This document shows, one piece after another, positions 1 to 64,000 of a stretch of DNA of 64,000 bases. The DNA lies in contig CAMNGC010000003.1 in NCBI GenBank assembly GCA_946537885.1, forward strand, positions 107,040 to 171,039, written 5' to 3'. The translations under genes were made by a program, and so were the position numbers. The notes under the pieces were generated by a model that saw nothing but the letters and a program-made list of their open reading frames with translations, was not told where the DNA came from and made no database searches. Within the stretch, counting starts at the first letter, position 1, and the number at the start of each line of letters is the position of its first letter. Origin of the DNA: an uncultured Clostridia bacterium (GTDB lineage: Bacteria; Bacillota; Clostridia; Saccharofermentanales; Saccharofermentanaceae).

Positions 1-654
1 CACCACCGCATAAAAACGCTTTGAATGATTAGCCTCCAGAAAGTGCGCAAATTCATGCACGACAACATACTCTATCGCCTCATCAGGCGTCTCGAAAAGG
101 TTATAGCTGAAAGTCAGTATTCCACTGTCAGGTCTGCAGCAACCCCACCTGCTCCTCATAGTCCTGAACTTGATCTCGGAAGGTCTTTTCACCCCCATCC
201 TGGCGAAATAAGGATAGTACTGATCGCACATGTCCAGCACTTTGGCCCGAAGCTCCATACGGCGCCAGGACTCATAGATCCTTGTTCTCTCGGCTATCAG
301 ATCCGGCTTGGGAGTCAATATAACAAGCTCAGTATCCGTCATAGTGATCCCGCGTCTCGGGGCGAGCCTTATATGTATGAGATATCTCTGTCCGTAAATA
401 CTTACACTGTCCCCGTCCTTATATTCTGAAGGAAGGGCGGAATTGCCATTGCGCTCATCAGTTTTCTCAATTGCTTTAAGTATAAAACCGCTTTTGCTTT
501 TGACAAAAGAATCCACTTGCCCACAGGAAACATAGCGGCCACAGGAAACTGCAACAGTGCCATCACGCCTGATGCGCAGATTGATATTCTTGACCTTCTT
601 ACGAGTCAATTCATAGCTAATGACATTATTATCTGTCGCAACAGTTCTGATCAT
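1..654 (-). CDS. YgjP-like/DUF45 (SprT/M48-like) metal-dependent hydrolase, truncated by left window edge
   Basis: Minus-strand frame from ATG at 654 reads MIRTVATDNNVISYELTRKKVKNINLRIRRDG... RMGVKRPSEIKFRTMRSRWGCC...DEAIEYVVVHEFAHFLEANHSKRFYAVV; HEFAH zinc motif and RxRSRWGxC signature. Not in ORF track because it has no stop inside the window. Confidence 0.85.
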   Translation of the reverse strand, partial: MIRTVATDNNVISYELTRKKVKNINLRIRRDGTVAVSCGRYVSCGQVDSFVKSKSGFILKAIEKTDERNGNSALPSEYKDGDSVSIYGQRYLIHIRLAPRRGITMTDTELVILTPKPDLIAERTRIYESWRRMELRAKVLDMCDQYYPYFARMGVKRPSEIKFRTMRSRWGCCRPDSGILTFSYNLFETPDEAIEYVVVHEFAHFLEANHSKRFYAVV

Positions 655-771
655 ATTTCCTTGCTTCCTCCGAGACGGCCGAAAGACCTTCTATATTCTA
701 TCATATGAGAAGGGCAGCGAGTGATTCAACAAAACTTCAGCAACCAAAATAATAACAGAGCTGCCCCTTCT

Positions 772-1653
772 TCACCTCAGTGCGCCCAATTTGTCGGCAA
801 GCATTCCCGGATTAATATCGGAATACTCCACCTCGACAGATAGTCTTCTGACGACTTCTTCAAGTGTGTAAGATTCATCAAGCGATACACAGATATCATG
901 CGCGAGAAGAGCGCATTCCAATGCATATTTTCCCGTGAACATGGGGTATCTGAAGAGATAATAAACGATGAGATTCTCATAGCAGATCTCAGGAGGGATA
1001 TGAACCGAATGCGATTCACATTCAGCCAGTTTTTCCAGAATGATTTGCCACTCCGGATCAAGGATCTCAAGACTTGAGAACAACTTGGCTCTGGCAACGG
1101 AATCGAGTTTTTTAGGACCGCATACTTTAGATATACGAGAAGATAAGGGAAGGCTTCTGTCAGTCATTATCTTTATGTCTTCATCTCGCTGAATGTAGGC
1201 TGTCTCTGTATATTGGGGAACTTCATCCGTGTCGGGGCAGCTTGGGATCAGAGCAAATTCTTCCCTTGTGCCGAGCACAATTCTTGCAGCCTCTTCGCAG
1301 GCAAGGCCAAGGCCCTTTTCGATCATATTGTCGTGATAATTATAAAAGCGGGGGTGCTCGTGGCAGATGTCGCAGAGTAATTCTTCGTCGCCGCGTTCAA
1401 GTATCAGACGACAGAGGTTATTGTCGTTTAAGAAAGGACACCTCTCCTCTTTGCCGACAAGTTTAAATGACGCAGTATTGCCATCTGTCAGGATGTTCTC
1501 ATGAAGCTCTTTGCCAAGCTGTCCACCCTGGTTTTGATATAGCTCAAGGGTGTCAGGATCGATGTCGATCTCCCAACCGGCACAACAAGTATGACGGCAT
1601 TTATCCGCTTTGCATTTGAATTGTTGATAATAGTTGGGAACCAGCTCGATCAT
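772..1653 (-). CDS. FliB-like (flagellin lysine-N-methylase family) Cys-rich protein
   Basis: N-terminal CKADKCRHTCCAGWEIDID and CPFLNDNNLCRL...CDICHEHPRF cysteine pattern typical of the FliB family. Confidence 0.7.
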   Translation of the reverse strand: MIELVPNYYQQFKCKADKCRHTCCAGWEIDIDPDTLELYQNQGGQLGKELHENILTDGNTASFKLVGKEERCPFLNDNNLCRLILERGDEELLCDICHEHPRFYNYHDNMIEKGLGLACEEAARIVLGTREEFALIPSCPDTDEVPQYTETAYIQRDEDIKIMTDRSLPLSSRISKVCGPKKLDSVARAKLFSSLEILDPEWQIILEKLAECESHSVHIPPEICYENLIVYYLFRYPMFTGKYALECALLAHDICVSLDESYTLEEVVRRLSVEVEYSDINPGMLADKLGALR

Positions 1654-1662
1654 AAGACCGGA

Positions 1663-2175
1663 TCAGTTGAGAGATAAGCCGTCACCATCTTCTTCATAAG
1701 ACGAACCGGCGTCATCATTTTCAGAAGCTTCATGATCGCTCACGCCGGATTTTCCCTCCAATGCCTCTTCGAGGGTATGCCAGGACAAGACTGCACACTT
1801 TACTCTTGCAGGCACGACGGCAATGCCCTGAAGGGCCGCAGCGTCCTCGAGCTCGTCAATTACCTCGTCTTCTTTGATCTCACCTTTTATCATGCCGAAA
1901 AAGATATCGATATAGTGCTTAGCTTCATCAACGCTCTTACCCTTGATAAGATCGATCATGAGAGATGCGGAAGCCTGAGAGATCGCACAGCCTGTTCCGA
2001 TAAAACCTGCATCGACAATGATGTCGTTTTCCACCTTAAACTGCAAAGTAATATCGTCGCCGCAACTGGGATTGATCCCTTCCAAAGAATTGGTCGCCCC
2101 GATAACGGGATGACGATTATGTGTAGCACGGCTGTTCTCCGTGATTATCTGCGTATAAAGAGATTTAAGATCCAA
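1663..2175 (-). CDS. sufU: SUF system NifU-like Fe-S scaffold
   Basis: NPSCGDDITLQF...GFIGTGCAISQASASLM...CAVLSWHTLEEAL; directly after sufS. Confidence 0.92.
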   Translation of the reverse strand: MDLKSLYTQIITENSRATHNRHPVIGATNSLEGINPSCGDDITLQFKVENDIIVDAGFIGTGCAISQASASLMIDLIKGKSVDEAKHYIDIFFGMIKGEIKEDEVIDELEDAAALQGIAVVPARVKCAVLSWHTLEEALEGKSGVSDHEASENDDAGSSYEEDGDGLSLN

Positions 2176-3385
2176 GGCCCATCCAGCTCCTGACTTTCAT
2201 AATACTGTCGAGGAATATTTTAACATCATCCTCCGTGTTGTACAAAGCGAAACTGACTCTGCAGCAGGAATTGATCTTAAGAAAGTCCATTAGGGGCTGC
2301 GCACAGTGATGCCCTGCGCGTATGGCAACTCCGTTGGCGTCCATGATGCTGGCCACATCGTGAGGGTGAACATCACCGATATTAAAGGATATTACTCCCT
2401 TACGTCCCGCGCTGCTGTCATCGCCGTAGATCTTCACCTCAGGAAATTCTCTCATGCCGTCGAGAGCCAGCTTCATGAGTCTGTCCTCAGTTGATTCAAT
2501 AGTTTCCCAACCGATGCTCTCGATATAATCGATAGCGGCTGCCAGGCCGGCTTCTCCGCCTACATTACGGGTACCTGCCTCGAACTTACGGGGCGGCTTG
2601 GCAAAGGTTGTCTTATATTCGTGGACCTGATTGATCATGTCACCGCCGCTCATGTAGGGCGGCATCTTTTCGAGAAGATCGTATCGACCGTAGAGGGCAC
2701 CGGTGCCCATTGGCGCGTAGATCTTATGGCCGGAGAAAGCCGCGAAATCGACATCCAGAGCCTGAACATCGACCTTCATATGAGGCGTGCTCTGAGCACA
2801 ATCCAGAACTACTACAGCTCCGACCTCGTGAGCTCTTCTGACCACTTTATCAATGGGATTTACAAGACCCAAAACATTGGACACCTGGGCGATCGCCACG
2901 ACCTTTGTCTTCTCGGTAATGATCTCATTTATCGCCTCGCCCGTGTATCTTCCGTCCTCGCCGGGATAGAGATACTTGAGCTTTGCCTTACGGGCACCTG
3001 CAACACGCTGCCAGGGCACCAGGTTGCTGTGGTGCTCAGAGACGGAAATGACGATCTCGTCCCCCTCGCCCACATATTTCATGCCGTAGCTGGAAGCGAC
3101 AAGATTAAGTGCCTCTGTGGTGTTCTGCGTAAAAATTATCTCTTCGGGACGCGATGCATTCAGGAATCGCGCCACTGTAGCTCTTGCCTGTTCATGAATG
3201 TCTGTCGCCTTGCGGGCAAGTTCGTAAACTCCCCTGTGAGGATTGGCATTATCGCAAGTATAGTAATTACGCACCGCATCCAGCACCTGAAGCGGGTGCT
3301 GGGTTGTGGCAGCATTATCAAGATATACCAGGCGCTTACCGTTCTCATCGGCGCCGAGGATCGGAAAATCAGACATTAAACTCAT
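2165..3385 (-). CDS. sufS: Cysteine desulfurase SufS
   Basis: YLDNAATTQHP...FSGHKIYAPMGTGALYG...RAGHHCAQPLM. Confidence 0.95.
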   Translation of the reverse strand: MSLMSDFPILGADENGKRLVYLDNAATTQHPLQVLDAVRNYYTCDNANPHRGVYELARKATDIHEQARATVARFLNASRPEEIIFTQNTTEALNLVASSYGMKYVGEGDEIVISVSEHHSNLVPWQRVAGARKAKLKYLYPGEDGRYTGEAINEIITEKTKVVAIAQVSNVLGLVNPIDKVVRRAHEVGAVVVLDCAQSTPHMKVDVQALDVDFAAFSGHKIYAPMGTGALYGRYDLLEKMPPYMSGGDMINQVHEYKTTFAKPPRKFEAGTRNVGGEAGLAAAIDYIESIGWETIESTEDRLMKLALDGMREFPEVKIYGDDSSAGRKGVISFNIGDVHPHDVASIMDANGVAIRAGHHCAQPLMDFLKINSCCRVSFALYNTEDDVKIFLDSIMKVRSWMGLGS

Positions 3386-4466
3386 CGATCAGGTCAAGTC
3401 TCCTTCCAACATTTGCCGCGATCTCATCGCGAATAGATTCATCGGGGATCAGATCCGTTACCGGACATATCTTCGCATCGATCATAATGCGCTTTGCTTC
3501 AGCAGGAGACAAACCCCTGGACTCAAGATAGTAGAGCATCCTCTCATCAAGCTGAGTAGTGGTGGCGGCATGTTGACCTTCAACCCATTCTTCCCCGCAG
3601 AGGATCAGAGGTGTTGTCTTATTGACGACCTCATCACCGAACATTACAACATCTTCGCCTTCATGACCTACGGCATGTACAGAACCGCGCTTGAAATCAA
3701 CGGTCTCTCTTAAGACCTTGTGGGCAGAAGCTGCAAGAACGCCTGTAGCATGAATCTCTGAATGCGTCTCCTTGCCATAGAACTCTGCAGTATCATTGAA
3801 GTCGGCAAACCTCTTGCCGTCAACGAAATATACAGTATGAATACTATAGTCGGAATTATCTCCAGTAAGCCTGCTTCTGGAACCGACTGCGGAAGTCTCG
3901 GCACCAAGCTCAACTCGAATAACATCAACATGCGCATCTGCTTCCTCGTCGATAGCAAGGCCATTCCACCTTCTCGACTTATCACCTGCCAGGGATACCT
4001 GGATCAATCTCACCTCGGAGCCCTTCTCTGCATATATCTGTGTCAGTGAGGCTGCCAGTCCTTCAACATCTTCGTCGCTTCTTAAAACCTGCATCAGGCT
4101 CACCTTACTGCCCGCCTTAGCATGTATCCCGCAAAGGACAACAGCAGCCTGTGCATCTTTGGTCAGCCTTAGATCTTCTCTTACCATCCCGTCATCGCCG
4201 TCGGCAACAAGGGAATAAACACAGTTGGCATTTTTCTTTACATACTCATCGAAAAGCTCTCCGACGCCGCTTATTGTCTGTCCGCAGACAGAAGGGATCT
4301 CCCCGTAAGTCACGGCCGCGGATGCACCCGCTTCCTTCGTGATCGTTATATCAGCCTTGCCAAAGCCGCCTTCAGGAACAACTGCGAGCTTGAACTCTTT
4401 TCCTGCTTCATTTACATTCAGATGGTTCCAGGTAAGCATCTGAATCGGATTTATTCTCTCTGTCAT
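3369..4466 (-). CDS. sufD: SufD-like Fe-S assembly protein
   Basis: SufBD family C-terminus (ESRGLSPAEAKRIMIDAKICPVTDLI) between sufB and sufS. Confidence 0.85.
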   Translation of the reverse strand: MTERINPIQMLTWNHLNVNEAGKEFKLAVVPEGGFGKADITITKEAGASAAVTYGEIPSVCGQTISGVGELFDEYVKKNANCVYSLVADGDDGMVREDLRLTKDAQAAVVLCGIHAKAGSKVSLMQVLRSDEDVEGLAASLTQIYAEKGSEVRLIQVSLAGDKSRRWNGLAIDEEADAHVDVIRVELGAETSAVGSRSRLTGDNSDYSIHTVYFVDGKRFADFNDTAEFYGKETHSEIHATGVLAASAHKVLRETVDFKRGSVHAVGHEGEDVVMFGDEVVNKTTPLILCGEEWVEGQHAATTTQLDERMLYYLESRGLSPAEAKRIMIDAKICPVTDLIPDESIRDEIAANVGRRLDLIDEFNV

Positions 4467-4475
4467 ATATCCTCC

Positions 4476-5900
4476 TTAGCCGATGCTGCCTTTCATCTCA
4501 AGATTGATAAGATTATTCATCTCTACTGCGTATTCCACGGGGAGTTCCTTAGCGATAGGCTCAGCAAAGCCGCCTACGATAAGTGCCTTGGCGTCATCCT
4601 CCGACAAGCCGCGGCTCATCAGATAGAAGATGGCCTCCTCGGAGATCCTTCCGATCCTCGCCTCGTGTCCTATGTCTACACGGCTGTTTCTTATATCTGA
4701 TACAGGGATCGTATCGGAACGTGACTGGTCATCCAGCATCAGAGACTCACATGTAACTGCAGACTTACTGTCTACCGCATTCTTATTGATGATGACCTCG
4801 CTTCGGAAGTTGGAGATACCGCCGTCACGGGAGATGGACTTGGTCGATATATGGGAGCTGGTATTCTTACCGATGTGGACAACCTTGGCTCCCGTATCGA
4901 GATTCTGGCCGTTACCGGCGAAAGTAATACCCGTATATTCCATCCTCGAATCATCACCCTTAAGCACACTCATGGGGTAGAGATATGACGTGTGTGATCC
5001 AAAAGATCCTGATACCCACTCGATGGCACCGCCCTTCTCGACAATGGCACGCTTGGTATTAAGGTTATACATATTCTTGGACCAGTTCTCGATGGTAGAA
5101 TACCTTACGCGGGCATCCTCACCGACAAAGATCTCGACACAACCTGCGTGCAAATTGGCGATGTTGTATTTGGGGGCAGAGCAGCCCTCGATGAAGTGAA
5201 GGTATGCGCCCTTTTCGACAATTATCAAGGTGTGTTCGAACTGACCGGCGCCGGGAGCGTTGAGTCTGAAATAGGACTGCAGCGGGATCTCGACTGAGAC
5301 GCCTTCGGGAACATATACGAAGGATCCGCCGGACCAAACAGCGCCATGAAGCGCAGCAAACTTGTGATCAGTCGGGGGAACTGCCTTCATGAAGTATTTC
5401 TCTACCAGATCAGCCTTGGGCCCACGCAGAGCGCTCTCGATATCGGTGTAGATAACGCCCTGAGCAGCTACCTCCTTCTTAACGTTATGATAAACGATCT
5501 CGGAGTCATACTGGGCGCCGACACCGGCAAGAGAGGCACGCTCAGCCTGAGGGATACCCAGCCTCTCGAAAGTATTTTTGATATCCTCCGGCACCTCTTC
5601 CCACTTGGCATGCATAGCGCCCTTGGGGCGTACATAAGTAACGATATTGTCCATATCAAGACCGTCGATGGGCGGGCCCCAATTCGGTATCTCAAGTGAA
5701 TTATAGTATTCCAGTGACTTCAGGCGGAACTGTCTCATCCATTCCGGGTCATTCTTCTCCTCGGAGATCGTCTCTACGATCTTCCGTGTAAGACCCGAAT
5801 CCAGAATGAGATCGGCATCGACCTTGTCCTTAAAATCATAAAGACTTCTGTCGATCTCCTCCACCTGTGTCTTCTCTTCGAAGTCAGGCATTATCGGCAC
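4476..5900 (-). CDS. sufB: Fe-S cluster assembly protein SufB
   Basis: SufB-type sequence FIEGCSAPKYNIANLHAGCVEIFV...VKKEVAAQGVIYTDIE. Confidence 0.96.
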   Translation of the reverse strand: MPIMPDFEEKTQVEEIDRSLYDFKDKVDADLILDSGLTRKIVETISEEKNDPEWMRQFRLKSLEYYNSLEIPNWGPPIDGLDMDNIVTYVRPKGAMHAKWEEVPEDIKNTFERLGIPQAERASLAGVGAQYDSEIVYHNVKKEVAAQGVIYTDIESALRGPKADLVEKYFMKAVPPTDHKFAALHGAVWSGGSFVYVPEGVSVEIPLQSYFRLNAPGAGQFEHTLIIVEKGAYLHFIEGCSAPKYNIANLHAGCVEIFVGEDARVRYSTIENWSKNMYNLNTKRAIVEKGGAIEWVSGSFGSHTSYLYPMSVLKGDDSRMEYTGITFAGNGQNLDTGAKVVHIGKNTSSHISTKSISRDGGISNFRSEVIINKNAVDSKSAVTCESLMLDDQSRSDTIPVSDIRNSRVDIGHEARIGRISEEAIFYLMSRGLSEDDAKALIVGGFAEPIAKELPVEYAVEMNNLINLEMKGSIG

Positions 5901-6639
5901 CTCCGATCAAAGAGCCGAAGCCGTTGGTGATAACTTCCTTGACCAGTTCGCTTCCGCCGTTCTTGATCACACGGCCATCGCTTATAACATGTGAAGCAGT
6001 GATCTCAAGACCTTCAAGGATCTTGGCATTATGTGTGATGATGATGATCGCATTATCCTTATTACGGAATTCCGCGATGCCCTTTGTAACAGCCCTTACT
6101 GCATCTACGTCAAGGCCGGAATCCGTCTCGTCAAGTATGGCAAGCTTGGGGTTTAATACCAAAAGCTGCAGGATCTCCGTCTTCTTCTTCTCACCTCCGG
6201 AGAAGCCGACATTCAAGTAGCGCTCAGCATAAGATGCATCCATATCGAGAGCTGCCATCTTGGAAAGCAGTTCCTTACGGAAAGGAATAACCCTGTCCTT
6301 AACGCCTGTAATGGCGCCCTTAGCAGTTCTCAGGAAATTCTCGACTGTTACGCCGGGGATCTCCTCGGGATTCTGAAAGGACATAAAGATACCCTTTCGC
6401 GCCCTTATGTCCGGCTTCTCATCTGTAATATCTTCGCCATCGAAAATGATCTGTCCGTCATCCACCTCATAGCTCGGATCACCCATGATCGCAGATACCA
6501 GCGTGGACTTACCTGCACCGTTCTGACCAAGAATGACGTGGAGTTCACCGGGCTTGACAGTGAGATCTACGCCCTTAAGGATCTGCTTATCCTCAGCCGA
6601 GACTTTCAAGCCCTTTACTTCCAACAATGCATCGCTCAT
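5884..6639 (-). CDS. sufC: Fe-S cluster assembly ATPase SufC
   Basis: ABC ATPase: GQNGAGKSTL, FSGGEKKK, LAILDETDSGLD. Confidence 0.97.
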   Translation of the reverse strand: MSDALLEVKGLKVSAEDKQILKGVDLTVKPGELHVILGQNGAGKSTLVSAIMGDPSYEVDDGQIIFDGEDITDEKPDIRARKGIFMSFQNPEEIPGVTVENFLRTAKGAITGVKDRVIPFRKELLSKMAALDMDASYAERYLNVGFSGGEKKKTEILQLLVLNPKLAILDETDSGLDVDAVRAVTKGIAEFRNKDNAIIIITHNAKILEGLEITASHVISDGRVIKNGGSELVKEVITNGFGSLIGGADNA

Positions 6640-6874
6640 AAAACTACCTCAATTTATATAACAAAAAAGAAATTTGTATTATTTGCCGCCTACCGGACTG
6701 CCCCGCAAAGCAGACTCCCTCGGCAACCATTTGATTATATACGAACTTGGTAGGAAATGAAACATAAAAAAGGGGGAAAAAGCCCTTGTTTTTCGGTCAT
6801 TTGAACGATTTTACCCTCCAAAAGGGGCTCAAATTATAACTGCGTTATAAATTAAAAATCACTTCCACAACCTC

Positions 6875-7294
6875 TCAGTAATCCTTAAGGTAAATCCCAA
6901 TGGAGATGATACAGTAGCTGTATTCCCTCTTCTCATCTTCCGGGTTATACCTTCCGCGCCCTCTCTTCTCGATATTAGATACCCTGGCGATAAGAAGCTT
7001 GCCCGCATCCATCAGCCTCGCAAAGATCACCGTATCCTTCTCCGGTATATATCCGATCTTATCTCCACCGGCATCCATCACGGCTATGGCACTCTCCTCG
7101 AATTTATTAACCTCACGCCGCAGCGAGAGTTCCGTCCCGACAGTCAGCCTGTCGATGGCCTCTCTGTTGTTATTGACCGCTGTATTGGCGATATATGTAT
7201 CGAAAAGATGTATGTCGCTTATCAGAGGTTTGAGCAACTCCGCATGATTTAATGCCAGCTGATCATCCTGTTTTATCATCAGATCTTTATCCAT
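6875..7294 (-). CDS. Stand-alone HIRAN-domain protein
   Basis: GTELSLRREVNKFEESAIAVMDAGGDKIGYIPEKDTVIFARLMDAGK resembles HIRAN core. Confidence 0.75.
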   Translation of the reverse strand: MDKDLMIKQDDQLALNHAELLKPLISDIHLFDTYIANTAVNNNREAIDRLTVGTELSLRREVNKFEESAIAVMDAGGDKIGYIPEKDTVIFARLMDAGKLLIARVSNIEKRGRGRYNPEDEKREYSYCIISIGIYLKDY

Positions 7295-8118
7295 TTAAGC
7301 GTATCTCCCCCTATGATCTTGTAATTCGTCAAAACCTTATCGAGCTCCTCACTATACTTACGATATGTCTCCTTCTCCTTAGTTAGCATCTCACGGTGTT
7401 CTTTGACGCTCTCTTCATCATGAAGCACGAGTCTGTAGCTGTATGGCTCTGTATGAATGATCGTATCGATCTCATCTTCTACATGTTTAATATTACGCTC
7501 CAACTCTTCAGGCGTCAGCGGATCAATACTCTGTCCCTCTGTATTGCCCTTCTTCTCAAGAGCATCATCGATCAATAGCTTCAACTCTTTGATCCGGTCG
7601 AGATCAAAAAGCTCATAGGCCTCTTTGAGCATATGCCAATATGGTCGGAAATAGGGATCCGGATTAATATCCGGATGTATCTTCCTTGCAAGCTCACGAT
7701 AGATCTTACGCACCTGCCTTGCGACAGAGAATTCAACCGTCAAGCTCTCAGAACACTTCTTGTTATCTTCTATCATCTTCATAAGCTGCTCGCGATAATC
7801 ATTCATGCACTTGTTGAGATAGTTCTGCAGCGCATCGCCGCTTATATCCGCCCCGCCTGAATTGATTACGGTCTGGCAGTATGCGATAGCCTTCTTCTTG
7901 GATATACACTCGATCTTATATGCCAATATCTCTGCATTTATATCTCCGAAGGTAGCCACATAACTGATACGGGCGTCAGAAGCCTCCTTCGACAGTTCTT
8001 CACGTTGGATAATACAGCTCTTATAATAGTCAAGCCTTTTCTGATCTAAAGCTCCTGTATTACAATCTCTGCTCACGGATAATCCGTTTACCGTCATCTC
8101 ATCCGACATACTGATCAC
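7279..8118 (-). CDS. J-domain-like protein
   Basis: VRKIYRELARKIHPDINPDPYFRPYWHMLKEAYELFD: HPD motif followed by J-domain helix IV-like segment. Confidence 0.6.
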   Translation of the reverse strand: MISMSDEMTVNGLSVSRDCNTGALDQKRLDYYKSCIIQREELSKEASDARISYVATFGDINAEILAYKIECISKKKAIAYCQTVINSGGADISGDALQNYLNKCMNDYREQLMKMIEDNKKCSESLTVEFSVARQVRKIYRELARKIHPDINPDPYFRPYWHMLKEAYELFDLDRIKELKLLIDDALEKKGNTEGQSIDPLTPEELERNIKHVEDEIDTIIHTEPYSYRLVLHDEESVKEHREMLTKEKETYRKYSEELDKVLTNYKIIGGDTLKWIKI

Positions 8119-8119
8119 C

Positions 8120-8995
8120 TTATTCTTTCTGCCTTACTTCGATATCCCGGGCATGAGCCGTGATCCTCTCCCCCGTCACCGTCGCCTTCTTGAAGAAATC
8201 ATCCGTATTCCTGAACCACTTGTCGCCGAATCTTATAATGCACTCGCCATCTTCCATAAGCGACTCGACCTCAGTCTCACCATCATATATAAGCACACCC
8301 TTCCACGGCTTTGTCAGGAGATAATAAAGATCATATATGTCAAGATCATCAGGGTTAGGTTCGATAAGCTTATAGAGATCTCCGATCAGCCACTTCATCA
8401 CGTTAAGATCACCCCAAAAAGCATTCCACTCAAGAGAATCAGTAAGATTTCTCCGGGCTATCCGGAAAGCCTTGATCGCTTCATCGTTCTTGCCTTCTTC
8501 CATCATCATTCTGGCATACCTGGTCAGTATATCGCTTACCGGTCCTCTTCTGAAACCGTTTCTCTCTATGACTGTGTACAGTCTTCTTATGATCCTCTTA
8601 TATTCTTCATAGTTCTTCTCTACAGAGTAGCCGTTCTTGTACATATCAGCTACCTTATAAGCAGATACAAGATCCCCGCGCTTCATGGCTTTGGAATAAT
8701 ACATAAAGGCTTTATCGTAATCCTTTTGACCCGTCCTGCCGTAATACCAGATGTAACCAAGGCAGGTATATGCAGAAGTATTGTCCCTGTCGGCTGCCAT
8801 CTCATAATACTTAAGGGCAAGGTCATAATTCTTGATCTCGTAGTAGTAACCTCCGAGCTCCATCATATAACCAGTATCCCCTGTCTTCTCGATCAGGAAA
8901 GAAAGCGCATCCGTGTAGAGGAAGATCTCCTCCTCCGTAGGGGACGGAATATCTCTTATCTGTCTTACTATCTTCTCAGCTTCAAGTCTGTCCAT
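8120..8995 (-). CDS. Sel1/TPR-repeat protein
   Basis: YMMELGGYYYEIKNYDLALKYYEMAADRDNTSAYTCLGYIWYYGRTGQKDYDKAFMYYSKAMKRGDL repeats. Confidence 0.75.
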   Translation of the reverse strand: MDRLEAEKIVRQIRDIPSPTEEEIFLYTDALSFLIEKTGDTGYMMELGGYYYEIKNYDLALKYYEMAADRDNTSAYTCLGYIWYYGRTGQKDYDKAFMYYSKAMKRGDLVSAYKVADMYKNGYSVEKNYEEYKRIIRRLYTVIERNGFRRGPVSDILTRYARMMMEEGKNDEAIKAFRIARRNLTDSLEWNAFWGDLNVMKWLIGDLYKLIEPNPDDLDIYDLYYLLTKPWKGVLIYDGETEVESLMEDGECIIRFGDKWFRNTDDFFKKATVTGERITAHARDIEVRQKE

Positions 8996-9184
8996 ATAGC
9001 CTTTCTCCTTGAGAATTGATGATGCCTCTGTAGCTGTACACTTTTATTATACTCGTCTGAGAGGGGAATAATGGGACAGGAATCGACAGATGTGAGAGCG
9101 TTAAATGAGGTTGAATAATAAGCGAAAAAAAGACCGCCTGTCACTTGACAGACGGTCCGGATCATATCAATTTATCAGAAATGA

Positions 9185-10534
9185 TTATTTGTTCAGTCTT
9201 GCCTCGAGAGCAGCCTTCTGATCTTCGTAGCCGGGCTTGCCCAGGAGAGCGAACATGTTCTTCTTGTAAGCTTCAACACCGGGCTGGTTGAAGGGGTTAA
9301 CTGCGAGGAGATAACCGGAGATGCCGCATGCCTTCTCAAAGAAGTAGATGAGCTCACCGAGATCGTAAGCTGTCTGCTCAGCCATATGGATCTCCATGTT
9401 AGGAACCCTGCCGTCAACATGAGCGAGGACTGTACCCTGCATTGCCTTCTTGTTAACTTCATTCATATCCATGCCGGAAAGGAAGTTAAGACCGTCAAGG
9501 TTAGCAGGATCGTTCGGGATCTCGAAAGTCTTACGAGGCTTATCGATCGCGACAACAGTCTCGAACATGATCCTTGCGCCGTCCTGGATGAACTGGCCCA
9601 TGGAGTGCAGATCTGTTGTGTTATCAACACCTGCAGGGAAGATACCGCGGAGATCCTTACCTTCAGACTCGCCGTAGAGCTGCTTCCACCACTCTGTCAT
9701 ATAGTGGAAAGAAGGCTCGTAGTTTACCATGATCTCAGTGGAATAACCGGATCTTAAGAGGCAGTTACGAACTGCAGCATACTGGTAGCAGGGGTTCTCG
9801 GACATGGGCATCTTCTTATATGCCTTCTGCGCATCCCTTGCGCCTCTCATCAGTTCTCTGATATCAACACCGGATACGGCGATAGGCAGGAGACCAACGG
9901 CTGTAAGAACGGAGAATCTTCCTCCGACATCATCAGGCACTACGAAAGTCTCATAGCCCTCTTCATCAGCCAGGCCCTTAAGAGCTCCTCTGGCCTTATC
10001 TGTAGTAGCGTAGATACGATTCTTAGCCTCTTCCTTGCCGTACTTATTCTCCATATAAGCGCGCAGGATCCTGAAAGCGATAGCGGGCTCTGTTGTAGTA
10101 CCGGACTTGGAAATGATGTTAAGGGATACATTCTTGCCCTCGATGACCTCCATAAGATCAGCAAGGTAAGAAGCGCTGATGGAGTTGCCGCAGAAAAGGA
10201 TCAGAGGTGCCTTGCGCTGCTTCTTTGTGAGGGCATTGGCGAAAGAGTGATTCAGCATCTCGATAACAGCTCTTGCGCCGAGGTAAGATCCGCCGATACC
10301 GATAACTACGAGCACGTCGGAATCTCTCCTGATCTTGGCAGCAGCCTTACGGATCCTTGAGAACTCTTCCTTGTCATAAGCTGTAGGCAGATCGAGCCAG
10401 CCGAGGAAGTCGTTACCGGGGCCGTTCTTCTTATGAAGCATATCGTGAGCTGCCTTTACCTGGGGTTCCATTCTCTTAACGGCTTCTTCACCGCCGATAA
10501 AAGGAAGGACATTTGAATAATCAAGTGTAATCAT
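9185..10534 (-). CDS. pgi: Glucose-6-phosphate isomerase
   Basis: [51 protein letters not shown]. Confidence 0.97.
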
Positions 10535-10682
10535 TATGATTTCTCCTTGTCTTAGATTTTCATAAACCGCTTAAGAGTATAACACCGCAGGGGGCGATTT
10601 GTCCGTAAAAATTACGCATAAATCGTGTTTTTCGTATATAATTTACAAGATAGATATATTTTTTGTTCGAAAAGGAGCATCC

Positions 10683-11240
10683 ATGAACGATATTTCGCCG
10701 GCAACGATCAAGATCCACATCCTCTATCTGGTAAGCCGAGCCCCGGGCGTCAGCTATCAGATGCTCATGGACAAATGCCTGGAATCTCTTTATATGGATT
10801 TTTTCTCCTTCTCCCAGGCCTACACAGAACTCATATCGGGCAATCTGATGGATAAGACCATCGTCGATACAGGCACGGATGAGGTAGTGGGCAATAACGA
10901 GACCATAACGATCACCCGCGGAGGCCTTGCGATCCTGGAAGCAGCACTGCCCTCCATCAAGCCTCAGATCAATGACTATCTTAAGCGCGCCGCGGCCGAG
11001 CTCTCCGAGAAAGTCAGACAGCTCAATGCGGTGAAGGCTATAGTAAGCGACGGCAATGTTGCGATCCTGACTGACAACTCCGGCGAATCGGGAATATCAG
11101 ACGAGATAAGGATCAGCATCACATGCAAAGACAAGGCCGCGGCGGAAGCACTCTGCCGCGGGTGGAGGGCCGGCGGGAGCAAGGCTGCCGGCGAGATCTT
11201 TTCGATGATCATGAACAACGGAGATAAGACTAATGACTAA
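10683..11240 (+). CDS. DUF4364-like protein
   Basis: MNDISPATIKIHILYLVSRAPGVSYQMLMDKCLESLYMDFFSFSQAYTELISGNLM; start after AAAGGAG. Confidence 0.65.
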   Translation: MNDISPATIKIHILYLVSRAPGVSYQMLMDKCLESLYMDFFSFSQAYTELISGNLMDKTIVDTGTDEVVGNNETITITRGGLAILEAALPSIKPQINDYLKRAAAELSEKVRQLNAVKAIVSDGNVAILTDNSGESGISDEIRISITCKDKAAAEALCRGWRAGGSKAAGEIFSMIMNNGDKTND

Positions 11241-12204
11241 GCTTGATGAACTTATCGGGCTATTGGGAGAAGGTCGTGTCGTTATACAGACACACAATTT
11301 CCCCGACCCGGATGCCATCGCCAGCGCTTTCGGACTGCAGTATCTTCTTCACGTAAAAGGGATAGAGGCTGATATCGTCTATTGCGGCAAATTCGATAAG
11401 GTAACATTGCAGCAGATGGTGGACGAACTCGGGATCGTGATAATAAACAGCGAGGACTACGACAGCCGCGCCGATGATCAGGTTATTAATATTGACGGTC
11501 AGAAGAACAATGCCAACTTTACGGATATAACCGGATATGAGATAGCCTGCATCGATCATCACCCCTGGGTCACGAACTACGAATACCAATTCGTGGATCA
11601 CAGGATATTAGGGGCCTGCGCGACTATAATTACAGGGTATTTTCGAGACAACAATATCGAGCTGCCCAAGAATGTAGCTTCTGCCCTTCTTTATGCCATT
11701 AAGGTGGACACTCAGAATTTCACACGCGGCGTGACCGATGCCGACATTATGGCATTCTCCGAGCTAAATAACACTGCCGACCACAAGCTGATGCTTCATC
11801 TTGACAGCAACGACTTGGAGATCAACGATCTTCGTGCCTACGGAGCCGCGATAAATAATATTCATGTTATCGGTCAGATCGGCTTCGTCCATATCCCTTT
11901 CGACTGCCCGGACAGACTGATCGCCCTTGTATCGAACTTCATCCTGTCTCTTAACAGCGTCGATCTGTCTGTAGTTTACGCTGAGAGAGGCGGCGGGCTT
12001 AAGTTCTCACTCCGCTCCGAGATCGAGGGCTTCAGGTGCGGCGACTGGGTACATAAAGCGCTGGAGGGCATCGGAGACGGCGGCGGCCATCCCACCATGG
12101 CAGGCGGGATCATTTTCCCGGAAAGGCTTTCGATGCTTGGTCCCGACCCGGATCCGATTATCCGCGAGAGGTTCCTGGCAAGCGTAAATGAGTTCAGGCC
12201 CTAG
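11233..12204 (+). CDS. DHH/DHHA1 family phosphoesterase (NrnA-like)
   Basis: HNFPDPDAIASAFGLQ, CIDHHPW, GGGHPTMAGGII motifs. Confidence 0.88.
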   Translation: MTKLDELIGLLGEGRVVIQTHNFPDPDAIASAFGLQYLLHVKGIEADIVYCGKFDKVTLQQMVDELGIVIINSEDYDSRADDQVINIDGQKNNANFTDITGYEIACIDHHPWVTNYEYQFVDHRILGACATIITGYFRDNNIELPKNVASALLYAIKVDTQNFTRGVTDADIMAFSELNNTADHKLMLHLDSNDLEINDLRAYGAAINNIHVIGQIGFVHIPFDCPDRLIALVSNFILSLNSVDLSVVYAERGGGLKFSLRSEIEGFRCGDWVHKALEGIGDGGGHPTMAGGIIFPERLSMLGPDPDPIIRERFLASVNEFRP

Positions 12205-12260
12205 GGCCGTGCTAAGATTATCCGGCAGTTGGTTATGCTTTTATTGATGCCTCGCCGGGA

Positions 12261-12377
12261 TTAAGCAAAACCTTAAGCAACATGGTGAAGCTTTATTTGA
12301 AAAACCGCTACTTTTAAGCAAAAGCTTAAGCAACGTGCTTAAGCCTTCATTTAATAACCGCCACTTTTAAGCCCCCA
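12261..12377. repeat. Dispersed TTAAGC-rich intergenic repeat (copy 1)
   Basis: ccttaagcaacatggtgaagctttatttgaaaaaccg...aagcaacgtgcttaagcctt; near-identical in reverse complement at 62649-62745. Confidence 0.85.
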
Positions 12378-12558
12378 AAAAAAGCGCATAAAAAGAACCG
12401 CTTATCTGAGCGGCTCTCCTTAACAAACTCAACTATAGGATTCAGTAATATCTTATTGACCTAAGTATATCTGAAATGTGTGGAGTAATTGTGTTGTTTT
12501 ATGAACAAACTGTAAATTCAAATAACATTTAACTTTACAATAAGATTACACCACTCTG

Positions 12559-13836
12559 TTACTCAACATAATCAAACTCAAGATCACCGATCCTTACGGT
12601 ATCGCCTTCCTGAATCCCTGCCTCTTTAAGGGCATCAATTACACCCGCATTGATCATTGAGCGCTGGAAATAAGACAAAGAATCCGGATCCGAGAAATTG
12701 GTTGACTCCATTACGACCTTCGCCCATGTACCGGTTATCTCGAAGACATTTTCCTCGTCGATCTCTATCTTGAACTGATCTTCCTTCTCAAACTTATAGA
12801 TCTTCTCATCTTCCTCGATCTTATCGTGCAAAACTACCGGCGGCAGCTTAGTCACAAGCTCCGTGATCTTATCCGTCAGCTCCTTAAGGCCTATACGACT
12901 GGCAGCAGATATAACATAAACATCCTCGTAGCCCTGTGCTTTGACTTCCTCAACGAAAAGATCGATCTCCTCCTGACTTGCCGCATCACACTTATTAGCG
13001 ACCACCACCTGAGGTCTCTTCCCCAGCTCCTCGTTGAACTGAATCAGCTCATCATTTATGGAGTTGAAGTCGTCGATAGGGTCACGTCCGTCCGTAGCCG
13101 ATACATCAACCACATGGACCAGAAGTCTTGTCCTCTCGATATGACGCAGAAAATCGTGCCCCATGCCTGCCCCCTGATGGGCGTTTTCGATAATGCCGGG
13201 AATATCAGCTATGACATAAGAGATATCGTAGTTCTGAACGACACCCAACACCGGCTCGATAGTGGTAAAAGGATAATCGGCGATCTTCGGTTTTGCCGCA
13301 GTCATAACAGAGAGCAGAGTGGACTTGCCTGCATTGGGATAGCCTACGAGTCCGACATCAGCGATCAGTTTCAACTCGATCTGAAGTTCCTTCTCCTCTC
13401 CGGGGATGCCTGCCCGGGCGAACCTTGGCGCTTGTCGTACCGCATTGGCGTAATGCATATTACCTGCTCCGCCCTTGCCGCCTTTGGCGATAACTACACG
13501 CTCTTTATCCTCTGTCAGGTCAGCCAGCAGTTTTCCGCTGTTGGCGTCCTTAATAATAGTTCCGACCGGAACTCCGATAACGAGATCTTCGCCGCCTCTC
13601 CCGTACATCTTACGGTTCATCCCCTTAGCTCCGTCGGCTGCTACAAACTTGTGTTTGAACCTGAAGTTCTGAAGCGTGGTAAGCCTGGACGATGCAACAA
13701 AAACCACATCGCCTCCCTTGCCGCCGTCACCGCCGTCCGGGCCGCCGTTTGTAACGAATTTCTCGGTGTGAAAAGACACACAGCCGGGGCCGCCATCTCC
13801 TGCCTTGACATAGATCTTCGCGTGATCGTAAAACAT
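12559..13836 (-). CDS. obg: GTPase Obg/CgtA
   Basis: Glycine-rich Obg fold FYDHAKIYVKAGDGGPGCVSF, GYPNAGKSTLL, C-terminal OCT domain. Confidence 0.97.
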   Translation of the reverse strand: MFYDHAKIYVKAGDGGPGCVSFHTEKFVTNGGPDGGDGGKGGDVVFVASSRLTTLQNFRFKHKFVAADGAKGMNRKMYGRGGEDLVIGVPVGTIIKDANSGKLLADLTEDKERVVIAKGGKGGAGNMHYANAVRQAPRFARAGIPGEEKELQIELKLIADVGLVGYPNAGKSTLLSVMTAAKPKIADYPFTTIEPVLGVVQNYDISYVIADIPGIIENAHQGAGMGHDFLRHIERTRLLVHVVDVSATDGRDPIDDFNSINDELIQFNEELGKRPQVVVANKCDAASQEEIDLFVEEVKAQGYEDVYVISAASRIGLKELTDKITELVTKLPPVVLHDKIEEDEKIYKFEKEDQFKIEIDEENVFEITGTWAKVVMESTNFSDPDSLSYFQRSMINAGVIDALKEAGIQEGDTVRIGDLEFDYVE

Positions 13837-13911
13837 CCTGTTCTCCTCTTATAAAAACAGTCTGCCGGAGATATTCCGACAGACTGATATCAGCTCATTA
13901 TCATCGAAAGA

Positions 13912-14193
13912 TTACTCTACAGGATAAACGCTAACCTGCTTCTTAGAGTTACCTACGCGCTCATACTTTACACGACCGTCGATCTTAGTGTAAAGAGTAT
14001 CATCGGATCCGATACCGACATTCTTGCCGGGGTGGATCTTAGTGCCGCGCTGTCTTACAAGGATATTGCCTGCGATTACAAGCTGTCCGTCGCCCTTCTT
14101 AGCTCCAAGTCTCTTGGATTCGGAATCACGGCCGTTCTTGGTGGATCCCATACCTTTCTTATGAGCAAAGAGCTGTAAATTCATCTTAAGCAT
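13912..14193 (-). CDS. rpmA: 50S ribosomal protein L27
   Basis: [33 protein letters not shown] (cleavable N-terminal extension ending LQLF|A). Confidence 0.98.
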
Positions 14194-14215
14194 AGCTTAC
14201 ACCTCCATGTGTGTC

Positions 14216-14578
14216 TCAATTCTCTTCTGTTACCTTAATGTATACTCTACCGTTATCATTAACTGAGGCTGCAAGTGAGATCAACCCCACTTCCACGGTC
14301 CTCATGATCGTCTGAGCTGTCCCTGCGCGGTCTCTGTTAGCGTCTGCCGGTACAACGATCTGGGCAGATACCTTGCCATTACCGTTGTCTTCATTGATCA
14401 CTGCCGTATCAAGATATCCGCAAATGCTCTCCAGACTGTTAGCTGCCGTATAAAGCAGGACCGAAGCGGCTGAACATATGATATCCGTCCCTTCCTCGGC
14501 ATAACCCGAGTGGCCGTTCATATAGAGCCCTGTAATATTGCGGTCGGAGTCCCTGACGATCTTAACGGTTATCATCAA
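14216..14578 (-). CDS. prp: Ribosomal-processing cysteine protease Prp
   Basis: GHSGYAEEGTDIICSAASVL motif between L21 and L27 genes. Confidence 0.95.
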   Translation of the reverse strand: MMITVKIVRDSDRNITGLYMNGHSGYAEEGTDIICSAASVLLYTAANSLESICGYLDTAVINEDNGNGKVSAQIVVPADANRDRAGTAQTIMRTVEVGLISLAASVNDNGRVYIKVTEEN

Positions 14579-14877
14579 ACGTTAACCGCTGTGATACGTA
14601 CACGTGTGTAAGGCTGTCTGTGGCCGTTCTTCCTTCTGTAGCCCTTCTTAGCCTTGTACTTAAGAACAACTACCTTCTTGTTCTTGCCCTGCTTTACGAT
14701 CTCACCCGTAACTGTTGCCTTAACGTCGCCGGCCTTGATACCGTCGTCATCGCCAACTGCAAGGACATCCTCGAAAGTAACTGTGTCGTTGGCCTCACCC
14801 TCGATCTTCTCTACAAAGATCTCGTCACCAACAGCGACCTTGTACTGCTTGCCGCCTGTCTTGATTACTGCGTACAT
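14575..14877 (-). CDS. rplU: 50S ribosomal protein L21
   Basis: MYAVIKTGGKQYKVAVGDEIFVEKI...GYRRKNGHRQPYTRVRI. Confidence 0.98.
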   Translation of the reverse strand: MYAVIKTGGKQYKVAVGDEIFVEKIEGEANDTVTFEDVLAVGDDDGIKAGDVKATVTGEIVKQGKNKKVVVLKYKAKKGYRRKNGHRQPYTRVRITAVNV

Positions 14878-15020
14878 GTGTTTTCCTCCTGTTCTTCCAG
14901 TCTCGCTGCTTCATCCGAGGCAGTGCTCATTTCTTCTCAAATTCTCGAAAAGACGCACATTTAAGAGCCCGTCGCATGCGGTCACCCGCCTATACTATCA
15001 TCAAAGGTCTGAAGTGTCAA
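14878..15020 (-). promoter_or_regulatory. rplU promoter and ~100-nt 5' leader (possible L21 leader)
   Basis: TTGACA (15015-15020) - 17 bp - TAGTAT (14992-14997) on the minus strand, followed by a GC-rich leader; leader class not verified. Confidence 0.4.
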
Positions 15021-15028
15021 AGGGTATT

Positions 15029-16522
15029 TTATAAGATAGCGAGCATTATCAGCAGATAGGCCGTGCCGTGAACCATGGCAACAGCAAGAGCAGACGGAGA
15101 ATGCCTTCCTACCGGTACCGTAACTATTGCCGGAAGCACCGTAGATGCAAGAGCTGCGGCTCCCCAGAGGGTCAATGTCCTGTCATGGAGCACAAGTCCC
15201 CCGATCAAGGCCAAAAGCCCCGATACACACATAATGCCGATGATCCTTGAAGTATCGCCTGCCGCCAGACTACCGTGCCTACGCTCGAAAGAGATCAGTC
15301 CCGCGATGATCGAAGACAGGATGGCCGCCACCACAACAAGACCTATGATATATCCGGCAGCAACTGACAGATCCGTAAACAGCATGAAGGCCAAGATCAG
15401 ATAGATGATAATGGTAAGAGTCATGAAGCCCATCTCGGCAATCTGCCTCATAGAAGGTCTTCCTTCCACCTTTCCTATCTTGGCTATGGCTATTACCATA
15501 TCAACTGAAGCTACAACAAGAGGGGTAAGCAGCAGGATATACTTGACCATAGAATGGGTCACACCTATCCGCGACAGGATAATGGCCAGCATACCGGAAG
15601 CAGCAGATGCCGCAAACATCACGGTATATACCCTGACTGGAATAGTAATTGTACTTATACGGTTTTTCTCACCTTTAGACAAAGCTGCAGGATATGACAT
15701 AAAGTAGAGACAGAAAGCCGCGATTCCTGCAAAGATCGAGAAAACGGCGAATGAATACCAGTTGGTGATATCCGATTCTTTTATCTCATCTGAGACCAAA
15801 CTTGAATAAGTAAGATTCAGATACTCAGCCAGTTCCTTTTGGAATATGGGACTTAAGAGCATTCTATCTCCGCTTGCGATCTCAAAATGCGACAGAGACA
15901 GATAGCGGTTCTGTTCGCTGCTGACATAGCAATCCGAGGGGAACAAGCCTCCGCTGCTGATAGACTCTCCGTAGACTGTATCATCCCCGGAGATCCTCTC
16001 ATAGATCAGTCGGGCGCCGGAGACATCCTCCACGCTTCTGACATCATCTCTGCCTGCGAACACCGCAATATCTTTCGATGGGGCTCTGCTGTTAATCCCT
16101 TCCATAGAAGCGTTGCCCGGGAACTCGGGGCAGACAAGGACAAAACCGTATACATTAGACTGTGAAGCAAATGCAGTTACGTGATTGAAGCCCTTATCAC
16201 CGACCGTCATGATCACAAGATCGCGATCATCATATTTGTCGGGAATAACGAGTTTGCCGTCCTCATATGAATCTGTTTTCGATACCAGATCATAATCAAA
16301 ACCTGCAGCATTTATACTTGTTCTGAAACCCGCGGAAGGAAATCTTCCCTCCGAACCGTAGATCAGAAGCAAAGGCGAAGAATCCGATACACCCTTGTAA
16401 GACAGACCGAGCAGCACTGACATAAGTATCAGCACGGAAATGATGACGGCCATACCGACAATGCGAAGCGCCGGCAGTTTCTTTGCCGAAGCTTTCTGTC
16501 TTCCCTGAGCCGTTTTCTTCAT
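15029..16522 (-). CDS. Multi-TM membrane protein with extracytoplasmic domain, function unknown
   Basis: Hydrophobic N-terminus, ~220-aa soluble domain, then repeated hydrophobic helices; start MKKTAQG preferred over upstream ATG. Confidence 0.6.
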   Translation of the reverse strand: MKKTAQGRQKASAKKLPALRIVGMAVIISVLILMSVLLGLSYKGVSDSSPLLLIYGSEGRFPSAGFRTSINAAGFDYDLVSKTDSYEDGKLVIPDKYDDRDLVIMTVGDKGFNHVTAFASQSNVYGFVLVCPEFPGNASMEGINSRAPSKDIAVFAGRDDVRSVEDVSGARLIYERISGDDTVYGESISSGGLFPSDCYVSSEQNRYLSLSHFEIASGDRMLLSPIFQKELAEYLNLTYSSLVSDEIKESDITNWYSFAVFSIFAGIAAFCLYFMSYPAALSKGEKNRISTITIPVRVYTVMFAASAASGMLAIILSRIGVTHSMVKYILLLTPLVVASVDMVIAIAKIGKVEGRPSMRQIAEMGFMTLTIIIYLILAFMLFTDLSVAAGYIIGLVVVAAILSSIIAGLISFERRHGSLAAGDTSRIIGIMCVSGLLALIGGLVLHDRTLTLWGAAALASTVLPAIVTVPVGRHSPSALAVAMVHGTAYLLIMLAIL

Positions 16523-17976
16523 CAGGTCTGCTCTCCTGAAGGGCAAAGCTCGTCGCCTAAGTGCCTGATGTCTTCAGGTCCTAAGATAAGGATGATATCG
16601 TCAGGCTCGATAAGCTCATCGATCCTCTTCTTAAGATCTTCCTTGTCGGCGAAGAATTCCGCATCGCCACCGCGTTTATTGATCTCATCGGCAATATCCT
16701 TGCTTGAGATCTCTCCCGTATTGATCTCACGATCCGAGAAGATCTCCGAGAACAGCACCTTACGGCAAGGCAAAAGCGAAGTTACATAATCTTCGAAAAG
16801 AAGCTTTGTGCGGTTAAATGTCAGCGGCTGGAAAACTACCAGTATATTGTTGTGAGGCATATTCTTTGCCGCCTCGATGGTAACTCTTGCCGCAGTCGGA
16901 TGATGTGCATAATCGACTACCACCGTGCAGCCCTTATACTGCCCCTTAACCGTATATCTTCCGTCGGCGCCGCCGAATTCGTTCAAAGCCTTAATGATCG
17001 CATCAGCTTCTGCCCCGTTAAGGTGAGCGCAGGCCGCAGCGATAAGCGCATTATCAATGTTATGAGCGCCCGGGATCCTAAGCTTGGCTCTTCCCAGCTT
17101 CTGTCCGTGGCAAACGATATCAAAGGCCGGCAGACCATCGATAAATTCGATATTAACCGCCTCGTAATCGGCCTTCTTACCGGTATAAACGCAGATCTCG
17201 CCCTCCCTGGCGCAGGTGATAACAGAAGACATGGATCTTCCCTGGCTTCTTCTCCTCTCCTCAGCCTCCTTGAGGGCCTTTGAAGTATTGCCGTCTCTTC
17301 CGGTCACTACCACATATCCCTTATCATCAAGCTTATCAAGGAACTGAGCGAAAACATCTATTACATCCTGTATAGTCGGATAGCAGTCAACATGATCATG
17401 ATCGATGTTGGTAATCGCCGCCGTCGTCGATCTGAACTGCAGGAATGACCTCTTGAACTCACAGGCCTCGGACACAAAAAGATCCCTGTTCTGCCCCAGT
17501 CTTACAGTACCGCCGAACACATCCAACTCAGCTCCCAGATGAACTGTAGGATCCTTGCCGGAATCAATGAGCATAAGGGAGGTCATCGATGTGGTGGTCG
17601 TTTTGCCGTGGGTGCCGGAGATATTGATAACATTTGTATAGCTCTCCGTAAGAAGTCCCAGAAACTCTGATCGGTCATAGATCTTAAGTCCCTTCTCCTG
17701 AGAGACGGCTACCTCGGGATTATGCGGCAGGATGGCAGCTGTCTTGACAATATAATCAGGAGCAAACTCTTCTATATTCTGTGCCTTCTGGTCGTTATAG
17801 ATCTTGATCCCCATAGCCGCCAGATGCTCTGTCCTCTCCGAGGGGAACATATCCGATCCGCCTACCTCGAAGCCGTAGCCTCTGGCAAGCAGAGCCAGAC
17901 CGCTCATGGAGATTCCGCCTATTCCTATGAAATATATCTTAGAACCGGCTTTCAGTTCGTTAAGTCCTGATGACAT
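16522..17976 (-). CDS. murC: UDP-N-acetylmuramate--L-alanine ligase
   Basis: KIYFIGIGGISMSGLA, GTHGKTTTTSM, DYAHHPTAARVT; ATG at 17976 preceded by GGAGGCGA. Confidence 0.96.
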   Translation of the reverse strand: MSSGLNELKAGSKIYFIGIGGISMSGLALLARGYGFEVGGSDMFPSERTEHLAAMGIKIYNDQKAQNIEEFAPDYIVKTAAILPHNPEVAVSQEKGLKIYDRSEFLGLLTESYTNVINISGTHGKTTTTSMTSLMLIDSGKDPTVHLGAELDVFGGTVRLGQNRDLFVSEACEFKRSFLQFRSTTAAITNIDHDHVDCYPTIQDVIDVFAQFLDKLDDKGYVVVTGRDGNTSKALKEAEERRRSQGRSMSSVITCAREGEICVYTGKKADYEAVNIEFIDGLPAFDIVCHGQKLGRAKLRIPGAHNIDNALIAAACAHLNGAEADAIIKALNEFGGADGRYTVKGQYKGCTVVVDYAHHPTAARVTIEAAKNMPHNNILVVFQPLTFNRTKLLFEDYVTSLLPCRKVLFSEIFSDREINTGEISSKDIADEINKRGGDAEFFADKEDLKKRIDELIEPDDIILILGPEDIRHLGDELCPSGEQT

Positions 17977-18049
17977 ATATATCGCCTCCGATTTATGATC
18001 CAAAAATCTTTTCGAAAAGTATTATACTATACAATCCGTCCCTTGGAAC

Positions 18050-19237
18050 TTAAGCTTGCACTTTGGCCGGTTCATTGTAAAGAGCTTTTAATACGATCGG
18101 AGTCGTTATGGAGCTGATGATGATCAGAAGGATAACGCATGTAAAGAAAGCGGGATCCAACATACCGACGCTTAAGCCTCTCTGAGCGACAATAAGAGCT
18201 ACCTCGCCTCGGGTCATCATACCGACACCGATCTTGAGCGAGTCGCGGGTAGAGTAACGCATTATCTTGGCGATAAGACCGCAGCCGATGATCTTTGCAA
18301 CCATTCCCACGAATACGAAGGCCAATGAGAAGACCAAGATATTTGTATCGAGGTTGGACAAGTCAGTCTGAAGACCGATCGAACAGAAAAACACAGGGCC
18401 GAAGATCATATAGGAGTTAACATCCATCTTGCGGTTGATGTAGTCGGAATCCTTAAGGGAGCAGAGGATGACGCCGGCAACGAAAGCGCCCGTGATATCC
18501 GCTACGCCGAAATTATTCTCGGCAAGGTATGCAAGACCGAAGGCCAAAGCCAGTCCCATGATGGGGATACGCCTGGTGTGGGGATATTTCTTGTCATAGA
18601 TCTTAAAGAGCTTATAGACGATAAAGCCGACTCCCGTGGCAAATACAAAGAAGAGCAGAGTCATCAGAAGAACATTGGCAGGATCTGCGTCAGGATCCTT
18701 AAATCCGATGACGAAGGTAAGCACGATAATACCGATAACATCGTCGATGATGGCCGCACTCATTATAGTGGTGCTGACTTCTTCCTTGATCTTTCCGAGG
18801 TCCTTCAAGGTCTGGGCAGTAATGCTTACGGACGTAGCCGTCAGTATGGTGCCGATAAATACCGCCTTATAGAATTCGTCATCGCCCCATGGCGCAAAGC
18901 CGTAGAAAGCCATATATAGAATAGTACCGAAGACGAGCGGAACAAACACGCCGAAGCATGCGATGGCGGTCGCCTTAAGCCCGGTCTTCTTGAGCTGACG
19001 AAGATTGGTCGACAGTCCGGCCGAGAACATGAGCATGATAACGCCGATCTCAGCCATTGCCGCGAGGTACTCGGAAGCGTCTACGAGCTTCAACACGCTG
19101 GGGCCTATGATCAGCCCCGCGACGATCTCGCCTGCCACATCCGGCACCTTGATCGCTCGGGCCATAAGTCCGAATACTTTCGCGAAGATTATGATGATAC
19201 ACAGATCCCTGACTACCATACTTGTATCAAAATCCAT
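18050..19237 (-). CDS. Cation:proton antiporter (CPA2/KefB-like)
   Basis: DVAGEIVAGLIIGPSVL, ADITGAFVAGVIL, multi-TM. Confidence 0.88.
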   Translation of the reverse strand: MDFDTSMVVRDLCIIIIFAKVFGLMARAIKVPDVAGEIVAGLIIGPSVLKLVDASEYLAAMAEIGVIMLMFSAGLSTNLRQLKKTGLKATAIACFGVFVPLVFGTILYMAFYGFAPWGDDEFYKAVFIGTILTATSVSITAQTLKDLGKIKEEVSTTIMSAAIIDDVIGIIVLTFVIGFKDPDADPANVLLMTLLFFVFATGVGFIVYKLFKIYDKKYPHTRRIPIMGLALAFGLAYLAENNFGVADITGAFVAGVILCSLKDSDYINRKMDVNSYMIFGPVFFCSIGLQTDLSNLDTNILVFSLAFVFVGMVAKIIGCGLIAKIMRYSTRDSLKIGVGMMTRGEVALIVAQRGLSVGMLDPAFFTCVILLIIISSITTPIVLKALYNEPAKVQA

Positions 19238-19250
19238 TTAAACCACCCTT

Positions 19251-19730
19251 TTACTGTGTTATAGAACCGACTGTAGCGTCGGTATAATTTACAAGATCTT
19301 TGGCGGACATTCTTATCTGAAGTCCTCGCTGACCTCCGCTCACCGATACCTCATCTATGAGCTCGATCATCTCATCTATAAATGTTCTGTATTTCTTCTT
19401 CATGCCGATGGGAGAGCAGCCGCCTCTTATATAGCCGGTTACATTCAGAAGATCCTTAACATGGATCATCTCCACCCTCTTCTCGCCTGCCAGACTCGCC
19501 GCCTTCTTAAGGTTCACTTCGTCATCGACTGACAGGCAGAAAACCAGATATTCACCGCTGTCAGATCTGGCAACCAGAGTCTTAAAGACCTCCTCATAAG
19601 GCAGGTTCAGGAAATCGGCCACATGATGGCCGTCCAGATCATTCTCGTCATACTCATATTCAAGGACGGAATAATCGATCCCGTCCTTATCAAGCATTCT
19701 CATAGCATTTGTCTTCTTGATGCCGGCCAT
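19251..19730 (-). CDS. ybaK: YbaK/EbsC-type Cys-tRNA(Pro) deacylase
   Basis: KTNAMRMLDKDGIDYSVLEYEYD...EEVFKTLVA...GYIRGGCSPIGMKKKYRTFID. Confidence 0.93.
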   Translation of the reverse strand: MAGIKKTNAMRMLDKDGIDYSVLEYEYDENDLDGHHVADFLNLPYEEVFKTLVARSDSGEYLVFCLSVDDEVNLKKAASLAGEKRVEMIHVKDLLNVTGYIRGGCSPIGMKKKYRTFIDEMIELIDEVSVSGGQRGLQIRMSAKDLVNYTDATVGSITQ

Positions 19731-19789
19731 TTGCCTCTCCTTCTTTTAACAGGCTTTAAGTCCTTTTCCGCACACAATAATAACTCAAA

Positions 19790-20494
19790 TCACTTTATTT
19801 GCAAGAGCTCTTCCATCGTATAAACGGTAATATCCGGCTCAGCTGCGCCCTCCGGCAGTCTGTTATGTCTGTGATTAAACCAGATCGTCTTCCAGCCTCG
19901 CTCGATGGAACCGCTCATATCCGCCTTATAGGTATCGCCTATCATGGTGATCTGCCCGGGTTTGGCGCCAAGCCTTCTCTCCACCTCGATACAGGCTCTG
20001 ACATCGGGCTTTCTGTAGCCTAAATCGTCGGAGATAAAGATCCTCTCCTCCGGGATCCAATCAGTCAGCTTAAGCCTCCGGGCCTTTCCCATCTGCACTT
20101 CCACCATGCCGTTTGTCATCACCGCGATTCCTTCCGCATGCGCGGCATGATAGTCCAGCAATCTGTCTGCCCCATCGAAAAGCCTTATGTCCTTCTGCTC
20201 ATTCCTGTAAAGCTTCTCATATTCGTCACACTTCTGCCTGCTAACCTCTATTCCGTAATCAGCATATGCCCTTGTAATCCTGTAGGCAAACTCATCCTCA
20301 TGACGAAGCAGGCCTTTCGCCGTCATCTCCAGCGAATCATAGCTGTATCTTCTGACACACTCGAAAAGCTCTCCCAGGTCGATCCCTTTGATCTCAGGGA
20401 ACATCTTCATATGCGCCCTATCGAAAGCGCTTCTCAGATCGTATAAAGTATCATCAAGGTCAAAAACAATAAACATGATGATATAATAAACCAT
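19790..20494 (-). CDS. HAD family hydrolase (YjjG-like)
   Basis: FVFDLDDTLYDLRSAF, GMVEVQMGKARRLKL, MIGDTYKADMSGSIERGWKTIWFN. Confidence 0.88.
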   Translation of the reverse strand: MVYYIIMFIVFDLDDTLYDLRSAFDRAHMKMFPEIKGIDLGELFECVRRYSYDSLEMTAKGLLRHEDEFAYRITRAYADYGIEVSRQKCDEYEKLYRNEQKDIRLFDGADRLLDYHAAHAEGIAVMTNGMVEVQMGKARRLKLTDWIPEERIFISDDLGYRKPDVRACIEVERRLGAKPGQITMIGDTYKADMSGSIERGWKTIWFNHRHNRLPEGAAEPDITVYTMEELLQIK

Positions 20495-20520
20495 TATAAT
20501 GAGCTACGCGAGGGACAATA

Positions 20521-21381
20521 ATGCTGAATAAAGACTACCCGAAGCACGATATGAATGTGGTTTTTGACATGATCGGCGACGTTCTGGCAGGCGGTGACTG
20601 TGCCGAGAATGCCGTCGAAGAGATGAACTTCCTGAACAGACTTTTCGCTGCGCTTCCTGCGGAAGCTGTTGAATACGGCATGAGATTCCTTCACGGTGAT
20701 AAGGAGCTCCCGTCTTCCTGCGATGAGATAATGCCTCTGTATATCAGACTCATTAACCTCGCGGAATACTGTGAGAAGATCGAATTTCTGAGGGACATCC
20801 CCTCAGCTCCCACGTCAGAGGACATAATGGAAAGGCAGAAGATCATGTCATCCCTCGACGATCATGAGGCAATGTTCGGCAAGCAGCTGCTGGGTTTTAA
20901 GATGAACAGTCAGCTTCCCCCTTCGATCGAAGCCGAAGACATCAAGACTGACGCCGGCGAAGCAGAGGAAGAAAGCGAAGAGCAGGGTCTTCACCTGATG
21001 AATGCGGCCGCTGCCGTCTTTATCTGCGAAGATCCGTTAAAGACCGCTCTTTTCTATGAGAAACAGTGTGGCTTTAAGGCTAGTCACAGAGATGATGAGA
21101 CAATGCCGCACATACGGCTGGAACGTGATAATATATCCATTGTGCTGGCAAAGGGGTCTAAGGAGGCGGCGCTGCCCATGAGAGACAGGACCGGCTTTAA
21201 GTATGATATGTATATTTACGCATCAGAGCCTTTCCTTCTTCAGTCCTCTCTTCAGAATTCGGGAGTGAGCATTGTAGAAGCTCTGCCCGATGACGGTGAA
21301 TCAGTAAAAAGCACTATCAATCGGCAGTTCGTTTTCGAGGACTGCGACAGGAGGTATATATGCGTATCGCAGGAACTGTGA
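20521..21381 (+). CDS. Uncharacterised protein with C-terminal glyoxalase/VOC-like segment
   Basis: C-terminal AAVFICEDPLKTALFYEKQCGFKASHRDDETMPHIRLERDNISIVLAKG. Confidence 0.5.
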   Translation: MLNKDYPKHDMNVVFDMIGDVLAGGDCAENAVEEMNFLNRLFAALPAEAVEYGMRFLHGDKELPSSCDEIMPLYIRLINLAEYCEKIEFLRDIPSAPTSEDIMERQKIMSSLDDHEAMFGKQLLGFKMNSQLPPSIEAEDIKTDAGEAEEESEEQGLHLMNAAAAVFICEDPLKTALFYEKQCGFKASHRDDETMPHIRLERDNISIVLAKGSKEAALPMRDRTGFKYDMYIYASEPFLLQSSLQNSGVSIVEALPDDGESVKSTINRQFVFEDCDRRYICVSQEL

Positions 21382-22115
21382 TCTATTTTATCTACACTAT
21401 CATCGCGGGGATCTTGAGCATCCCGATCTGGATCTTCCTCTTCATAGTATCGAGGACCGTCAGTATGAAGAAGACCTATGAGAAGACATCGATGTTCTAC
21501 ACCAAGGTCTTCTCTTTCGGATACCGTCTCTGCGCTTTCTTCGGCGGAGCCAGAGTAAAGGTTAGCGGCCTGGAACTCCTGCCTTCCCCTGAAGGCGAGA
21601 AGTTCCTGATCGTGGGCAATCACTGCTCCAATCTCGACCCGTTCATAATGGGCGGCTGGCTCAAGAACTATCCGATCGCCTTTATCTCCAAGCCCTCCGT
21701 ATTTGACCTTCCTATCGCAGGCAGATACATGTGGAGACTTCGTTATATGGCGATCGACCGTAAGAATAACCGTCAAGGCATACAGGTCATCCGTCAGGCC
21801 GCCGACATGATCTCGTCAGGCGATTCATGTGTAGCAGTTTACCCCGAGGGCACGAGAAACTATGACAACAAGACTCTGAAGAAATTCCACGACGGTTCCC
21901 TTAAGTCCGCTTTGTGGGCCAAGTGCCCCATTGCCGTCTGCGTAATGACCGGAGCACACGACATCAGCAAGAACTGGCTCCGAAGAAGGACCAAGGTCAC
22001 GCTCGATATAGTTGAAGTTATCCCGTACGAGGAGATCAAGGACTTAAAGACCCACGAGATCGCCGAGAGGATCAAGTCTGTTATGCAGGAGAAGCTTGAT
22101 AAGATATATTCCTGA
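21360..22115 (+). CDS. plsC: 1-acyl-sn-glycerol-3-phosphate acyltransferase
   Basis: GNHCSNLDPF (HX4D-like NHCSNLD), YPEGTRN motifs. Confidence 0.9.
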   Translation: MRIAGTVIYFIYTIIAGILSIPIWIFLFIVSRTVSMKKTYEKTSMFYTKVFSFGYRLCAFFGGARVKVSGLELLPSPEGEKFLIVGNHCSNLDPFIMGGWLKNYPIAFISKPSVFDLPIAGRYMWRLRYMAIDRKNNRQGIQVIRQAADMISSGDSCVAVYPEGTRNYDNKTLKKFHDGSLKSALWAKCPIAVCVMTGAHDISKNWLRRRTKVTLDIVEVIPYEEIKDLKTHEIAERIKSVMQEKLDKIYS

Positions 22116-22187
22116 TTCTACGGGACAGTTGCCCCGGTCAGAGGGACATGTTTTGTAGACAGTCCCAGCCCCCGTATCAATCCCGGG

Positions 22188-22985
22188 TCACAGACACCTG
22201 TACGCGATTATCGTGACCGTGCCCTTGCCGGGATACTTTTTGATCTCATAACGCTCCGGGAAATCCGCGAGCAACTCCGGCAGCTTGACATGGTGGTATG
22301 AACGAATATCAAACTCCGGCATTACACGCTTGATATACTGACCTGCCGAAGCAACATTTACATATCCGTCATCGTCGGCATACTTCTCATAAGCGATCTT
22401 CAAGAGCTGATGGATATCTTCCATCTCATCATCCTCTTCAATCTCCTCAGGCTCGTCATTAATGACTTCCTTGACCGAGGCCTTATTACCGCCCTTCTTA
22501 GTAGAAGTCTTTTTGGTCTTCTTGGTTTTCTTCTTCCTTGAGGCAGTGTCATCCTCCAAATTCTCAAGGAGAATGAATTCATCACAGGCATTTACAAATG
22601 GAGCCGGCGTTTTCTTCTCGCCGACGCCGATCACATATACACCGGACTCGTGGATCCTTATGGCCAGAGGCGTGTAGTCACTGTCGCTTGCCACGATAAC
22701 GAAAGCATCATATAGATCCTTGTAGAGCATATCCATCGCATCGATCACGAGAGCCATATCCGTCGCATTCTTGCCTGCAACATAGTCGAACTGCTGATTC
22801 GCATTGATGGCAAGTCTCTTTATCTCACCTTCCCAATTCTTGAGAATATCCTTTTTCCAGTTTCCATAGGCCCTTTTAACAACGATCCTGCCGCGGGTCG
22901 AGATCTCTCTTATCACTGCCTCTATCTTGTGGACCTGTGTATTGTCAGCATCGATCAGAAGCGCTATTCGCTGTAGATTATCCAT
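22188..22985 (-). CDS. NYN domain (PIN-like) protein with C-terminal OST-HTH/LOTUS domain
   Basis: IALLIDADNTQ...DMALVIDAMDMLYKDLYDAFVIVASDSDYTPLAIRIHESGVYVIGVGE; C-terminal winged-helix-like YVNVASAGQYIKRVMPEFDIRSY. Confidence 0.85.
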   Translation of the reverse strand: MDNLQRIALLIDADNTQVHKIEAVIREISTRGRIVVKRAYGNWKKDILKNWEGEIKRLAINANQQFDYVAGKNATDMALVIDAMDMLYKDLYDAFVIVASDSDYTPLAIRIHESGVYVIGVGEKKTPAPFVNACDEFILLENLEDDTASRKKKTKKTKKTSTKKGGNKASVKEVINDEPEEIEEDDEMEDIHQLLKIAYEKYADDDGYVNVASAGQYIKRVMPEFDIRSYHHVKLPELLADFPERYEIKKYPGKGTVTIIAYRCL

Positions 22986-23190
22986 TACTGTTCTCCCTTC
23001 TTACTTCCGCCGTCGCTTTCTCCAGCGTCGGTCTGTCCATCGTCATCGTTCGCCCGCAACCTTCGCAGACGAGCTTACATTCCATCCCGACGCGTGTCAG
23101 TTTCCAGCTCTTGCTCCCGCACGGATGCTTTTTACGCATAACGACAACATCACCGACTTCATATTGATACATAAAGAACTTGCCCGGCAT
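22978..23190 (-). CDS. DUF951 family protein
   Basis: YEVGDVVVMRKKHPCGSKSWKLTRVGMECKLVCEGCGRTMTMDRPTLEK. Confidence 0.9.
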   Translation of the reverse strand: MPGKFFMYQYEVGDVVVMRKKHPCGSKSWKLTRVGMECKLVCEGCGRTMTMDRPTLEKATAEVRRENSNG

Positions 23191-23193
23191 ATC

Positions 23194-24051
23194 TCACCTC
23201 TTAAATCCATATGTTACGCGCGGATTCCCGCCGTAATCTTCAATAGTATCCACGTCCTTAAAGCCTGCGTCACTCAGTATCCGCCTCACCTTTTCGCTCT
23301 GGTCGAAACCATGCTCAACAGCGAGAATTCCGCCGTTTGTAACATTGTTACAATAGTTCGCGGCGATTGCTCTATAGTATTCAAGACCGTCTGCTCCGCC
23401 ATAAAGAGCCAGCGAAGGCTCTTTGCGAACATCGGCAGGCAGCTCCTCCATCGCAGGGCCGTCAATATAGGGCGGATTCGCAGTTATTATATCGAAAATC
23501 TTCTCTATTCCGCCAATCCTAACATCCTGCTTCTCAACGACAAAGCATCCGGGCTCCCTGCCGACAGTTCTCGCATTGCCCGAAGCAACTTCCAAAGCCT
23601 CGGAGCTGACGTCGGTCAGATAAGAAGATACTTTAATGCCGCGTCTGACGATCTCGTTGGCAAGGGATATACCGACGCAGCCACTGCCGGTGCATAGATC
23701 CAACATCGCAAGGCTTTCTCCGGCTTCCATCCGCGGGATATCGGCCATCTTCCCGACAGGTAGCTCATTTAATCCAAGAGCCGTAAGGACCGTCTCTACC
23801 AGGATTTCCGTATCGCTTCGAGGGATCAGCACATCGGGCGTAACCTTGTAGCGTTCCTTAAAGAAATCCCTGTAGCCGACGATATAGGCGCAGGGCTCCC
23901 CCTGTATACGGCGGGCTACAAAACTTTCCAATTCAGCAGCGTCGTGCGCCGCCTCTGCCATAAGCTCCATTTCAAAACGGGCATCGTTAATATCGATACC
24001 CGCCTCGATCATTCTCTGAATATAAATATCCTTGTTATTACCAGACGTCAT
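23194..24051 (-). CDS. prmC: Peptide chain release factor N5-glutamine methyltransferase
   Basis: LDLCTGSGCVGISLA, ITANPPYI; upstream part of the 24189 ORF overlaps the DUF1385 gene, so start at 24051 preferred. Confidence 0.95.
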   Translation of the reverse strand: MTSGNNKDIYIQRMIEAGIDINDARFEMELMAEAAHDAAELESFVARRIQGEPCAYIVGYRDFFKERYKVTPDVLIPRSDTEILVETVLTALGLNELPVGKMADIPRMEAGESLAMLDLCTGSGCVGISLANEIVRRGIKVSSYLTDVSSEALEVASGNARTVGREPGCFVVEKQDVRIGGIEKIFDIITANPPYIDGPAMEELPADVRKEPSLALYGGADGLEYYRAIAANYCNNVTNGGILAVEHGFDQSEKVRRILSDAGFKDVDTIEDYGGNPRVTYGFKR

Positions 24052-25060
24052 CTTCGGCATTCTCGGGAATAACGGCCTGCATGGCACTGATCGCGACCTC
24101 GATAATGGGACCGTCAGGTTCGCTGGTCGTAAAGTTCTGGAGCCACATTCCGGGCTTAGCGAGGAATCTGCAGAAGGGATTCTTATCATGTCGCCCGATG
24201 AATCTTAGAAGCTCAAAGGATACTCCGCAGATAATGGGGATCGCGACAACTCTTACCAGAACATTGACCCAGATCTTATCATCAGGAATGAAGAAGCCCA
24301 GAATGGTGTAGATCAGGATCGAGATAGCAAGAACGATAAACATGAATGCGGTTCCGCATCTGGGATGAAATCTCGGATACTTGCGAACATTATCGACTGT
24401 CAGGGGCTCACCGGCCTCATAGCACGCAATAGTCTTGTGTTCTGCGCCATGATAGCGCCAGACGCGGTCGATATCCTCAAGCTTGGATGCAAGGATCAGA
24501 TAGAGGAAAAAGAACAGAAGTCTCAACACGCCCTCAATGATATTGAGAACGAGAGCCATCCAGTTCGCCGCCCTTGTCTCATCGCTCAGGAATCTCGCAC
24601 CGATATCTACCAGGATACGGGGCAAAATGATGAAAATGCCGATACTGATAATGATGCCCAGGATAGCCGACAACGAAAGCATAAGGTTATAGTGCTTCTC
24701 GGCAAAGGACTCGAGGCCGCTCTTCTTCGCCTCAGCTTTCTCTTCCTCTTCCGGTTTCCCCTCTTCCGAGATATCAGCCGAACGCATCAGCGCGCCTGTA
24801 CCCGTAACAAGCATCTTGTAAAATCTTATACAGCCTCTCACAAAAGGAATCTTCTCGAAATAAGTCGATCTCTCACTTCTCGGGACTTCCTCGATATAGA
24901 TCGATCCGTCCCCCTTCCTTACTGCCATAGAGGTGCGGTGGGGGCCGACCATCATAACGCCTTCGATAAGCGCCTGCCCCCCGATCGTGGTCTTCTTCAA
25001 AGCAGGTTTAATTTCTGACATATTATCTCCTTGTAGCATAAAAGCATACGTGCATATCAA
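24038..25060 (-). CDS. DUF1385 membrane protein
   Basis: TTIGGQALIEGVMMVGPHRTSMAVR...WRYHGAEHKTIACYEAGEPLTVDNVRKYPRFHPRCGTAFMFIV. Confidence 0.93.
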   Translation of the reverse strand: MICTYAFMLQGDNMSEIKPALKKTTIGGQALIEGVMMVGPHRTSMAVRKGDGSIYIEEVPRSERSTYFEKIPFVRGCIRFYKMLVTGTGALMRSADISEEGKPEEEEKAEAKKSGLESFAEKHYNLMLSLSAILGIIISIGIFIILPRILVDIGARFLSDETRAANWMALVLNIIEGVLRLLFFFLYLILASKLEDIDRVWRYHGAEHKTIACYEAGEPLTVDNVRKYPRFHPRCGTAFMFIVLAISILIYTILGFFIPDDKIWVNVLVRVVAIPIICGVSFELLRFIGRHDKNPFCRFLAKPGMWLQNFTTSEPDGPIIEVAISAMQAVIPENAEDDVW

Positions 25061-25217
25061 CCGATTCTCTGAATTATAACACTTCTAATAACGATATATC
25101 GCGTAAAAGGCGGCAAAAGTCTATGAATGACATAATTTTGTTACAGAGAAGCGCCCGCCGCGTGCAGGAGGCGTCGATGCTTTCCGGATTTTATAATATG
25201 CAGGCCAAAAGGTCGGA

Positions 25218-25268
25218 GCGACAATTTTTCGACATAGTAAACTTTTTACTATGTCGTTTTTCTGTCGC
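25218..25268. repeat. GCGACA/CGACATAGT two-step hairpin (copy A)
   Basis: GCGACA-atttttCGACATAGTAAA-ctt-TTTACTATGTCG-tttttc-TGTCGC, arms interrupted by a symmetric internal loop. Confidence 0.9.
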
Positions 25269-25289
25269 CCCCGCGGCAGCTACCCCCTA

Positions 25290-28241
25290 TCAGATCTGCA
25301 GGAACCCGCTCGTGAATGCCCCGGGGAACTGGAACTGCTTCGGCTTGCTTCCGAACTCCGGGAAAGACACCTCTATATATTTGTCGTCGAGCTTTATAAC
25401 CGTACCTTCGCCGAATGCTTTGTGCTTCACAACAGTCCCGACTTTTACCGAAGAAACATCAACCTTGACAACAGTTTCTTGCTTCGGCGCAGGTTTGTTC
25501 GTAGTAGGCGGCACATATGAAGGCCGGTATGTCGACGCCAACGAGGCCATCGGCACGCGATCGGCAACCAGAGGCTTGCGGCCGGACGACTTTTCCTTTT
25601 TAACCGGAGTCTTGACCACGTAATCGGGTTCATCATCGGCAGAGGAATCGATTATGACCTCCGAAGGCATTGCCATTCCCGCATAGAAGTCGTCGTCTAC
25701 ACTCATGGACTCGATGAGCACACCGCGCATCCTGTCGTAGTCCTCTTTGGAGATGACAGTGCTGAACAGGCCGATGTTCTCGCCTGCATGACGATCAATG
25801 CCCGTGTAGATAAGGCTGGCATCTTCGTATCGCTTAAACTTATATACCGCATCATTCATAAGAGCTTCGTTGAAGACGTTGAGTGATACGAGGAGTTCAA
25901 AGTCCTTTACATTGAGGCCTGTTACTTTATGGAAAAGATCAGGCTCCAACTGCGTGATTACTTCCTTAAGGCTGTATTCGCGGTAATCGGTAAGGTACAT
26001 GAATACGGGGACGCGGGTCGCGAATTTTATGAGCTTCTCCTGTATCTTTTTGCGAAGGGATTTGTATTCTTTCTCTTCTTCGGATATCTCCTTCTTCTCC
26101 TTGGGAGTCATATCCGTGTTCTCTTTCTTCGCCTTCTTGACTGATTCAGACTTGTTGATGATCGTCTCGATCTCGGTGTTAAGGCTTCTGAAGCCCTCGA
26201 TCCTCATGAGCGCATCCATGGCTTCCTGATTATTCATAAGGCGTCGTAGAGTGTCATTATCGACATTAACAAGCAAGGCCGACTCCCACCTCTTGGCGAG
26301 TAGCGTAGCGGATGTGCCTGCCATGGCGATGTCCAGGATCTCGGCGGCGTTGACCTGGCGCATGGAGCTGCCGTCGTATGCCAACACAGGCAGGAAGTTG
26401 ATGAACTCGCCGACCTTCTTCTCGGGATTACTCTCGTCGACACTTAGGCGGCAGCTGTAGTCGGAGATCTGTTTCAGGGCGCGGTCGAGAGCAAAGTCAA
26501 AGACATAACACTCCCGCTTAATGATCTTTTTCTTCCCGCTGTCGTCAGTGACCGTCCATGGGCTTTGGACTCTGAAAGCCGCCTGGAAATATGTCTCGGG
26601 GCTCTTAAGATTACAGAGCATGAGAATACCCGTCCAAGGCTTTACCGTAACGCCGGTCATCAGTTTGCCGCAGGACAGGGTAATTGTTTTCGATGAGAGG
26701 GGATCCTTCATCGCCTTCTGAACAGGTTCAAGCGCCTTAACGCCGACCCCCGCCTGAGTACCGGCACAGACGATGACCTCATAGTCATCAAAGAAAGAGT
26801 TTTGTCTCTGCCGAAGCAGGTTATACATCGCATAACACGACGATACCTTTGGCATGAACCAGAGCGTATGATTCAATACGTTAAGAAGTCTCACATCCGA
26901 GAAAGGCATAGGCGGCTTCTCGGCGCCTTGCTTTAGCTCATCCACTGAAGTTGCAAGATACGATCCTCTGATCAGATCAAGCCACTTCTGTACATAGTCT
27001 TCATACTTGAATCGAGCATCGGCCCCCTCGCCCTCCGTCGAGAAGAACACGTTCAAGTCAAACTCATCAAACTCCCCTTGCTTGGCAATCTGCTGTATGC
27101 TGTCCGGGATCTTATAAGTAAGCATTACCATTCGCGGCAGAGCTTCATAAGGATTATCTTCACCGACCCAGATTTCTTTTGCCCGCTGCTCGTCCGAATA
27201 AGTCCAGTTATAGATCTGCTCCTCGATAAACTCACCGGAGTTCAACGCACGGAAAGGCGTGCCCGACAGATAGAGATAGTATCTCGTCGTGATCGGGAGC
27301 CAGGTCTCATCGTATGCATTGCCGCGATCGTATTTACTGAGGTCATCTTCGTAAGTATCTTCATCCGCCTCGAAAAGCTGTTTCGCGCTTTCCTTCCACG
27401 CTCCGAAGTGATACTCATCGAAAATAACCAGATCCCAGTTGGTCGCATGCACCCACTCATTATTCGCCTTGATCCCGCCGGTCGCCTTATTGACACCCAG
27501 AAAATCCTGAAAAGATCCGAAACAAACGATCGGCCTGCTCTTATCCGCGCGCTGATACTGATTATCAAGCGTGTCCTTCAGGTTATTGGGATCACGCGAT
27601 ATGAACTGCCATCCCTCAAAATCCACATGAGTCATCAGGTCCTCGCGCCATGCCTTCTGAACCGCCGGCTTAAACGTTAGGATCAGGACCTTGGACAGCC
27701 CCATCTTCTTCGCGAGCTGATAAGAAGCGAAAGTCTTGCCGAATCTCATCTTCGCATTCCAAAGAAACTTCGGTATCCGGCCACCGCCCTCTTCCTCAGC
27801 AGAATGATAATAGTCGATCGTTCTCTTAACAGCATCTTCCTGCTCAGGCCTCATCCCGAAAGTCTGCGTCCGGTTCTCAACATTATCGATCCTGTTCCTG
27901 ACCGCAACGATAGCCGCCCTAACATCCTCAACTGAACACTTGAACCATTCGCCGCCCATCCCGGGAACAGCCTTCTTCTTCAACACACGATGGACATCCG
28001 TATCCCTGAAATGAGTCCCGTCAGGATACATCGCCGACTCACGCAGAACGATCCGATACGGCACGCTCCCGTCCGGCCTCTTAGTCGGATACTGCTGAGC
28101 AACACGCTTATCGACATCAACAGAAGTATAGCCGACTTTGAGCATCCCCTCATACTGAGGATTGGTATCCTCGTAGGCGTAGATCATGGGGTGGGATGTG
28201 GGGCGTTGGGGGAAGAAGGTATTATTCGACACAATCTTCAC
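25290..28241 (-). CDS. GIY-YIG (T5orf172-like) + SF2 DEAD/DEAH helicase protein of an R-M-like locus
   Basis: N-term [34 protein letters not shown]; helicase [46 protein letters not shown]-term [28 protein letters not shown] (PcrA-tail/Tudor-like). Confidence 0.85.
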
Positions 28242-29763
28242 CTCCCAATACTATTTGAGGGCGTATCAATGATTCCACATGGTCAATTTCCTCCTCGAGC
28301 AATCCATACAACTGGTATACATCACCATCAGACCAGCTTCTCGAATAATCTACATCAGGTACAAACTGAAAATTAAGTTTTGTAATGTGCATAGATGAAA
28401 GCGTCAAGAACACCAAATATCGAACAAGTTTACACTGTATGTATGATGCAAAATTTCTAGCTTCAGTTAAACTGTAAAACGATCCCAAAATAATATATGT
28501 TTCGGTTATTACTTCACCTGGGCCATAGATTGATATTTTAGTTGTTACGCTGGATTTTCCATCAGATGCGTTATTAACTCCAGCTCTATCTGGATTTAAG
28601 TATCCGACACAAACTTTGTATTTTTCAATCTCTTCTAATCCTTTTTTTACATCACATCGTGGGATATAGAACTTTCCTTTACTTGTAATGACAGTCACGG
28701 AATTATCGAAAGGTTTATCTTTACCTCTTGTGAACGATCGCAAACCAAATGGCGAGACCGGAGCCACACGTTTGTCCATTGTTTGTTTTGCTTTAGCCAT
28801 TACGCGATGAATAATATCTACACCTACATTATCTCTGATAAACACTTCAAACTCATTAAGCGATCGTCTTCTATTACTTGCCTTGTTATTAACAATTGAT
28901 GTAAAATCACAATCTCCTATATACGAGTTATTTCTCAGGAAATAGCATACTCCTCCTGCTATATCAACACCTTGGAAACAATCTCTACTTTTAGGGTAGT
29001 CAACCATATATTCTATATGTTTGTCAGCCAACATATCTTTACGAAATTCTTCAAGTCCTCTCCCCCCAGCAAACCAACGTGAAGGGATAATCATACATAG
29101 GTAGCGAGGATTAAGCTTTTTTGCCTGCTCAACGAATTTATGGTAAATCGGTATTGCTCCACCCGCACTCCCTCCGTCACTCAGCTGATACGGCGGATTC
29201 CCGATAATAACATCAAACTTCATTTTGAATATCTCCTGTGGATTAGTGTTATGTATAAACTCGTATGCGTGTGCCTCAAGCCCTTTTCGCTTAGCATCGC
29301 CATATTCGGCTTCAGCAGCACCGCAATAAACGCACTTTCCGTCTTTCCAGCGGTGCATTATATTCTTGAATCTGATATTTCCCTGAATATCATCAAAAGC
29401 AGACACCGAATAAACACTATTAGGGTATTTGGAACAATACAAGCTACGTCTTGAAAGGAGGCTTGTAAGTTCTGTAATTGCTATTCCAAACAATTGCTTA
29501 TGGAAGATGTGGTCAAGCCGCTCCTGCAGGTTGGGGATCTTGTCTTCCAGACCTGCGATCAACCTTTTCGCTATTTCACGAAGAAACACTCCCGACTTTG
29601 TTGCAGGATCCAGGAAGGTCGTGTTCGGATCAGAGAAGAGTTCCTGCGGCAACATGTCGAGCATCGCATTCGCGACTTCCGGGGGAGTGAACACCTCGTC
29701 GTTGGAGAGATTCGCGATGCATGAGAGGACATCCGGATTGTAGGATGATGCTAAGTTAGTCAT
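28222..29763 (-). CDS. Eco57I-type N6-adenine DNA methyltransferase
   Basis: [19 protein letters not shown] (motif I variant), [55 protein letters not shown]. Confidence 0.9.
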
Positions 29764-30415
29764 AGTCGGAGAGCCTCCTGTAATCAGTCAAGGGATACTC
29801 CTTCTTCGGAGAAGGTATGTAGGCATTGATCTCTTCGTCATATTCCCAGCCGATCATGAAGATGCTCATCTGTTTCTCGTGACCGTCCAATAATTCCGAC
29901 AACTCGTAATCGCGCCGCTTGATCTGATTGCCGGTAACGAGATTCCACTCAGCGAAAACTATCGGAGTGCCGTCGTTTTTTTGCATGGTAAGAGCATCCC
30001 CGCAAAGTATGTTTTTACGGAGTATGAATTTGACGGTCTCTCTGCAGGGATCGTTCGCCTGATCTTTGGCACAACGGGTGTACTCGTCGTTCCAGATGTC
30101 ATAAAGATTCCGGCGGCAGATCTCAGCATTGTCCTCCAGAATGTCGACACCGTATATACTCGTCACGGCAAGAACGGAATACCTCTCATAATCGAAAGGG
30201 CTCTTCCCGTACTGCCTCTTCACTACAGCAAGCTTGCGTCTTAAGATCTCCTTGAGGAAAGCTCCCTCACCGCAAGCGGGCTCCAGGAACCTTGAGTCGA
30301 TCCGCTCAGTCTCATCCTTAACAAGGTCCAGCATGGCATTTACTTCGCGCTCGGCAGTAAACACCTCACCATGGTCAGCGACTCTCTGTTTGGATTTGAC
30401 TTGCTTCTCCGACAT
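29756..30415 (-). CDS. N6-MTase-like protein (SAM motif present, no recognisable NPPY)
   Basis: [18 protein letters not shown]...[20 protein letters not shown]; 4+4 nt overlap with 28222-29763. Confidence 0.8.
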
Positions 30416-30468
30416 GCCCGGCCCCCTGGCCGGCTACTTCAGGAAGATGTATAAAAAAGTCTACCTTC

Positions 30469-30576
30469 CTGTAATAGCCTTAATTGTTTTATTACCCTTA
30501 TAATACCACAGTTTACAGAGTACAATTTTACCGTTTTTCCCCATTCCAAAAAGTAGACATTTCTGTAATAGCCTTA
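30469..30576. repeat. Two direct repeats CTGTAATAGCCTTA (30469-30482, 30563-30576), possible recombinase/regulator site
   Basis: Exact 14-bp repeats 94 bp apart within AAAAAGT-n8-CTGTAATAGCCTTA context, next to serine recombinase gene. Confidence 0.6.
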
Positions 30577-31182
30577 GACTTTTTTGGAATGCTCATAGAG
30601 CTTCGCTTTGTAGTAAAAACTTGATGTCGGCATCCGGCACGCCTTAGCAGCATCCGATCCGGACATTTTCCCTGATCTCCATTGCTCATAGAATTCGGGA
30701 AAGCAGTCCGGCAAAGGATCAGGCGGCCTTCCGAACCTTATCCCCTTGGTCCTCGCGGCTGCTATGCCTTCAGCCTGTCTTTGCCGGATATTGGCTCGCT
30801 CGTTCTCCGCGACGAAAGACAAAACCTGCAGCACGATATCACTCAGGAAAGTTCCGATCAGGTCCTTACCTCTCCTTGTGTCGAGAAGCGGCATGTCGAT
30901 AACACAGATATCGACACCCTTTTCCTTGGTCAGAATGCGCCACTGATTCTGGATCTCCTCATAGTCACGACCGAGTCTGTCGATGCTCTTGATGTATAGA
31001 AGATCACCGCTCTTTATTCTTCCGACCATACGCTTATAGGCAGGCCTGTCAAAGTCCTTCCCGGATTGTTTATCAATATACAGATTTCTCGTCGGGACTC
31101 CGGCATCTGCCATCGCGATCAGTTGACGATCCTCATTCTGATCACGGCTGCTTACCCGGATATATCCGTATATGGTCCCCAT
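30574..31182 (-). CDS. Serine recombinase (resolvase/invertase family)
   Basis: IYGYIRVSSRDQNEDRQL, YIDKQSGKDFDRPAYKRM, SIDRLGRDYEEI, C-terminal HTH. Confidence 0.94.
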   Translation of the reverse strand: MGTIYGYIRVSSRDQNEDRQLIAMADAGVPTRNLYIDKQSGKDFDRPAYKRMVGRIKSGDLLYIKSIDRLGRDYEEIQNQWRILTKEKGVDICVIDMPLLDTRRGKDLIGTFLSDIVLQVLSFVAENERANIRQRQAEGIAAARTKGIRFGRPPDPLPDCFPEFYEQWRSGKMSGSDAAKACRMPTSSFYYKAKLYEHSKKV

Positions 31183-31476
31183 CCGTATTGATCACCTCCC
31201 TGTGTTTCATAAAGCAAACACTTATCACAGAAGGCGAATTATATCCATATCCAAATGAATTCTCTGCCGATCACTAATAACTAATACAGCAATTCATAAA
31301 CAACCATAGAAACCTTCTTCATATCCGAACATCGATCAGCAGAAACAATAAAAGTATACGTCTCAATCCAACAGTAATCGGGATATAATCTGCTTCTATA
31401 TAACTGAATTCCAGTGTAACAAATACCCATAGCCATTATTGGGACAAAAGTCCGTCGGGCTGCCGTCGCACACTTC

Positions 31477-31701
31477 TCAGGCAGGCTCCTTCCAATTGAG
31501 ATCCGGCTTAATCCCCTTTTTTACGCAATCATCGAGATAGAGATCAATGAGAACCTGATAGGGGATACCGGTTTCTTCAGCCATGCTCTTAAAATAGTCA
31601 ATGGTTGTAACCCGAAGATTCATAGTAACCTGTCGCTTAAGCTTATCGGCATACGGGTTCTTTCTCGGATTCAGATTCTTGATATCATAATTGTCTCTCA
31701 T
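31477..31701 (-). CDS. BrnA-like antitoxin (CopG/RHH-type)
   Basis: RQVTMNLRVTTIDYFKSMAEETGIPYQVLIDLYLDDCVKKG, overlaps brnT by 4 nt. Confidence 0.85.
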   Translation of the reverse strand: MRDNYDIKNLNPRKNPYADKLKRQVTMNLRVTTIDYFKSMAEETGIPYQVLIDLYLDDCVKKGIKPDLNWKEPA

Positions 31702-31988
31702 AAGTCACCACCAAACTGCACGTAATAATCAGTTTCCTGCCTCGTTGCCTCTCGCGCTGATATGATCCTTATCACATCATCTGTTCCCCTGTAACAATGA
31801 CAGACTGTAAGCACACTTGCTGTTCTGCTCATTCCTATTATCAGGAACCTGCTTTCTTGTATTGAATGATCAGGATCGTCAAACAATACTGCATTATTAT
31901 CGTAGAAAACAGTACATGCCTCCTTAAAGTCTATCCCATGCTTCCTAATGTTGATGATGTTCTTGTTCTCATCCCATTCAAAGGTCAT
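31698..31988 (-). CDS. brnT: BrnT family toxin
   Basis: MTFEWDENKNIINIRKHGIDFKEACTVFYD...IRIISAREATRQE. Confidence 0.93.
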   Translation of the reverse strand: MTFEWDENKNIINIRKHGIDFKEACTVFYDNNAVLFDDPDHSIQESRFLIIGMSRTASVLTVCHCYRGTDDVIRIISAREATRQETDYYVQFGGDL

Positions 31989-32141
31989 TAGGACTCCTCC
32001 GTATAATTATATTATAATTATGTTCACTCCACAATAGATAACTACAACTGTATTCTATCAAGCGAATACGGCCATTATCGGGACAAAAACGCATATTTAG
32101 GGGCTCTCCGGACAACGAAGATAAATATCTCCACGGGATCC

Positions 32142-32194
32142 GCGACAATGAAACGACAATGGAAAAGGGTAGTTTCATTGTCGTTTTGTTGTCG
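32142..32194. repeat. GCGACA/CGACA two-step hairpin (copy B)
   Basis: GCGACAatgaaaCGACAATG...CATTGTCGttttgtTGTCG. Confidence 0.85.
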
Positions 32195-32224
32195 AATCCC
32201 TAAAAAGTACATCTATAAAGCCAA

Positions 32225-32278
32225 TCGACAAACAAACGACAACGAATGAGGGTGTTTTTATTGTCGTTTCATTGTCGT
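32225..32278. repeat. GCGACA/CGACA two-step hairpin (copy C)
   Basis: CGACAaacaaaCGACAAC...ATTGTCGtttcatTGTCG. Confidence 0.85.
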
Positions 32279-32323
32279 TTCCCGGGGAATGGGAAAGAGG
32301 TTGCACCACACATCCGTGCACCC

Positions 32324-32360
32324 CACAAAAAGAGCTGCCTCCTACGAGACAGCTCTTCTT
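32324..32360 (-). terminator. rpmE intrinsic terminator
   Basis: AAGAGCTGTCT-cgtagg-AGGCAGCTCTTTTTG on minus strand. Confidence 0.8.
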
Positions 32361-32382
32361 AATCTGCATAATCAATCGGGAA

Positions 32383-32583
32383 TTATGCTCTTCCCATTCT
32401 CTTATTGAACTTATCTACACGTCCGCCTGTATCAACCAGCTTCTGCTTGCCTGTGTAGAAAGGGTGGCATTTGGAGCAAATATCAACACGAAGCTCTTCC
32501 TTCGTGGAAATTGTCTCGAAAGTCGCACCGCAAGCACATCTGACTGTTGCAACATAAGTCTTAGGATGGATGTCGCTCTTCAT
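32383..32583 (-). CDS. rpmE: 50S ribosomal protein L31
   Basis: [62 protein letters not shown]. Confidence 0.98.
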
Positions 32584-32686
32584 AAACTTTCACCTCTCAA
32601 TCAAAGATATAGCGCGTACCTCTTGCACGTATGCCATACCGGATTTATTAGTAACTTTGGTATATTACTCGATTTATTTTCGCTTG

Positions 32687-34651
32687 TCAATTCACAGAGA
32701 AGGATTTTTTTGCCGACAATACAAAAGATGCATTGCTCTGGGTCCTCTTCATGTAATTGATGACCGCCTCGGTCGCAGCGATAGTGTCCACCTCGGCAAT
32801 CGCCTTACGAGTGAGCCATACGGATTCGAGCTCCTCACCTGTCAGCAGGAGATCCTCTCTTCTGGTACCTGACTTATCGACTGCGATTGCAGGATATACA
32901 CGCCTGTCTGCGAGCTTCCTGTCGAGCACAACTTCCATATTACCGGTTCCCTTGAACTCCTCGAAAATAACCTCGTCCATTCTCGATCCTGTCTCAATAA
33001 GAGCCGTCGCGATAATGGTGAGACTTCCGCCGAATTCGATATTACGGGCAGCACCGAAGAATCTCTTCGGGCCATAGAGCGATCCCGGATCTAGACCACC
33101 GGACAAAGTCCTTCCGGTAGGATTGATAGTAAGATTATAAGCTCTTGCCAGTCTCGTCATGGAGTCGAGCAGGATCACTACGTCCTGACCAAGCTCAACG
33201 AGTCTCATCGCCCTCTCAAGGACAAGCTCCGTGATCCTTACATGATTCTCCGGCCTCTTATCGAAAGTGGAATATGCAACCTCACCCTTAATGGAACGCT
33301 GCATATCAGTAACTTCCTCAGGTCGCTCGTCGATGAGGAGTACGATTACCTTACAATCCGGATTATTTGCAGTGATTGCATTAGCGATCTTCTGCATCAG
33401 GATCGTTTTACCTGCCTTAGGCGGAGATACGATCATACCTCTCTGTCCCTTACCGATAGGACAGAAAAGATCTATTATCCTGCACGAGAGATCCTCAGAA
33501 CCGGTCTCAAGAGTAAGTCTGTTATCCGGATAAATTGCTGTAAGCTGTTCGAACTTAGGTCTTTTCCTAATAACATCAAAATCGGAATCCTCAGGGATCT
33601 CAACACCGTTTACGGAAATAACTTTACGAAGCGGTGCATACTTGTCCTTGCCGCGGGGCGGAGCTACAAGTCCCTTGATATAGTCTCCTTTACGAAGGCC
33701 CATTCTCTTGATCATCTGACCGGGAACATAAGCATCTTCTTCTCCCGGCAGATAGTTATTGCGATGTACAAAACCGCAGAAGTCATTACGATCCTGTCCG
33801 CCGATCGAGAGCACACCCTCAATCTCCATATACTGGATCTCGGGTACGGCAGGTGTCTCAACGGGAGTCTCAACTGTCTCTTCAATTGCGATCTGTTTGG
33901 TCTCCTGTGAAGGTCCGAAAGAGATCCTTCTCTTCTTGGATCTTACCCCGGTAGCCACAGCCGGTGTCTGTCCCTTACCGGCCTCCGCATTCTCCTCATT
34001 TGTTGCTTCTGTCCGGGCCTCCTCGGGCTTAACTTCATCAGCTTTCTCTTCGACTGCGACCCTTCTCTTACGGCCACGTCCTCTGCTAGCTTTGGGAGCC
34101 TCTTCAGAAGTCTTCGTCTCTTCCTGCTCCGGGACTTCCGCCTTCGGTTCATCAGCCTCCGTCTTGGCTTCCTCGGCTGTAGTCTTCGCAGGAGCTTCAG
34201 CCTCCTCAGCCTTCTTGCTCTTCGAGGGCTTTCTGCCTCTCTTGGCAGGCTTCTTCTCCTCAGCTTTAGAAGGCTCCTGAACAGCAGCAGTCTCTACTGC
34301 AGGTGCAGGCTCTTCTGCGGGAGCTTCTGCCTTAACCTCAGCAGTTTCTGCCTTAACCTCGGCTTCCGCCGGCTGAACCTTCTTCGGGCGTCCCCGCTTC
34401 TTCGGGGCAGGCTTTACCTGATCTTCAGCAGGCGCCTTCTCATCCTCAGCCTTGGCTTTCTTAGTTCTCTTTGTTTTATGTTTATCAACTGCATCAGGAA
34501 CCTGATCGATCGGTACACCTGCTATTGCAGCGAAAAGTTCCTCTCGGCTCTTGCCGGCTGCTTCCTCACTACTGAATAGACCGTAAGCAGTCGCAATTAC
34601 CCTAAGGTCATCCGGCGATTTTGACGCCAGCATCTTTTGTTCTTCAGTCAT
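32687..34651 (-). CDS. rho: Transcription termination factor Rho with long low-complexity N-terminal insertion
   Basis: [51 protein letters not shown]; ~200-aa Ala/Glu/Lys-rich segment after N-terminus. Confidence 0.97.
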
Positions 34652-34866
34652 AAAAACCTCATAGTCAGTTCTTGGGATTCTGTTCTCTTTTACTTCGAAT
34701 CGGGAAACTATAAAACCTGATCAGTCAGCCTTCTCAAGTCGAAAGAATATTATCATGTACGCAGTAAATAGTCAACAATAATAAATAGCAAAAAACGCAA
34801 TAGTTCAGCTGACAGAACTGCCTGCGGCAGCCCGCTTGTCGAGGCTCAGGAGATTTTCGACATAAA

Positions 34867-34898
34867 ATAGACACCCGTCTATATTGACGAGTGTCTAT
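34867..34898 (-). terminator. mreB intrinsic terminator (candidate)
   Basis: ATAGACAC-n16-GTGTCTAT. Confidence 0.55.
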
Positions 34899-34916
34899 AA
34901 ATATCTCATATGTCAC

Positions 34917-35927
34917 TTACTGATCGCCGAGAGCTGCAAACTTGTCCATCATATCGAGGGCCTTGCCTGTTCCGATCGCTACACAGGAGATGGGGTCCTG
35001 CGCAATATAAACATCGATACCAATCTTTGTAGCAAGCATTCGATCAAGACCATAGAGGAGAGCTCCGCCGCCTGTCATAACGATACCTCTTTGGGAGATA
35101 TCGGCCATAAGTTCCGGAGGTGTCTTCTCAAGCACAACATGCACCGCTTCGAAAATGGATGATACAGGTTCCTCGAGAGCCTCAAGCATCTCGGTAGATG
35201 ATACTGTAACAGTAGCAGGCAGACCTGTGATCAGGTTACGTCCCCTAACATCCAAAGTCAGCTCTTCATCACGAGGGTATGCACAACCGATCTGGATCTT
35301 GAGCATCTCTGCCGTCTTATCACCGATCAGGATATTATGCTTACGTCTAACATGCTTAATGATAGCCTCATCGAACTTGTCACCGGCAACCTTAAGGGAT
35401 GCATCAACAACAGGTTCACAAAGAGAGATTACAGAAATATCCGTAGTACCGCCGCCGATATCCACGACCATGGATCCGGATGCCTTGGTAATATCTATAC
35501 CAGCACCGATCGCAGCGGCAATAGGTTCTCTGATCAGGAATACATCCTTGGCACCGGCATGACGGCAGGCATTCTCGACAGCCTGCTGCTCTACCGGGGT
35601 GATAACAGAGGGAACGCACACAACGATAGTCGGCTTAAAATAAGTAGCCCTGATACCGCTGCAGACTCTTCCTATAAATGCCTTGAGCATAACTTCAGTA
35701 GCCCTGAAGTCAGATATTACACCCTCACGCAGAGGTCTGATCGCCTCTACGACACCCGGAGTACGACCGAGCATAAGACTTGCAGACTCACCTACTGCAA
35801 GCACTTTACCTGTTTTATTATTAACTGCGACAACGGAAGGTTCTTTAAGAACAACACCTTTTCCGCGGACATAGATAAGCACACTACTGGTACCGAGATC
35901 GATACCGATTTCCATTCCTAAACCCAT
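34917..35927 (-). CDS. mreB: MreB/Mbl family cell-shape protein
   Basis: GIDLGTSSVLIYVRGKGVVLKEPSVVAVN, MVVDIGGGTTDISVIS, GIVMTGGGALLYGLD. Confidence 0.94.
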   Translation of the reverse strand: MGLGMEIGIDLGTSSVLIYVRGKGVVLKEPSVVAVNNKTGKVLAVGESASLMLGRTPGVVEAIRPLREGVISDFRATEVMLKAFIGRVCSGIRATYFKPTIVVCVPSVITPVEQQAVENACRHAGAKDVFLIREPIAAAIGAGIDITKASGSMVVDIGGGTTDISVISLCEPVVDASLKVAGDKFDEAIIKHVRRKHNILIGDKTAEMLKIQIGCAYPRDEELTLDVRGRNLITGLPATVTVSSTEMLEALEEPVSSIFEAVHVVLEKTPPELMADISQRGIVMTGGGALLYGLDRMLATKIGIDVYIAQDPISCVAIGTGKALDMMDKFAALGDQ

Positions 35928-36183
35928 TTTATAATACCTCTATATATTGACAGGTGACTTCGGGAAGGCTTAAGACCGCCGAAAACACCGATAATTCTTA
36001 TGAAAACAGTTTAATTATACATTAACGCAAACAAAAAACAACGCAATTTACACTATTCAACACTACAAAGATGTTTCGTTTAGTAAACGCGTCAGTTGGT
36101 AACTGTTACAAAAACAATTTTATCTGTGTTAAGATGAAATATATAGTCAGGCTGTTTTCGATGATCATAATTGGGGTATTGCT

Positions 36184-36927
36184 ATGGATACAGGTAAAAA
36201 TCTTGACTACAGGCTCTATGTACAAAGAGAAGAAGGCTTCATAAGAGCCGATTATCATGCTGAATTCCGCCAATATAATAAAATCAAGAACGGCGATGTG
36301 GACGGGGTGCGTGATCGCTTCAAGATCGCGCGTAAGACTTTCAATGACGGTCGCGGCAAGCTCTCATCAAATCCCCTCAGGAATATGATCTATCACCTTG
36401 TTTCATCAGCAGCAGTCATAAGCAGACTGTGCATCGACGGCGGTATGGATATGAATACGGCCTACACCCTAAGCGATATCTACATAAATCGAGCGGACGA
36501 AGCCAAATCGGTCGAGGAAGTGATGGACCTGATCGCCGAGATGCAGATAGACTACGCAACAAGAATGCGCGAACTTAATAACAAGAGCACTTTAAGTTTC
36601 CATGTAAGGAAAGCCATGGATCTTATCTATGACAACCTTAACAGTCCCATTACGGTTACATGGATCGCTGATAAGATCGGAATAAGCAAGGATTACCTTT
36701 CCCGACGTTTTTCGAGCGAGACCGGGAAACGTGTCATCGACTTTATCAACGAGGCCAAGATCAAGACCGCACAGAATATGCTGGCACATTCCGATTACAG
36801 TATCCTCGATATCTCGACCTCGTTGGGCTACTCCTCTCAGAGCGCACTCTCGACCGCTTTTAAGAAATATTGCGGAATGACGCCCAAGAAATACAGAGAT
36901 CTCAATAATGTTAAGCTGATGAAGTAA
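36184..36927 (+). CDS. AraC family transcriptional regulator
   Basis: C-terminal double HTH: ITVTWIADKIGISKDYLSRRFSSETGKRVIDFINEAKIKTAQNMLAHSDYSILDISTSLGYSSQSALSTAFKKYCGMTPKKYR. Confidence 0.93.
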   Translation: MDTGKNLDYRLYVQREEGFIRADYHAEFRQYNKIKNGDVDGVRDRFKIARKTFNDGRGKLSSNPLRNMIYHLVSSAAVISRLCIDGGMDMNTAYTLSDIYINRADEAKSVEEVMDLIAEMQIDYATRMRELNNKSTLSFHVRKAMDLIYDNLNSPITVTWIADKIGISKDYLSRRFSSETGKRVIDFINEAKIKTAQNMLAHSDYSILDISTSLGYSSQSALSTAFKKYCGMTPKKYRDLNNVKLMK

Positions 36928-36983
36928 CTGTAAAGATCCAAGCTTATATTTGCGATGGTCTGATTTTTGCAAATAATATCGTG

Positions 36984-37018
36984 GTTAACCCAAGCTGGGT
37001 TAACACCTGAGGTAATCC
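36984..37018. repeat. 35-bp dispersed repeat GTTAACCCAAGCTGGGTTAACACCTGAGGTAATCC (copy 1)
   Basis: Same 35 bp at 41265-41299 (1 difference) and reverse complement at 62755-62789; contains perfect GTTAACCCA-agc-TGGGTTAAC palindrome. Confidence 0.9.
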
Positions 37019-37107
37019 GGGAACAATTTTTAAGCAGAACCTTAAACAAACTCTTAAGTTCCGGCTCAATTTATCAGTCCCCAAAAACAATTATAAAAAC
37101 ATAGATA

Positions 37108-37140
37108 AGGGGTTGCCTCGATCATTTTGAGACAACCCCT
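37108..37140. terminator. Bidirectional intrinsic terminator
   Basis: AGGGGTTGCCTC-gatcatttt-GAGACAACCCCT between convergent AraC gene and fumC. Confidence 0.8.
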
Positions 37141-37166
37141 ATAATTACTATGGATCAAGGATCAAC

Positions 37167-38552
37167 TTATTTCTGGTTGATCATCTCTTCCGGATGGAAG
37201 ACCTCATCGAACTTCTCGGCTGTCAGGAAACCGAGCTTAACGCATGCCTCTTTAAGGGAGATATTCTCTTCATATGCGAGGTGACTCGTCTTAGCTGCAT
37301 TCTCATATCCGATGTAAGGATTGAGCGCGGTAACGAGCATGAGCGAATTATGCAGATAGTGGTGCATCTTCTCCTTGTCAGCCTTGATACCGACAGCACA
37401 TCTGTCGTTGAAGGACTCAATGGACTCGGCCAAGAGTCTGGCAGACTGCAGGAAGTTGTAAGCTGCTACGGGCATGAATACATTCAGCTCGAAATTACCC
37501 TGAGATGCTGCCATTCCGACTGCTACGTCGTTACCCATGACCTGAACTGCTACCATGGTAACAGCCTCGCACTGAGTCGGGTTAACCTTGCCGGGCATGA
37601 TGGATGAACCAGGCTCGTTAGCAGGGATGGTAATCTCACCCAAACCGTCACGGGGACCGCTTGCGAGCCATCTTACATCATTCGCGATCTTCATCATATC
37701 AGCTGCCATAGCCTTTATCGCACCATGAGCAAAAACGATCTCGTCCTTACTTGTAAGTGCGTGGAATTTGTTGGCTGCAGTAATAAATTTCTTTCCGGTG
37801 AGTTTGCTGATCTGCTCGGCAACACTCGTATCAAATCCCTTAGGGGCGTTAAGTCCTGTACCTACGGCAGTACCGCCAAGCGCAAGCTCCTTAAGAGGCT
37901 CGGCCGCAAGCTTAATGAGCTCGATATCTCTCTCAAGAGATGATCTCCAACCGGAAATCTCCTGGGAGAAGCTTATCGGCACGGCATCCTGAAGATGTGT
38001 GCGTCCGCTCTTAACAATACCCTCGTTCTCCGCCTCAAGCTTCTTAAATGTAGCGATGAGCTTCTCAGCTGCGGGGATGAGCTTATCCTCAAGAGCAATA
38101 ACGGCAGATATATGCATAGCCGTAGGGAATGTATCATTGGAGGACTGGCTCATATTAATGTCGTCATTCGGATGGCAGAGCTTCTTGCCTGCGATCTCAT
38201 TGGCACGATTAGCGATTACCTCGTTGGTATTCATGTTGGACTGTGTACCGGAACCTGTCTGCCATACAACAAGCGGGAAATGGTCATTCAGCGATCCGGA
38301 GATAACCTCATCGCAAGCCTGTGATATAGCCGCAAGCTTCTCGTCCGTCATCTTCTCGGGCTTAAGTCCGTTATTGGCAATTGCTGCAGCCTTCTTCAAT
38401 ATACCGAAAGCATTTATGATCTCGCCGGGCATTGTCTCGATGCCTACGCCGATGGGGAAATTCTCATGACTTCTCTCAGTCTGGGCTGCCCAATACTTGT
38501 CTGCAGGCACCTTCATCTCGCCAAGCGAGTCGTGTTCTATGCGATATTCCAT
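37167..38552 (-). CDS. fumC: Class II fumarate hydratase
   Basis: GSGTQSNMNTNEVIANRA, SQSSNDTFPTAMH, GSSIMPGKVNPTQCEA. Confidence 0.97.
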   Translation of the reverse strand: MEYRIEHDSLGEMKVPADKYWAAQTERSHENFPIGVGIETMPGEIINAFGILKKAAAIANNGLKPEKMTDEKLAAISQACDEVISGSLNDHFPLVVWQTGSGTQSNMNTNEVIANRANEIAGKKLCHPNDDINMSQSSNDTFPTAMHISAVIALEDKLIPAAEKLIATFKKLEAENEGIVKSGRTHLQDAVPISFSQEISGWRSSLERDIELIKLAAEPLKELALGGTAVGTGLNAPKGFDTSVAEQISKLTGKKFITAANKFHALTSKDEIVFAHGAIKAMAADMMKIANDVRWLASGPRDGLGEITIPANEPGSSIMPGKVNPTQCEAVTMVAVQVMGNDVAVGMAASQGNFELNVFMPVAAYNFLQSARLLAESIESFNDRCAVGIKADKEKMHHYLHNSLMLVTALNPYIGYENAAKTSHLAYEENISLKEACVKLGFLTAEKFDEVFHPEEMINQK

Positions 38553-38714
38553 ATAGCAAATGTCCTCCTGTGAGAAATTGATGTCTTATTATACCATGAA
38601 GGCAGGTCGGTTGGAGTGCTTTTTCGATATGCGAAAGCGGCCGGCTGACTGTTTTCAATAGTTAGAATAAGTGATAAAATAATCGAGTTTATTATTATTA
38701 AGAGGTGAACAACT

Positions 38715-41186
38715 ATGTCTTATTCAGTTGAAACTGACCGTAAATGGCAAAAGAAATGGGAAGAAACTGGACTTTACAAGTTCGATCCTGACAAAGAAGG
38801 CAAGAAACTATACTGTCTGGAGATGTTCTCCTACCCGTCCGGCGCCAACCTTCACCTCGGTCATTGGTATAACTATTCCCTGACCGATTCATGGTCAAGA
38901 ATGAAAAGAATGCAGGGTTATAATGTTTTCCATCCGATGGGCTTCGATGCTTTCGGACTGCCTGCAGAGAACTATGCGATCAAGACGGGTATCCACCCCC
39001 AGGATTCCACTCTGAAGAATATCGCCACGATGGAGAAGCAGCTCAAGGAAATGGGCGCGACTTTCGATTGGGATTACGAGCTCGCGACCTGCATGCCCGA
39101 TTATTACAAGTGGAATCAGTGGCTCTTCATCAAGCTCTATGAGAAAGGTCTCGCATACCGTAAGAACGCACCCGTCAACTGGTGCCCCAAGTGTCAGACA
39201 GTCCTTGCCAACGAGCAGGTAATCGACGGTGAGTGCGAGAGATGCGGATCCGAAGTCATCCACAAGCACATGACGCAGTGGTTCTTCAAGATCACTGATT
39301 ACGCTCAGGAACTCTTAGACTGCCTCCCCGACCTCGACTGGCCCGAGAAGACAAAGAAGATCCAGACCAACTGGATCGGCAGATCCGAAGGCTCACAGGT
39401 TGCACTCTACGTCGAGAAAGACGGCAAGCAGCTTATGGACGAGAACGGCGAGCCCGTCAAGCTCGAAGTCTTCACAACAAGAGCCGATACTTTTATGGGC
39501 GTAACTTATGTCGTAGTCGCACCAGAATCCGACATCTGCGATAAGCTCACGACAGACGAATGCAGAGCCGCAGTCGAAGACTATAAGCTCAAGACATCCA
39601 AAGTCACCGATATAGATCGTATGTCCACTACACGCGAGAAGACCGGTGTATTTACGGGCGCTTACGCCATCCACCCCCTGAACGGCCGTAAAGTGCCTAT
39701 CTGGGCAGCTGATTATGTAATCGCAGCTTACGGCACCGGTGTCGTAATGGCAGTACCTTCACACGACGCCCGTGACTTCGAGTTCGCCAAGAAATACGGT
39801 CTCGATATCATCCGCGTCGTTCAGTCAGAGAAGGGCGTTGACGACGAGCTGCCCTACTGTGAGAAAAAGGGTTATCTCACCAACTCCGGCGAGTTCGACG
39901 GACTCGAGATGCACGAAGCCATCGATGCTATCGTCGCCAAGCTCAACTCCATCGGCATGGGTGAGAAGAAGGTCAACTACAGACTTCGTGACTGGCTCAT
40001 CTCCAGACAGCGTTACTGGGGCACACCCATTCCGATGATCCACTGCGAGAAGTGCGGCGTCGTACCCGTTCCTGAGAAGGATCTTCCTGTTCTCCTCCCC
40101 TACGATGTCGAATTCACACCCGACGGCGAGAGCCCTCTTGCCAAGTGCGAATCCTTCATCAACTGCACCTGCCCCAAGTGCGGCGGCCAGGCAAAGAGGG
40201 ATCCTGACACGATGGATACTTTCGTTGACTCTTCCTGGTATGAGCTGAGATATCCTGATAATAAGAATTCCGAAAAGATTTTCGATAAGGATCTCATCAA
40301 CAAGATGTGCCCTGTCGACAAGTATGTCGGCGGTCCCGAGCATGCTGCAATGCACCTCCTGTATTCCAGATTTATCTGCAAGGCAATGCGCGACATGGGT
40401 CTTCTGGACTTTGACGAACCCTTCACAAGCCTCGTTCACCAGGGCATCATCCTCGGTCCCGACGGTAACAGGATGAGCAAGAGCAAGGGTAACACCGTGG
40501 CACCGGACGAATATGTAAGCAAGTACGGCTCTGATGTATTCAGAACATATCTCGCTTTCGGATTCGCATATACTGAGGGCGGTCCTTGGGACGACAAGGG
40601 ACTTCAGGCTATCGTTAAGTTTATCCGCCGTGTAGAGCGTCTCGTAGAAGAAGTAGCAGCATCAGGCGCCGCTTCCGACAGCAAGGCAGGAGACGCTGAG
40701 GCCGATCTGAACTACTCTCTGAACTACACGATCAAGAGTGCGACGACCGACATCGACCGCTTCCAGTTCAACACTTCCATCGCCCGTATGATGGAACTTT
40801 TGAACGCCATCGGCAAGTATCAACAGTCCGGCAAGATCAATCCCGGCTTCCTCCGCTATGTTGTAGAGAAGCTCCTGCTGCTCCTCTCACCTTTTGCGCC
40901 TCACTTTGCCGAAGAGAGTTGGGAGAAGCTCGGCAATGAATACTCCGTCTTTAATCAGGCCTGGCCCGAATTCGATGAGTCTGCACTGGTACTCTCCACA
41001 GTAGAGATCCCCGTACAGCTCAACGGCAAAGTCGCTTTCAAGATCAACGTGGCAGCAGATGCCGACCAGGCAACAGTCGAAGCAGCCGTCCGCGGCGATT
41101 CCCGCCTCGAGGACGCACTCAAGGGGCGTTCCATAGTCAAGTTCATCTATGTCAAGGGCAGGATCTGCAATGTAGTAGCCAAGTAA
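38715..41186 (+). CDS. leuS: Leucyl-tRNA synthetase
   Basis: [21 protein letters not shown] (HIGH region), MSKSKGN, editing domain. Confidence 0.98.
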
Positions 41187-41206
41187 TAGCTATATGCAAG
41201 ATAGAA

Positions 41207-41237
41207 AGGGCAGCTTCCAGTGGAGGCTGCTCTTTTA
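41207..41237 (+). terminator. leuS intrinsic terminator
   Basis: AAGGGCAGC-ttccagtgga-GGCTGCTCTTTT. Confidence 0.8.
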
Positions 41238-41264
41238 TTGGCTTGAAAAGGATTTACCCGGCTA

Positions 41265-41299
41265 GTTAACCCAAGCCGGGTTAACACCTGAGGTAATCC
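41265..41299. repeat. 35-bp dispersed repeat (copy 2)
   Basis: GTTAACCCAAGCCGGGTTAACACCTGAGGTAATCC. Confidence 0.9.
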
Positions 41300-41323
41300 A
41301 TAGCATTATTACCCCTACCCTGA

Positions 41324-42904
41324 TCAATAAATATTGGAAATCTTTACGACAACATACCCGTCGATCTGCCTTATGCTTCCCTCATCCGGGAACAAGGGCA
41401 TGCTGTCTGCAATCCCATTTTCGACAAGCTCATCATACTTATCTGCATCAGAGAATCTTATAAAAGTTCCCTCATATTCGAAAAGCCCGTTATAGGAGAG
41501 CTTCATATTGTCGCCCCCAGGGAAAAAATATCCGAATCGCATTATACGATTGGCATCGAGCCATTTATGGTGAACGACAAACTCATGGTTACCACAAGGC
41601 GCTCCCAGGAAAATATATTTATAGTTTCTGCCGTATAAGCCCTGCTCCAACAACTCTGTTCTGACATCAGTCATAAGCGCGTCACTGGTCTTCCTACCTT
41701 CGTAAGCCGAATAGATATCAACACTGGTCATATAAGCGGCGCCATAGCCCAACACAAAGATCAACACAGCAAGTACGCCGACGATCCACTCCGTTCTCTG
41801 CTTAAAACAGTCTTGAAGTTTTACCGAATCCGCAAGGATAAGGATCAGGGGGAACAATAAAGTCTGCGTCATACTGAGCTGCAATTCCACAAGAGCATTA
41901 GAAGCCACCAGGAAGTACACCGTAAGCGTCAGCGGAATGATCAGCCAGAAAAAGAGATAAGCAAACCCGCGGCTGACTGAAGCCTTAAATTGATCTACTG
42001 CGGTAAAGATGATGACCGCAAGCACTGCTAAAGAGATCAATATCATTAGGGGAGAATCTTGAAGCATGTTATGACGTATCAGAGCATCGTGATCATAGTA
42101 GTATGTGATAAACGCTTTGTAGGAATCTGCTATTCTGCCCGGAAGGTTAATGATCATATCGGCTATTGTCATATTATCAGCGCCTCTGTAGGCCGTGACC
42201 TGAATATTATTTAGCGAACAGCTGATATTCCAGAGCATCTTATAGAGAATAAAACTGACAATTACAACAGTTGCGTCGATAGCAAACTTGCGAAGAACGG
42301 TTTTCAGCTTCGAGCCGACACACAACTCCTTGATGAGGATAACTACCATAAGAAGCATGATTATTGCCATTTGAGCCTGATATACTGCCAGATCCAACAC
42401 CATTATCACAACGGATGCCATTATCGAAAACAAGCTGTAGTTATATTTTACAAGGACAAAAACTGTCAGTACGGCAAGAAGAAAACTCAGCCCGAAAACT
42501 GTCGCGTTAAATCTATAAGACAGATAAGTACACACAACAGGACTTACCAGGACCGTCGCCATGAAAACATATTCGACCATCTTATGACGGGCTTCCAAAA
42601 TATCCGTGATCATGATAAGTCCGATAATGATAAACAGCAGGCAAATACAAGATGTAATGGGTTCTATGGAATTAGAGAAACGAAGCTTCTCGATCAGGGG
42701 CCAGAGCCACCTGCCCTCAGCGATTCCCGAATCACCCGTATTGTAGTATTCTCCGCTCCAAAGTCCGTCCTTGGTATTGGTGATCCTCAGGACCGTCATA
42801 AATGAGTAAAAAGCTACAGACAACAGCCACGCCACAACTATAATCTTCCTGCGATCATAGATGGCCTTTGCTCCCCTTTTAATCTCACTCTGTATACCGG
42901 TCAT
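41324..42904 (-). CDS. Multi-TM GtrII-like glucosyltransferase-domain protein
   Basis: ~12 hydrophobic segments; SVAFYSFMTVLRITNTKDGLWSGEYYNTGDSGIAEGRWLWPLIEKL. Confidence 0.6.
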   Translation of the reverse strand: MTGIQSEIKRGAKAIYDRRKIIVVAWLLSVAFYSFMTVLRITNTKDGLWSGEYYNTGDSGIAEGRWLWPLIEKLRFSNSIEPITSCICLLFIIIGLIMITDILEARHKMVEYVFMATVLVSPVVCTYLSYRFNATVFGLSFLLAVLTVFVLVKYNYSLFSIMASVVIMVLDLAVYQAQMAIIMLLMVVILIKELCVGSKLKTVLRKFAIDATVVIVSFILYKMLWNISCSLNNIQVTAYRGADNMTIADMIINLPGRIADSYKAFITYYYDHDALIRHNMLQDSPLMILISLAVLAVIIFTAVDQFKASVSRGFAYLFFWLIIPLTLTVYFLVASNALVELQLSMTQTLLFPLILILADSVKLQDCFKQRTEWIVGVLAVLIFVLGYGAAYMTSVDIYSAYEGRKTSDALMTDVRTELLEQGLYGRNYKYIFLGAPCGNHEFVVHHKWLDANRIMRFGYFFPGGDNMKLSYNGLFEYEGTFIRFSDADKYDELVENGIADSMPLFPDEGSIRQIDGYVVVKISNIY

Positions 42905-43078
42905 ATCGCCTCTCCAAATATGTGTAAATCATATCATTTTGCGCAAGTAAAATAAAGCATATCGAAATGACCTCATTATTACCGCATTTATCTCAAGCCT
43001 TTGATATAGAATCATAACAGTAACGCGAATGAAACAAAGAATTGACTGACGGATGTTATAATTGCGATAGGTATTATT

Positions 43079-44368
43079 ATGAAAAGAAACAAGAACACAA
43101 AAAGGTACATTGTTGCCATTATAACCTGTATCTCGGTGGCCGCACCGATCGTTTGCCTGCCTGTGGGAACACAGGATAGAAGCAGCGCCCGGCTGACAGT
43201 CAGGAAGGCATATGCCGCGACTTTCCCCGAGAGTCAGGAAAAAAAGCCCGAAGAGGAGTCTGTTCAGATTACACCTCTCGACGGCTTCGAGAATATTGAT
43301 ATCAGCAACGGAGGCACGGTATCAGCTACATATCTTGACGGATATGAGCCTTCTGCAGTTGAGGAATCCACTGAGTCCTATAACGATATTGCAGCTTATA
43401 TGGTCTATCAAGACTACGATGAGGCTGAGCTTCCGATCGAACTTCTTGACCCCCAGTATTTTGCTCCGGACGAGACAACTTACTACATCAAAGCCTCCAG
43501 CTCTATCCTCAAGGAAACACCTGTCATGGATTCCACAACACTTTCCACGCTGGATTACGGCGAGGAGGTTACGCGTATTGCTATCGGAGACACATGGTCG
43601 AAGATCCGCACTGATGAAGGCCTTGAGGGATTTGTTCTGACAAGCACGCTTTCTTTCGAGATGGTATGGACGGATATATACAGACATGTCTGGGTAGACA
43701 CCGACAGTCTCACTCTTCGCGCAAGCGCATCCACACAAAGCGAAGTTGTTGCGACTCTCTATGACGAGCAGCATCTTATCTGTGACAGCACTGCGGATAA
43801 ATGGTATCACGTAACTACAGACAGCGGTCTTCAGGGCTATGTCTACAAATCATATACCACAGAGACACCACCTCCCACACCTACATTTACTCCCACTCCG
43901 GTCCCTCGTAACAACAACTCCGGCGGTGGCGGAAACAGCAGTGGCGGCGGTGGCGGTTCCTATACAGGAACCACCGGCAACACATCGTCACTACCGACCA
44001 TCACAGGTTGTAACGGTGAGAGTATCGTCAGCATTTGCGAATCCATGTTGGGTAAACCTTATGTCTGGGGAGCTTGTTCCGCTGATGCAGTCGACTGCTC
44101 AGGTTTGGTCTGCTACGCATACGGCCTTCTCGGAATACCTCTTCCACATTACTCGGTTGACCTTTGCAGCTGCGGAGTGGAAGTATCCCGTAACGATGTC
44201 CAGCCGGGAGATGTAGTTTGTTGGTCAAACGGCAGCGGATACTGCCATCATGTAGGCATCTATGTCGGAGGCGGTCAGGTAATCCATGCAGCCGGTGTAA
44301 GATGGGGCGTAATATACGGAAGTATAGATATGCACCCGATCGTAACCATTCGAAGGATAATTCAGTAA
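43079..44368 (+). CDS. Secreted SH3b/NlpC-P60 cell-wall peptidase
   Basis: Signal peptide; two SH3b-like repeats; linker TPPPTPTFTPTP and Gly-rich; NlpC/P60 VDCSGLVCYAYGLLGIPLPHYS...VGIYVGGGQVIHA. Confidence 0.93.
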   Translation: MKRNKNTKRYIVAIITCISVAAPIVCLPVGTQDRSSARLTVRKAYAATFPESQEKKPEEESVQITPLDGFENIDISNGGTVSATYLDGYEPSAVEESTESYNDIAAYMVYQDYDEAELPIELLDPQYFAPDETTYYIKASSSILKETPVMDSTTLSTLDYGEEVTRIAIGDTWSKIRTDEGLEGFVLTSTLSFEMVWTDIYRHVWVDTDSLTLRASASTQSEVVATLYDEQHLICDSTADKWYHVTTDSGLQGYVYKSYTTETPPPTPTFTPTPVPRNNNSGGGGNSSGGGGGSYTGTTGNTSSLPTITGCNGESIVSICESMLGKPYVWGACSADAVDCSGLVCYAYGLLGIPLPHYSVDLCSCGVEVSRNDVQPGDVVCWSNGSGYCHHVGIYVGGGQVIHAAGVRWGVIYGSIDMHPIVTIRRIIQ

Positions 44369-44377
44369 TTAAAAGTT

Positions 44378-44409
44378 AGGGGTCTCCGAAAATAGCGAGA
44401 CCCCTTTTT
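44378..44409 (+). terminator. Intrinsic terminator after NlpC/P60 gene
   Basis: AGGGGTCTC-cgaaaatagc-GAGACCCCTTTTTG. Confidence 0.85.
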
Positions 44410-44501
44410 GTTGCATACTAACAGGGCTGCCTCAGAAGCGATGTGATCGCTTTTGTGACAGCCCTGCCAATTTCTGATAGGATTTCAGAATCTTGTACAG
44501 A

Positions 44502-44846
44502 TTACTTCTTCTTGGAGATGAAGCCTTCTACAACCTTGTTGTAATGTTTCCAATTGTCGATATCACTCTTAAGTTTCTTACGTCCCTCATCAGTTACTGT
44601 ATACAGCTTACGAGAGGGGCCGCCGTCTCTGTCAGTTCCCGTGATCTCAACATAGCCTTCCTTCTGAAGTCTGTACAATACCGGGTACACTGTTCCGGGC
44701 TTGGGATTACTGAAGAATTCATCACCCTTCTTAGCCAATGCATCGAGAAGGACATAACCATAGTTACAACCATGATTCTCGATAAGGGATAAAAGGATCA
44801 TGTCCAGTGTTCCGCGCTTAAACTGTGTGCTCATATTGTTTTCCAT
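44502..44846 (-). CDS. PadR family transcriptional regulator
   Basis: FKRGTLDMILLSLIENHGCNYGYVLLDALAKKG...KPGTVYPVLYRLQKEGYVE. Confidence 0.94.
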   Translation of the reverse strand: MENNMSTQFKRGTLDMILLSLIENHGCNYGYVLLDALAKKGDEFFSNPKPGTVYPVLYRLQKEGYVEITGTDRDGGPSRKLYTVTDEGRKKLKSDIDNWKHYNKVVEGFISKKK

Positions 44847-45014
44847 ATTCTCACCGCCTTTATCCTAATCATTATATACAAAGAACGGTAAAAATAGCAA
44901 ATATTTACACGCGAAAAATTTTTCGCGACAAATATTTGATACTTCTTTGTTATTCTATTAATTAAATGGTATGAACAACCTATTTACAATATCGAAAAAA
45001 TGAACAGGATGCTA

Positions 45015-45419
45015 TTATCCTCTGAAACCAATCAGATCCACAGTCGCGACAACCCTCTGCTTCTCGTCACTGATATGAACCAGATAATTACAGATCGTGC
45101 GTCCGTTCTTGACAACTTCCGTCTCCGCATAGAGAACCTCTCCGTTGGCCGGACTGTTAAATGTAATGTGAGAGCTCAAGGTCATTGATCTCTGATCTCC
45201 GCAGTTCGCAGCCAAAGCGAAAGTATAATCCGCAAGAGTATATATACATCCGCCCATTACCACATTATTGGCATTCTTATGCTTATCTTCCACTAGCAGC
45301 TTGGTCTTAGCATAATTTTCAGCAACTTCCAGTATCTCAATACCTGCACAATCATTTGCAAAATGGTCATTCGCGAAAAAGACCTTCACTTCATCAGCTG
45401 TCATCAATCCGCCCTCCAT
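45015..45419 (-). CDS. PaaI-type hotdog thioesterase
   Basis: NVVMGGCIYTLADYTFALAAN...ITFNSPANGEVLYAETEVVKNGR. Confidence 0.88.
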   Translation of the reverse strand: MEGGLMTADEVKVFFANDHFANDCAGIEILEVAENYAKTKLLVEDKHKNANNVVMGGCIYTLADYTFALAANCGDQRSMTLSSHITFNSPANGEVLYAETEVVKNGRTICNYLVHISDEKQRVVATVDLIGFRG

Positions 45420-45524
45420 CGGCTATCTTTTACCGCAAAATTATATCGTAAAATACTTTCGATAATCAAGAGATTTGATGTTGACAAGAAGGCTTCAACA
45501 TAATATAATCATTCAGCGTGAGAC

Positions 45525-45600
45525 GCCGCCTTAGCTCAGTTGGTAGAGCAGCTGATTTGTAATCAGCAGGTCGCGAGTTCGAGTCTCGCAAGCGGCTCCA
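45525..45600 (+). tRNA. tRNA-Thr (anticodon TGT), CCA encoded
   Basis: GCCGCCTTAGCTCAGTTGGTAGAGCAGCTGATTTGTAATCAGCAGGTCGCGAGTTCGAGTCTCGCAAGCGGCTCCA folds as a cloverleaf. Confidence 0.96.
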
Positions 45601-45604
45601 GATA

Positions 45605-45641
45605 AAAGCCCCGTGATCATGAGGTCACGGGGCTTTGTTTT
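45605..45641 (+). terminator. tRNA-Thr terminator
   Basis: AAAGCCCCGTGA-tcatgagg-TCACGGGGCTTT + T-rich. Confidence 0.85.
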
Positions 45642-45661
45642 TCTCATATCAGTTCCTGATA

Positions 45662-46438
45662 TCATTTGCCATTCTTAAGGAGTTCCTTGGAATAGTAGAT
45701 CTGCCTCTGGAAAGTCCGTATAGTCGCCATACTGTATTTCTTAAGGCTGAACGATATCGTGCTGCTGGCATAATGGATACGGAAATAACGGATCCTCGTA
45801 AGGAAGAATGATACGATACACAGGATGCTCATGACTATACCGAATACGAGACCTACTATCGATCTGATATTATCTCCCGCAGCAATGTAAGGTATAAGAC
45901 CACCGAGGAACACCAATGCCGCCAGGATCAGATATCCGTACAGATTCCTGGATATAAGTGTAGTTGCCGTGATATCCTCCAGATCGATAGTGGTCTCGAC
46001 ATTACGTTTATTGATGAGTCCGACAGACTTGTTATAGTAAAGCCTCTTGTTGGTTATAACAGCAGCCTCGTCTACGAATCCCTCGCTCGACATAAGGTTC
46101 ATCGCCTGATCGTTCGAGAGCATGTATATGATCCTCTCGTCGGGATCAACGATATAGGAGAACTTACCCGATGTCGGCTTGATCAGGTCGGGGCCGAGAG
46201 TCGTATTACGGGTATCCGTAGTAAGTCTGTAGTTTGCAGGTTCCTGACTGTTTCCCGGACGCACATCCGCACCGGCGATCTGACCGCCTGCAGGCGCCTG
46301 GCTGCTCCCCTGCAGTATATTCGCACCCGCGACCGGCGTCTGACTGTTTACTGTCGTACTCTCTGTCAGCGGAACACCGCAGCTAACACAGAAAGAACTT
46401 CCGTTACTGTTGATCTGTCCACATCTGTTGCAAATCAT
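45662..46438 (-). CDS. Zinc-ribbon + PH-like membrane protein
   Basis: MICNRCGQINSNGSSFCVSCGVPL; two C-terminal TM helices. Confidence 0.7.
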   Translation of the reverse strand: MICNRCGQINSNGSSFCVSCGVPLTESTTVNSQTPVAGANILQGSSQAPAGGQIAGADVRPGNSQEPANYRLTTDTRNTTLGPDLIKPTSGKFSYIVDPDERIIYMLSNDQAMNLMSSEGFVDEAAVITNKRLYYNKSVGLINKRNVETTIDLEDITATTLISRNLYGYLILAALVFLGGLIPYIAAGDNIRSIVGLVFGIVMSILCIVSFFLTRIRYFRIHYASSTISFSLKKYSMATIRTFQRQIYYSKELLKNGK

Positions 46439-46498
46439 ATTATTTTCCCCCCCATACTATATCCTGATTATCACACTCTAGAATGCCGAGGTCAAACA

Positions 46499-47023
46499 CT
46501 ACTTCCGTATATTCGTCCCATATCGTCTTTTAATCCCTTCGATCCACTGAACGATCATTAACTGTATTCTCGCCTCTTCTTCATCATTCAAGTCCTTTCT
46601 ATAGGGGAAACGAAGCAGCAACTCATCTTTTACAGCTGCACCCCCTGTTCTAAGAATCTTTTCCATCTCGGCAAAAGCTCGCCCATATAGGCCGCCAAAA
46701 GTTATGAAGGGAAAAACCGTTCTTCCCTTCCAGTCAAATCTGTTAAGAAATGTCATAACGGGAGCTGCCGGCATCCCATACCAAATGGGAAAGCCAAGGA
46801 AGATATAAGCAAATCTTCTCGCGTCTATCTCATTGTTGCCAAGCAGAGGCAAAAGGCGATCACCCACTTCTTTAAGCGCTCTTGCTTCAAGCGCATCATA
46901 TCTTGTGGGATACGGGGTTTTGGGGTAGATCCTGAATCTCTGTATCCCGGCTCTTTCACAAATGATTCCGGCAGCCTTCTCTGTGTGACCGGTCTGCGAG
47001 AAATATATAACCAGTGCACTCAT
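46499..47023 (-). CDS. Flavodoxin-like protein
   Basis: ALVIYFSQTGHTEKAAGII...FLGFPIWYGMPAAPVMTFL. Confidence 0.87.
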   Translation of the reverse strand: MSALVIYFSQTGHTEKAAGIICERAGIQRFRIYPKTPYPTRYDALEARALKEVGDRLLPLLGNNEIDARRFAYIFLGFPIWYGMPAAPVMTFLNRFDWKGRTVFPFITFGGLYGRAFAEMEKILRTGGAAVKDELLLRFPYRKDLNDEEEARIQLMIVQWIEGIKRRYGTNIRK

Positions 47024-47132
47024 ACATTTATTCTAACAATACTGAAATATAATTAAAATCATTTTCGAGAAATAAAAGCAACTTTAATTGTATAATACTA
47101 ATAGTAGAAAACCACACGATCCGGAGGCGCGA

Positions 47133-48074
47133 ATGGCCCTTATAACCATTTCAAGACAAAGCGGAAGTCTTGGCGACGAGTTGGCAGATTACCTGTCGGA
47201 AAAGCTCGGTTGCAGGGTAATCTCGCGCGATTATGCTCTTAATAATTATTTCGGCGATCTGTCTGACGGCTCTCTGGAGAGACTTAACGAGAGCGCCAAG
47301 TTTTTCCTCAATAATATGCCGGATTCCGACAAGACCTACCGCGATCAGCTGATAACCAAAATCAGAGCGGAAGCAGAGGCGGCAGGTGATAATGATCTTA
47401 TCATCTTGGGGCTCGGAGGCTGCGTATTATTCGGCCCAAACCCGAACTCCGTAAACATCAGGATCTATGCCGGCGAGGAGACGCGCAAGGTCAGGATCGC
47501 CCGCCGTTTTAATATCAGCACTGAGGAAGCATCTTCTATCATTGCCATCGGCGACCGTAAGCACAAAAGGTTTGTAAGTACGCTTTTCGAAAAGGATCTT
47601 AATTCTCCTGATCTCTATGACTTATCCTTAAACACGGATAAGATGTCTGTTGAAGAATGTGCCGCAGCAGTGCTGGCGATGGTTGATAAACACAAGCTCA
47701 GGCTCAAGATCACGGAGGAGACCTCAGGCAGCAATGTGATCGATCATCAGTCGGAATTACCTGTCTTCAAGAATCCAACCGAAGAGGAGTTCGCGCATAT
47801 ACTTGATATGTATGGCATCGAGTGGCTTTATGAACCCAAGACCTTTCCTATCGAGTGGGATGCGGAGGGCAATATAAAGATGGCTTTCTCCCCTGATTTC
47901 TATCTGCCCAAGTTCGATCTTTATCTCGAGCTTACGACAATGGATCAGAAATATGTAACAAAGAAGAACAAGAAAATGCGTATGGTTAGGGAGCTTTATC
48001 CCGGTACCAATATCAGGATCGTATATAAGAAGGATTTCCAGGAGCTGGTCGACAGGCTCAGCAGGTTCGGCTGA
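47133..48074 (+). CDS. Cytidylate kinase-like domain fused to PD-(D/E)XK-like C-terminal domain
   Basis: MALITISRQSGSLGDELADYLSEKLGCRVISRD; C-term MAFSPDFYLPKFDLYLELTTMDQKYVTKKNKKMRMVRELYPGTNIRIVYKKD; ATG after GGAGGCGCGA. Confidence 0.7.
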   Translation: MALITISRQSGSLGDELADYLSEKLGCRVISRDYALNNYFGDLSDGSLERLNESAKFFLNNMPDSDKTYRDQLITKIRAEAEAAGDNDLIILGLGGCVLFGPNPNSVNIRIYAGEETRKVRIARRFNISTEEASSIIAIGDRKHKRFVSTLFEKDLNSPDLYDLSLNTDKMSVEECAAAVLAMVDKHKLRLKITEETSGSNVIDHQSELPVFKNPTEEEFAHILDMYGIEWLYEPKTFPIEWDAEGNIKMAFSPDFYLPKFDLYLELTTMDQKYVTKKNKKMRMVRELYPGTNIRIVYKKDFQELVDRLSRFG

Positions 48075-48098
48075 AGCGGCTAAAATCAGGAGGAATAT

Positions 48099-48647
48099 AT
48101 GTCTAAGGTACTTAATGACAGTATCGAGATCAAACGTATTGTCTATGATGCAGACACTATCGCAGCAAGAGTAAAAGAGCTCGGTGCAAGGATCACGGAG
48201 GACTACAAGGGTGAAGAGCTTATCGTAGTCGGCGTCATCAAGGGCTCTCTGTATTTTTTCTCCGATCTCACAAGGGCGATCGATCTTCCGATCCAGGTGG
48301 ACATGATGGGCTTCGGCAACATCCCGGATACAACATCCAAGACAGGCGTTGTTCGCATCACCAAAGATATCGATATCGATATTACCGATAAGCATGTACT
48401 GATCGTAGAAGATGTAATCCGCACCGGGCTAACCACTGCCTATCTCATCTCAAATCTCGAGTCCAAGAAGCCTCGTGACATTACACTTGCCACTATGCTC
48501 TTAAATCCTGATCGTCTGCTTATGACGATCCCGGTCAAATACTACGGCTTCGAGATCAATGACAGTTGGCTTTTGGGGTATGGTCTGGACATCAGGGAGA
48601 AAGGCCGTAACCTCCCCTATATCGCCGAGCTTATGAAGAAGCAGTAA
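48099..48647 (+). CDS. hpt: Hypoxanthine phosphoribosyltransferase
   Basis: VGVIKGSLYFFSDLTRAI, HVLIVEDVIRTGLT. Confidence 0.96.
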   Translation: MSKVLNDSIEIKRIVYDADTIAARVKELGARITEDYKGEELIVVGVIKGSLYFFSDLTRAIDLPIQVDMMGFGNIPDTTSKTGVVRITKDIDIDITDKHVLIVEDVIRTGLTTAYLISNLESKKPRDITLATMLLNPDRLLMTIPVKYYGFEINDSWLLGYGLDIREKGRNLPYIAELMKKQ

Positions 48648-48727
48648 TTTCCCGATGTCGAAAAGGATCTCGCAGCCTTAAGGCCGCAAGCTCCGGTGAG
48701 CTGTCTTCTCCCGAGATTCAAAGCATA

Positions 48728-49392
48728 CAAAAAGAGCTACCCGGTCAGGATAGCTCTTTGTATTTGAAAGCTCCAGCGAACCCAATCTCCGTCTGCCCTC
48801 TCGAGCAGCACATCCTCGAACTGTACGTCGCCCTTTGCCAACTCCACGAGCCTTTCTTGATATCGCAACGAACCATTGACTGCTGCGACTCAAATCTCAC
48901 ACCGTGCAACTCATGTCTCCCATTCACCGCTTTTAATCTCTTGCTTTACGTTCACCGTAGGTCTAAGAGCTTCAGTCAAATCTTCAATCCAGCATACACT
49001 ACATCAAATCGTCTGCTCTTGTTGTAACCTCTGGCGTGAACCACACCGGCTACTCGGTTTGCACGAACCGATGTAACATCCGTCGAGCCTCGGCACCTAT
49101 CTCTCGGCTGTGACATCTCACAGGCACGCGAATCGGAAATCCGAATCAACTATTCTGTTACAACCTGCGACTTGTAAGTGGAAACCCACTCCGTCAATCG
49201 CTGTGCTCGTATCTCCTTCCTCTTCTAAGCCTCTGCTTCGTCTCCCCTCTGGCTCAAGCATCTCTGCCGGCTTCGGTTCGTCTCTTCGGCTTCGCCTCCG
49301 ATCCGGGGATCTTCAGTTCTACCCTGCGCTCCGCTCATCTGATTCAGGCGGCCTCCGTGTCCGAAGAATCTGTCTTCGTATTCCCTGGAGCT
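48728..49392 (-). ncRNA. Candidate large (~665 nt) structured non-coding RNA
   Basis: Minus-strand promoter TTGTTA(49422-49427)-17-TATTAT(49399-49404); many short hairpins, e.g. CTGTGA-gatg-TCACAG, CTGCTC-gaga-GGGCAG, CGGTT-cgtgca-AACCG; terminator AAAGAGCTA-tcctgaccggg-TAGCTCTTTTT at 48728-48759; no convincing ORF. Confidence 0.7.
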
Positions 49393-49595
49393 ACTTTAAT
49401 AATACAATGGACCCGTAATTGTAACAATCTCGTTTAAATACCAAAAAACTTTCGAGGAATTGTGCATTCTGTTGTATTAGCACAAAAACGCCCGCGTGTT
49501 ATAATTAATATGTTGTGCAACAGCACAATCTATTCCAATCACAGCTTGTTTCCTGTTATAATCCCTATAGCTTTTGCTTTACGGAGGATAGATTC

Positions 49596-50699
49596 ATGTA
49601 CGACAAATTGGATTCCTGGATTGCTGACATCGCCGGTACAGGCGTACTTGGAAGTCTTTTGACAATTCTGATCAATTTTGCCATCATCACGGTTATTACT
49701 CTTATTTCATATACCGTGATACTGATCATATTAAGTGCCATCCACAAAAGATCACATATTGAAGCCATAAGAAACATAGCCGGATATGCCATCACTCGTA
49801 AGCTGGCAAACAAATGCGGGGCAATGCTTTTCTTCTTCTTCGTAATAGCATTCACTTTCAGGATGCCGAAGATCGAGCTGCTCCTGGTCAAGGTCAGCGT
49901 TCTGTCAATGATCCTGATCCTTATGTCCATCATAAATACAATCGTTGATATCATTATCGATTTCTATAGCAGCAAGGAGATCTCAAAATCACGTCCGATC
50001 AAGGGTCCCCTGCAGGTTGTAAAGATAATCATCTTCCTGGTCCTGAGCATGATCTTTATTGCTGTTCTGATCAATCAGAACCCTGTAGTGCTCGTATCCG
50101 GAATCGGTGCCTTCACAGCCATACTAACAATCGTATTCAAAGACGCTCTTTTGGGCTTTGTAGCCGGTGTCCAGATCACTTCCGAGGGGCTGCTTCAGAT
50201 CGGCGACTGGATCAAGATCCCTTCTATGGATGTAGAAGGATCCGTGGCGGATATCTCGCTCATCTCGGTCAAGGTCACGGCCTTCAATAATACTACTTAT
50301 AATGTTCCCGCCTATGCTTTCGTGTCCAATGCTTTTGTAAACTATCACGAGACCATCGATGAGGGTAAAAGGCAGATAAGCCGTGTCATCTATGTTGACG
50401 GAAAGAGCATCAAAACGGAAGAAGACGGGACAACAACCAATCTCACGCTATATAGACAAGCTCTGGCAAAGAAGATCATGGCCTCCGAACATGCCAAGAC
50501 GGAATTCCCGCTTCAGGTCAGAACAGCCGACAGCAAGAACGGCTTCGGCATCCCTGTAGAGATATTCTTTACGACAGATGTAGTTGATTATGACGAGTAC
50601 TGTGCATATTCCTCATATGTCGGAGAGTTGGCCTATGCCGCTTTGCGCGAATTCGACCTTAAACCTTATCAGGCTGCTTCCTCGCAAGAGCCTTCCTGA
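49596..50699 (+). CDS. MscS family mechanosensitive ion channel
   Basis: N-terminal TMs, VSGIGAFTAILTIVFKDALLGFVAGVQITSEGLLQIGDWIKIPSMDVEGSVADISLISVKVTAFNNTTYNVPAYAF; ATG after ACGGAGGA. Confidence 0.93.
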   Translation: MYDKLDSWIADIAGTGVLGSLLTILINFAIITVITLISYTVILIILSAIHKRSHIEAIRNIAGYAITRKLANKCGAMLFFFFVIAFTFRMPKIELLLVKVSVLSMILILMSIINTIVDIIIDFYSSKEISKSRPIKGPLQVVKIIIFLVLSMIFIAVLINQNPVVLVSGIGAFTAILTIVFKDALLGFVAGVQITSEGLLQIGDWIKIPSMDVEGSVADISLISVKVTAFNNTTYNVPAYAFVSNAFVNYHETIDEGKRQISRVIYVDGKSIKTEEDGTTTNLTLYRQALAKKIMASEHAKTEFPLQVRTADSKNGFGIPVEIFFTTDVVDYDEYCAYSSYVGELAYAALREFDLKPYQAASSQEPS

Positions 50700-51027
50700 T
50701 GTCATCACGCATATGATACATGTGCTGCACACTGTTTTCGAGAAAATAGTAATGCAGAACATATGGTACGAGCAGGATCAGGAACATAATACTTAATATC
50801 TCAGACACAAGATTTAGCGTAACTGCGGCCACATAGATCGAAGCGATCTCCATGAGGGCGAAAAGTACAGTCACGATAAGGTGAATCAGACGCTCATGCT
50901 GAAAGTAGGATATCTTTGTCTCGAATTCACGGAGAAGGGTCGAGACAGTGTCGGCATCAGCAGCCTCCATCCGGGAGTTCATGAAGTCTGTCACCTCGTT
51001 TATGTAACTGTTCATATATTCTTTCAT
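50659..51027 (-). CDS. Small membrane protein, unknown
   Basis: Two adjacent hydrophobic helices; 3' end overlaps the convergent MscS gene. Confidence 0.6.
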   Translation of the reverse strand: MKEYMNSYINEVTDFMNSRMEAADADTVSTLLREFETKISYFQHERLIHLIVTVLFALMEIASIYVAAVTLNLVSEILSIMFLILLVPYVLHYYFLENSVQHMYHMRDDIRKALARKQPDKV

Positions 51028-51040
51028 CCGATCAGCCCTC

Positions 51041-51916
51041 TCATCCGAATCTGCGGTTGATATAATTGACTACTGCGCGTTTATCGGCTGTCCACATGGG
51101 TGCCAGCAACAGGCTCTTGGGACCGTCACCGGTTATCCTGTGAACCACCATATCCCGAGGTATTATCTCGAGTGCCCTCTCAATAGTATCAAAATACTCC
51201 TCCATGGTCGGAAGAGCAAGCTCCCCTCTTTGCCATTCATCCGCCACACGAGTTCCCTTGAGTATATAAAGACATGTGATCTTAATCCCGTCACAGCCGC
51301 TTTCCACAACATGCCTGACTGATCCGAGCATATCTTCTCTTGTCTCTCCCTTAAGATAGAAAATGACATGAGCGGTAGTATTGAGGCCTCTTTCTTTCAG
51401 TTTATTTACCGCTTCATCGAAAACTCCCGTCCGATAGCCTCTTCCGAACCACTCGGCTGTCTTGTCGTTTGATGTCTGAAGTCCCAACTCCACAAATACC
51501 GGGAGGATCCTATTCACGTCACTTAAGACATCCAGGATCTCATCGGGCAGGCAGTCAGGTCTTGTGCCGACTGCTATCGCTTCAACCTTCTCATGGGCAG
51601 ATGCCTCGAGCAGAGCCCTTCTCAGGTAGTCGGGCTCACAGTAGGTAGAGGTAAAGCTCTGGAAATAAGCAATAAAGCCCGTATCAGATCCTGTCTTGGC
51701 AGAGAGTTTGCCGATTGCCATATCAAGGCTCTCACTGATCGTAAGATCCGCAGGAGAAGCAAATTCTCCGGAACCTCCTGCTGAACAGAAAGCGCAGCCT
51801 TCGCTGCCGCAGCTGCCGTCACGGTTGGGACAGGTCACATCAAGGCTCAGGGCCGCCTTATACATACGATGGCCGAATCTTTGCCTGTAGTAGCTGTTGG
51901 AATCAAGATAACGCAT
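51041..51916 (-). CDS. TIGR01212/YtqA-like radical SAM protein
   Basis: LDVTCPNRDGSCGSEGCAFCSAGGSGEF...GLQTSNDKTAEWFGRGY; start MRYLDSNSYYRQRFG preferred. Confidence 0.9.
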   Translation of the reverse strand: MRYLDSNSYYRQRFGHRMYKAALSLDVTCPNRDGSCGSEGCAFCSAGGSGEFASPADLTISESLDMAIGKLSAKTGSDTGFIAYFQSFTSTYCEPDYLRRALLEASAHEKVEAIAVGTRPDCLPDEILDVLSDVNRILPVFVELGLQTSNDKTAEWFGRGYRTGVFDEAVNKLKERGLNTTAHVIFYLKGETREDMLGSVRHVVESGCDGIKITCLYILKGTRVADEWQRGELALPTMEEYFDTIERALEIIPRDMVVHRITGDGPKSLLLAPMWTADKRAVVNYINRRFG

Positions 51917-52097
51917 GTCTTCCCTTTCTTCGCGGCAAGCTCGAAAAGCTGACCGTTTTTTCGATGATAATCCCGCAGATGAAATATCACAACTTTTTAT
52001 AAATTTTCTGTGAAAAAGGTTGTTAATTTCGAAAGTCAATTTATAATATAGATATAATATCAAAAAAATATAAACTGCTAAAGGAGGCACCTCATCT

Positions 52098-52814
52098 ATG
52101 GCTCAGCATAAGATTTTACTTGTAGACGATGATACCGATATTCTCGAGATCAATCGCGCTTTTCTTGAGAGTGAGGGTTACGAGGTAGTTACTGCAACCT
52201 CGATTGCACAGACGATGGAGAAGGTCCAGTTGCACAATTTTGACTGTATCGTTTTGGACGTTATGCTCCCTGACGGCAGTGCTTTTGAACTTCCTCCCAA
52301 GATCGCCGTTTATTCCGGAGCACCCATTATCTTCCTTACGGCAAGGGAGCAGGCAGAAGACAAGATCACCGGTTTCCAGTCCGGCGCCGATGACTATATC
52401 ACCAAGCCCTATTCCCTGCCTGAGCTGGCATTGAGGATCAACGCTCACATCAGACGTAATATGAAGAGCGAAGGCTTCCTTATGGAATTTGCTCCTCTTA
52501 AGATCAACATCAAGACACGTGAAGTAACCCTTAAGGATACTCCCGTTCATCTGACCAACAGAGAGTTTGATATCTTGAGACTTCTGGCAGAGACACCTAA
52601 TGTTATTGTTCCCTTCGGAAGGATCTACAGTCATGTTTGGGGCGATGACAGTCCTTGCGATAACCATCTGGTAATGGTAAACATCTCTTACCTGCGTAAG
52701 AAGATGGAGAAGATCGCACCGGAGATCACTTTTGTTAAGACAGAATGGGGTATCGGATATTCCTTCGCTTACCCGCCTGTGAAGAACAGCATAAATGCAC
52801 GCGAAGACATCTGA
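52098..52814 (+). CDS. OmpR-family response regulator
   Basis: ILLVDDDTDILEINRAFLE...CIVLDVMLPDGSAFEL; winged-helix C-terminus. Confidence 0.96.
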   Translation: MAQHKILLVDDDTDILEINRAFLESEGYEVVTATSIAQTMEKVQLHNFDCIVLDVMLPDGSAFELPPKIAVYSGAPIIFLTAREQAEDKITGFQSGADDYITKPYSLPELALRINAHIRRNMKSEGFLMEFAPLKINIKTREVTLKDTPVHLTNREFDILRLLAETPNVIVPFGRIYSHVWGDDSPCDNHLVMVNISYLRKKMEKIAPEITFVKTEWGIGYSFAYPPVKNSINAREDI

Positions 52815-52886
52815 TATTATTGTATAAAGTGGAAAAAGTTTCCCGGCCCCTTAGCTTTTTGTCTGAGGGGCTGTTATTTTATATAT

Positions 52887-55067
52887 ATGAGACAGAAAAT
52901 AAGTAAACCAATCGACCTACAAAAAGAATCCCTGCTACAGCAACTGCTCATCGTAATGGTGTTCGTTGTGTCGCTTCTTTTTATACGCCAGATTAATTCT
53001 TCTTACAACACCAGAAACAGCACGGATCTTCTTTTCGATAAGTCGACTGATTCCTTTATCATAACCAAAGATAACCTCGAGGATGGTGACCTCTTTATCG
53101 GAGATAACTGGATCCTTGTCCCCAATGTAAATGCCGACTCTATAAATTACGGAGCCTTCAGGTATAGCGATTACAGGACGAGGCCCTACATACGATCAGT
53201 ATCCATATCGCCGGAAGACGGCTGGAACGACACGGGAGATAATTCCTCCTGGGTCAATACCGTCGATCCCGTGGCATACAGACTCTACCCTGAGGGGGGC
53301 GAGACAAAGATCAGTGCAGCCTATCTGGCTCGATTCATCTTGCCTCTTGGGATCGATACCATCAGGCTGAATCTGTCGGATATAAACGGCAAGGCCGAGA
53401 TCTTCTGCAACGGAGTGGATATGGGAAGCGTCGGCATTGACGACCAGGAACCGGGTATCGATATTACCTGCGGCAACCGGGGAATAACATTGACTGCCGA
53501 TAACAACCGCACTATCGAACTGATAATAGCAGTCAAATCGAGTTCTGACATTTACTGCCCCGGCATGACCGTCTCACCGTCCATGAGCACCTCCAATGCG
53601 GATAACAGGATGATCTTCACTTCTCTTCTGTGGATAATAATCGAGATACTTGCAATTCTCCTGTCTTTTATCGCAGGCTTCGTGCTGATCAGAAGTTCCA
53701 GCGGAAGAAGACAATTTCTCAGCTTCCTGGCGATACAGATCATCTTCCTGCTCTTCACCATGATCGATACGGGCTTTCTCTCCGTCGATTCCATTGCGCG
53801 CGTCACGATCAGATTTTATCTGATGGTGGTATTGGGCTTCCTGTCCTATCTCTTTGTCTCATCTCTCTTCCTTAAATCCAACCTGAACAAGATCTCAAAA
53901 TTCTGGAATCTTGACTGGTCTATTCCACTGGCGGTCGGAATCATCCTGCTGGCCTATGGAGCTATCCGCAAGACCGCTTTCGAGAACAGTGCTTTGGTCT
54001 ATTATTCTCTGGTCTACACTTTGCTTATCGCGGCGGTCTGCATATTCAAGGTTTTATTCCTTTATATCAACGAGAACAATGGCGTCGTAGGTCTCTGCGC
54101 CTCTGTTACGGCTTTCTTCTGTTTTATCGGAATGCAGCCCGGTAATATGGCGATCTATAATATCCCCGTCTATTCCCAGTACTTCATAGCAGCGTTGGTC
54201 AGCCTGGAGATAATGCTCGTGGCCCAATATATACGCCGCTACAAATACCTGCAGGAGATGTCAAAACACCTCCGTTATCTCGTCAAGGAAAAGACCGAGC
54301 ATATATCCGAGATCAACCGCGATCTATACAATACAAATAAGAGACTGATGGAAAATGAAGAAGCACGTAAAAATGTCCTCTCGAATGTCTCGCATGATCT
54401 CAGGACACCAATTACGGCCATAAGAGGATATGCCGAGCTGCTTTTGTCATCCGGCACTAATATGAAGCCCGAACAGCGACAGACCTATCTTAATAACATC
54501 CTCAAGAGATCACACCAGATGGAACAGATAGTCTCGGATATCGTTGAGCTGACAAGAATGGAATCCAATGCCAATGAATTCGTTTTCATGGAATTATCCA
54601 TTGCCGAGCTGCTTGATGAGCTGGTAATGATGTACGAAGCAGATCTTCGTGATACGACAAAAAAAGTGGAGCTTGAACTTCCCGATGATGATGCCCTTAT
54701 CGTAAAAGCAGATCCTCGCAAGTTTACTCGCGTCATCGAAAATCTGGTTTCCAACGCCATCAACTACACCTACGATGAAGCCCTGATCAAGATCAAGGCC
54801 TGGAGAAGCAATGCTGAACAGCCTATATCCGAACAGAGGATCCACATAACAATAAGCGACAACGGTATCGGTATCCCCGAAGACGCGTTGCCGCATATCT
54901 TTGACAGATTCTACAGAGCAGGTAACTCCGGCCAGAATATAAAAGGCACGGGACTCGGTCTGTCGATCGTTAAGACGGTCATCGACCATCATGATGCCGA
55001 CATCACCGTAGAGAGTACACTCGGCGTAGGAACGACCTTCCATATCGTCATGAAGGCAACCTACTGA
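52887..55067 (+). CDS. Sensor histidine kinase with multi-TM sensor region
   Basis: NVSHDLRTPITAIRGYAELL, ITISDNGIGIPEDALPHIFDRFYRA, GTGLGLSIVK. Confidence 0.96.
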   Translation: MRQKISKPIDLQKESLLQQLLIVMVFVVSLLFIRQINSSYNTRNSTDLLFDKSTDSFIITKDNLEDGDLFIGDNWILVPNVNADSINYGAFRYSDYRTRPYIRSVSISPEDGWNDTGDNSSWVNTVDPVAYRLYPEGGETKISAAYLARFILPLGIDTIRLNLSDINGKAEIFCNGVDMGSVGIDDQEPGIDITCGNRGITLTADNNRTIELIIAVKSSSDIYCPGMTVSPSMSTSNADNRMIFTSLLWIIIEILAILLSFIAGFVLIRSSSGRRQFLSFLAIQIIFLLFTMIDTGFLSVDSIARVTIRFYLMVVLGFLSYLFVSSLFLKSNLNKISKFWNLDWSIPLAVGIILLAYGAIRKTAFENSALVYYSLVYTLLIAAVCIFKVLFLYINENNGVVGLCASVTAFFCFIGMQPGNMAIYNIPVYSQYFIAALVSLEIMLVAQYIRRYKYLQEMSKHLRYLVKEKTEHISEINRDLYNTNKRLMENEEARKNVLSNVSHDLRTPITAIRGYAELLLSSGTNMKPEQRQTYLNNILKRSHQMEQIVSDIVELTRMESNANEFVFMELSIAELLDELVMMYEADLRDTTKKVELELPDDDALIVKADPRKFTRVIENLVSNAINYTYDEALIKIKAWRSNAEQPISEQRIHITISDNGIGIPEDALPHIFDRFYRAGNSGQNIKGTGLGLSIVKTVIDHHDADITVESTLGVGTTFHIVMKATY

Positions 55068-55111
55068 TATCTCCTTATGGCAATCGACTCTTAATTCTCA
55101 GACTTCAGGCT

Positions 55112-55372
55112 TCAAGCTTCAGCAGCGCCGGCAGCCTTGCCTGCCTCACCGGGATCTGCCTGATCCTCAGCAGGCTTTGTCTCGAAATAACCGTTGATAT
55201 CAGCGACGAGAGTTTCTACATCAATACCATGAACATAGCAAGCCTCTTCGATGGTCTCGCCGGTAGCCAGCACACAGCCGAGGCAGTGAAGTCCTGCCGA
55301 CATCAGCAAAGGAGCAATCCCGGGATCGGCAATAACAACATCTCCGATTATAGTATCCTTGGTAACAACCAT
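55112..55372 (-). CDS. DUF1858 protein
   Basis: MVVTKDTIIGDVVIADPGIAPLLMSAGLHCLGCVLATGETIEEACYVHGIDVETLV. Confidence 0.9.
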   Translation of the reverse strand: MVVTKDTIIGDVVIADPGIAPLLMSAGLHCLGCVLATGETIEEACYVHGIDVETLVADINGYFETKPAEDQADPGEAGKAAGAAEA

Positions 55373-55596
55373 ATTAAAACCTCCGTAAACTGTTTATTCA
55401 GGATTAGAAATAGCTAATCAAAGCTAATTATGCACTTTCCTCAGACAAATTTCCAATATTATGTGGCACTTTATATCAAAAAACCCCAAAAGCCTTGAAA
55501 TAAAAGGTTGTAAATCAACAAAAAGACTTGACATTAAGACTCAATCAATTCATAATTTATCTGTAAATCGCCCATATGGGTTAAGGAGGCAATAAC

Positions 55597-55872
55597 ATGA
55601 ACAAAACAGATCTTATTAATGCAATTGCAGACAATGCTGAAATCACAAAGAAGCAGGCTGAGGCTGCTCTGAAGGCAACTCTCGATTCCATCGGTAGCGC
55701 TCTTGCAAACGACGAGAAGGTGGTTCTTGTTGGTTTCGGTACATTCTCAGTTAAGGAGCGCGCTGCTCATCAGGGCCGCAACCCCAGCACAGGCAAGACA
55801 ATCACAATTCCTGCATCCAAGGCACCTGCTTTCAAGGCTGGTAAGGAGCTCAAGGAAAAGGTTAACGGCTAA
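55597..55872 (+). CDS. hup: HU family DNA-binding protein
   Basis: MNKTDLINAIADNAEITKKQAEAALKATLDSI...GRNPSTGKTITIPASKAPAFKAGKELK. Confidence 0.98.
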   Translation: MNKTDLINAIADNAEITKKQAEAALKATLDSIGSALANDEKVVLVGFGTFSVKERAAHQGRNPSTGKTITIPASKAPAFKAGKELKEKVNG

Positions 55873-55894
55873 TTCCTATAAATCTGTTTTTTAT

Positions 55895-55927
55895 GAGAGC
55901 TGTCTCGATGAGGCGGCTCTTTTTTTG
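55895..55927 (+). terminator. hup intrinsic terminator
   Basis: GAGAGC-tgtCTCgatGAGgc-GGCTCTTTTTTT. Confidence 0.8.
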
Positions 55928-55929
55928 GC

Positions 55930-56176
55930 TCTTCACGGAAAGCTTGGGAGGAAGGTGCTCGATGCCTGACGCTCTATATCATTCCCGCGCAATAAATCCT
56001 AAGCTTCCTCGGTAATGCTTTTGTTGGCATTCCTCATTTTTGGCATTACTCTTGCCGCTTTTTTGTAATGCTATTTTCGAGATTACAAAAAATAGCATTA
56101 CCCGATGCCGCAGGGCCGGCTTTTTCGATCAGCAATCTCCTATACCATGTGAGAGATCACAAGCTTTCCGTGAAGA
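55930..56176. repeat. Small repeat block bounded by inverted TCTTCACGGAAAGCTTG / CAAGCTTTCCGTGAAGA with internal GTAATGC hairpins
   Basis: IR at 55930-55946 and 56160-56176; hairpins GTAATGC...GCATTAC at 56012-56049 and GTAATGCTATTTT...AAAATAGCATTAC at 56065-56101. Confidence 0.8.
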
Positions 56177-56194
56177 AGCTTTTTTGCTCAAGAT

Positions 56195-56246
56195 GCGACA
56201 AGAAAACGACACAGTAACGCTTTTTACTATGTCGTTTCTATGTCGC
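56195..56246. repeat. GCGACA/CGACATAGT two-step hairpin (copy D)
   Basis: GCGACAagaaaaCGACACAGTAA...TTACTATGTCGtttctaTGTCGC. Confidence 0.9.
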
Positions 56247-56272
56247 GTCTCCCGTTTGTAAAAGCCCGGCTT

Positions 56273-56896
56273 CTACTCGTCTACACTCGCAGCTCTCAGA
56301 TCAGACTTGACTTCGTCGCAGATTAGCTTGATGATACGGGTTGTCCTGACACCTGACTTAAACGAACTCTTGGAAACAGCATAGCGTATATCGCGCTCTA
56401 TCGTGTGATATGACATGTTAAAGACCCGGGAGGCATAAGTAAAATACTCTTTGTTATTCGAATGATAGGCCTCACCGTCCAGCATCAGCTTACGGACAAT
56501 ATAGTAAAGCAACATTCCTCCGGTTAAACCCATATCGATTCCAAATCTCTCGAAAACGCCCGCTATACAGCTGTCCAGCACATTTGCATTCTCTCCCTGC
56601 GGCACGATGATGGAACCCAGCTTCTCAGTCGCCGTCTCCTTGTTCTTTCTTGCATCGATCATATAATGGACCCGCCCTGCAGCATCCGTAATCCCGATCA
56701 CGCCTCTTCGCTTAAGTATGCTGTTGATATTCTTAAGCAGCGCATCATCACTGCAGATCACATAGATTCCCGCTTCCTCATGCGGTAACACGCGCGTTTT
56801 CTTATTTTCCTTTGCATATTCAATTTCCATATTCCGCCTCCGATAATAAAAGATCTTTCTGATCCTATTCTGACGGCTCATATGGTTATAAATCAA
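56273..56896 (-). CDS. Protein with Spo0A C-terminal-like DNA-binding domain
   Basis: FERFGIDMGLTGGMLLYYIVRKLMLDGEAYHSNNKEYFTYASRVFNMSYHTIERDIRYAV. Confidence 0.65.
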   Translation of the reverse strand: MIYNHMSRQNRIRKIFYYRRRNMEIEYAKENKKTRVLPHEEAGIYVICSDDALLKNINSILKRRGVIGITDAAGRVHYMIDARKNKETATEKLGSIIVPQGENANVLDSCIAGVFERFGIDMGLTGGMLLYYIVRKLMLDGEAYHSNNKEYFTYASRVFNMSYHTIERDIRYAVSKSSFKSGVRTTRIIKLICDEVKSDLRAASVDE

Positions 56897-56998
56897 TATA
56901 CAAACCTGTTTGGAGCAAAAAACGGAACTCTTTGGGACTGTCTTCAGGCAAGATCTTTTTCGTCAAAAAAAGATCCCGCTTAACTTTTCATATTGTTC

Positions 56999-57451
56999 TC
57001 AGCTTTCCGAGGTAACTGTCGTTTGCATCTCCTCATTAAGCGAGTCTGTTACATTAAGAGTCTCGATCGGTGCAACTTCGATGGCATAATGACCATGACG
57101 GGAATACTTGACCCTGACAGACGTTCCGGGTGACGGCAGATCTCTCAAAGGATTGATGTAATATGTTTTGCCGTCGATAACGATATAATTGTTTAAATAG
57201 CCGATCTTCTCGACAGTACCCGTATAGGAATAATAATTCTGATTAACCACTGCCGACAGATCCAGGAAGCGGGGCGCCGTCAGAAAGAGCATATCGTAGA
57301 TGATGACACCTGCGATCAGCAAGGGCATAAAAAAGGTCAGAGAATGCTTTGTTTTGTGCTTACGATTACGATTAGTGAAGATTATCATAAGGAGCACAAG
57401 GAAAGCCACAACGAGCGTGTGAGCAGCCAAATTGGCTATAAAATACTTCAT
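56999..57451 (-). CDS. Membrane protein, unknown
   Basis: Two N-terminal TM helices plus OB-like soluble tail; 4-nt overlap with next gene. Confidence 0.6.
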   Translation of the reverse strand: MKYFIANLAAHTLVVAFLVLLMIIFTNRNRKHKTKHSLTFFMPLLIAGVIIYDMLFLTAPRFLDLSAVVNQNYYSYTGTVEKIGYLNNYIVIDGKTYYINPLRDLPSPGTSVRVKYSRHGHYAIEVAPIETLNVTDSLNEEMQTTVTSES

Positions 57452-58050
57452 TGGTCATCCTCCTCGCTGACAACACACAGGATCATATCGACTGCATAGT
57501 CGTGTTTCTCAACGGGCAGGGCCGAATAGATCTGGAAATCATAGCAAACGCCAACCGTATATGGAGCCTTTCCGGCTGCCGCTGCAGAATTGAGCCAGCG
57601 GTCATAGAATCCGCCGCCTCTGCCAAGGCGCATGCCGTCCTCGGTATATGCCACCGCGGGTACTAACATGATGTCTATATCGCCGGGATAGATCTTGCGA
57701 CAGGTCTGCTTTGGCTCGGGGATGTCGTAGGAGCCTCTTGTCATCTGTGACTCATAATCGCTGACCTCGTAGAAATCCATACTGTCTCCCTTGACCCTGG
57801 GATAGCAGATCGTGCAGCCGTTGCGGCGGAAGAATTCTGCAACAGCTTCACAGGGCAATTCGCCTTTCACGGCACTGTAGACTGCGACCGTATGCGCCCC
57901 CGAGATCTTTATCTTAAGCTCATCATCGTCAATGGAAGCCAAGTTCTCCGCCAGGATCCTTCCGGCTCTTATTACCTGTTCCTGATCAAGGCTCTCCCTG
58001 CGTCCTCTGACACTTTCCCTGATCTGAGACTTTATAGCGTTAGCATTCAT
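57448..58050 (-). CDS. 5-formyltetrahydrofolate cyclo-ligase
   Basis: IMLVPAVAYTEDGMRLGRGGGFYDRWL. Confidence 0.95.
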   Translation of the reverse strand: MNANAIKSQIRESVRGRRESLDQEQVIRAGRILAENLASIDDDELKIKISGAHTVAVYSAVKGELPCEAVAEFFRRNGCTICYPRVKGDSMDFYEVSDYESQMTRGSYDIPEPKQTCRKIYPGDIDIMLVPAVAYTEDGMRLGRGGGFYDRWLNSAAAAGKAPYTVGVCYDFQIYSALPVEKHDYAVDMILCVVSEEDDQ

Positions 58051-58051
58051 A

Positions 58052-60121
58052 TCAATCCACTCCCTCTTCCGTCATCCTGATAAGCTCTGCCTCATCGATC
58101 ACGGCTATACCGAGCTGTTCTGCCTTCACTGCCTTGCTGCCGGCCGCCTCGCCCTTAAGAAGATATGATGTCTTCTTGGACACGGATCCGACCACACGGC
58201 CGCCGTTTTTTTCGATCAGCGAAGCCACCTCATCGCGTGACATAGTGGGAAGTGTTCCGGTTATGCAGAACGACAGACCCTCGAGGACACCTCCTTCGGC
58301 CGCTTTCTCCGCCTCCGTCGTTAGCCCGTAATCACGAAGCTTCCTGATCAGATCCAGATTACCTTCATCCTCGAAAAATCCTCTTATCCCCACTGCCGAC
58401 TTCTCGCCGATATCACCGACCTTCACCAACTCTTCCGTTGAAGCCGCCGCCAGCTTCTCTATTGAACCGAAATACCTCATCAGTTCTTTGGCCGTGGCCT
58501 TGCCGACGTTCGGTATGCCAAGTCCGGCCAGCAACCTGTCTGCAGGCACCGTTTTTGCTTCTTCTATAGCCGCCAGAAGCTTGTCCGTATTCTTGGCCAG
58601 ACCCAATATCTTCTGCTCGATCAGCTCATCTCTCTTATTTTTCAGCTCGAAAATATCTCCGATACCCTTCAGATACCCCTTATCCACCAATTCTTTTATA
58701 TACTCGAAGCCAAAGCCCTTGATATTCAGCGAATCACGCGAGACAAAATTCAGGATTCTGTTGACGACGGTTCCGGGACACTCCAGATTGATGCACTTGA
58801 AATCTGCCGCGCCCTCTTCTCTTACCAGCTTGTGGCCACACACCGGGCAGCTGTCGGGGATCTTATAGGGCTTCCAGTCCGCCGGACGCTTTTCCTTATT
58901 GACACACTTGATCTTAGGTATGATCTCACCGGACTTATATACCACCAGTGTGTCGCCGATCCCGATCCCCATCTCATCAATAAAATCCTGATTATGAAGC
59001 GTAGCTCTGGACACCATGGTGCCGCATAGACCGATAGGCTCGAAGACCGCTACCGGAGTCACCCTTCCGGTCCTGCCTGTATTGACCTCGACACTTATTA
59101 GCTTTGTTTCTTTCTCTTCAGGCGGATACTTATATGCAATAGACCAGCGGGGGAATTTGATAGTATTGCCGAGTTCTTCGCGGGCTGCGATATTATTGAG
59201 CTTTACGACCGCGCCGTCGATATCGTAAGCCAGCTGTCCTCTTGCCTCACCGATCTTGCAGATAGCATCCCAAACCTCATCGGCCGTCTTGCACTTGTAG
59301 TAAGTCTCTATGACCTTCACACCATTATGTCTCAGGAACTCATAGCCCTCTTCATGTGTCTTAAATTCACGACCGCGGCTCTCCTGAATATTAAAGATAA
59401 ACAGAGAAAGATTCCTCTTCTTGGTGATCCTCGTATCGATCTGTCTCAAAGTGCCGGCAGCGCAATTGCGAGGATTAGCGAAAAGCTTCTCCCCGCTCTC
59501 CTCGGCCTCCTCATTTACCTTCTCGAAAGCGGCCCTGGTCATATAGACCTCGCCTCTTATCTCTATATATTCGATAGGATCCGGCATGGTCTTAACCACG
59601 TCCGATATCACACCTGCATTCATTGTGACATCCTCGCCCGCAGTTATCCCGTCGCCCCTCGTGATCGCCTTAACAAGCTTGCCATTCTCATATCTCAGGG
59701 CCATGGACAGACCATCGATCTTCGTCTCGACCAGGAATTCCGCCTCATCACCGAGTCTGCTCTTAATTCCCGCCACAAAATCATCTACTTCTTCACGAGA
59801 GAATACATCCTGCAGGCTCAGCATAGGAACATTATGCTTTACCAATACACCCTTCTCCGCCTTCCATCCGACTCTCCTGGACGGCGAATCGTCACGAATG
59901 ATCTCGGGATGCTCGGCTTCGATCTTCTTGAGTCTAAGATTTAACTGGTCATATTCATAATCGGAGATCTCGGGCTCATCCTGATTATAGTATCTGTCAC
60001 AGTGATAATTCAGTGTCTTTACCAGCTCATCATACTCTTCCAATAAAGGATCTTTCCTGACCTCATCGGCCTGCTCTGTCTTATCCTCATCCCAAAAGCT
60101 CATCTGACCGTCATCACTCAT
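58052..60121 (-). CDS. ligA: NAD-dependent DNA ligase LigA
   Basis: VETKIDGLSMALRYENGKLVKAITRGDG; Cys4 zinc finger; HhH; BRCT. Confidence 0.97.
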   Translation of the reverse strand: MSDDGQMSFWDEDKTEQADEVRKDPLLEEYDELVKTLNYHCDRYYNQDEPEISDYEYDQLNLRLKKIEAEHPEIIRDDSPSRRVGWKAEKGVLVKHNVPMLSLQDVFSREEVDDFVAGIKSRLGDEAEFLVETKIDGLSMALRYENGKLVKAITRGDGITAGEDVTMNAGVISDVVKTMPDPIEYIEIRGEVYMTRAAFEKVNEEAEESGEKLFANPRNCAAGTLRQIDTRITKKRNLSLFIFNIQESRGREFKTHEEGYEFLRHNGVKVIETYYKCKTADEVWDAICKIGEARGQLAYDIDGAVVKLNNIAAREELGNTIKFPRWSIAYKYPPEEKETKLISVEVNTGRTGRVTPVAVFEPIGLCGTMVSRATLHNQDFIDEMGIGIGDTLVVYKSGEIIPKIKCVNKEKRPADWKPYKIPDSCPVCGHKLVREEGAADFKCINLECPGTVVNRILNFVSRDSLNIKGFGFEYIKELVDKGYLKGIGDIFELKNKRDELIEQKILGLAKNTDKLLAAIEEAKTVPADRLLAGLGIPNVGKATAKELMRYFGSIEKLAAASTEELVKVGDIGEKSAVGIRGFFEDEGNLDLIRKLRDYGLTTEAEKAAEGGVLEGLSFCITGTLPTMSRDEVASLIEKNGGRVVGSVSKKTSYLLKGEAAGSKAVKAEQLGIAVIDEAELIRMTEEGVD

Positions 60122-60125
60122 AAGA

Positions 60126-60761
60126 TCAACCCTTCCTTCCCAAGAATACACAATAGATCTGCGGTATCAGTATCAGTATACCGATAAATATGCCCCAAAC
60201 ATAGCCCGGAAGCGATAACATCCCGTCAAAGGGCGCTGCCAGATCCTGCGGCACATAACGAGCCGCATAGAGGATCTTATCTGCTACTCCGCCAAGCTCG
60301 CTTAGGGGCTTAAAGATCAGCCCGCAAGTAAGATAGGCCGACAGCGAATAGATGCTGCAGTCGCAAGCCCACAACAGCAGGTTCTCGGACTTGGATAAAT
60401 GCATAAGACCTATAACGATGACAGCAATGATCAGGGCAGCAGCTGCCCTCCTGTCCACATAGCTCTTGTCCAGACACCTGAAAAGGAAAACGGCCAGCGA
60501 CACACAAAAAAGCGCCGCAGGAATAAAACGGTATAGTTCCGTCCTGGCAGGAATAATGAGCATCACAACAAGAAGAGCCATGCCAACCACGGTAACAGCC
60601 GTTCCAACACGCCCTGTCGGATCTATCCCGACCAGATCCACGGACTTGCTTACAAAATCATGAAAATAATCCGTATAAATACGTAAGGGCTCTGTAATCA
60701 GAGTCCCCCACAAAAGCAGCAAAGCCACATAGATAATTCCGAATCTCTCTTCGCTTCTCAA
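60126..60761 (-). CDS. Multi-TM membrane protein, unknown
   Basis: Repeated hydrophobic helices. Confidence 0.55.
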   Translation of the reverse strand: MRSEERFGIIYVALLLLWGTLITEPLRIYTDYFHDFVSKSVDLVGIDPTGRVGTAVTVVGMALLVVMLIIPARTELYRFIPAALFCVSLAVFLFRCLDKSYVDRRAAAALIIAVIVIGLMHLSKSENLLLWACDCSIYSLSAYLTCGLIFKPLSELGGVADKILYAARYVPQDLAAPFDGMLSLPGYVWGIFIGILILIPQIYCVFLGRKG

Positions 60762-60763
60762 TC

Positions 60764-61006
60764 TTACTCCTCGATCTCGTAAGGGTCATAATCAGCCAGG
60801 AGCTCCTTGAGCACAGCGACTTCCTCGCTGTTAAGTGACAACCCCTTGCCTACCTTCTCGTGATCAGGACCCCAGTCTCTAATGTCGAGCTTCGGCTTAC
60901 CGTCATTCCATCTGACGATATTAACTTCCCTGTTCCAGCCGGATTTATTTGTGGCCAGAACACCGATATTCTTAATGATCTCTGACTTGATCTCTGTCTT
61001 AGGCAT
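60764..61006 (-). CDS. YdbC/PC4-like protein
   Basis: IIKNIGVLATNKSGWNREVNIVRWNDGKPKLDIRDWGPDHEKVGKGLSLNSEEVAVLKELL. Confidence 0.92.
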   Translation of the reverse strand: MPKTEIKSEIIKNIGVLATNKSGWNREVNIVRWNDGKPKLDIRDWGPDHEKVGKGLSLNSEEVAVLKELLADYDPYEIEE

Positions 61007-61171
61007 ATAAATACCCTCCTGTTTTATTCCGTATCTTTGTCGATTATAACACAGAAATGAGCAACTTGCTTGCAAGGGTTGCGAGTGAAGTGTTATATCG
61101 ACGCGAAGCGGCATACCACTCTCCCGTAAAAAACATTATAATATCTATATCACCCCTATGGAGGACCCGAT

Positions 61172-62194
61172 ATGAGCGCATCCACCCTTATTACTCTCCT
61201 TATCGTAGATATTCTGGCGATCATCATAATCGCGCTGATCATCAGAGGACTTTGGGAGCCACGGCACACCATCATAGACTACGCAGAACTTCATGCCCCT
61301 ATCGGCAAGAGCCGCGATTTTGTTGCAAGACCTATTTTCATGCACTCGGAAGATATTGACGGCATCGACAAATATGATCTGAGAGTGCTCTACTTCAGCG
61401 ATCTTCATGCGGAATACTGCCGCTACGACGTGGGCCTTTTCGAGAAGCTGATCGAAAAGGAGGCAAAAGGTCGCGGACTGGACGCGGTTATTTTCGGTGG
61501 TGATATCGTAAACGATCCGCTTAACGCAGAAGTCGGAACCGAGTACCTGTCAAGAATCGCGGCTGTTTGCCTCACAAACAATATCCCCTTCTACGGAGTA
61601 ACGGGAAATCACGATGTGATGATACCGAAAGACAGGATAGACGCCTGCGGATTTACGGATCTTCGCGATAAATATGTGACACTCAAATCGCGCAAGGGAG
61701 AGGGTGTTATCGCTCTTACAGGCGTATATGACACAGGCAGAGAGAATCGAGTCTGGTATGCCCCCGCTTCTGTTCCGACCGAGCTCGAGGACGGCACGCG
61801 GGTTCTGGCAAATGTTCTTCTTGCTCATAATCCCGATTATATCCTTCACTTGGATCAGCTCTATCATGATGGCGCAATAGTCGATCCGAAGACGGTCGAA
61901 TATGATACTGCAGCAGTCGAAGAAGCAAGAGCAAGAGCTTCCGACAATTACAGGAGCTGCAAGGTCACTCATGTCCTCTCAGGTCACATCCACGGTGGCC
62001 AGATCAGGACGCCGATAGGGATCGAGTTCAGCGTTCTGCGCAAGGATATCCTGCCCAAGAAGCAGAAGGTCATCGCAGGCGTCTACGAAGGCTGCGGTGT
62101 AAGCCTCTTCCTGTCTCGAGGCCTTGGCAATATCCTTCTGCCCTTGAGGATCTTCTCTCGCCCGGAGATCACCATCGTAGAGATATATGCCTGA
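61172..62194 (+). CDS. Metallophosphoesterase
   Basis: LYFSDLHAE, VIFGGDIVND, VTGNHD, LSGHIHGGQI. Confidence 0.94.
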   Translation: MSASTLITLLIVDILAIIIIALIIRGLWEPRHTIIDYAELHAPIGKSRDFVARPIFMHSEDIDGIDKYDLRVLYFSDLHAEYCRYDVGLFEKLIEKEAKGRGLDAVIFGGDIVNDPLNAEVGTEYLSRIAAVCLTNNIPFYGVTGNHDVMIPKDRIDACGFTDLRDKYVTLKSRKGEGVIALTGVYDTGRENRVWYAPASVPTELEDGTRVLANVLLAHNPDYILHLDQLYHDGAIVDPKTVEYDTAAVEEARARASDNYRSCKVTHVLSGHIHGGQIRTPIGIEFSVLRKDILPKKQKVIAGVYEGCGVSLFLSRGLGNILLPLRIFSRPEITIVEIYA

Positions 62195-62648
62195 TTTTCC
62201 GCACAAAAAAACAGCCCGCTTACACGGCCTGCTTCTTATTCCATGATCAATACTTCGGGCAAAAGTATTTGTGAGAGTAACAAAAATAGTAAGAATTACT
62301 CACGCTTAAATATTATCGATTTAAGCCCTTGTAAACAATAAAAAAACTCTTGTTATTACGCCCAAAAAATATAAGGGTTTATTTATCGTTTTATAGTTAA
62401 GTTCTTGCTTTATATGTGGAAAATGTCCAAAAGAAATCCTGTCATATATGCGAATTGATCAAACAGACTGCTATAAAGCACTCTTCAGATACTCAGCAGC
62501 ATATCCGTCTAAAACAAGTATCTCTCTGCCGGATGAATCTTCGTCGATATTCGGTTCATACTTATGGATCTGAAACTCTACACTATTATGTCTGACTTTC
62601 TCCGCATTTTTATGGTTCTTCACGGAAAGCTTGGGGTATAGCGTGAAT

Positions 62649-62745
62649 GCTTTAAGCAAAGGCTTAAGCACGTTGCTTAAGGTTCTGCTTAAAACAGCCG
62701 GCTTTTCACACAAAGCTTCACCATGTTGCTTAAGGATCTGCTTAA
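62649..62745. repeat. Dispersed TTAAGC-rich repeat, reverse orientation
   Basis: Reverse complement closely matches 12261-12377. Confidence 0.85.
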
Positions 62746-62754
62746 ATTGTTCCC

Positions 62755-62789
62755 GGATTACCTCTGGTGTTAACCCAGCTTGGATTAAC
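62755..62789. repeat. 35-bp dispersed repeat (copy 3, reverse complement)
   Basis: GGATTACCTCTGGTGTTAACCCAGCTTGGATTAAC. Confidence 0.9.
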
Positions 62790-62800
62790 TGCAGCAAATG

Positions 62801-63122
62801 ACCACAGAGATCCTAAAAAGCTGAATCTCTGTGGTAAGGGCATTTTTATCATTACCACAGAAATGTCAGATTTCTCATTTTCTGTGGTTATTTTGAAGGA
62901 TCAACCTAAGAATCATGACCACAGAGATTACTAAAACCGGATTTTCTGTGGTCGGAATGGGGTGATCATGACCACAGAAAAGTCGGATTCTCCATACTCT
63001 GTGGTTATTTTGAAGGATCAACCCGGGAATCATGACCACAGAGATCTCAAAAAACTGGATTTCTGTGGTAATGGCTAGTTTATCACGACCACAGAAATCA
63101 CAAAAAACGCATTTTCTGTGGT
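62801..63122. repeat. Array of six 35-bp ACCACAGA...TCTGTGGT hairpins (117-bp higher-order period)
   Basis: Units at 62801, 62854, 62918, 62971, 63035, 63088, each exactly 35 bp, with spacers 18/29/18/29/18. Confidence 0.95.
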
Positions 63123-63130
63123 CAATACGC

Positions 63131-63292
63131 AGGGAAGTCCTCCGGGAAATGCGGGCAATTTTCCCGGAACTGTTCCCTATACGCAGGGAAGTCTTCCGGG
63201 AAATGTGGGTAATTTTCCCGGAACTGTTCCCTATACACAGGGAAGTCTTCTGGGAAATGTGGGCAGTTTTCCCGGAACTGTTCCCTATACGC
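63131..63292. repeat. Three 54-bp tandem repeats with nested palindromes
   Basis: AGGGAAgtcytCYGGGAAAtgygggyaatTTTCCCGGaactgTTCCCT starting at 63131, 63185, 63239. Confidence 0.93.
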
Positions 63293-63470
63293 GGTCAATG
63301 TGCTTCGGTACATCTTTCGAGACGGCACCAAGAGTCCAAAAACTCACATCAGCCAAATCTGTCAGGGAGAATCCCAAGCTTTCCGTGAAGAACCACCAAA
63401 GATCAACATAAACCAACCCCTCCCGCAAACTTGCGGAAGGGGCTGATCAAATAAACTATGATTTAACCTA

Positions 63471-64000
63471 TCAGATCTTGCAGGGTTTGATATTCCAGAT
63501 CTCCTCGGCATACTCGCTGATGGTTCTGTCGGAAGAGAACTTACCGGAGTTACAGATATTAATCCAGCACATCTTAGCCCACTTCATCTCGTCCTTGTAA
63601 TCCATATAGAGTCTGTCGCGTGTCTTACGATAATCATCGAAATCACCCAATACATAGTAAGGATCGCCGGGCTGCCAGTTTGTACCGTAAAGGATACCAT
63701 TGTAAAGATCACGGAACATGCCTGTACCCTGATCATCAAAGCTGCCGTCGATCAGGCGGTCAAGAGCCTTCTTGATGCCGGGGATATTCTCATACTGCCA
63801 TGTAGGGTTGTAATAAGCCTTTGTGGCGGCCATATCACCTGCTCTGCAGCCGAAGATATAGATGTTGTCGTTGCCGACTGACTCACAGATCTCAACGTTT
63901 GCACCGTCCATTGTACCGAGAGTTACGGCACCGTTCATCATGAATTTCATGTTACCTGTACCGGAAGCCTCGAGACCTGCTGTGGAGATCTGCTCGGATA
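63471..64000 (-). CDS. glgP: Glycogen/maltodextrin phosphorylase C-terminal part (truncated by right edge)
   Basis: SEQISTAGLEASGTGNMKFMMNGAVTLGTMDGANVEI on the minus strand continuing to position 64000. Confidence 0.95.
   Translation of the reverse strand, partial: SEQISTAGLEASGTGNMKFMMNGAVTLGTMDGANVEICESVGNDNIYIFGCRAGDMAATKAYYNPTWQYENIPGIKKALDRLIDGSFDDQGTGMFRDLYNGILYGTNWQPGDPYYVLGDFDDYRKTRDRLYMDYKDEMKWAKMCWINICNSGKFSSDRTISEYAEEIWNIKPCKI

Follow-up and report, generated by a model that had tools for sequence, protein, structure and literature searches.

A large structured RNA outside the catalogued families, near-invariant at its ends and fast-changing in its interior, encoded beside hpt and a kinase-nuclease fusion gene in a bacterial order found mostly in the gut

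Very few bacterial RNAs of the size and complexity of the one described here are known, and most of them have no assigned function. OLE is a structured RNA of ~600 nt from Bacillota, which forms a ribonucleoprotein (RNP) with dedicated proteins (PMC9723947, PMC12054373). ROOL and GOLLD, large ornate RNAs of similar size whose function is unknown, reside in phage and prophage genomes, where tRNA islands are often close by (PMC12286853). The raiA motif, or ModT, is a conserved trans-acting structured RNA of Bacillota (PMC11706538). The RNA that we analyze here, encoded in a 64,000-nt stretch of DNA from an uncultured Clostridia bacterium (hereafter the window), resembles each of these in part. 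It is a structured Bacillota RNA in the ~600-nt range like OLE, it is large, ornate and of unknown function like ROOL and GOLLD, and like raiA/ModT it belongs to a conserved class in Bacillota, for which action in trans can be inferred. However, it matches none of them in Rfam. It differs from OLE in having hpt and a kinase-nuclease gene as neighbors, and in combining a divergent interior with an invariant terminal stem. It differs from ROOL and GOLLD in being chromosomal, spread across an order in a conserved gene order and absent from the phage and plasmid collections searched, and from raiA/ModT in genomic context and conserved sequence. To our knowledge, no RNA has been associated with a protein pair consisting of a hypoxanthine phosphoribosyltransferase (HPRT)-like protein and a kinase-nuclease. 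The RNA class and the type of locus are categorically new in the sense that they match no known family; a "large structured bacterial RNA" is in itself a known kind.

An earlier note, made from the window sequence alone, had described at this place a promoter, ~665 nt without a plausible protein and an end formed by a hairpin and U-run, and had proposed a large structured noncoding RNA (ncRNA) belonging either to a known class such as OLE, ROOL or GOLLD, or to an undescribed one. All of the described sequence elements are present (Table 1). The RNA measures ~625 nt up to its closing stem and ~665 nt with the terminator included, and its transcription probably starts near position 49392, as inferred from sequence comparison in the absence of expression data. 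Taken singly, these elements carry little weight: a promoter scan of the single sequence found 3 candidates versus 2.3 in shuffled sequence, a terminator scan found 2 versus 1.5, and the fold of the window RNA alone is only moderately better than that of shuffles (z = -2.7). The case for the RNA therefore rests on comparison. Among the 94 relatives described below, 89 have a TTGNNN-16/18-TANNNT promoter at a fixed distance. Most homologues show a terminator-like hairpin with a U-run past the 3' end of the RNA, as judged by eye, and TTTT occurs within 40 nt of the RNA end in 60 of the 94.

Table 1. Features of the RNA locus and its neighboring genes in the window
Feature	Window coordinates	RNA positions	Strand	Remarks
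Large structured ncRNA transcription unit	48729..49394		-	From conserved RNA start to terminator; based on genus-wide conservation, covariation and conserved promoter, ends and terminators
Sigma-70-type promoter TTGTTA-17-TATTAT	49399..49427		-	TTGTTA 49427-49422, TATTAT 49404-49399
Terminal stem P1, 5' strand GCUCCAGGGAAU	49380..49391		-	Invariant G.G mismatch flanked by 7 bp and 4 bp; compensatory changes seen in the set of 94 relatives
Most conserved core	49045..49209	186-350	-	Covered by covariance model R1, which matches 81/87 genus genomes
Covarying hairpin GCGAUUGACGG...ACAAGUCGC		194-228	-	Within most conserved core
Long arm capped by GUGA-GAUG-UCAC hairpin		251-305	-	Within most conserved core
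3' core	48847..48930	465-548	-	Long-range pairing with 5' core (helices 4, 7, 8, 11-16)
Terminal stem P1, 3' strand GGUUCGCUGGAGC	48770..48782		-	Conserved terminal stem
Intrinsic terminator AAAGAGCUAUCCUGACCGGGUAGCUCUUUUU	48729..48762		-	Hairpin and U-run
hpt, HPRT-like protein	48099..48647		+	Convergent with RNA; HPRT family and fold match; Arg replaces the catalytic Asp in the motif E-D-x-x-D-[ST]-G
Cytidylate-kinase-like and PD-(D/E)XK (T7 endonuclease I-like) fusion gene	47088..48074		+	Family matches; probable start 47133

As for the identity of the RNA, comparison with catalogued families gave no credible match, so that the "known class" branch of the earlier proposal failed and the "undescribed class" branch stands. 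When the window RNA was run with cmscan against Rfam 15 (4227 families), nothing reached the gathering threshold and only two meaningless matches appeared at E<=10. Nothing credible was found either at 24 loci carrying diverged relatives from sister genera and other families, permissive thresholds included; the permissive matches that did appear (SNORD67, HOXB13-AS1_2, Thr_leader, sau-5971 and STnc390) were dismissed as nonsense. In particular, the covariance models of OLE, ROOL, GOLLD and raiA/ModT were matched neither by the window copy nor by the diverged relatives. The Pfam assignments of the flanking genes in the window include none recognizable as an OLE-associated protein, a comparison made without a model for such a protein. 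A divergent RNase P or tmRNA was considered and dropped, separate copies of both being present elsewhere in the genome, as was a divergent 6S RNA, 6S-like matches being found elsewhere in two members of the genus and in three genomes of other families. We found no match to the RNA in the phage and plasmid collections searched, and no description of the class in the open-access literature searched, which leaves subscription papers outside our coverage.

Within the genus Saccharofermentans the RNA is widespread. BLASTN detected it in 54 of 59 genomes including its own (53 of the 58 others), with no match among 40 genomes from the rest of the order; a covariance model restricted to the core (R1; Table 1) likewise matched most of the genus. 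A pattern search for the genus RNA returned records almost exclusively labeled Saccharofermentans, Clostridiales, Oscillospiraceae or Ruminococcaceae, mostly from rumen or other gut samples, which places the window in a Saccharofermentans-like bacterium. The cultured isolates Ruminococcaceae bacterium KHP2, AB4001 and YAD3003 are among the carriers. The RNAalifold consensus of 39 diverse homologues is one closed molecule, in which a terminal stem (P1) pairs RNA positions 4-17 with 613-625 and long-range helices connect the 5' and 3' halves.

This structure is supported by covariation as a whole rather than pair by pair. Summed covariation reaches 723, with a mean of -11 and a maximum of 29 in 15 tree-based simulations without structure, and 94% of pairs are canonical versus at most 85% in the same simulations. 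Since only four single pairs are significant at E<0.05 (197-225, 206-217, 207-216 and 274-285), our claim of covariation concerns the structure in its entirety. When all column pairs of the alignment, which is dominated by two clades, were tested individually, only one had E<=1; structure-restricted and summed tests were used instead. In a second alignment of 33 homologues, made separately with MAFFT (A2), 96.5% of cells pair and 35 of 85 pairs show changes on both sides. None of 500 shuffles reaches any of these measures and slid controls pair at 32-40%, with the caveat that a structure derived from the same sequences has an advantage over its slid versions. Two hairpins named in the earlier note, CTGTGA-gatg-TCACAG and AGTGG-gttt-CCACT, are real and covarying. 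A third, CGGTT-cgtgca-AACCG, is in competition with a conserved long-range pairing (319-334 with 478-498). The hairpin and the pairing alike are almost invariant, and these data do not decide between them. The remaining two, CTGCTC-gaga-GGGCAG and TACG-gtgaa-CGTA, lie in parts without genus-wide conservation.

There is no sign of a protein. No reading frame is conserved and the longest open stretches are like those of shuffled sequence, 83% of the indels among homologues are not multiples of three, and Pfam has no match for the two ORFs overlapping the RNA region. The two outcomes by which the earlier proposal could have been refuted and which we looked for, a protein match and a lack of covariation, both came out in favor of an ncRNA. 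The claim is strongly supported by conservation, covariation, the fixed promoter and the absence of a conserved reading frame, and we consider it very likely that the RNA represents a real functional class, although its expression is untested.

The RNA is not confined to one genus. Weak R1 matches in a sister genus adjoin the hpt orthologue, and we therefore began a motif search. In four sister genera, AGCUCCARGGAA and GGUUCGYUGGARC occur ~270-590 nt apart in an orientation convergent to hpt, and they are found in nearly all examined members whose orthologous hpt lies on a contig of sufficient length. Three more families of the order also carry the 5' pattern, clearly more often than a reversed control does, and the pattern is real in one genome of another order (L255). 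In total, 94 relatives were collected; they represent five genera of the window's own family, three families from the rest of the order and a single additional order. What they have in common is a near-invariant terminal stem, 5' GCUCCARGGAAURC ... GGUUCGYUGGAGC 3'. It consists of seven pairs followed by a G.G mismatch (94/94), then four pairs including a U.G wobble (93/94), usually a bulged purine, and a C-G pair (94/94). Its pairs vary in a compensatory manner (GCUCCAG/CUGGAGC, GCUCCAA/UUGGAGC, GUUCCAG/CUGGAAC and GCUUCAG/CUGAAGC). This stem, the most conserved feature of the RNA, had been overlooked in the earlier note, and the finding is larger than was then reported.

How much of this invariance is due to the way in which relatives were collected? 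Seven complementary pairs were a condition of the stem search, as were the flanking letters G-[GA]AAU-N-C and [GA][GA][UA]UCG, and the constancy of these letters, G.G mismatch included, arises partly because the search demanded them. However, the genus set collected by BLASTN, without use of the motif, has the same stem letters. The search produced 2 matches in 1,319 kb of reversed sequence, and a handful of the 94 relatives may be chance stems; in addition, presence calls in families f2-f4 are based in part on the exact 14-base pattern. When this 14-base 5' pattern was searched across the class, 14 of 15 matches outside the order were attributed to chance, as they lacked the 3' element and most fell in apparent coding sequence; the fifteenth is the real one at L255. 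Matches to a 21-mer in a gammaproteobacterial MAG (L168) and a viral contig (L320) were likewise rejected as chance, and a class-wide search with a hairpin model (R2) found only members of the order.

Between these ends the RNA changes fast. In the further families the interior is unrecognizable and the RNAs range from about 244 to 1,135 nt in length. In this order, whose members are mostly gut bacteria, the comparison shows RNA ends that hardly change on either side of a rapidly evolving middle. As a separate observation, two genomes (G064, locus L228, and G067, locus L229) have tandem copies with the same ends and different interiors; at L229, where the contig ends, the second copy continues into a short tandem repeat (GATCAAAA).

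The genomic neighborhood is conserved as well. In the window, across the order and at L255, the usual arrangement is an RNA pointing at the 3' end of hpt, followed by the kinase-nuclease fusion gene. In 190 genomes of the order, tallied by hand, the RNA and the fusion gene are both present in 126 and both absent in 40, the RNA occurs alone in 9 and the gene alone in 2, with 13 unresolved. The nine RNA-only genomes are mostly incomplete assemblies; one that is 99% complete (G012) has the RNA without a full kinase-nuclease gene. The two gene-only genomes (G059 and G105, both in family f2) have no detectable RNA. Within four genera that otherwise have both (g1, g28, g29 and g21), RNA and gene are absent together. 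In five genomes (G060, G135, G137, G039 and G040), both are kept on separate contigs and close linkage alone is therefore an insufficient explanation, bearing in mind that draft contigs may be joined in the genome. Because Fisher values ignore shared ancestry, we did not use them as probabilities. It remains possible that shared ancestry and loss of a single locus explain much of the co-occurrence, as independent losses were not counted on a tree.

Both neighboring proteins have unusual residues where catalysis is expected. Characterized HPRTs use the second Asp of E-D-x-x-D-[ST]-G as their catalytic base. At the orthologous hpt loci (L032-L084, L117-L138, L230-L243, L255 and L300-L316), the PRPP-loop motif reads E-D-x-x-R-[ST]-G, with Arg in 78 of 79 motif matches and Asn in one, and second HPRT copies in genomes of the family have Asp in 12 of 12. 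Family models label the Arg-bearing paralogue simply hpt, and in two families the HPRT-like protein has drifted further. HPRT activity may have been lost, but this is inferred from one residue, and Arg might alter the substrate instead of abolishing catalysis. In the fusion protein, a fold search supports the kinase half, and the structure model is less certain in the nuclease half. The nuclease motif keeps P, D and E, with T or V at the K position in 27 of 27 aligned orthologues, and the kinase P-loop is without the usual basic residue. In view of these altered residues, both proteins look repurposed, as inferred from sequence alone. A reading of the fusion as a defense system was set aside because the gene order is common to most of the order rather than patchy; PADLOC gave only weak PD-(D/E)XK and kinase similarity.

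The comparison establishes the structure, the promoter, the invariant ends and divergent interior, the synteny of RNA, hpt and kinase-nuclease gene, and the co-occurrence of the RNA with the latter. Our main reading, to which we assign a probability of roughly 0.5, and against which count the lack of expression, binding or phenotype data and the genomes with only the RNA (G012) or only the gene (G059 and G105), is that this is an uncatalogued class of large RNA acting as an RNP with the HPRT-like and kinase-nuclease pair. That it functions with at least one of the two proteins is likewise an inference, which we hold with a shade less than even confidence. In the proposed mechanism, the RNA would be a stand-alone, trans-acting structured molecule transcribed from its own promoter and closed by the terminal stem, with its G.G mismatch, U.G wobble and usually bulged purine. 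This stem may be the docking site for one or both partners, although no binding data exist; by analogy, the likeliest binder would be the HPRT-like protein and/or the kinase-PD-(D/E)XK fusion. RNA and proteins would then form an RNP in which the proteins, instead of serving as ordinary salvage enzymes, sense nucleotides or bind RNA, and the variable interior may provide a species-specific scaffold. There is a precedent for part of this in PyrR, an RNA-binding phosphoribosyltransferase that acts as a nucleotide sensor, which is the role proposed here for the HPRT-like protein. In contrast to PyrR, the linked protein is of HPRT type and has Arg for the catalytic Asp, and its RNA binding is not supported by any data. 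For the fusion protein, the comparison is T7 endonuclease I, which binds branched nucleic acids.

Several other explanations deserve consideration. The most serious, which remains possible, is that this is an independent large ornate RNA acting without protein partners, perhaps multimerizing as in ROOL and GOLLD cages or OLE dimers, and that the neighborhood merely reflects inherited gene order. Its size, purine-rich branched fold and fast interior evolution match those classes, the gene order may indeed simply be inherited, and the RNA is retained without the fusion gene in G012. Against it, RNA and fusion gene are found in the same genomes even without linkage, the active site of the linked HPRT copy is altered, and what is invariant is the terminal stem rather than internal contact sites. 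We find it unlikely that the RNA regulates the convergent hpt/kinase transcript, as an antisense RNA or through an overlapping 3' end or bidirectional terminator, and thereby controls purine salvage. The RNA is convergent with hpt across the order, and sometimes only ~20-30 bp separate its 3' end from the hpt match. However, in the window and most of the genus it stops at least ~80 bp short of hpt, and there is therefore no long complementarity. Moreover, it is structure rather than complementarity to hpt that is conserved, and some genomes have the RNA and hpt at unlinked places.

The possibility of a highly diverged OLE, ROOL, GOLLD, raiA or RNase P/tmRNA/6S RNA fits the size range and phylum, but it is very unlikely given the lack of a credible Rfam match for the window copy and the 24 other loci even at permissive thresholds, the separate RNase P and tmRNA in the genome and the 6S-like matches in relatives. 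From the near-chance scans for promoter, terminator and fold in the single sequence, one could argue that the sequence is a protein gene in decay or folds by chance and has no function. This explanation is all but excluded, being refuted by covariation: conservation is genus-wide with compensatory changes, there is no conserved frame or Pfam match, and the ends are invariant across the order.

Returning to the RNP reading, a bolder version can be formulated, toward which we lean less than toward its denial. The locus would encode a new bacterial RNP. Its large RNA would dock proteins through a fixed terminal stem while its interior evolves freely, and its protein partners would be a repurposed and probably catalytically dead HPRT and a kinase-nuclease fusion. 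Retained in most of the order, this machine would sense nucleotides or survey nucleic acids. What distinguishes this RNA is the handle on its function provided by a near-invariant terminal stem of ~26 nt and two co-occurring proteins, one of which lacks a catalytic residue in nearly every copy. Stem and partner proteins turn the usual dead end of a "large RNA of unknown function" into a directly testable question. If the RNP reading is true, it would tie a large RNA to nucleotide-binding proteins in a manner without known precedent, and it would be an example of an RNA whose ends persist while what lies between them is exchanged.

Some minor observations concern other RNAs and the surroundings of the locus. 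The Rfam 6S model has no match in four of six Saccharofermentans-group genomes tested (G000, G002, G004 and G005), and 6S matches are present in the tested genomes of other families of the order. A single tRNA-Thr is located 3.1 kb from the RNA in the window, at 45525-45600 (within 45466-45665); the small, mechanically called ORFs on its opposite strand (MRDSNSRPADYKSAALPTEL...) are a typical tRNA-derived artifact. Finally, an imperfect inverted repeat, TTGTGCA...GCACAA, is found upstream, in the stretch that separates the RNA promoter from the MscS gene (window positions 49460-49485), and a similar upstream inverted repeat is found in 15 of 52 homologues versus 1 in shuffled sequence.

Follow-up and report, generated by a model that had tools for sequence, protein, structure and literature searches.

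Six hairpins of 35 bp each follow one another at regular intervals in the window, the 64,000-nucleotide stretch of DNA from an uncultured Clostridia bacterium that was analysed here. What kind of array is this, and is it the pairing of the stems or the sequence of the arms that is maintained? The preliminary description had placed the units in an alternating 53/64-bp rhythm, and its coordinates and steps were reproduced exactly: the units start at 62801, 62854, 62918, 62971, 63035 and 63088, and the steps of 53, 64, 53, 64 and 53 bp make up a 117-bp repeat of two hairpins. A strict hairpin pattern matched the window four times, as compared to 0.00 matches expected from shuffles. As RNA, each unit folded better than nearly all of its shuffles (z -2.9 to -6.5, -11 to -18 kcal/mol). 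The genes adjoining the array code for a phosphoesterase and a glycogen phosphorylase.

The array shares with CRISPR arrays a superficial periodicity of palindromic units, and the earlier judgement that the likeness goes no further was correct. Conserved repeats with unique spacers are not present; here the spacers are similar between copies and the unit centres vary, and it is the arms, not whole repeats, that are conserved. A coding function of the array was considered and rejected: the ORFs across it are short, and 53 and 64 are not multiples of three. The Pfam match of a 118-aa ORF was weak, under the cut-off, and judged to be due to chance. Searches for a phage, plasmid or viral origin gave no match.

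The element around the array and its ISL3-type ends

The six hairpins form the inner part of a 781-bp non-coding element, 62614-63394, with terminal inverted repeats (TIRs) of the sequence GGTTCTTCACGGAAAGCTTGGGA on either side. A repeat search returned these ends as an inverted repeat of 28 bp with 93% complementarity (62608-62635 / 63373-63400). The features of this element, and a second TIR-bounded element in the window, are the following:

62614..62636, plus strand: left terminal inverted repeat GGTTCTTCACGGAAAGCTTGGGG; core found 39 times in the own genome
62659..62746, plus strand: GCTTAAG module, two 35-bp copies at a 53-bp step; dispersed elsewhere in the genome
62766..62789, minus strand: GTTAACCCAAGCTGGGTTAAC palindrome module; also at window positions 36984 and 41265
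62801..62835, plus strand: hairpin unit 1, ACCACAGA arms
62854..62888, plus strand: hairpin unit 2
62918..62952, plus strand: hairpin unit 3, G-U at the variable stem position
62971..63005, plus strand: hairpin unit 4, A-C mismatch at the variable stem position
63035..63069, plus strand: hairpin unit 5, G-U at the variable stem position
63088..63122, plus strand: hairpin unit 6
63131..63286, plus strand: second tandem hairpin array, three 48-bp units AGGGAA..TTCCCT at a 54-bp step
63291..63371: right-end module TCAATGTGCTTCGGTACATCTTTCGAGACGG..., common to sister elements
63372..63394, minus strand: right terminal inverted repeat TCCCAAGCTTTCCGTGAAGAACC, inverted-repeat pair with the left one
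55927..56179: second TIR-bounded element with a TAATGC..GCATTA hairpin module

No transposase ORF lies within the 781-bp element. The preliminary description saw no transposase or integrase next to the array, which is correct to the letter but misleads, since ISL3-type TIRs enclose the array. A target site duplication (TSD) is not recognisable at the window copy (1/8 positions agree), hence the copy may be an old one or have undergone rearrangement or recombination. On the minus strand, a short ORF fragment (62471-62613) without a Pfam match runs from unique DNA into the element; possibly it is the tail of a gene broken by the insertion. The AGGGAA..TTCCCT array has two further copies on contig C8.

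The TIR core CTTCACGGAAAGCTTGGGA matched the window four times, at the ends of the 62614-63394 element and of the 55927-56179 element, and the own draft genome 39 times at up to 3 mismatches (0 matches with the reversed control pattern). Full and partial sister copies were found on many contigs of this genome by element searches. The 55927-56179 element is inserted in the T-rich terminator tail after an HU-like gene, where the flank match is only a T-tract.

These ends recur in a relative. Both TIRs of the window element, the right one in inverted form, match the left end of a complete 1455-bp ISL3 insertion sequence (IS) that has the 8-bp TSD TTAAAATT (L130, contig C161 of G074). A PF01610 match lies inside this IS, and a copy of the IS in G036 codes for a transposase of 450 aa with matches to DDE_Tnp_ISL3 and HTH_Tnp_ISL3 (PF01610, PF13542). 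In the own genome, the first 107 bp of the IS stand at a contig edge (C18:36806). A complete PF01610 transposase gene was not found in the own draft (87.6% complete), as might be the case if the assembly broke at IS present in multiple copies.

Perfect 8-bp TSDs surround a hairpin-bearing element on the own contig C17 (TTATTTTT), an element on the own contig C25 that is nested in another element (CAAAATGA), and elements of the relatives G021 (GATTTAAT), G031 (TAAATATG) and G044 (TTTTTTGA). The nested insertion on C25 (L174, 115-473) is a MITE with a perfect TSD inside another TIR element. In one element of G021 (L052), a tandem AATTCCGCAA..TTGCGGAATT array stands between some 90 bp from the left end of the IS and the right end of the IS. 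The elements have in common with ISL3-family IS and their MITEs the TIR start GG(T/C)TCTTCACG, the 8-bp TSD and A/T-rich targets; in contrast to ISL3-family IS, they have no transposase gene and their interior is made of tandem hairpin arrays. In the literature searched, we found no paper on ISL3 MITEs that carry such arrays.

Array families and their mosaic

A genome-wide search for the array unit, as the preliminary description had proposed, found sister arrays at multiple loci. The ACCACAGA family is present in the window and on C13, C18, C6 and C31, and the elements on C3, C13, C18 and C31 carry 6, 5, 2 and 1 ACCACAGA units, respectively, between shared ends. Other hairpin modules inside these ends, in a reading of the own genome that covers the stretches around search matches, are GTCAACAGA, TAATGC, TACCAACTGA, GGGAA, GCTTAAG and GTTAACCC. 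On C6 and at C3:74583, a unit is split by an array of a different family. Arrays outside any TIR, including some GTCAACAGA arrays, were found on C2, at C3:62729 and on C27; thus the MITE ends are not needed for an array to persist.

Relatives have the same TIRs with other arrays. The strict detector found CTTGACTGAAA in G005, AATTCCGCAA, AATTCCCG and ACTTCTCC in G021, and GGGACTTT in G016; arrays inside TIRs of G044, G031, G007 and Firm_16 were found by tandem-repeat search or by eye. All 6 arrays that this detector returned at the relatives' loci were on the inner side of TIRs (30.8 kb); the other 98.7 kb of these loci had none.

Some further repeats were observed. GCTTAAG and GTTAACCC modules also stand alone, with no TIRs, at 12261-12372, 36984-37007 and 41265-41288 of the window, in each case between convergent genes. 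A hairpin pair with AAACGACA arms at an 83-bp step (window 32151-32269) is related to CGACATAGTAAA hairpins at 25229 and 56206 and beside TIR elements on C1 and C9; perhaps these hairpins are a further dispersed family. An AC-N-GA core recurs in several arm families (CCACAGA, CAACAGA, CAACTGA, TTGACTGA, TAGACCGA), which is a lead only. Unrelated to the element is a strongly folded 155-bp tandem repeat of 2.7 identical copies (L180, contig C11, 961-1376).

TIRs, sister copies with TSDs, ends common with a real ISL3 IS and a mosaic of arrays are thus the observed traits of these elements. Very probably, the window array belongs to a composite MITE that resembles BOX, is of ISL3 type and is non-autonomous. 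With its ISL3-type TIRs, such an element would be movable in trans by an ISL3-family transposase, with an 8-bp target duplication; the short dyad-symmetric units of the interior would multiply as tandem arrays and be swapped between elements. We infer that the window copy was moved by this transposase.

The closest known system is BOX of Streptococcus pneumoniae (boxA-boxBn-boxC; PMC3049150), the likeness being one of working and not of compared sequence. BOX, too, has conserved ends with TIRs resembling a resident IS, TSDs and MITE properties (PMC3049150), and its end modules stand around a variable number of tandem internal modules. However, the IS here is of the ISL3 family whereas that of BOX is ISSpn2. 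Several unrelated array families, mixed and nested, occur here in one genome; the array sequences differ in every species examined; and the units are individually palindromic, with invariant arms and steps near whole helical turns.

The two systems are also alike in their enrichment between convergent genes, a bias described for the pneumococcal elements (PMC3049150). Here 17 of 37 loci lie between convergent genes and one of 37 between divergent genes, whereas each of the two arrangements makes up 11/58 gene pairs of the window (p=0.006 for convergent and 0.025 for divergent genes); without the window loci, the values are p=0.08 (convergent) and 0.05 (divergent).

Arms, centres and steps

The preliminary description had taken the arm changes as a sign of selection on stem pairing, with a compensated arm in unit 1 and with G-U pairing in units 3 and 5. 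The two G-U pairs are present at the variable stem position. However, at the position said to be compensated unit 4 has an A-C mismatch, and over 18 ACCACAGA units the combinations A-T, G-T, A-C and G-C occur 5, 4, 4 and 5 times (Fisher p=1), which means that A/G on the left and T/C on the right assort independently. Compensatory changes among many copies, which the same description had named as the support for a structural role, were looked for in these 18 and in 51 GTCAACAGA units and were rejected. As the arm substitutions are not compensatory, selection on structure fails by that description's own measure. The covariation of paired positions that marks a structured RNA family is likewise absent, and the GTCAACAGA arms are almost invariant.

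The arms themselves hardly change. In the ACCACAGA family (16 units), the pairwise difference is 0.00 in the outer arms and 0.49 in the centres; in the GTCAACAGA family (51 units, 12 loci), it is 0.008/0.023 in the arms and 0.29 in the centres, where the units of both families were collected by arm similarity (up to 3 mismatches in 10), so that strongly diverged arms are missed, although most arms changing at the rate of the centres would still be caught. Nearly fixed next to diverging centres, the arms behave like a recognised sequence.

The start-to-start steps of 17 array families (18 family-level steps) cluster at 52-55, 60-64 and 72-73 bp. At a period of 10.5 bp, their mean resultant length is 0.75 with a phase near zero (p=0.007 with distinct values only), but this helical phasing is suggestive only because the families are not fully independent and a period of 10.0 fits equally well.

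Possible roles of the array

Taken together, arm invariance and steps near whole helical turns point to putative sequence-specific dyad sites and not to selection on RNA pairing. A possible interpretation, which we put forward tentatively, is that some DNA-binding protein reads the sequence of the arms and that the unit is an inverted pair of 8-10-bp half-sites. Such pairs would repeat at about whole helical turns. Yet at least six different arm sequences occur in one genome, which makes a single recognising protein hard to imagine.

It is also quite conceivable, if short of probable, that the arrays are a selfish satellite. The palindromic units would then expand by slippage and template switching during replication and hitch-hike in MITEs, and arms would be kept only since units with intact arms amplify, with no host function and no binding protein. 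The species-specific sequences agree with this: the GTCAACAGA..TCTGTTGAC family has 50 exact units, spread over roughly a dozen loci, in the own genome and is absent from 84 congeners. So do the 117-bp and two-unit higher-order duplications, and the location between convergent genes is that of parasitic repeats. However, conservation of the arms exceeds that of the centres about 19-fold over 12 loci, and the centres are hardly more similar within a locus than between loci (5.15 and 5.92 differences of 20), whereas entire units should become alike if recent slippage were the only process at work. Nor does the satellite account for step lengths close to whole helical turns.

Structured RNA arrays at the 3' ends of genes, acting like REP/BIME as bidirectional terminators, mRNA stabilisers or protein sponges, are rather unlikely. 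The good folding of each unit and the many loci between convergent genes would agree with such a function, but the variable stem position shows no covariation, no T-run follows the stems, an Rfam search over 55.8-63.5 kb gave no match at E up to 1, and helical phasing is not expected of RNA. The array may serve as dyad sites for a protein or be a selfish satellite, and an RNA role is less likely.

Spreading of REPIN/REP-type palindromes by a Y1 tyrosine transposase (RAYT) is very improbable. REP, BIME and REPIN are similarly short palindromes in intergenic tandem mosaics, dispersed at gene ends, and one family here starts with CGTC like the CGTC-tagged REPs (PMC3733652); however, this CGTC lies within the stem and is not an unpaired tag, no tag tetranucleotide stands outside the stem, the loops are long, the own draft (87.6% complete) has no Y1_Tnp gene, and TIRs with 8-bp TSDs are of the DDE type. 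An assembly artefact at a single locus, which the preliminary description had considered, is scarcely credible even for a draft metagenome-assembled genome in 36 contigs and 87.6% complete, since sister arrays with differing unit numbers and unique flanks exist at many loci and analogous arrays in independent assemblies.

Returning to the composite MITE with dyad sites, near-invariant arms beside fast-changing centres lead to a testable prediction, namely that these cells have a protein that binds the arms. A wider generalisation, which we regard as speculative and improbable, is that composite ISL3 MITEs with helically phased arrays of dyad sites occur throughout the genus, the arm sequence being replaced between species and families and the architecture (8-10-bp half-sites, units of about 35-57 bp, steps of about 5, 6 or 7 helical turns) being kept. 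If true, this would suggest that the arrays and a DNA-binding protein are engaged in a partnership or a conflict that evolves fast. The BOX plan has been described in streptococci; an unrelated lineage with another IS family has reached the same plan, apparently repeatedly. By their new array sequences in each species, these bacteria offer many independent replicates for the question why small mobile elements gain tandem arrays of palindromes.
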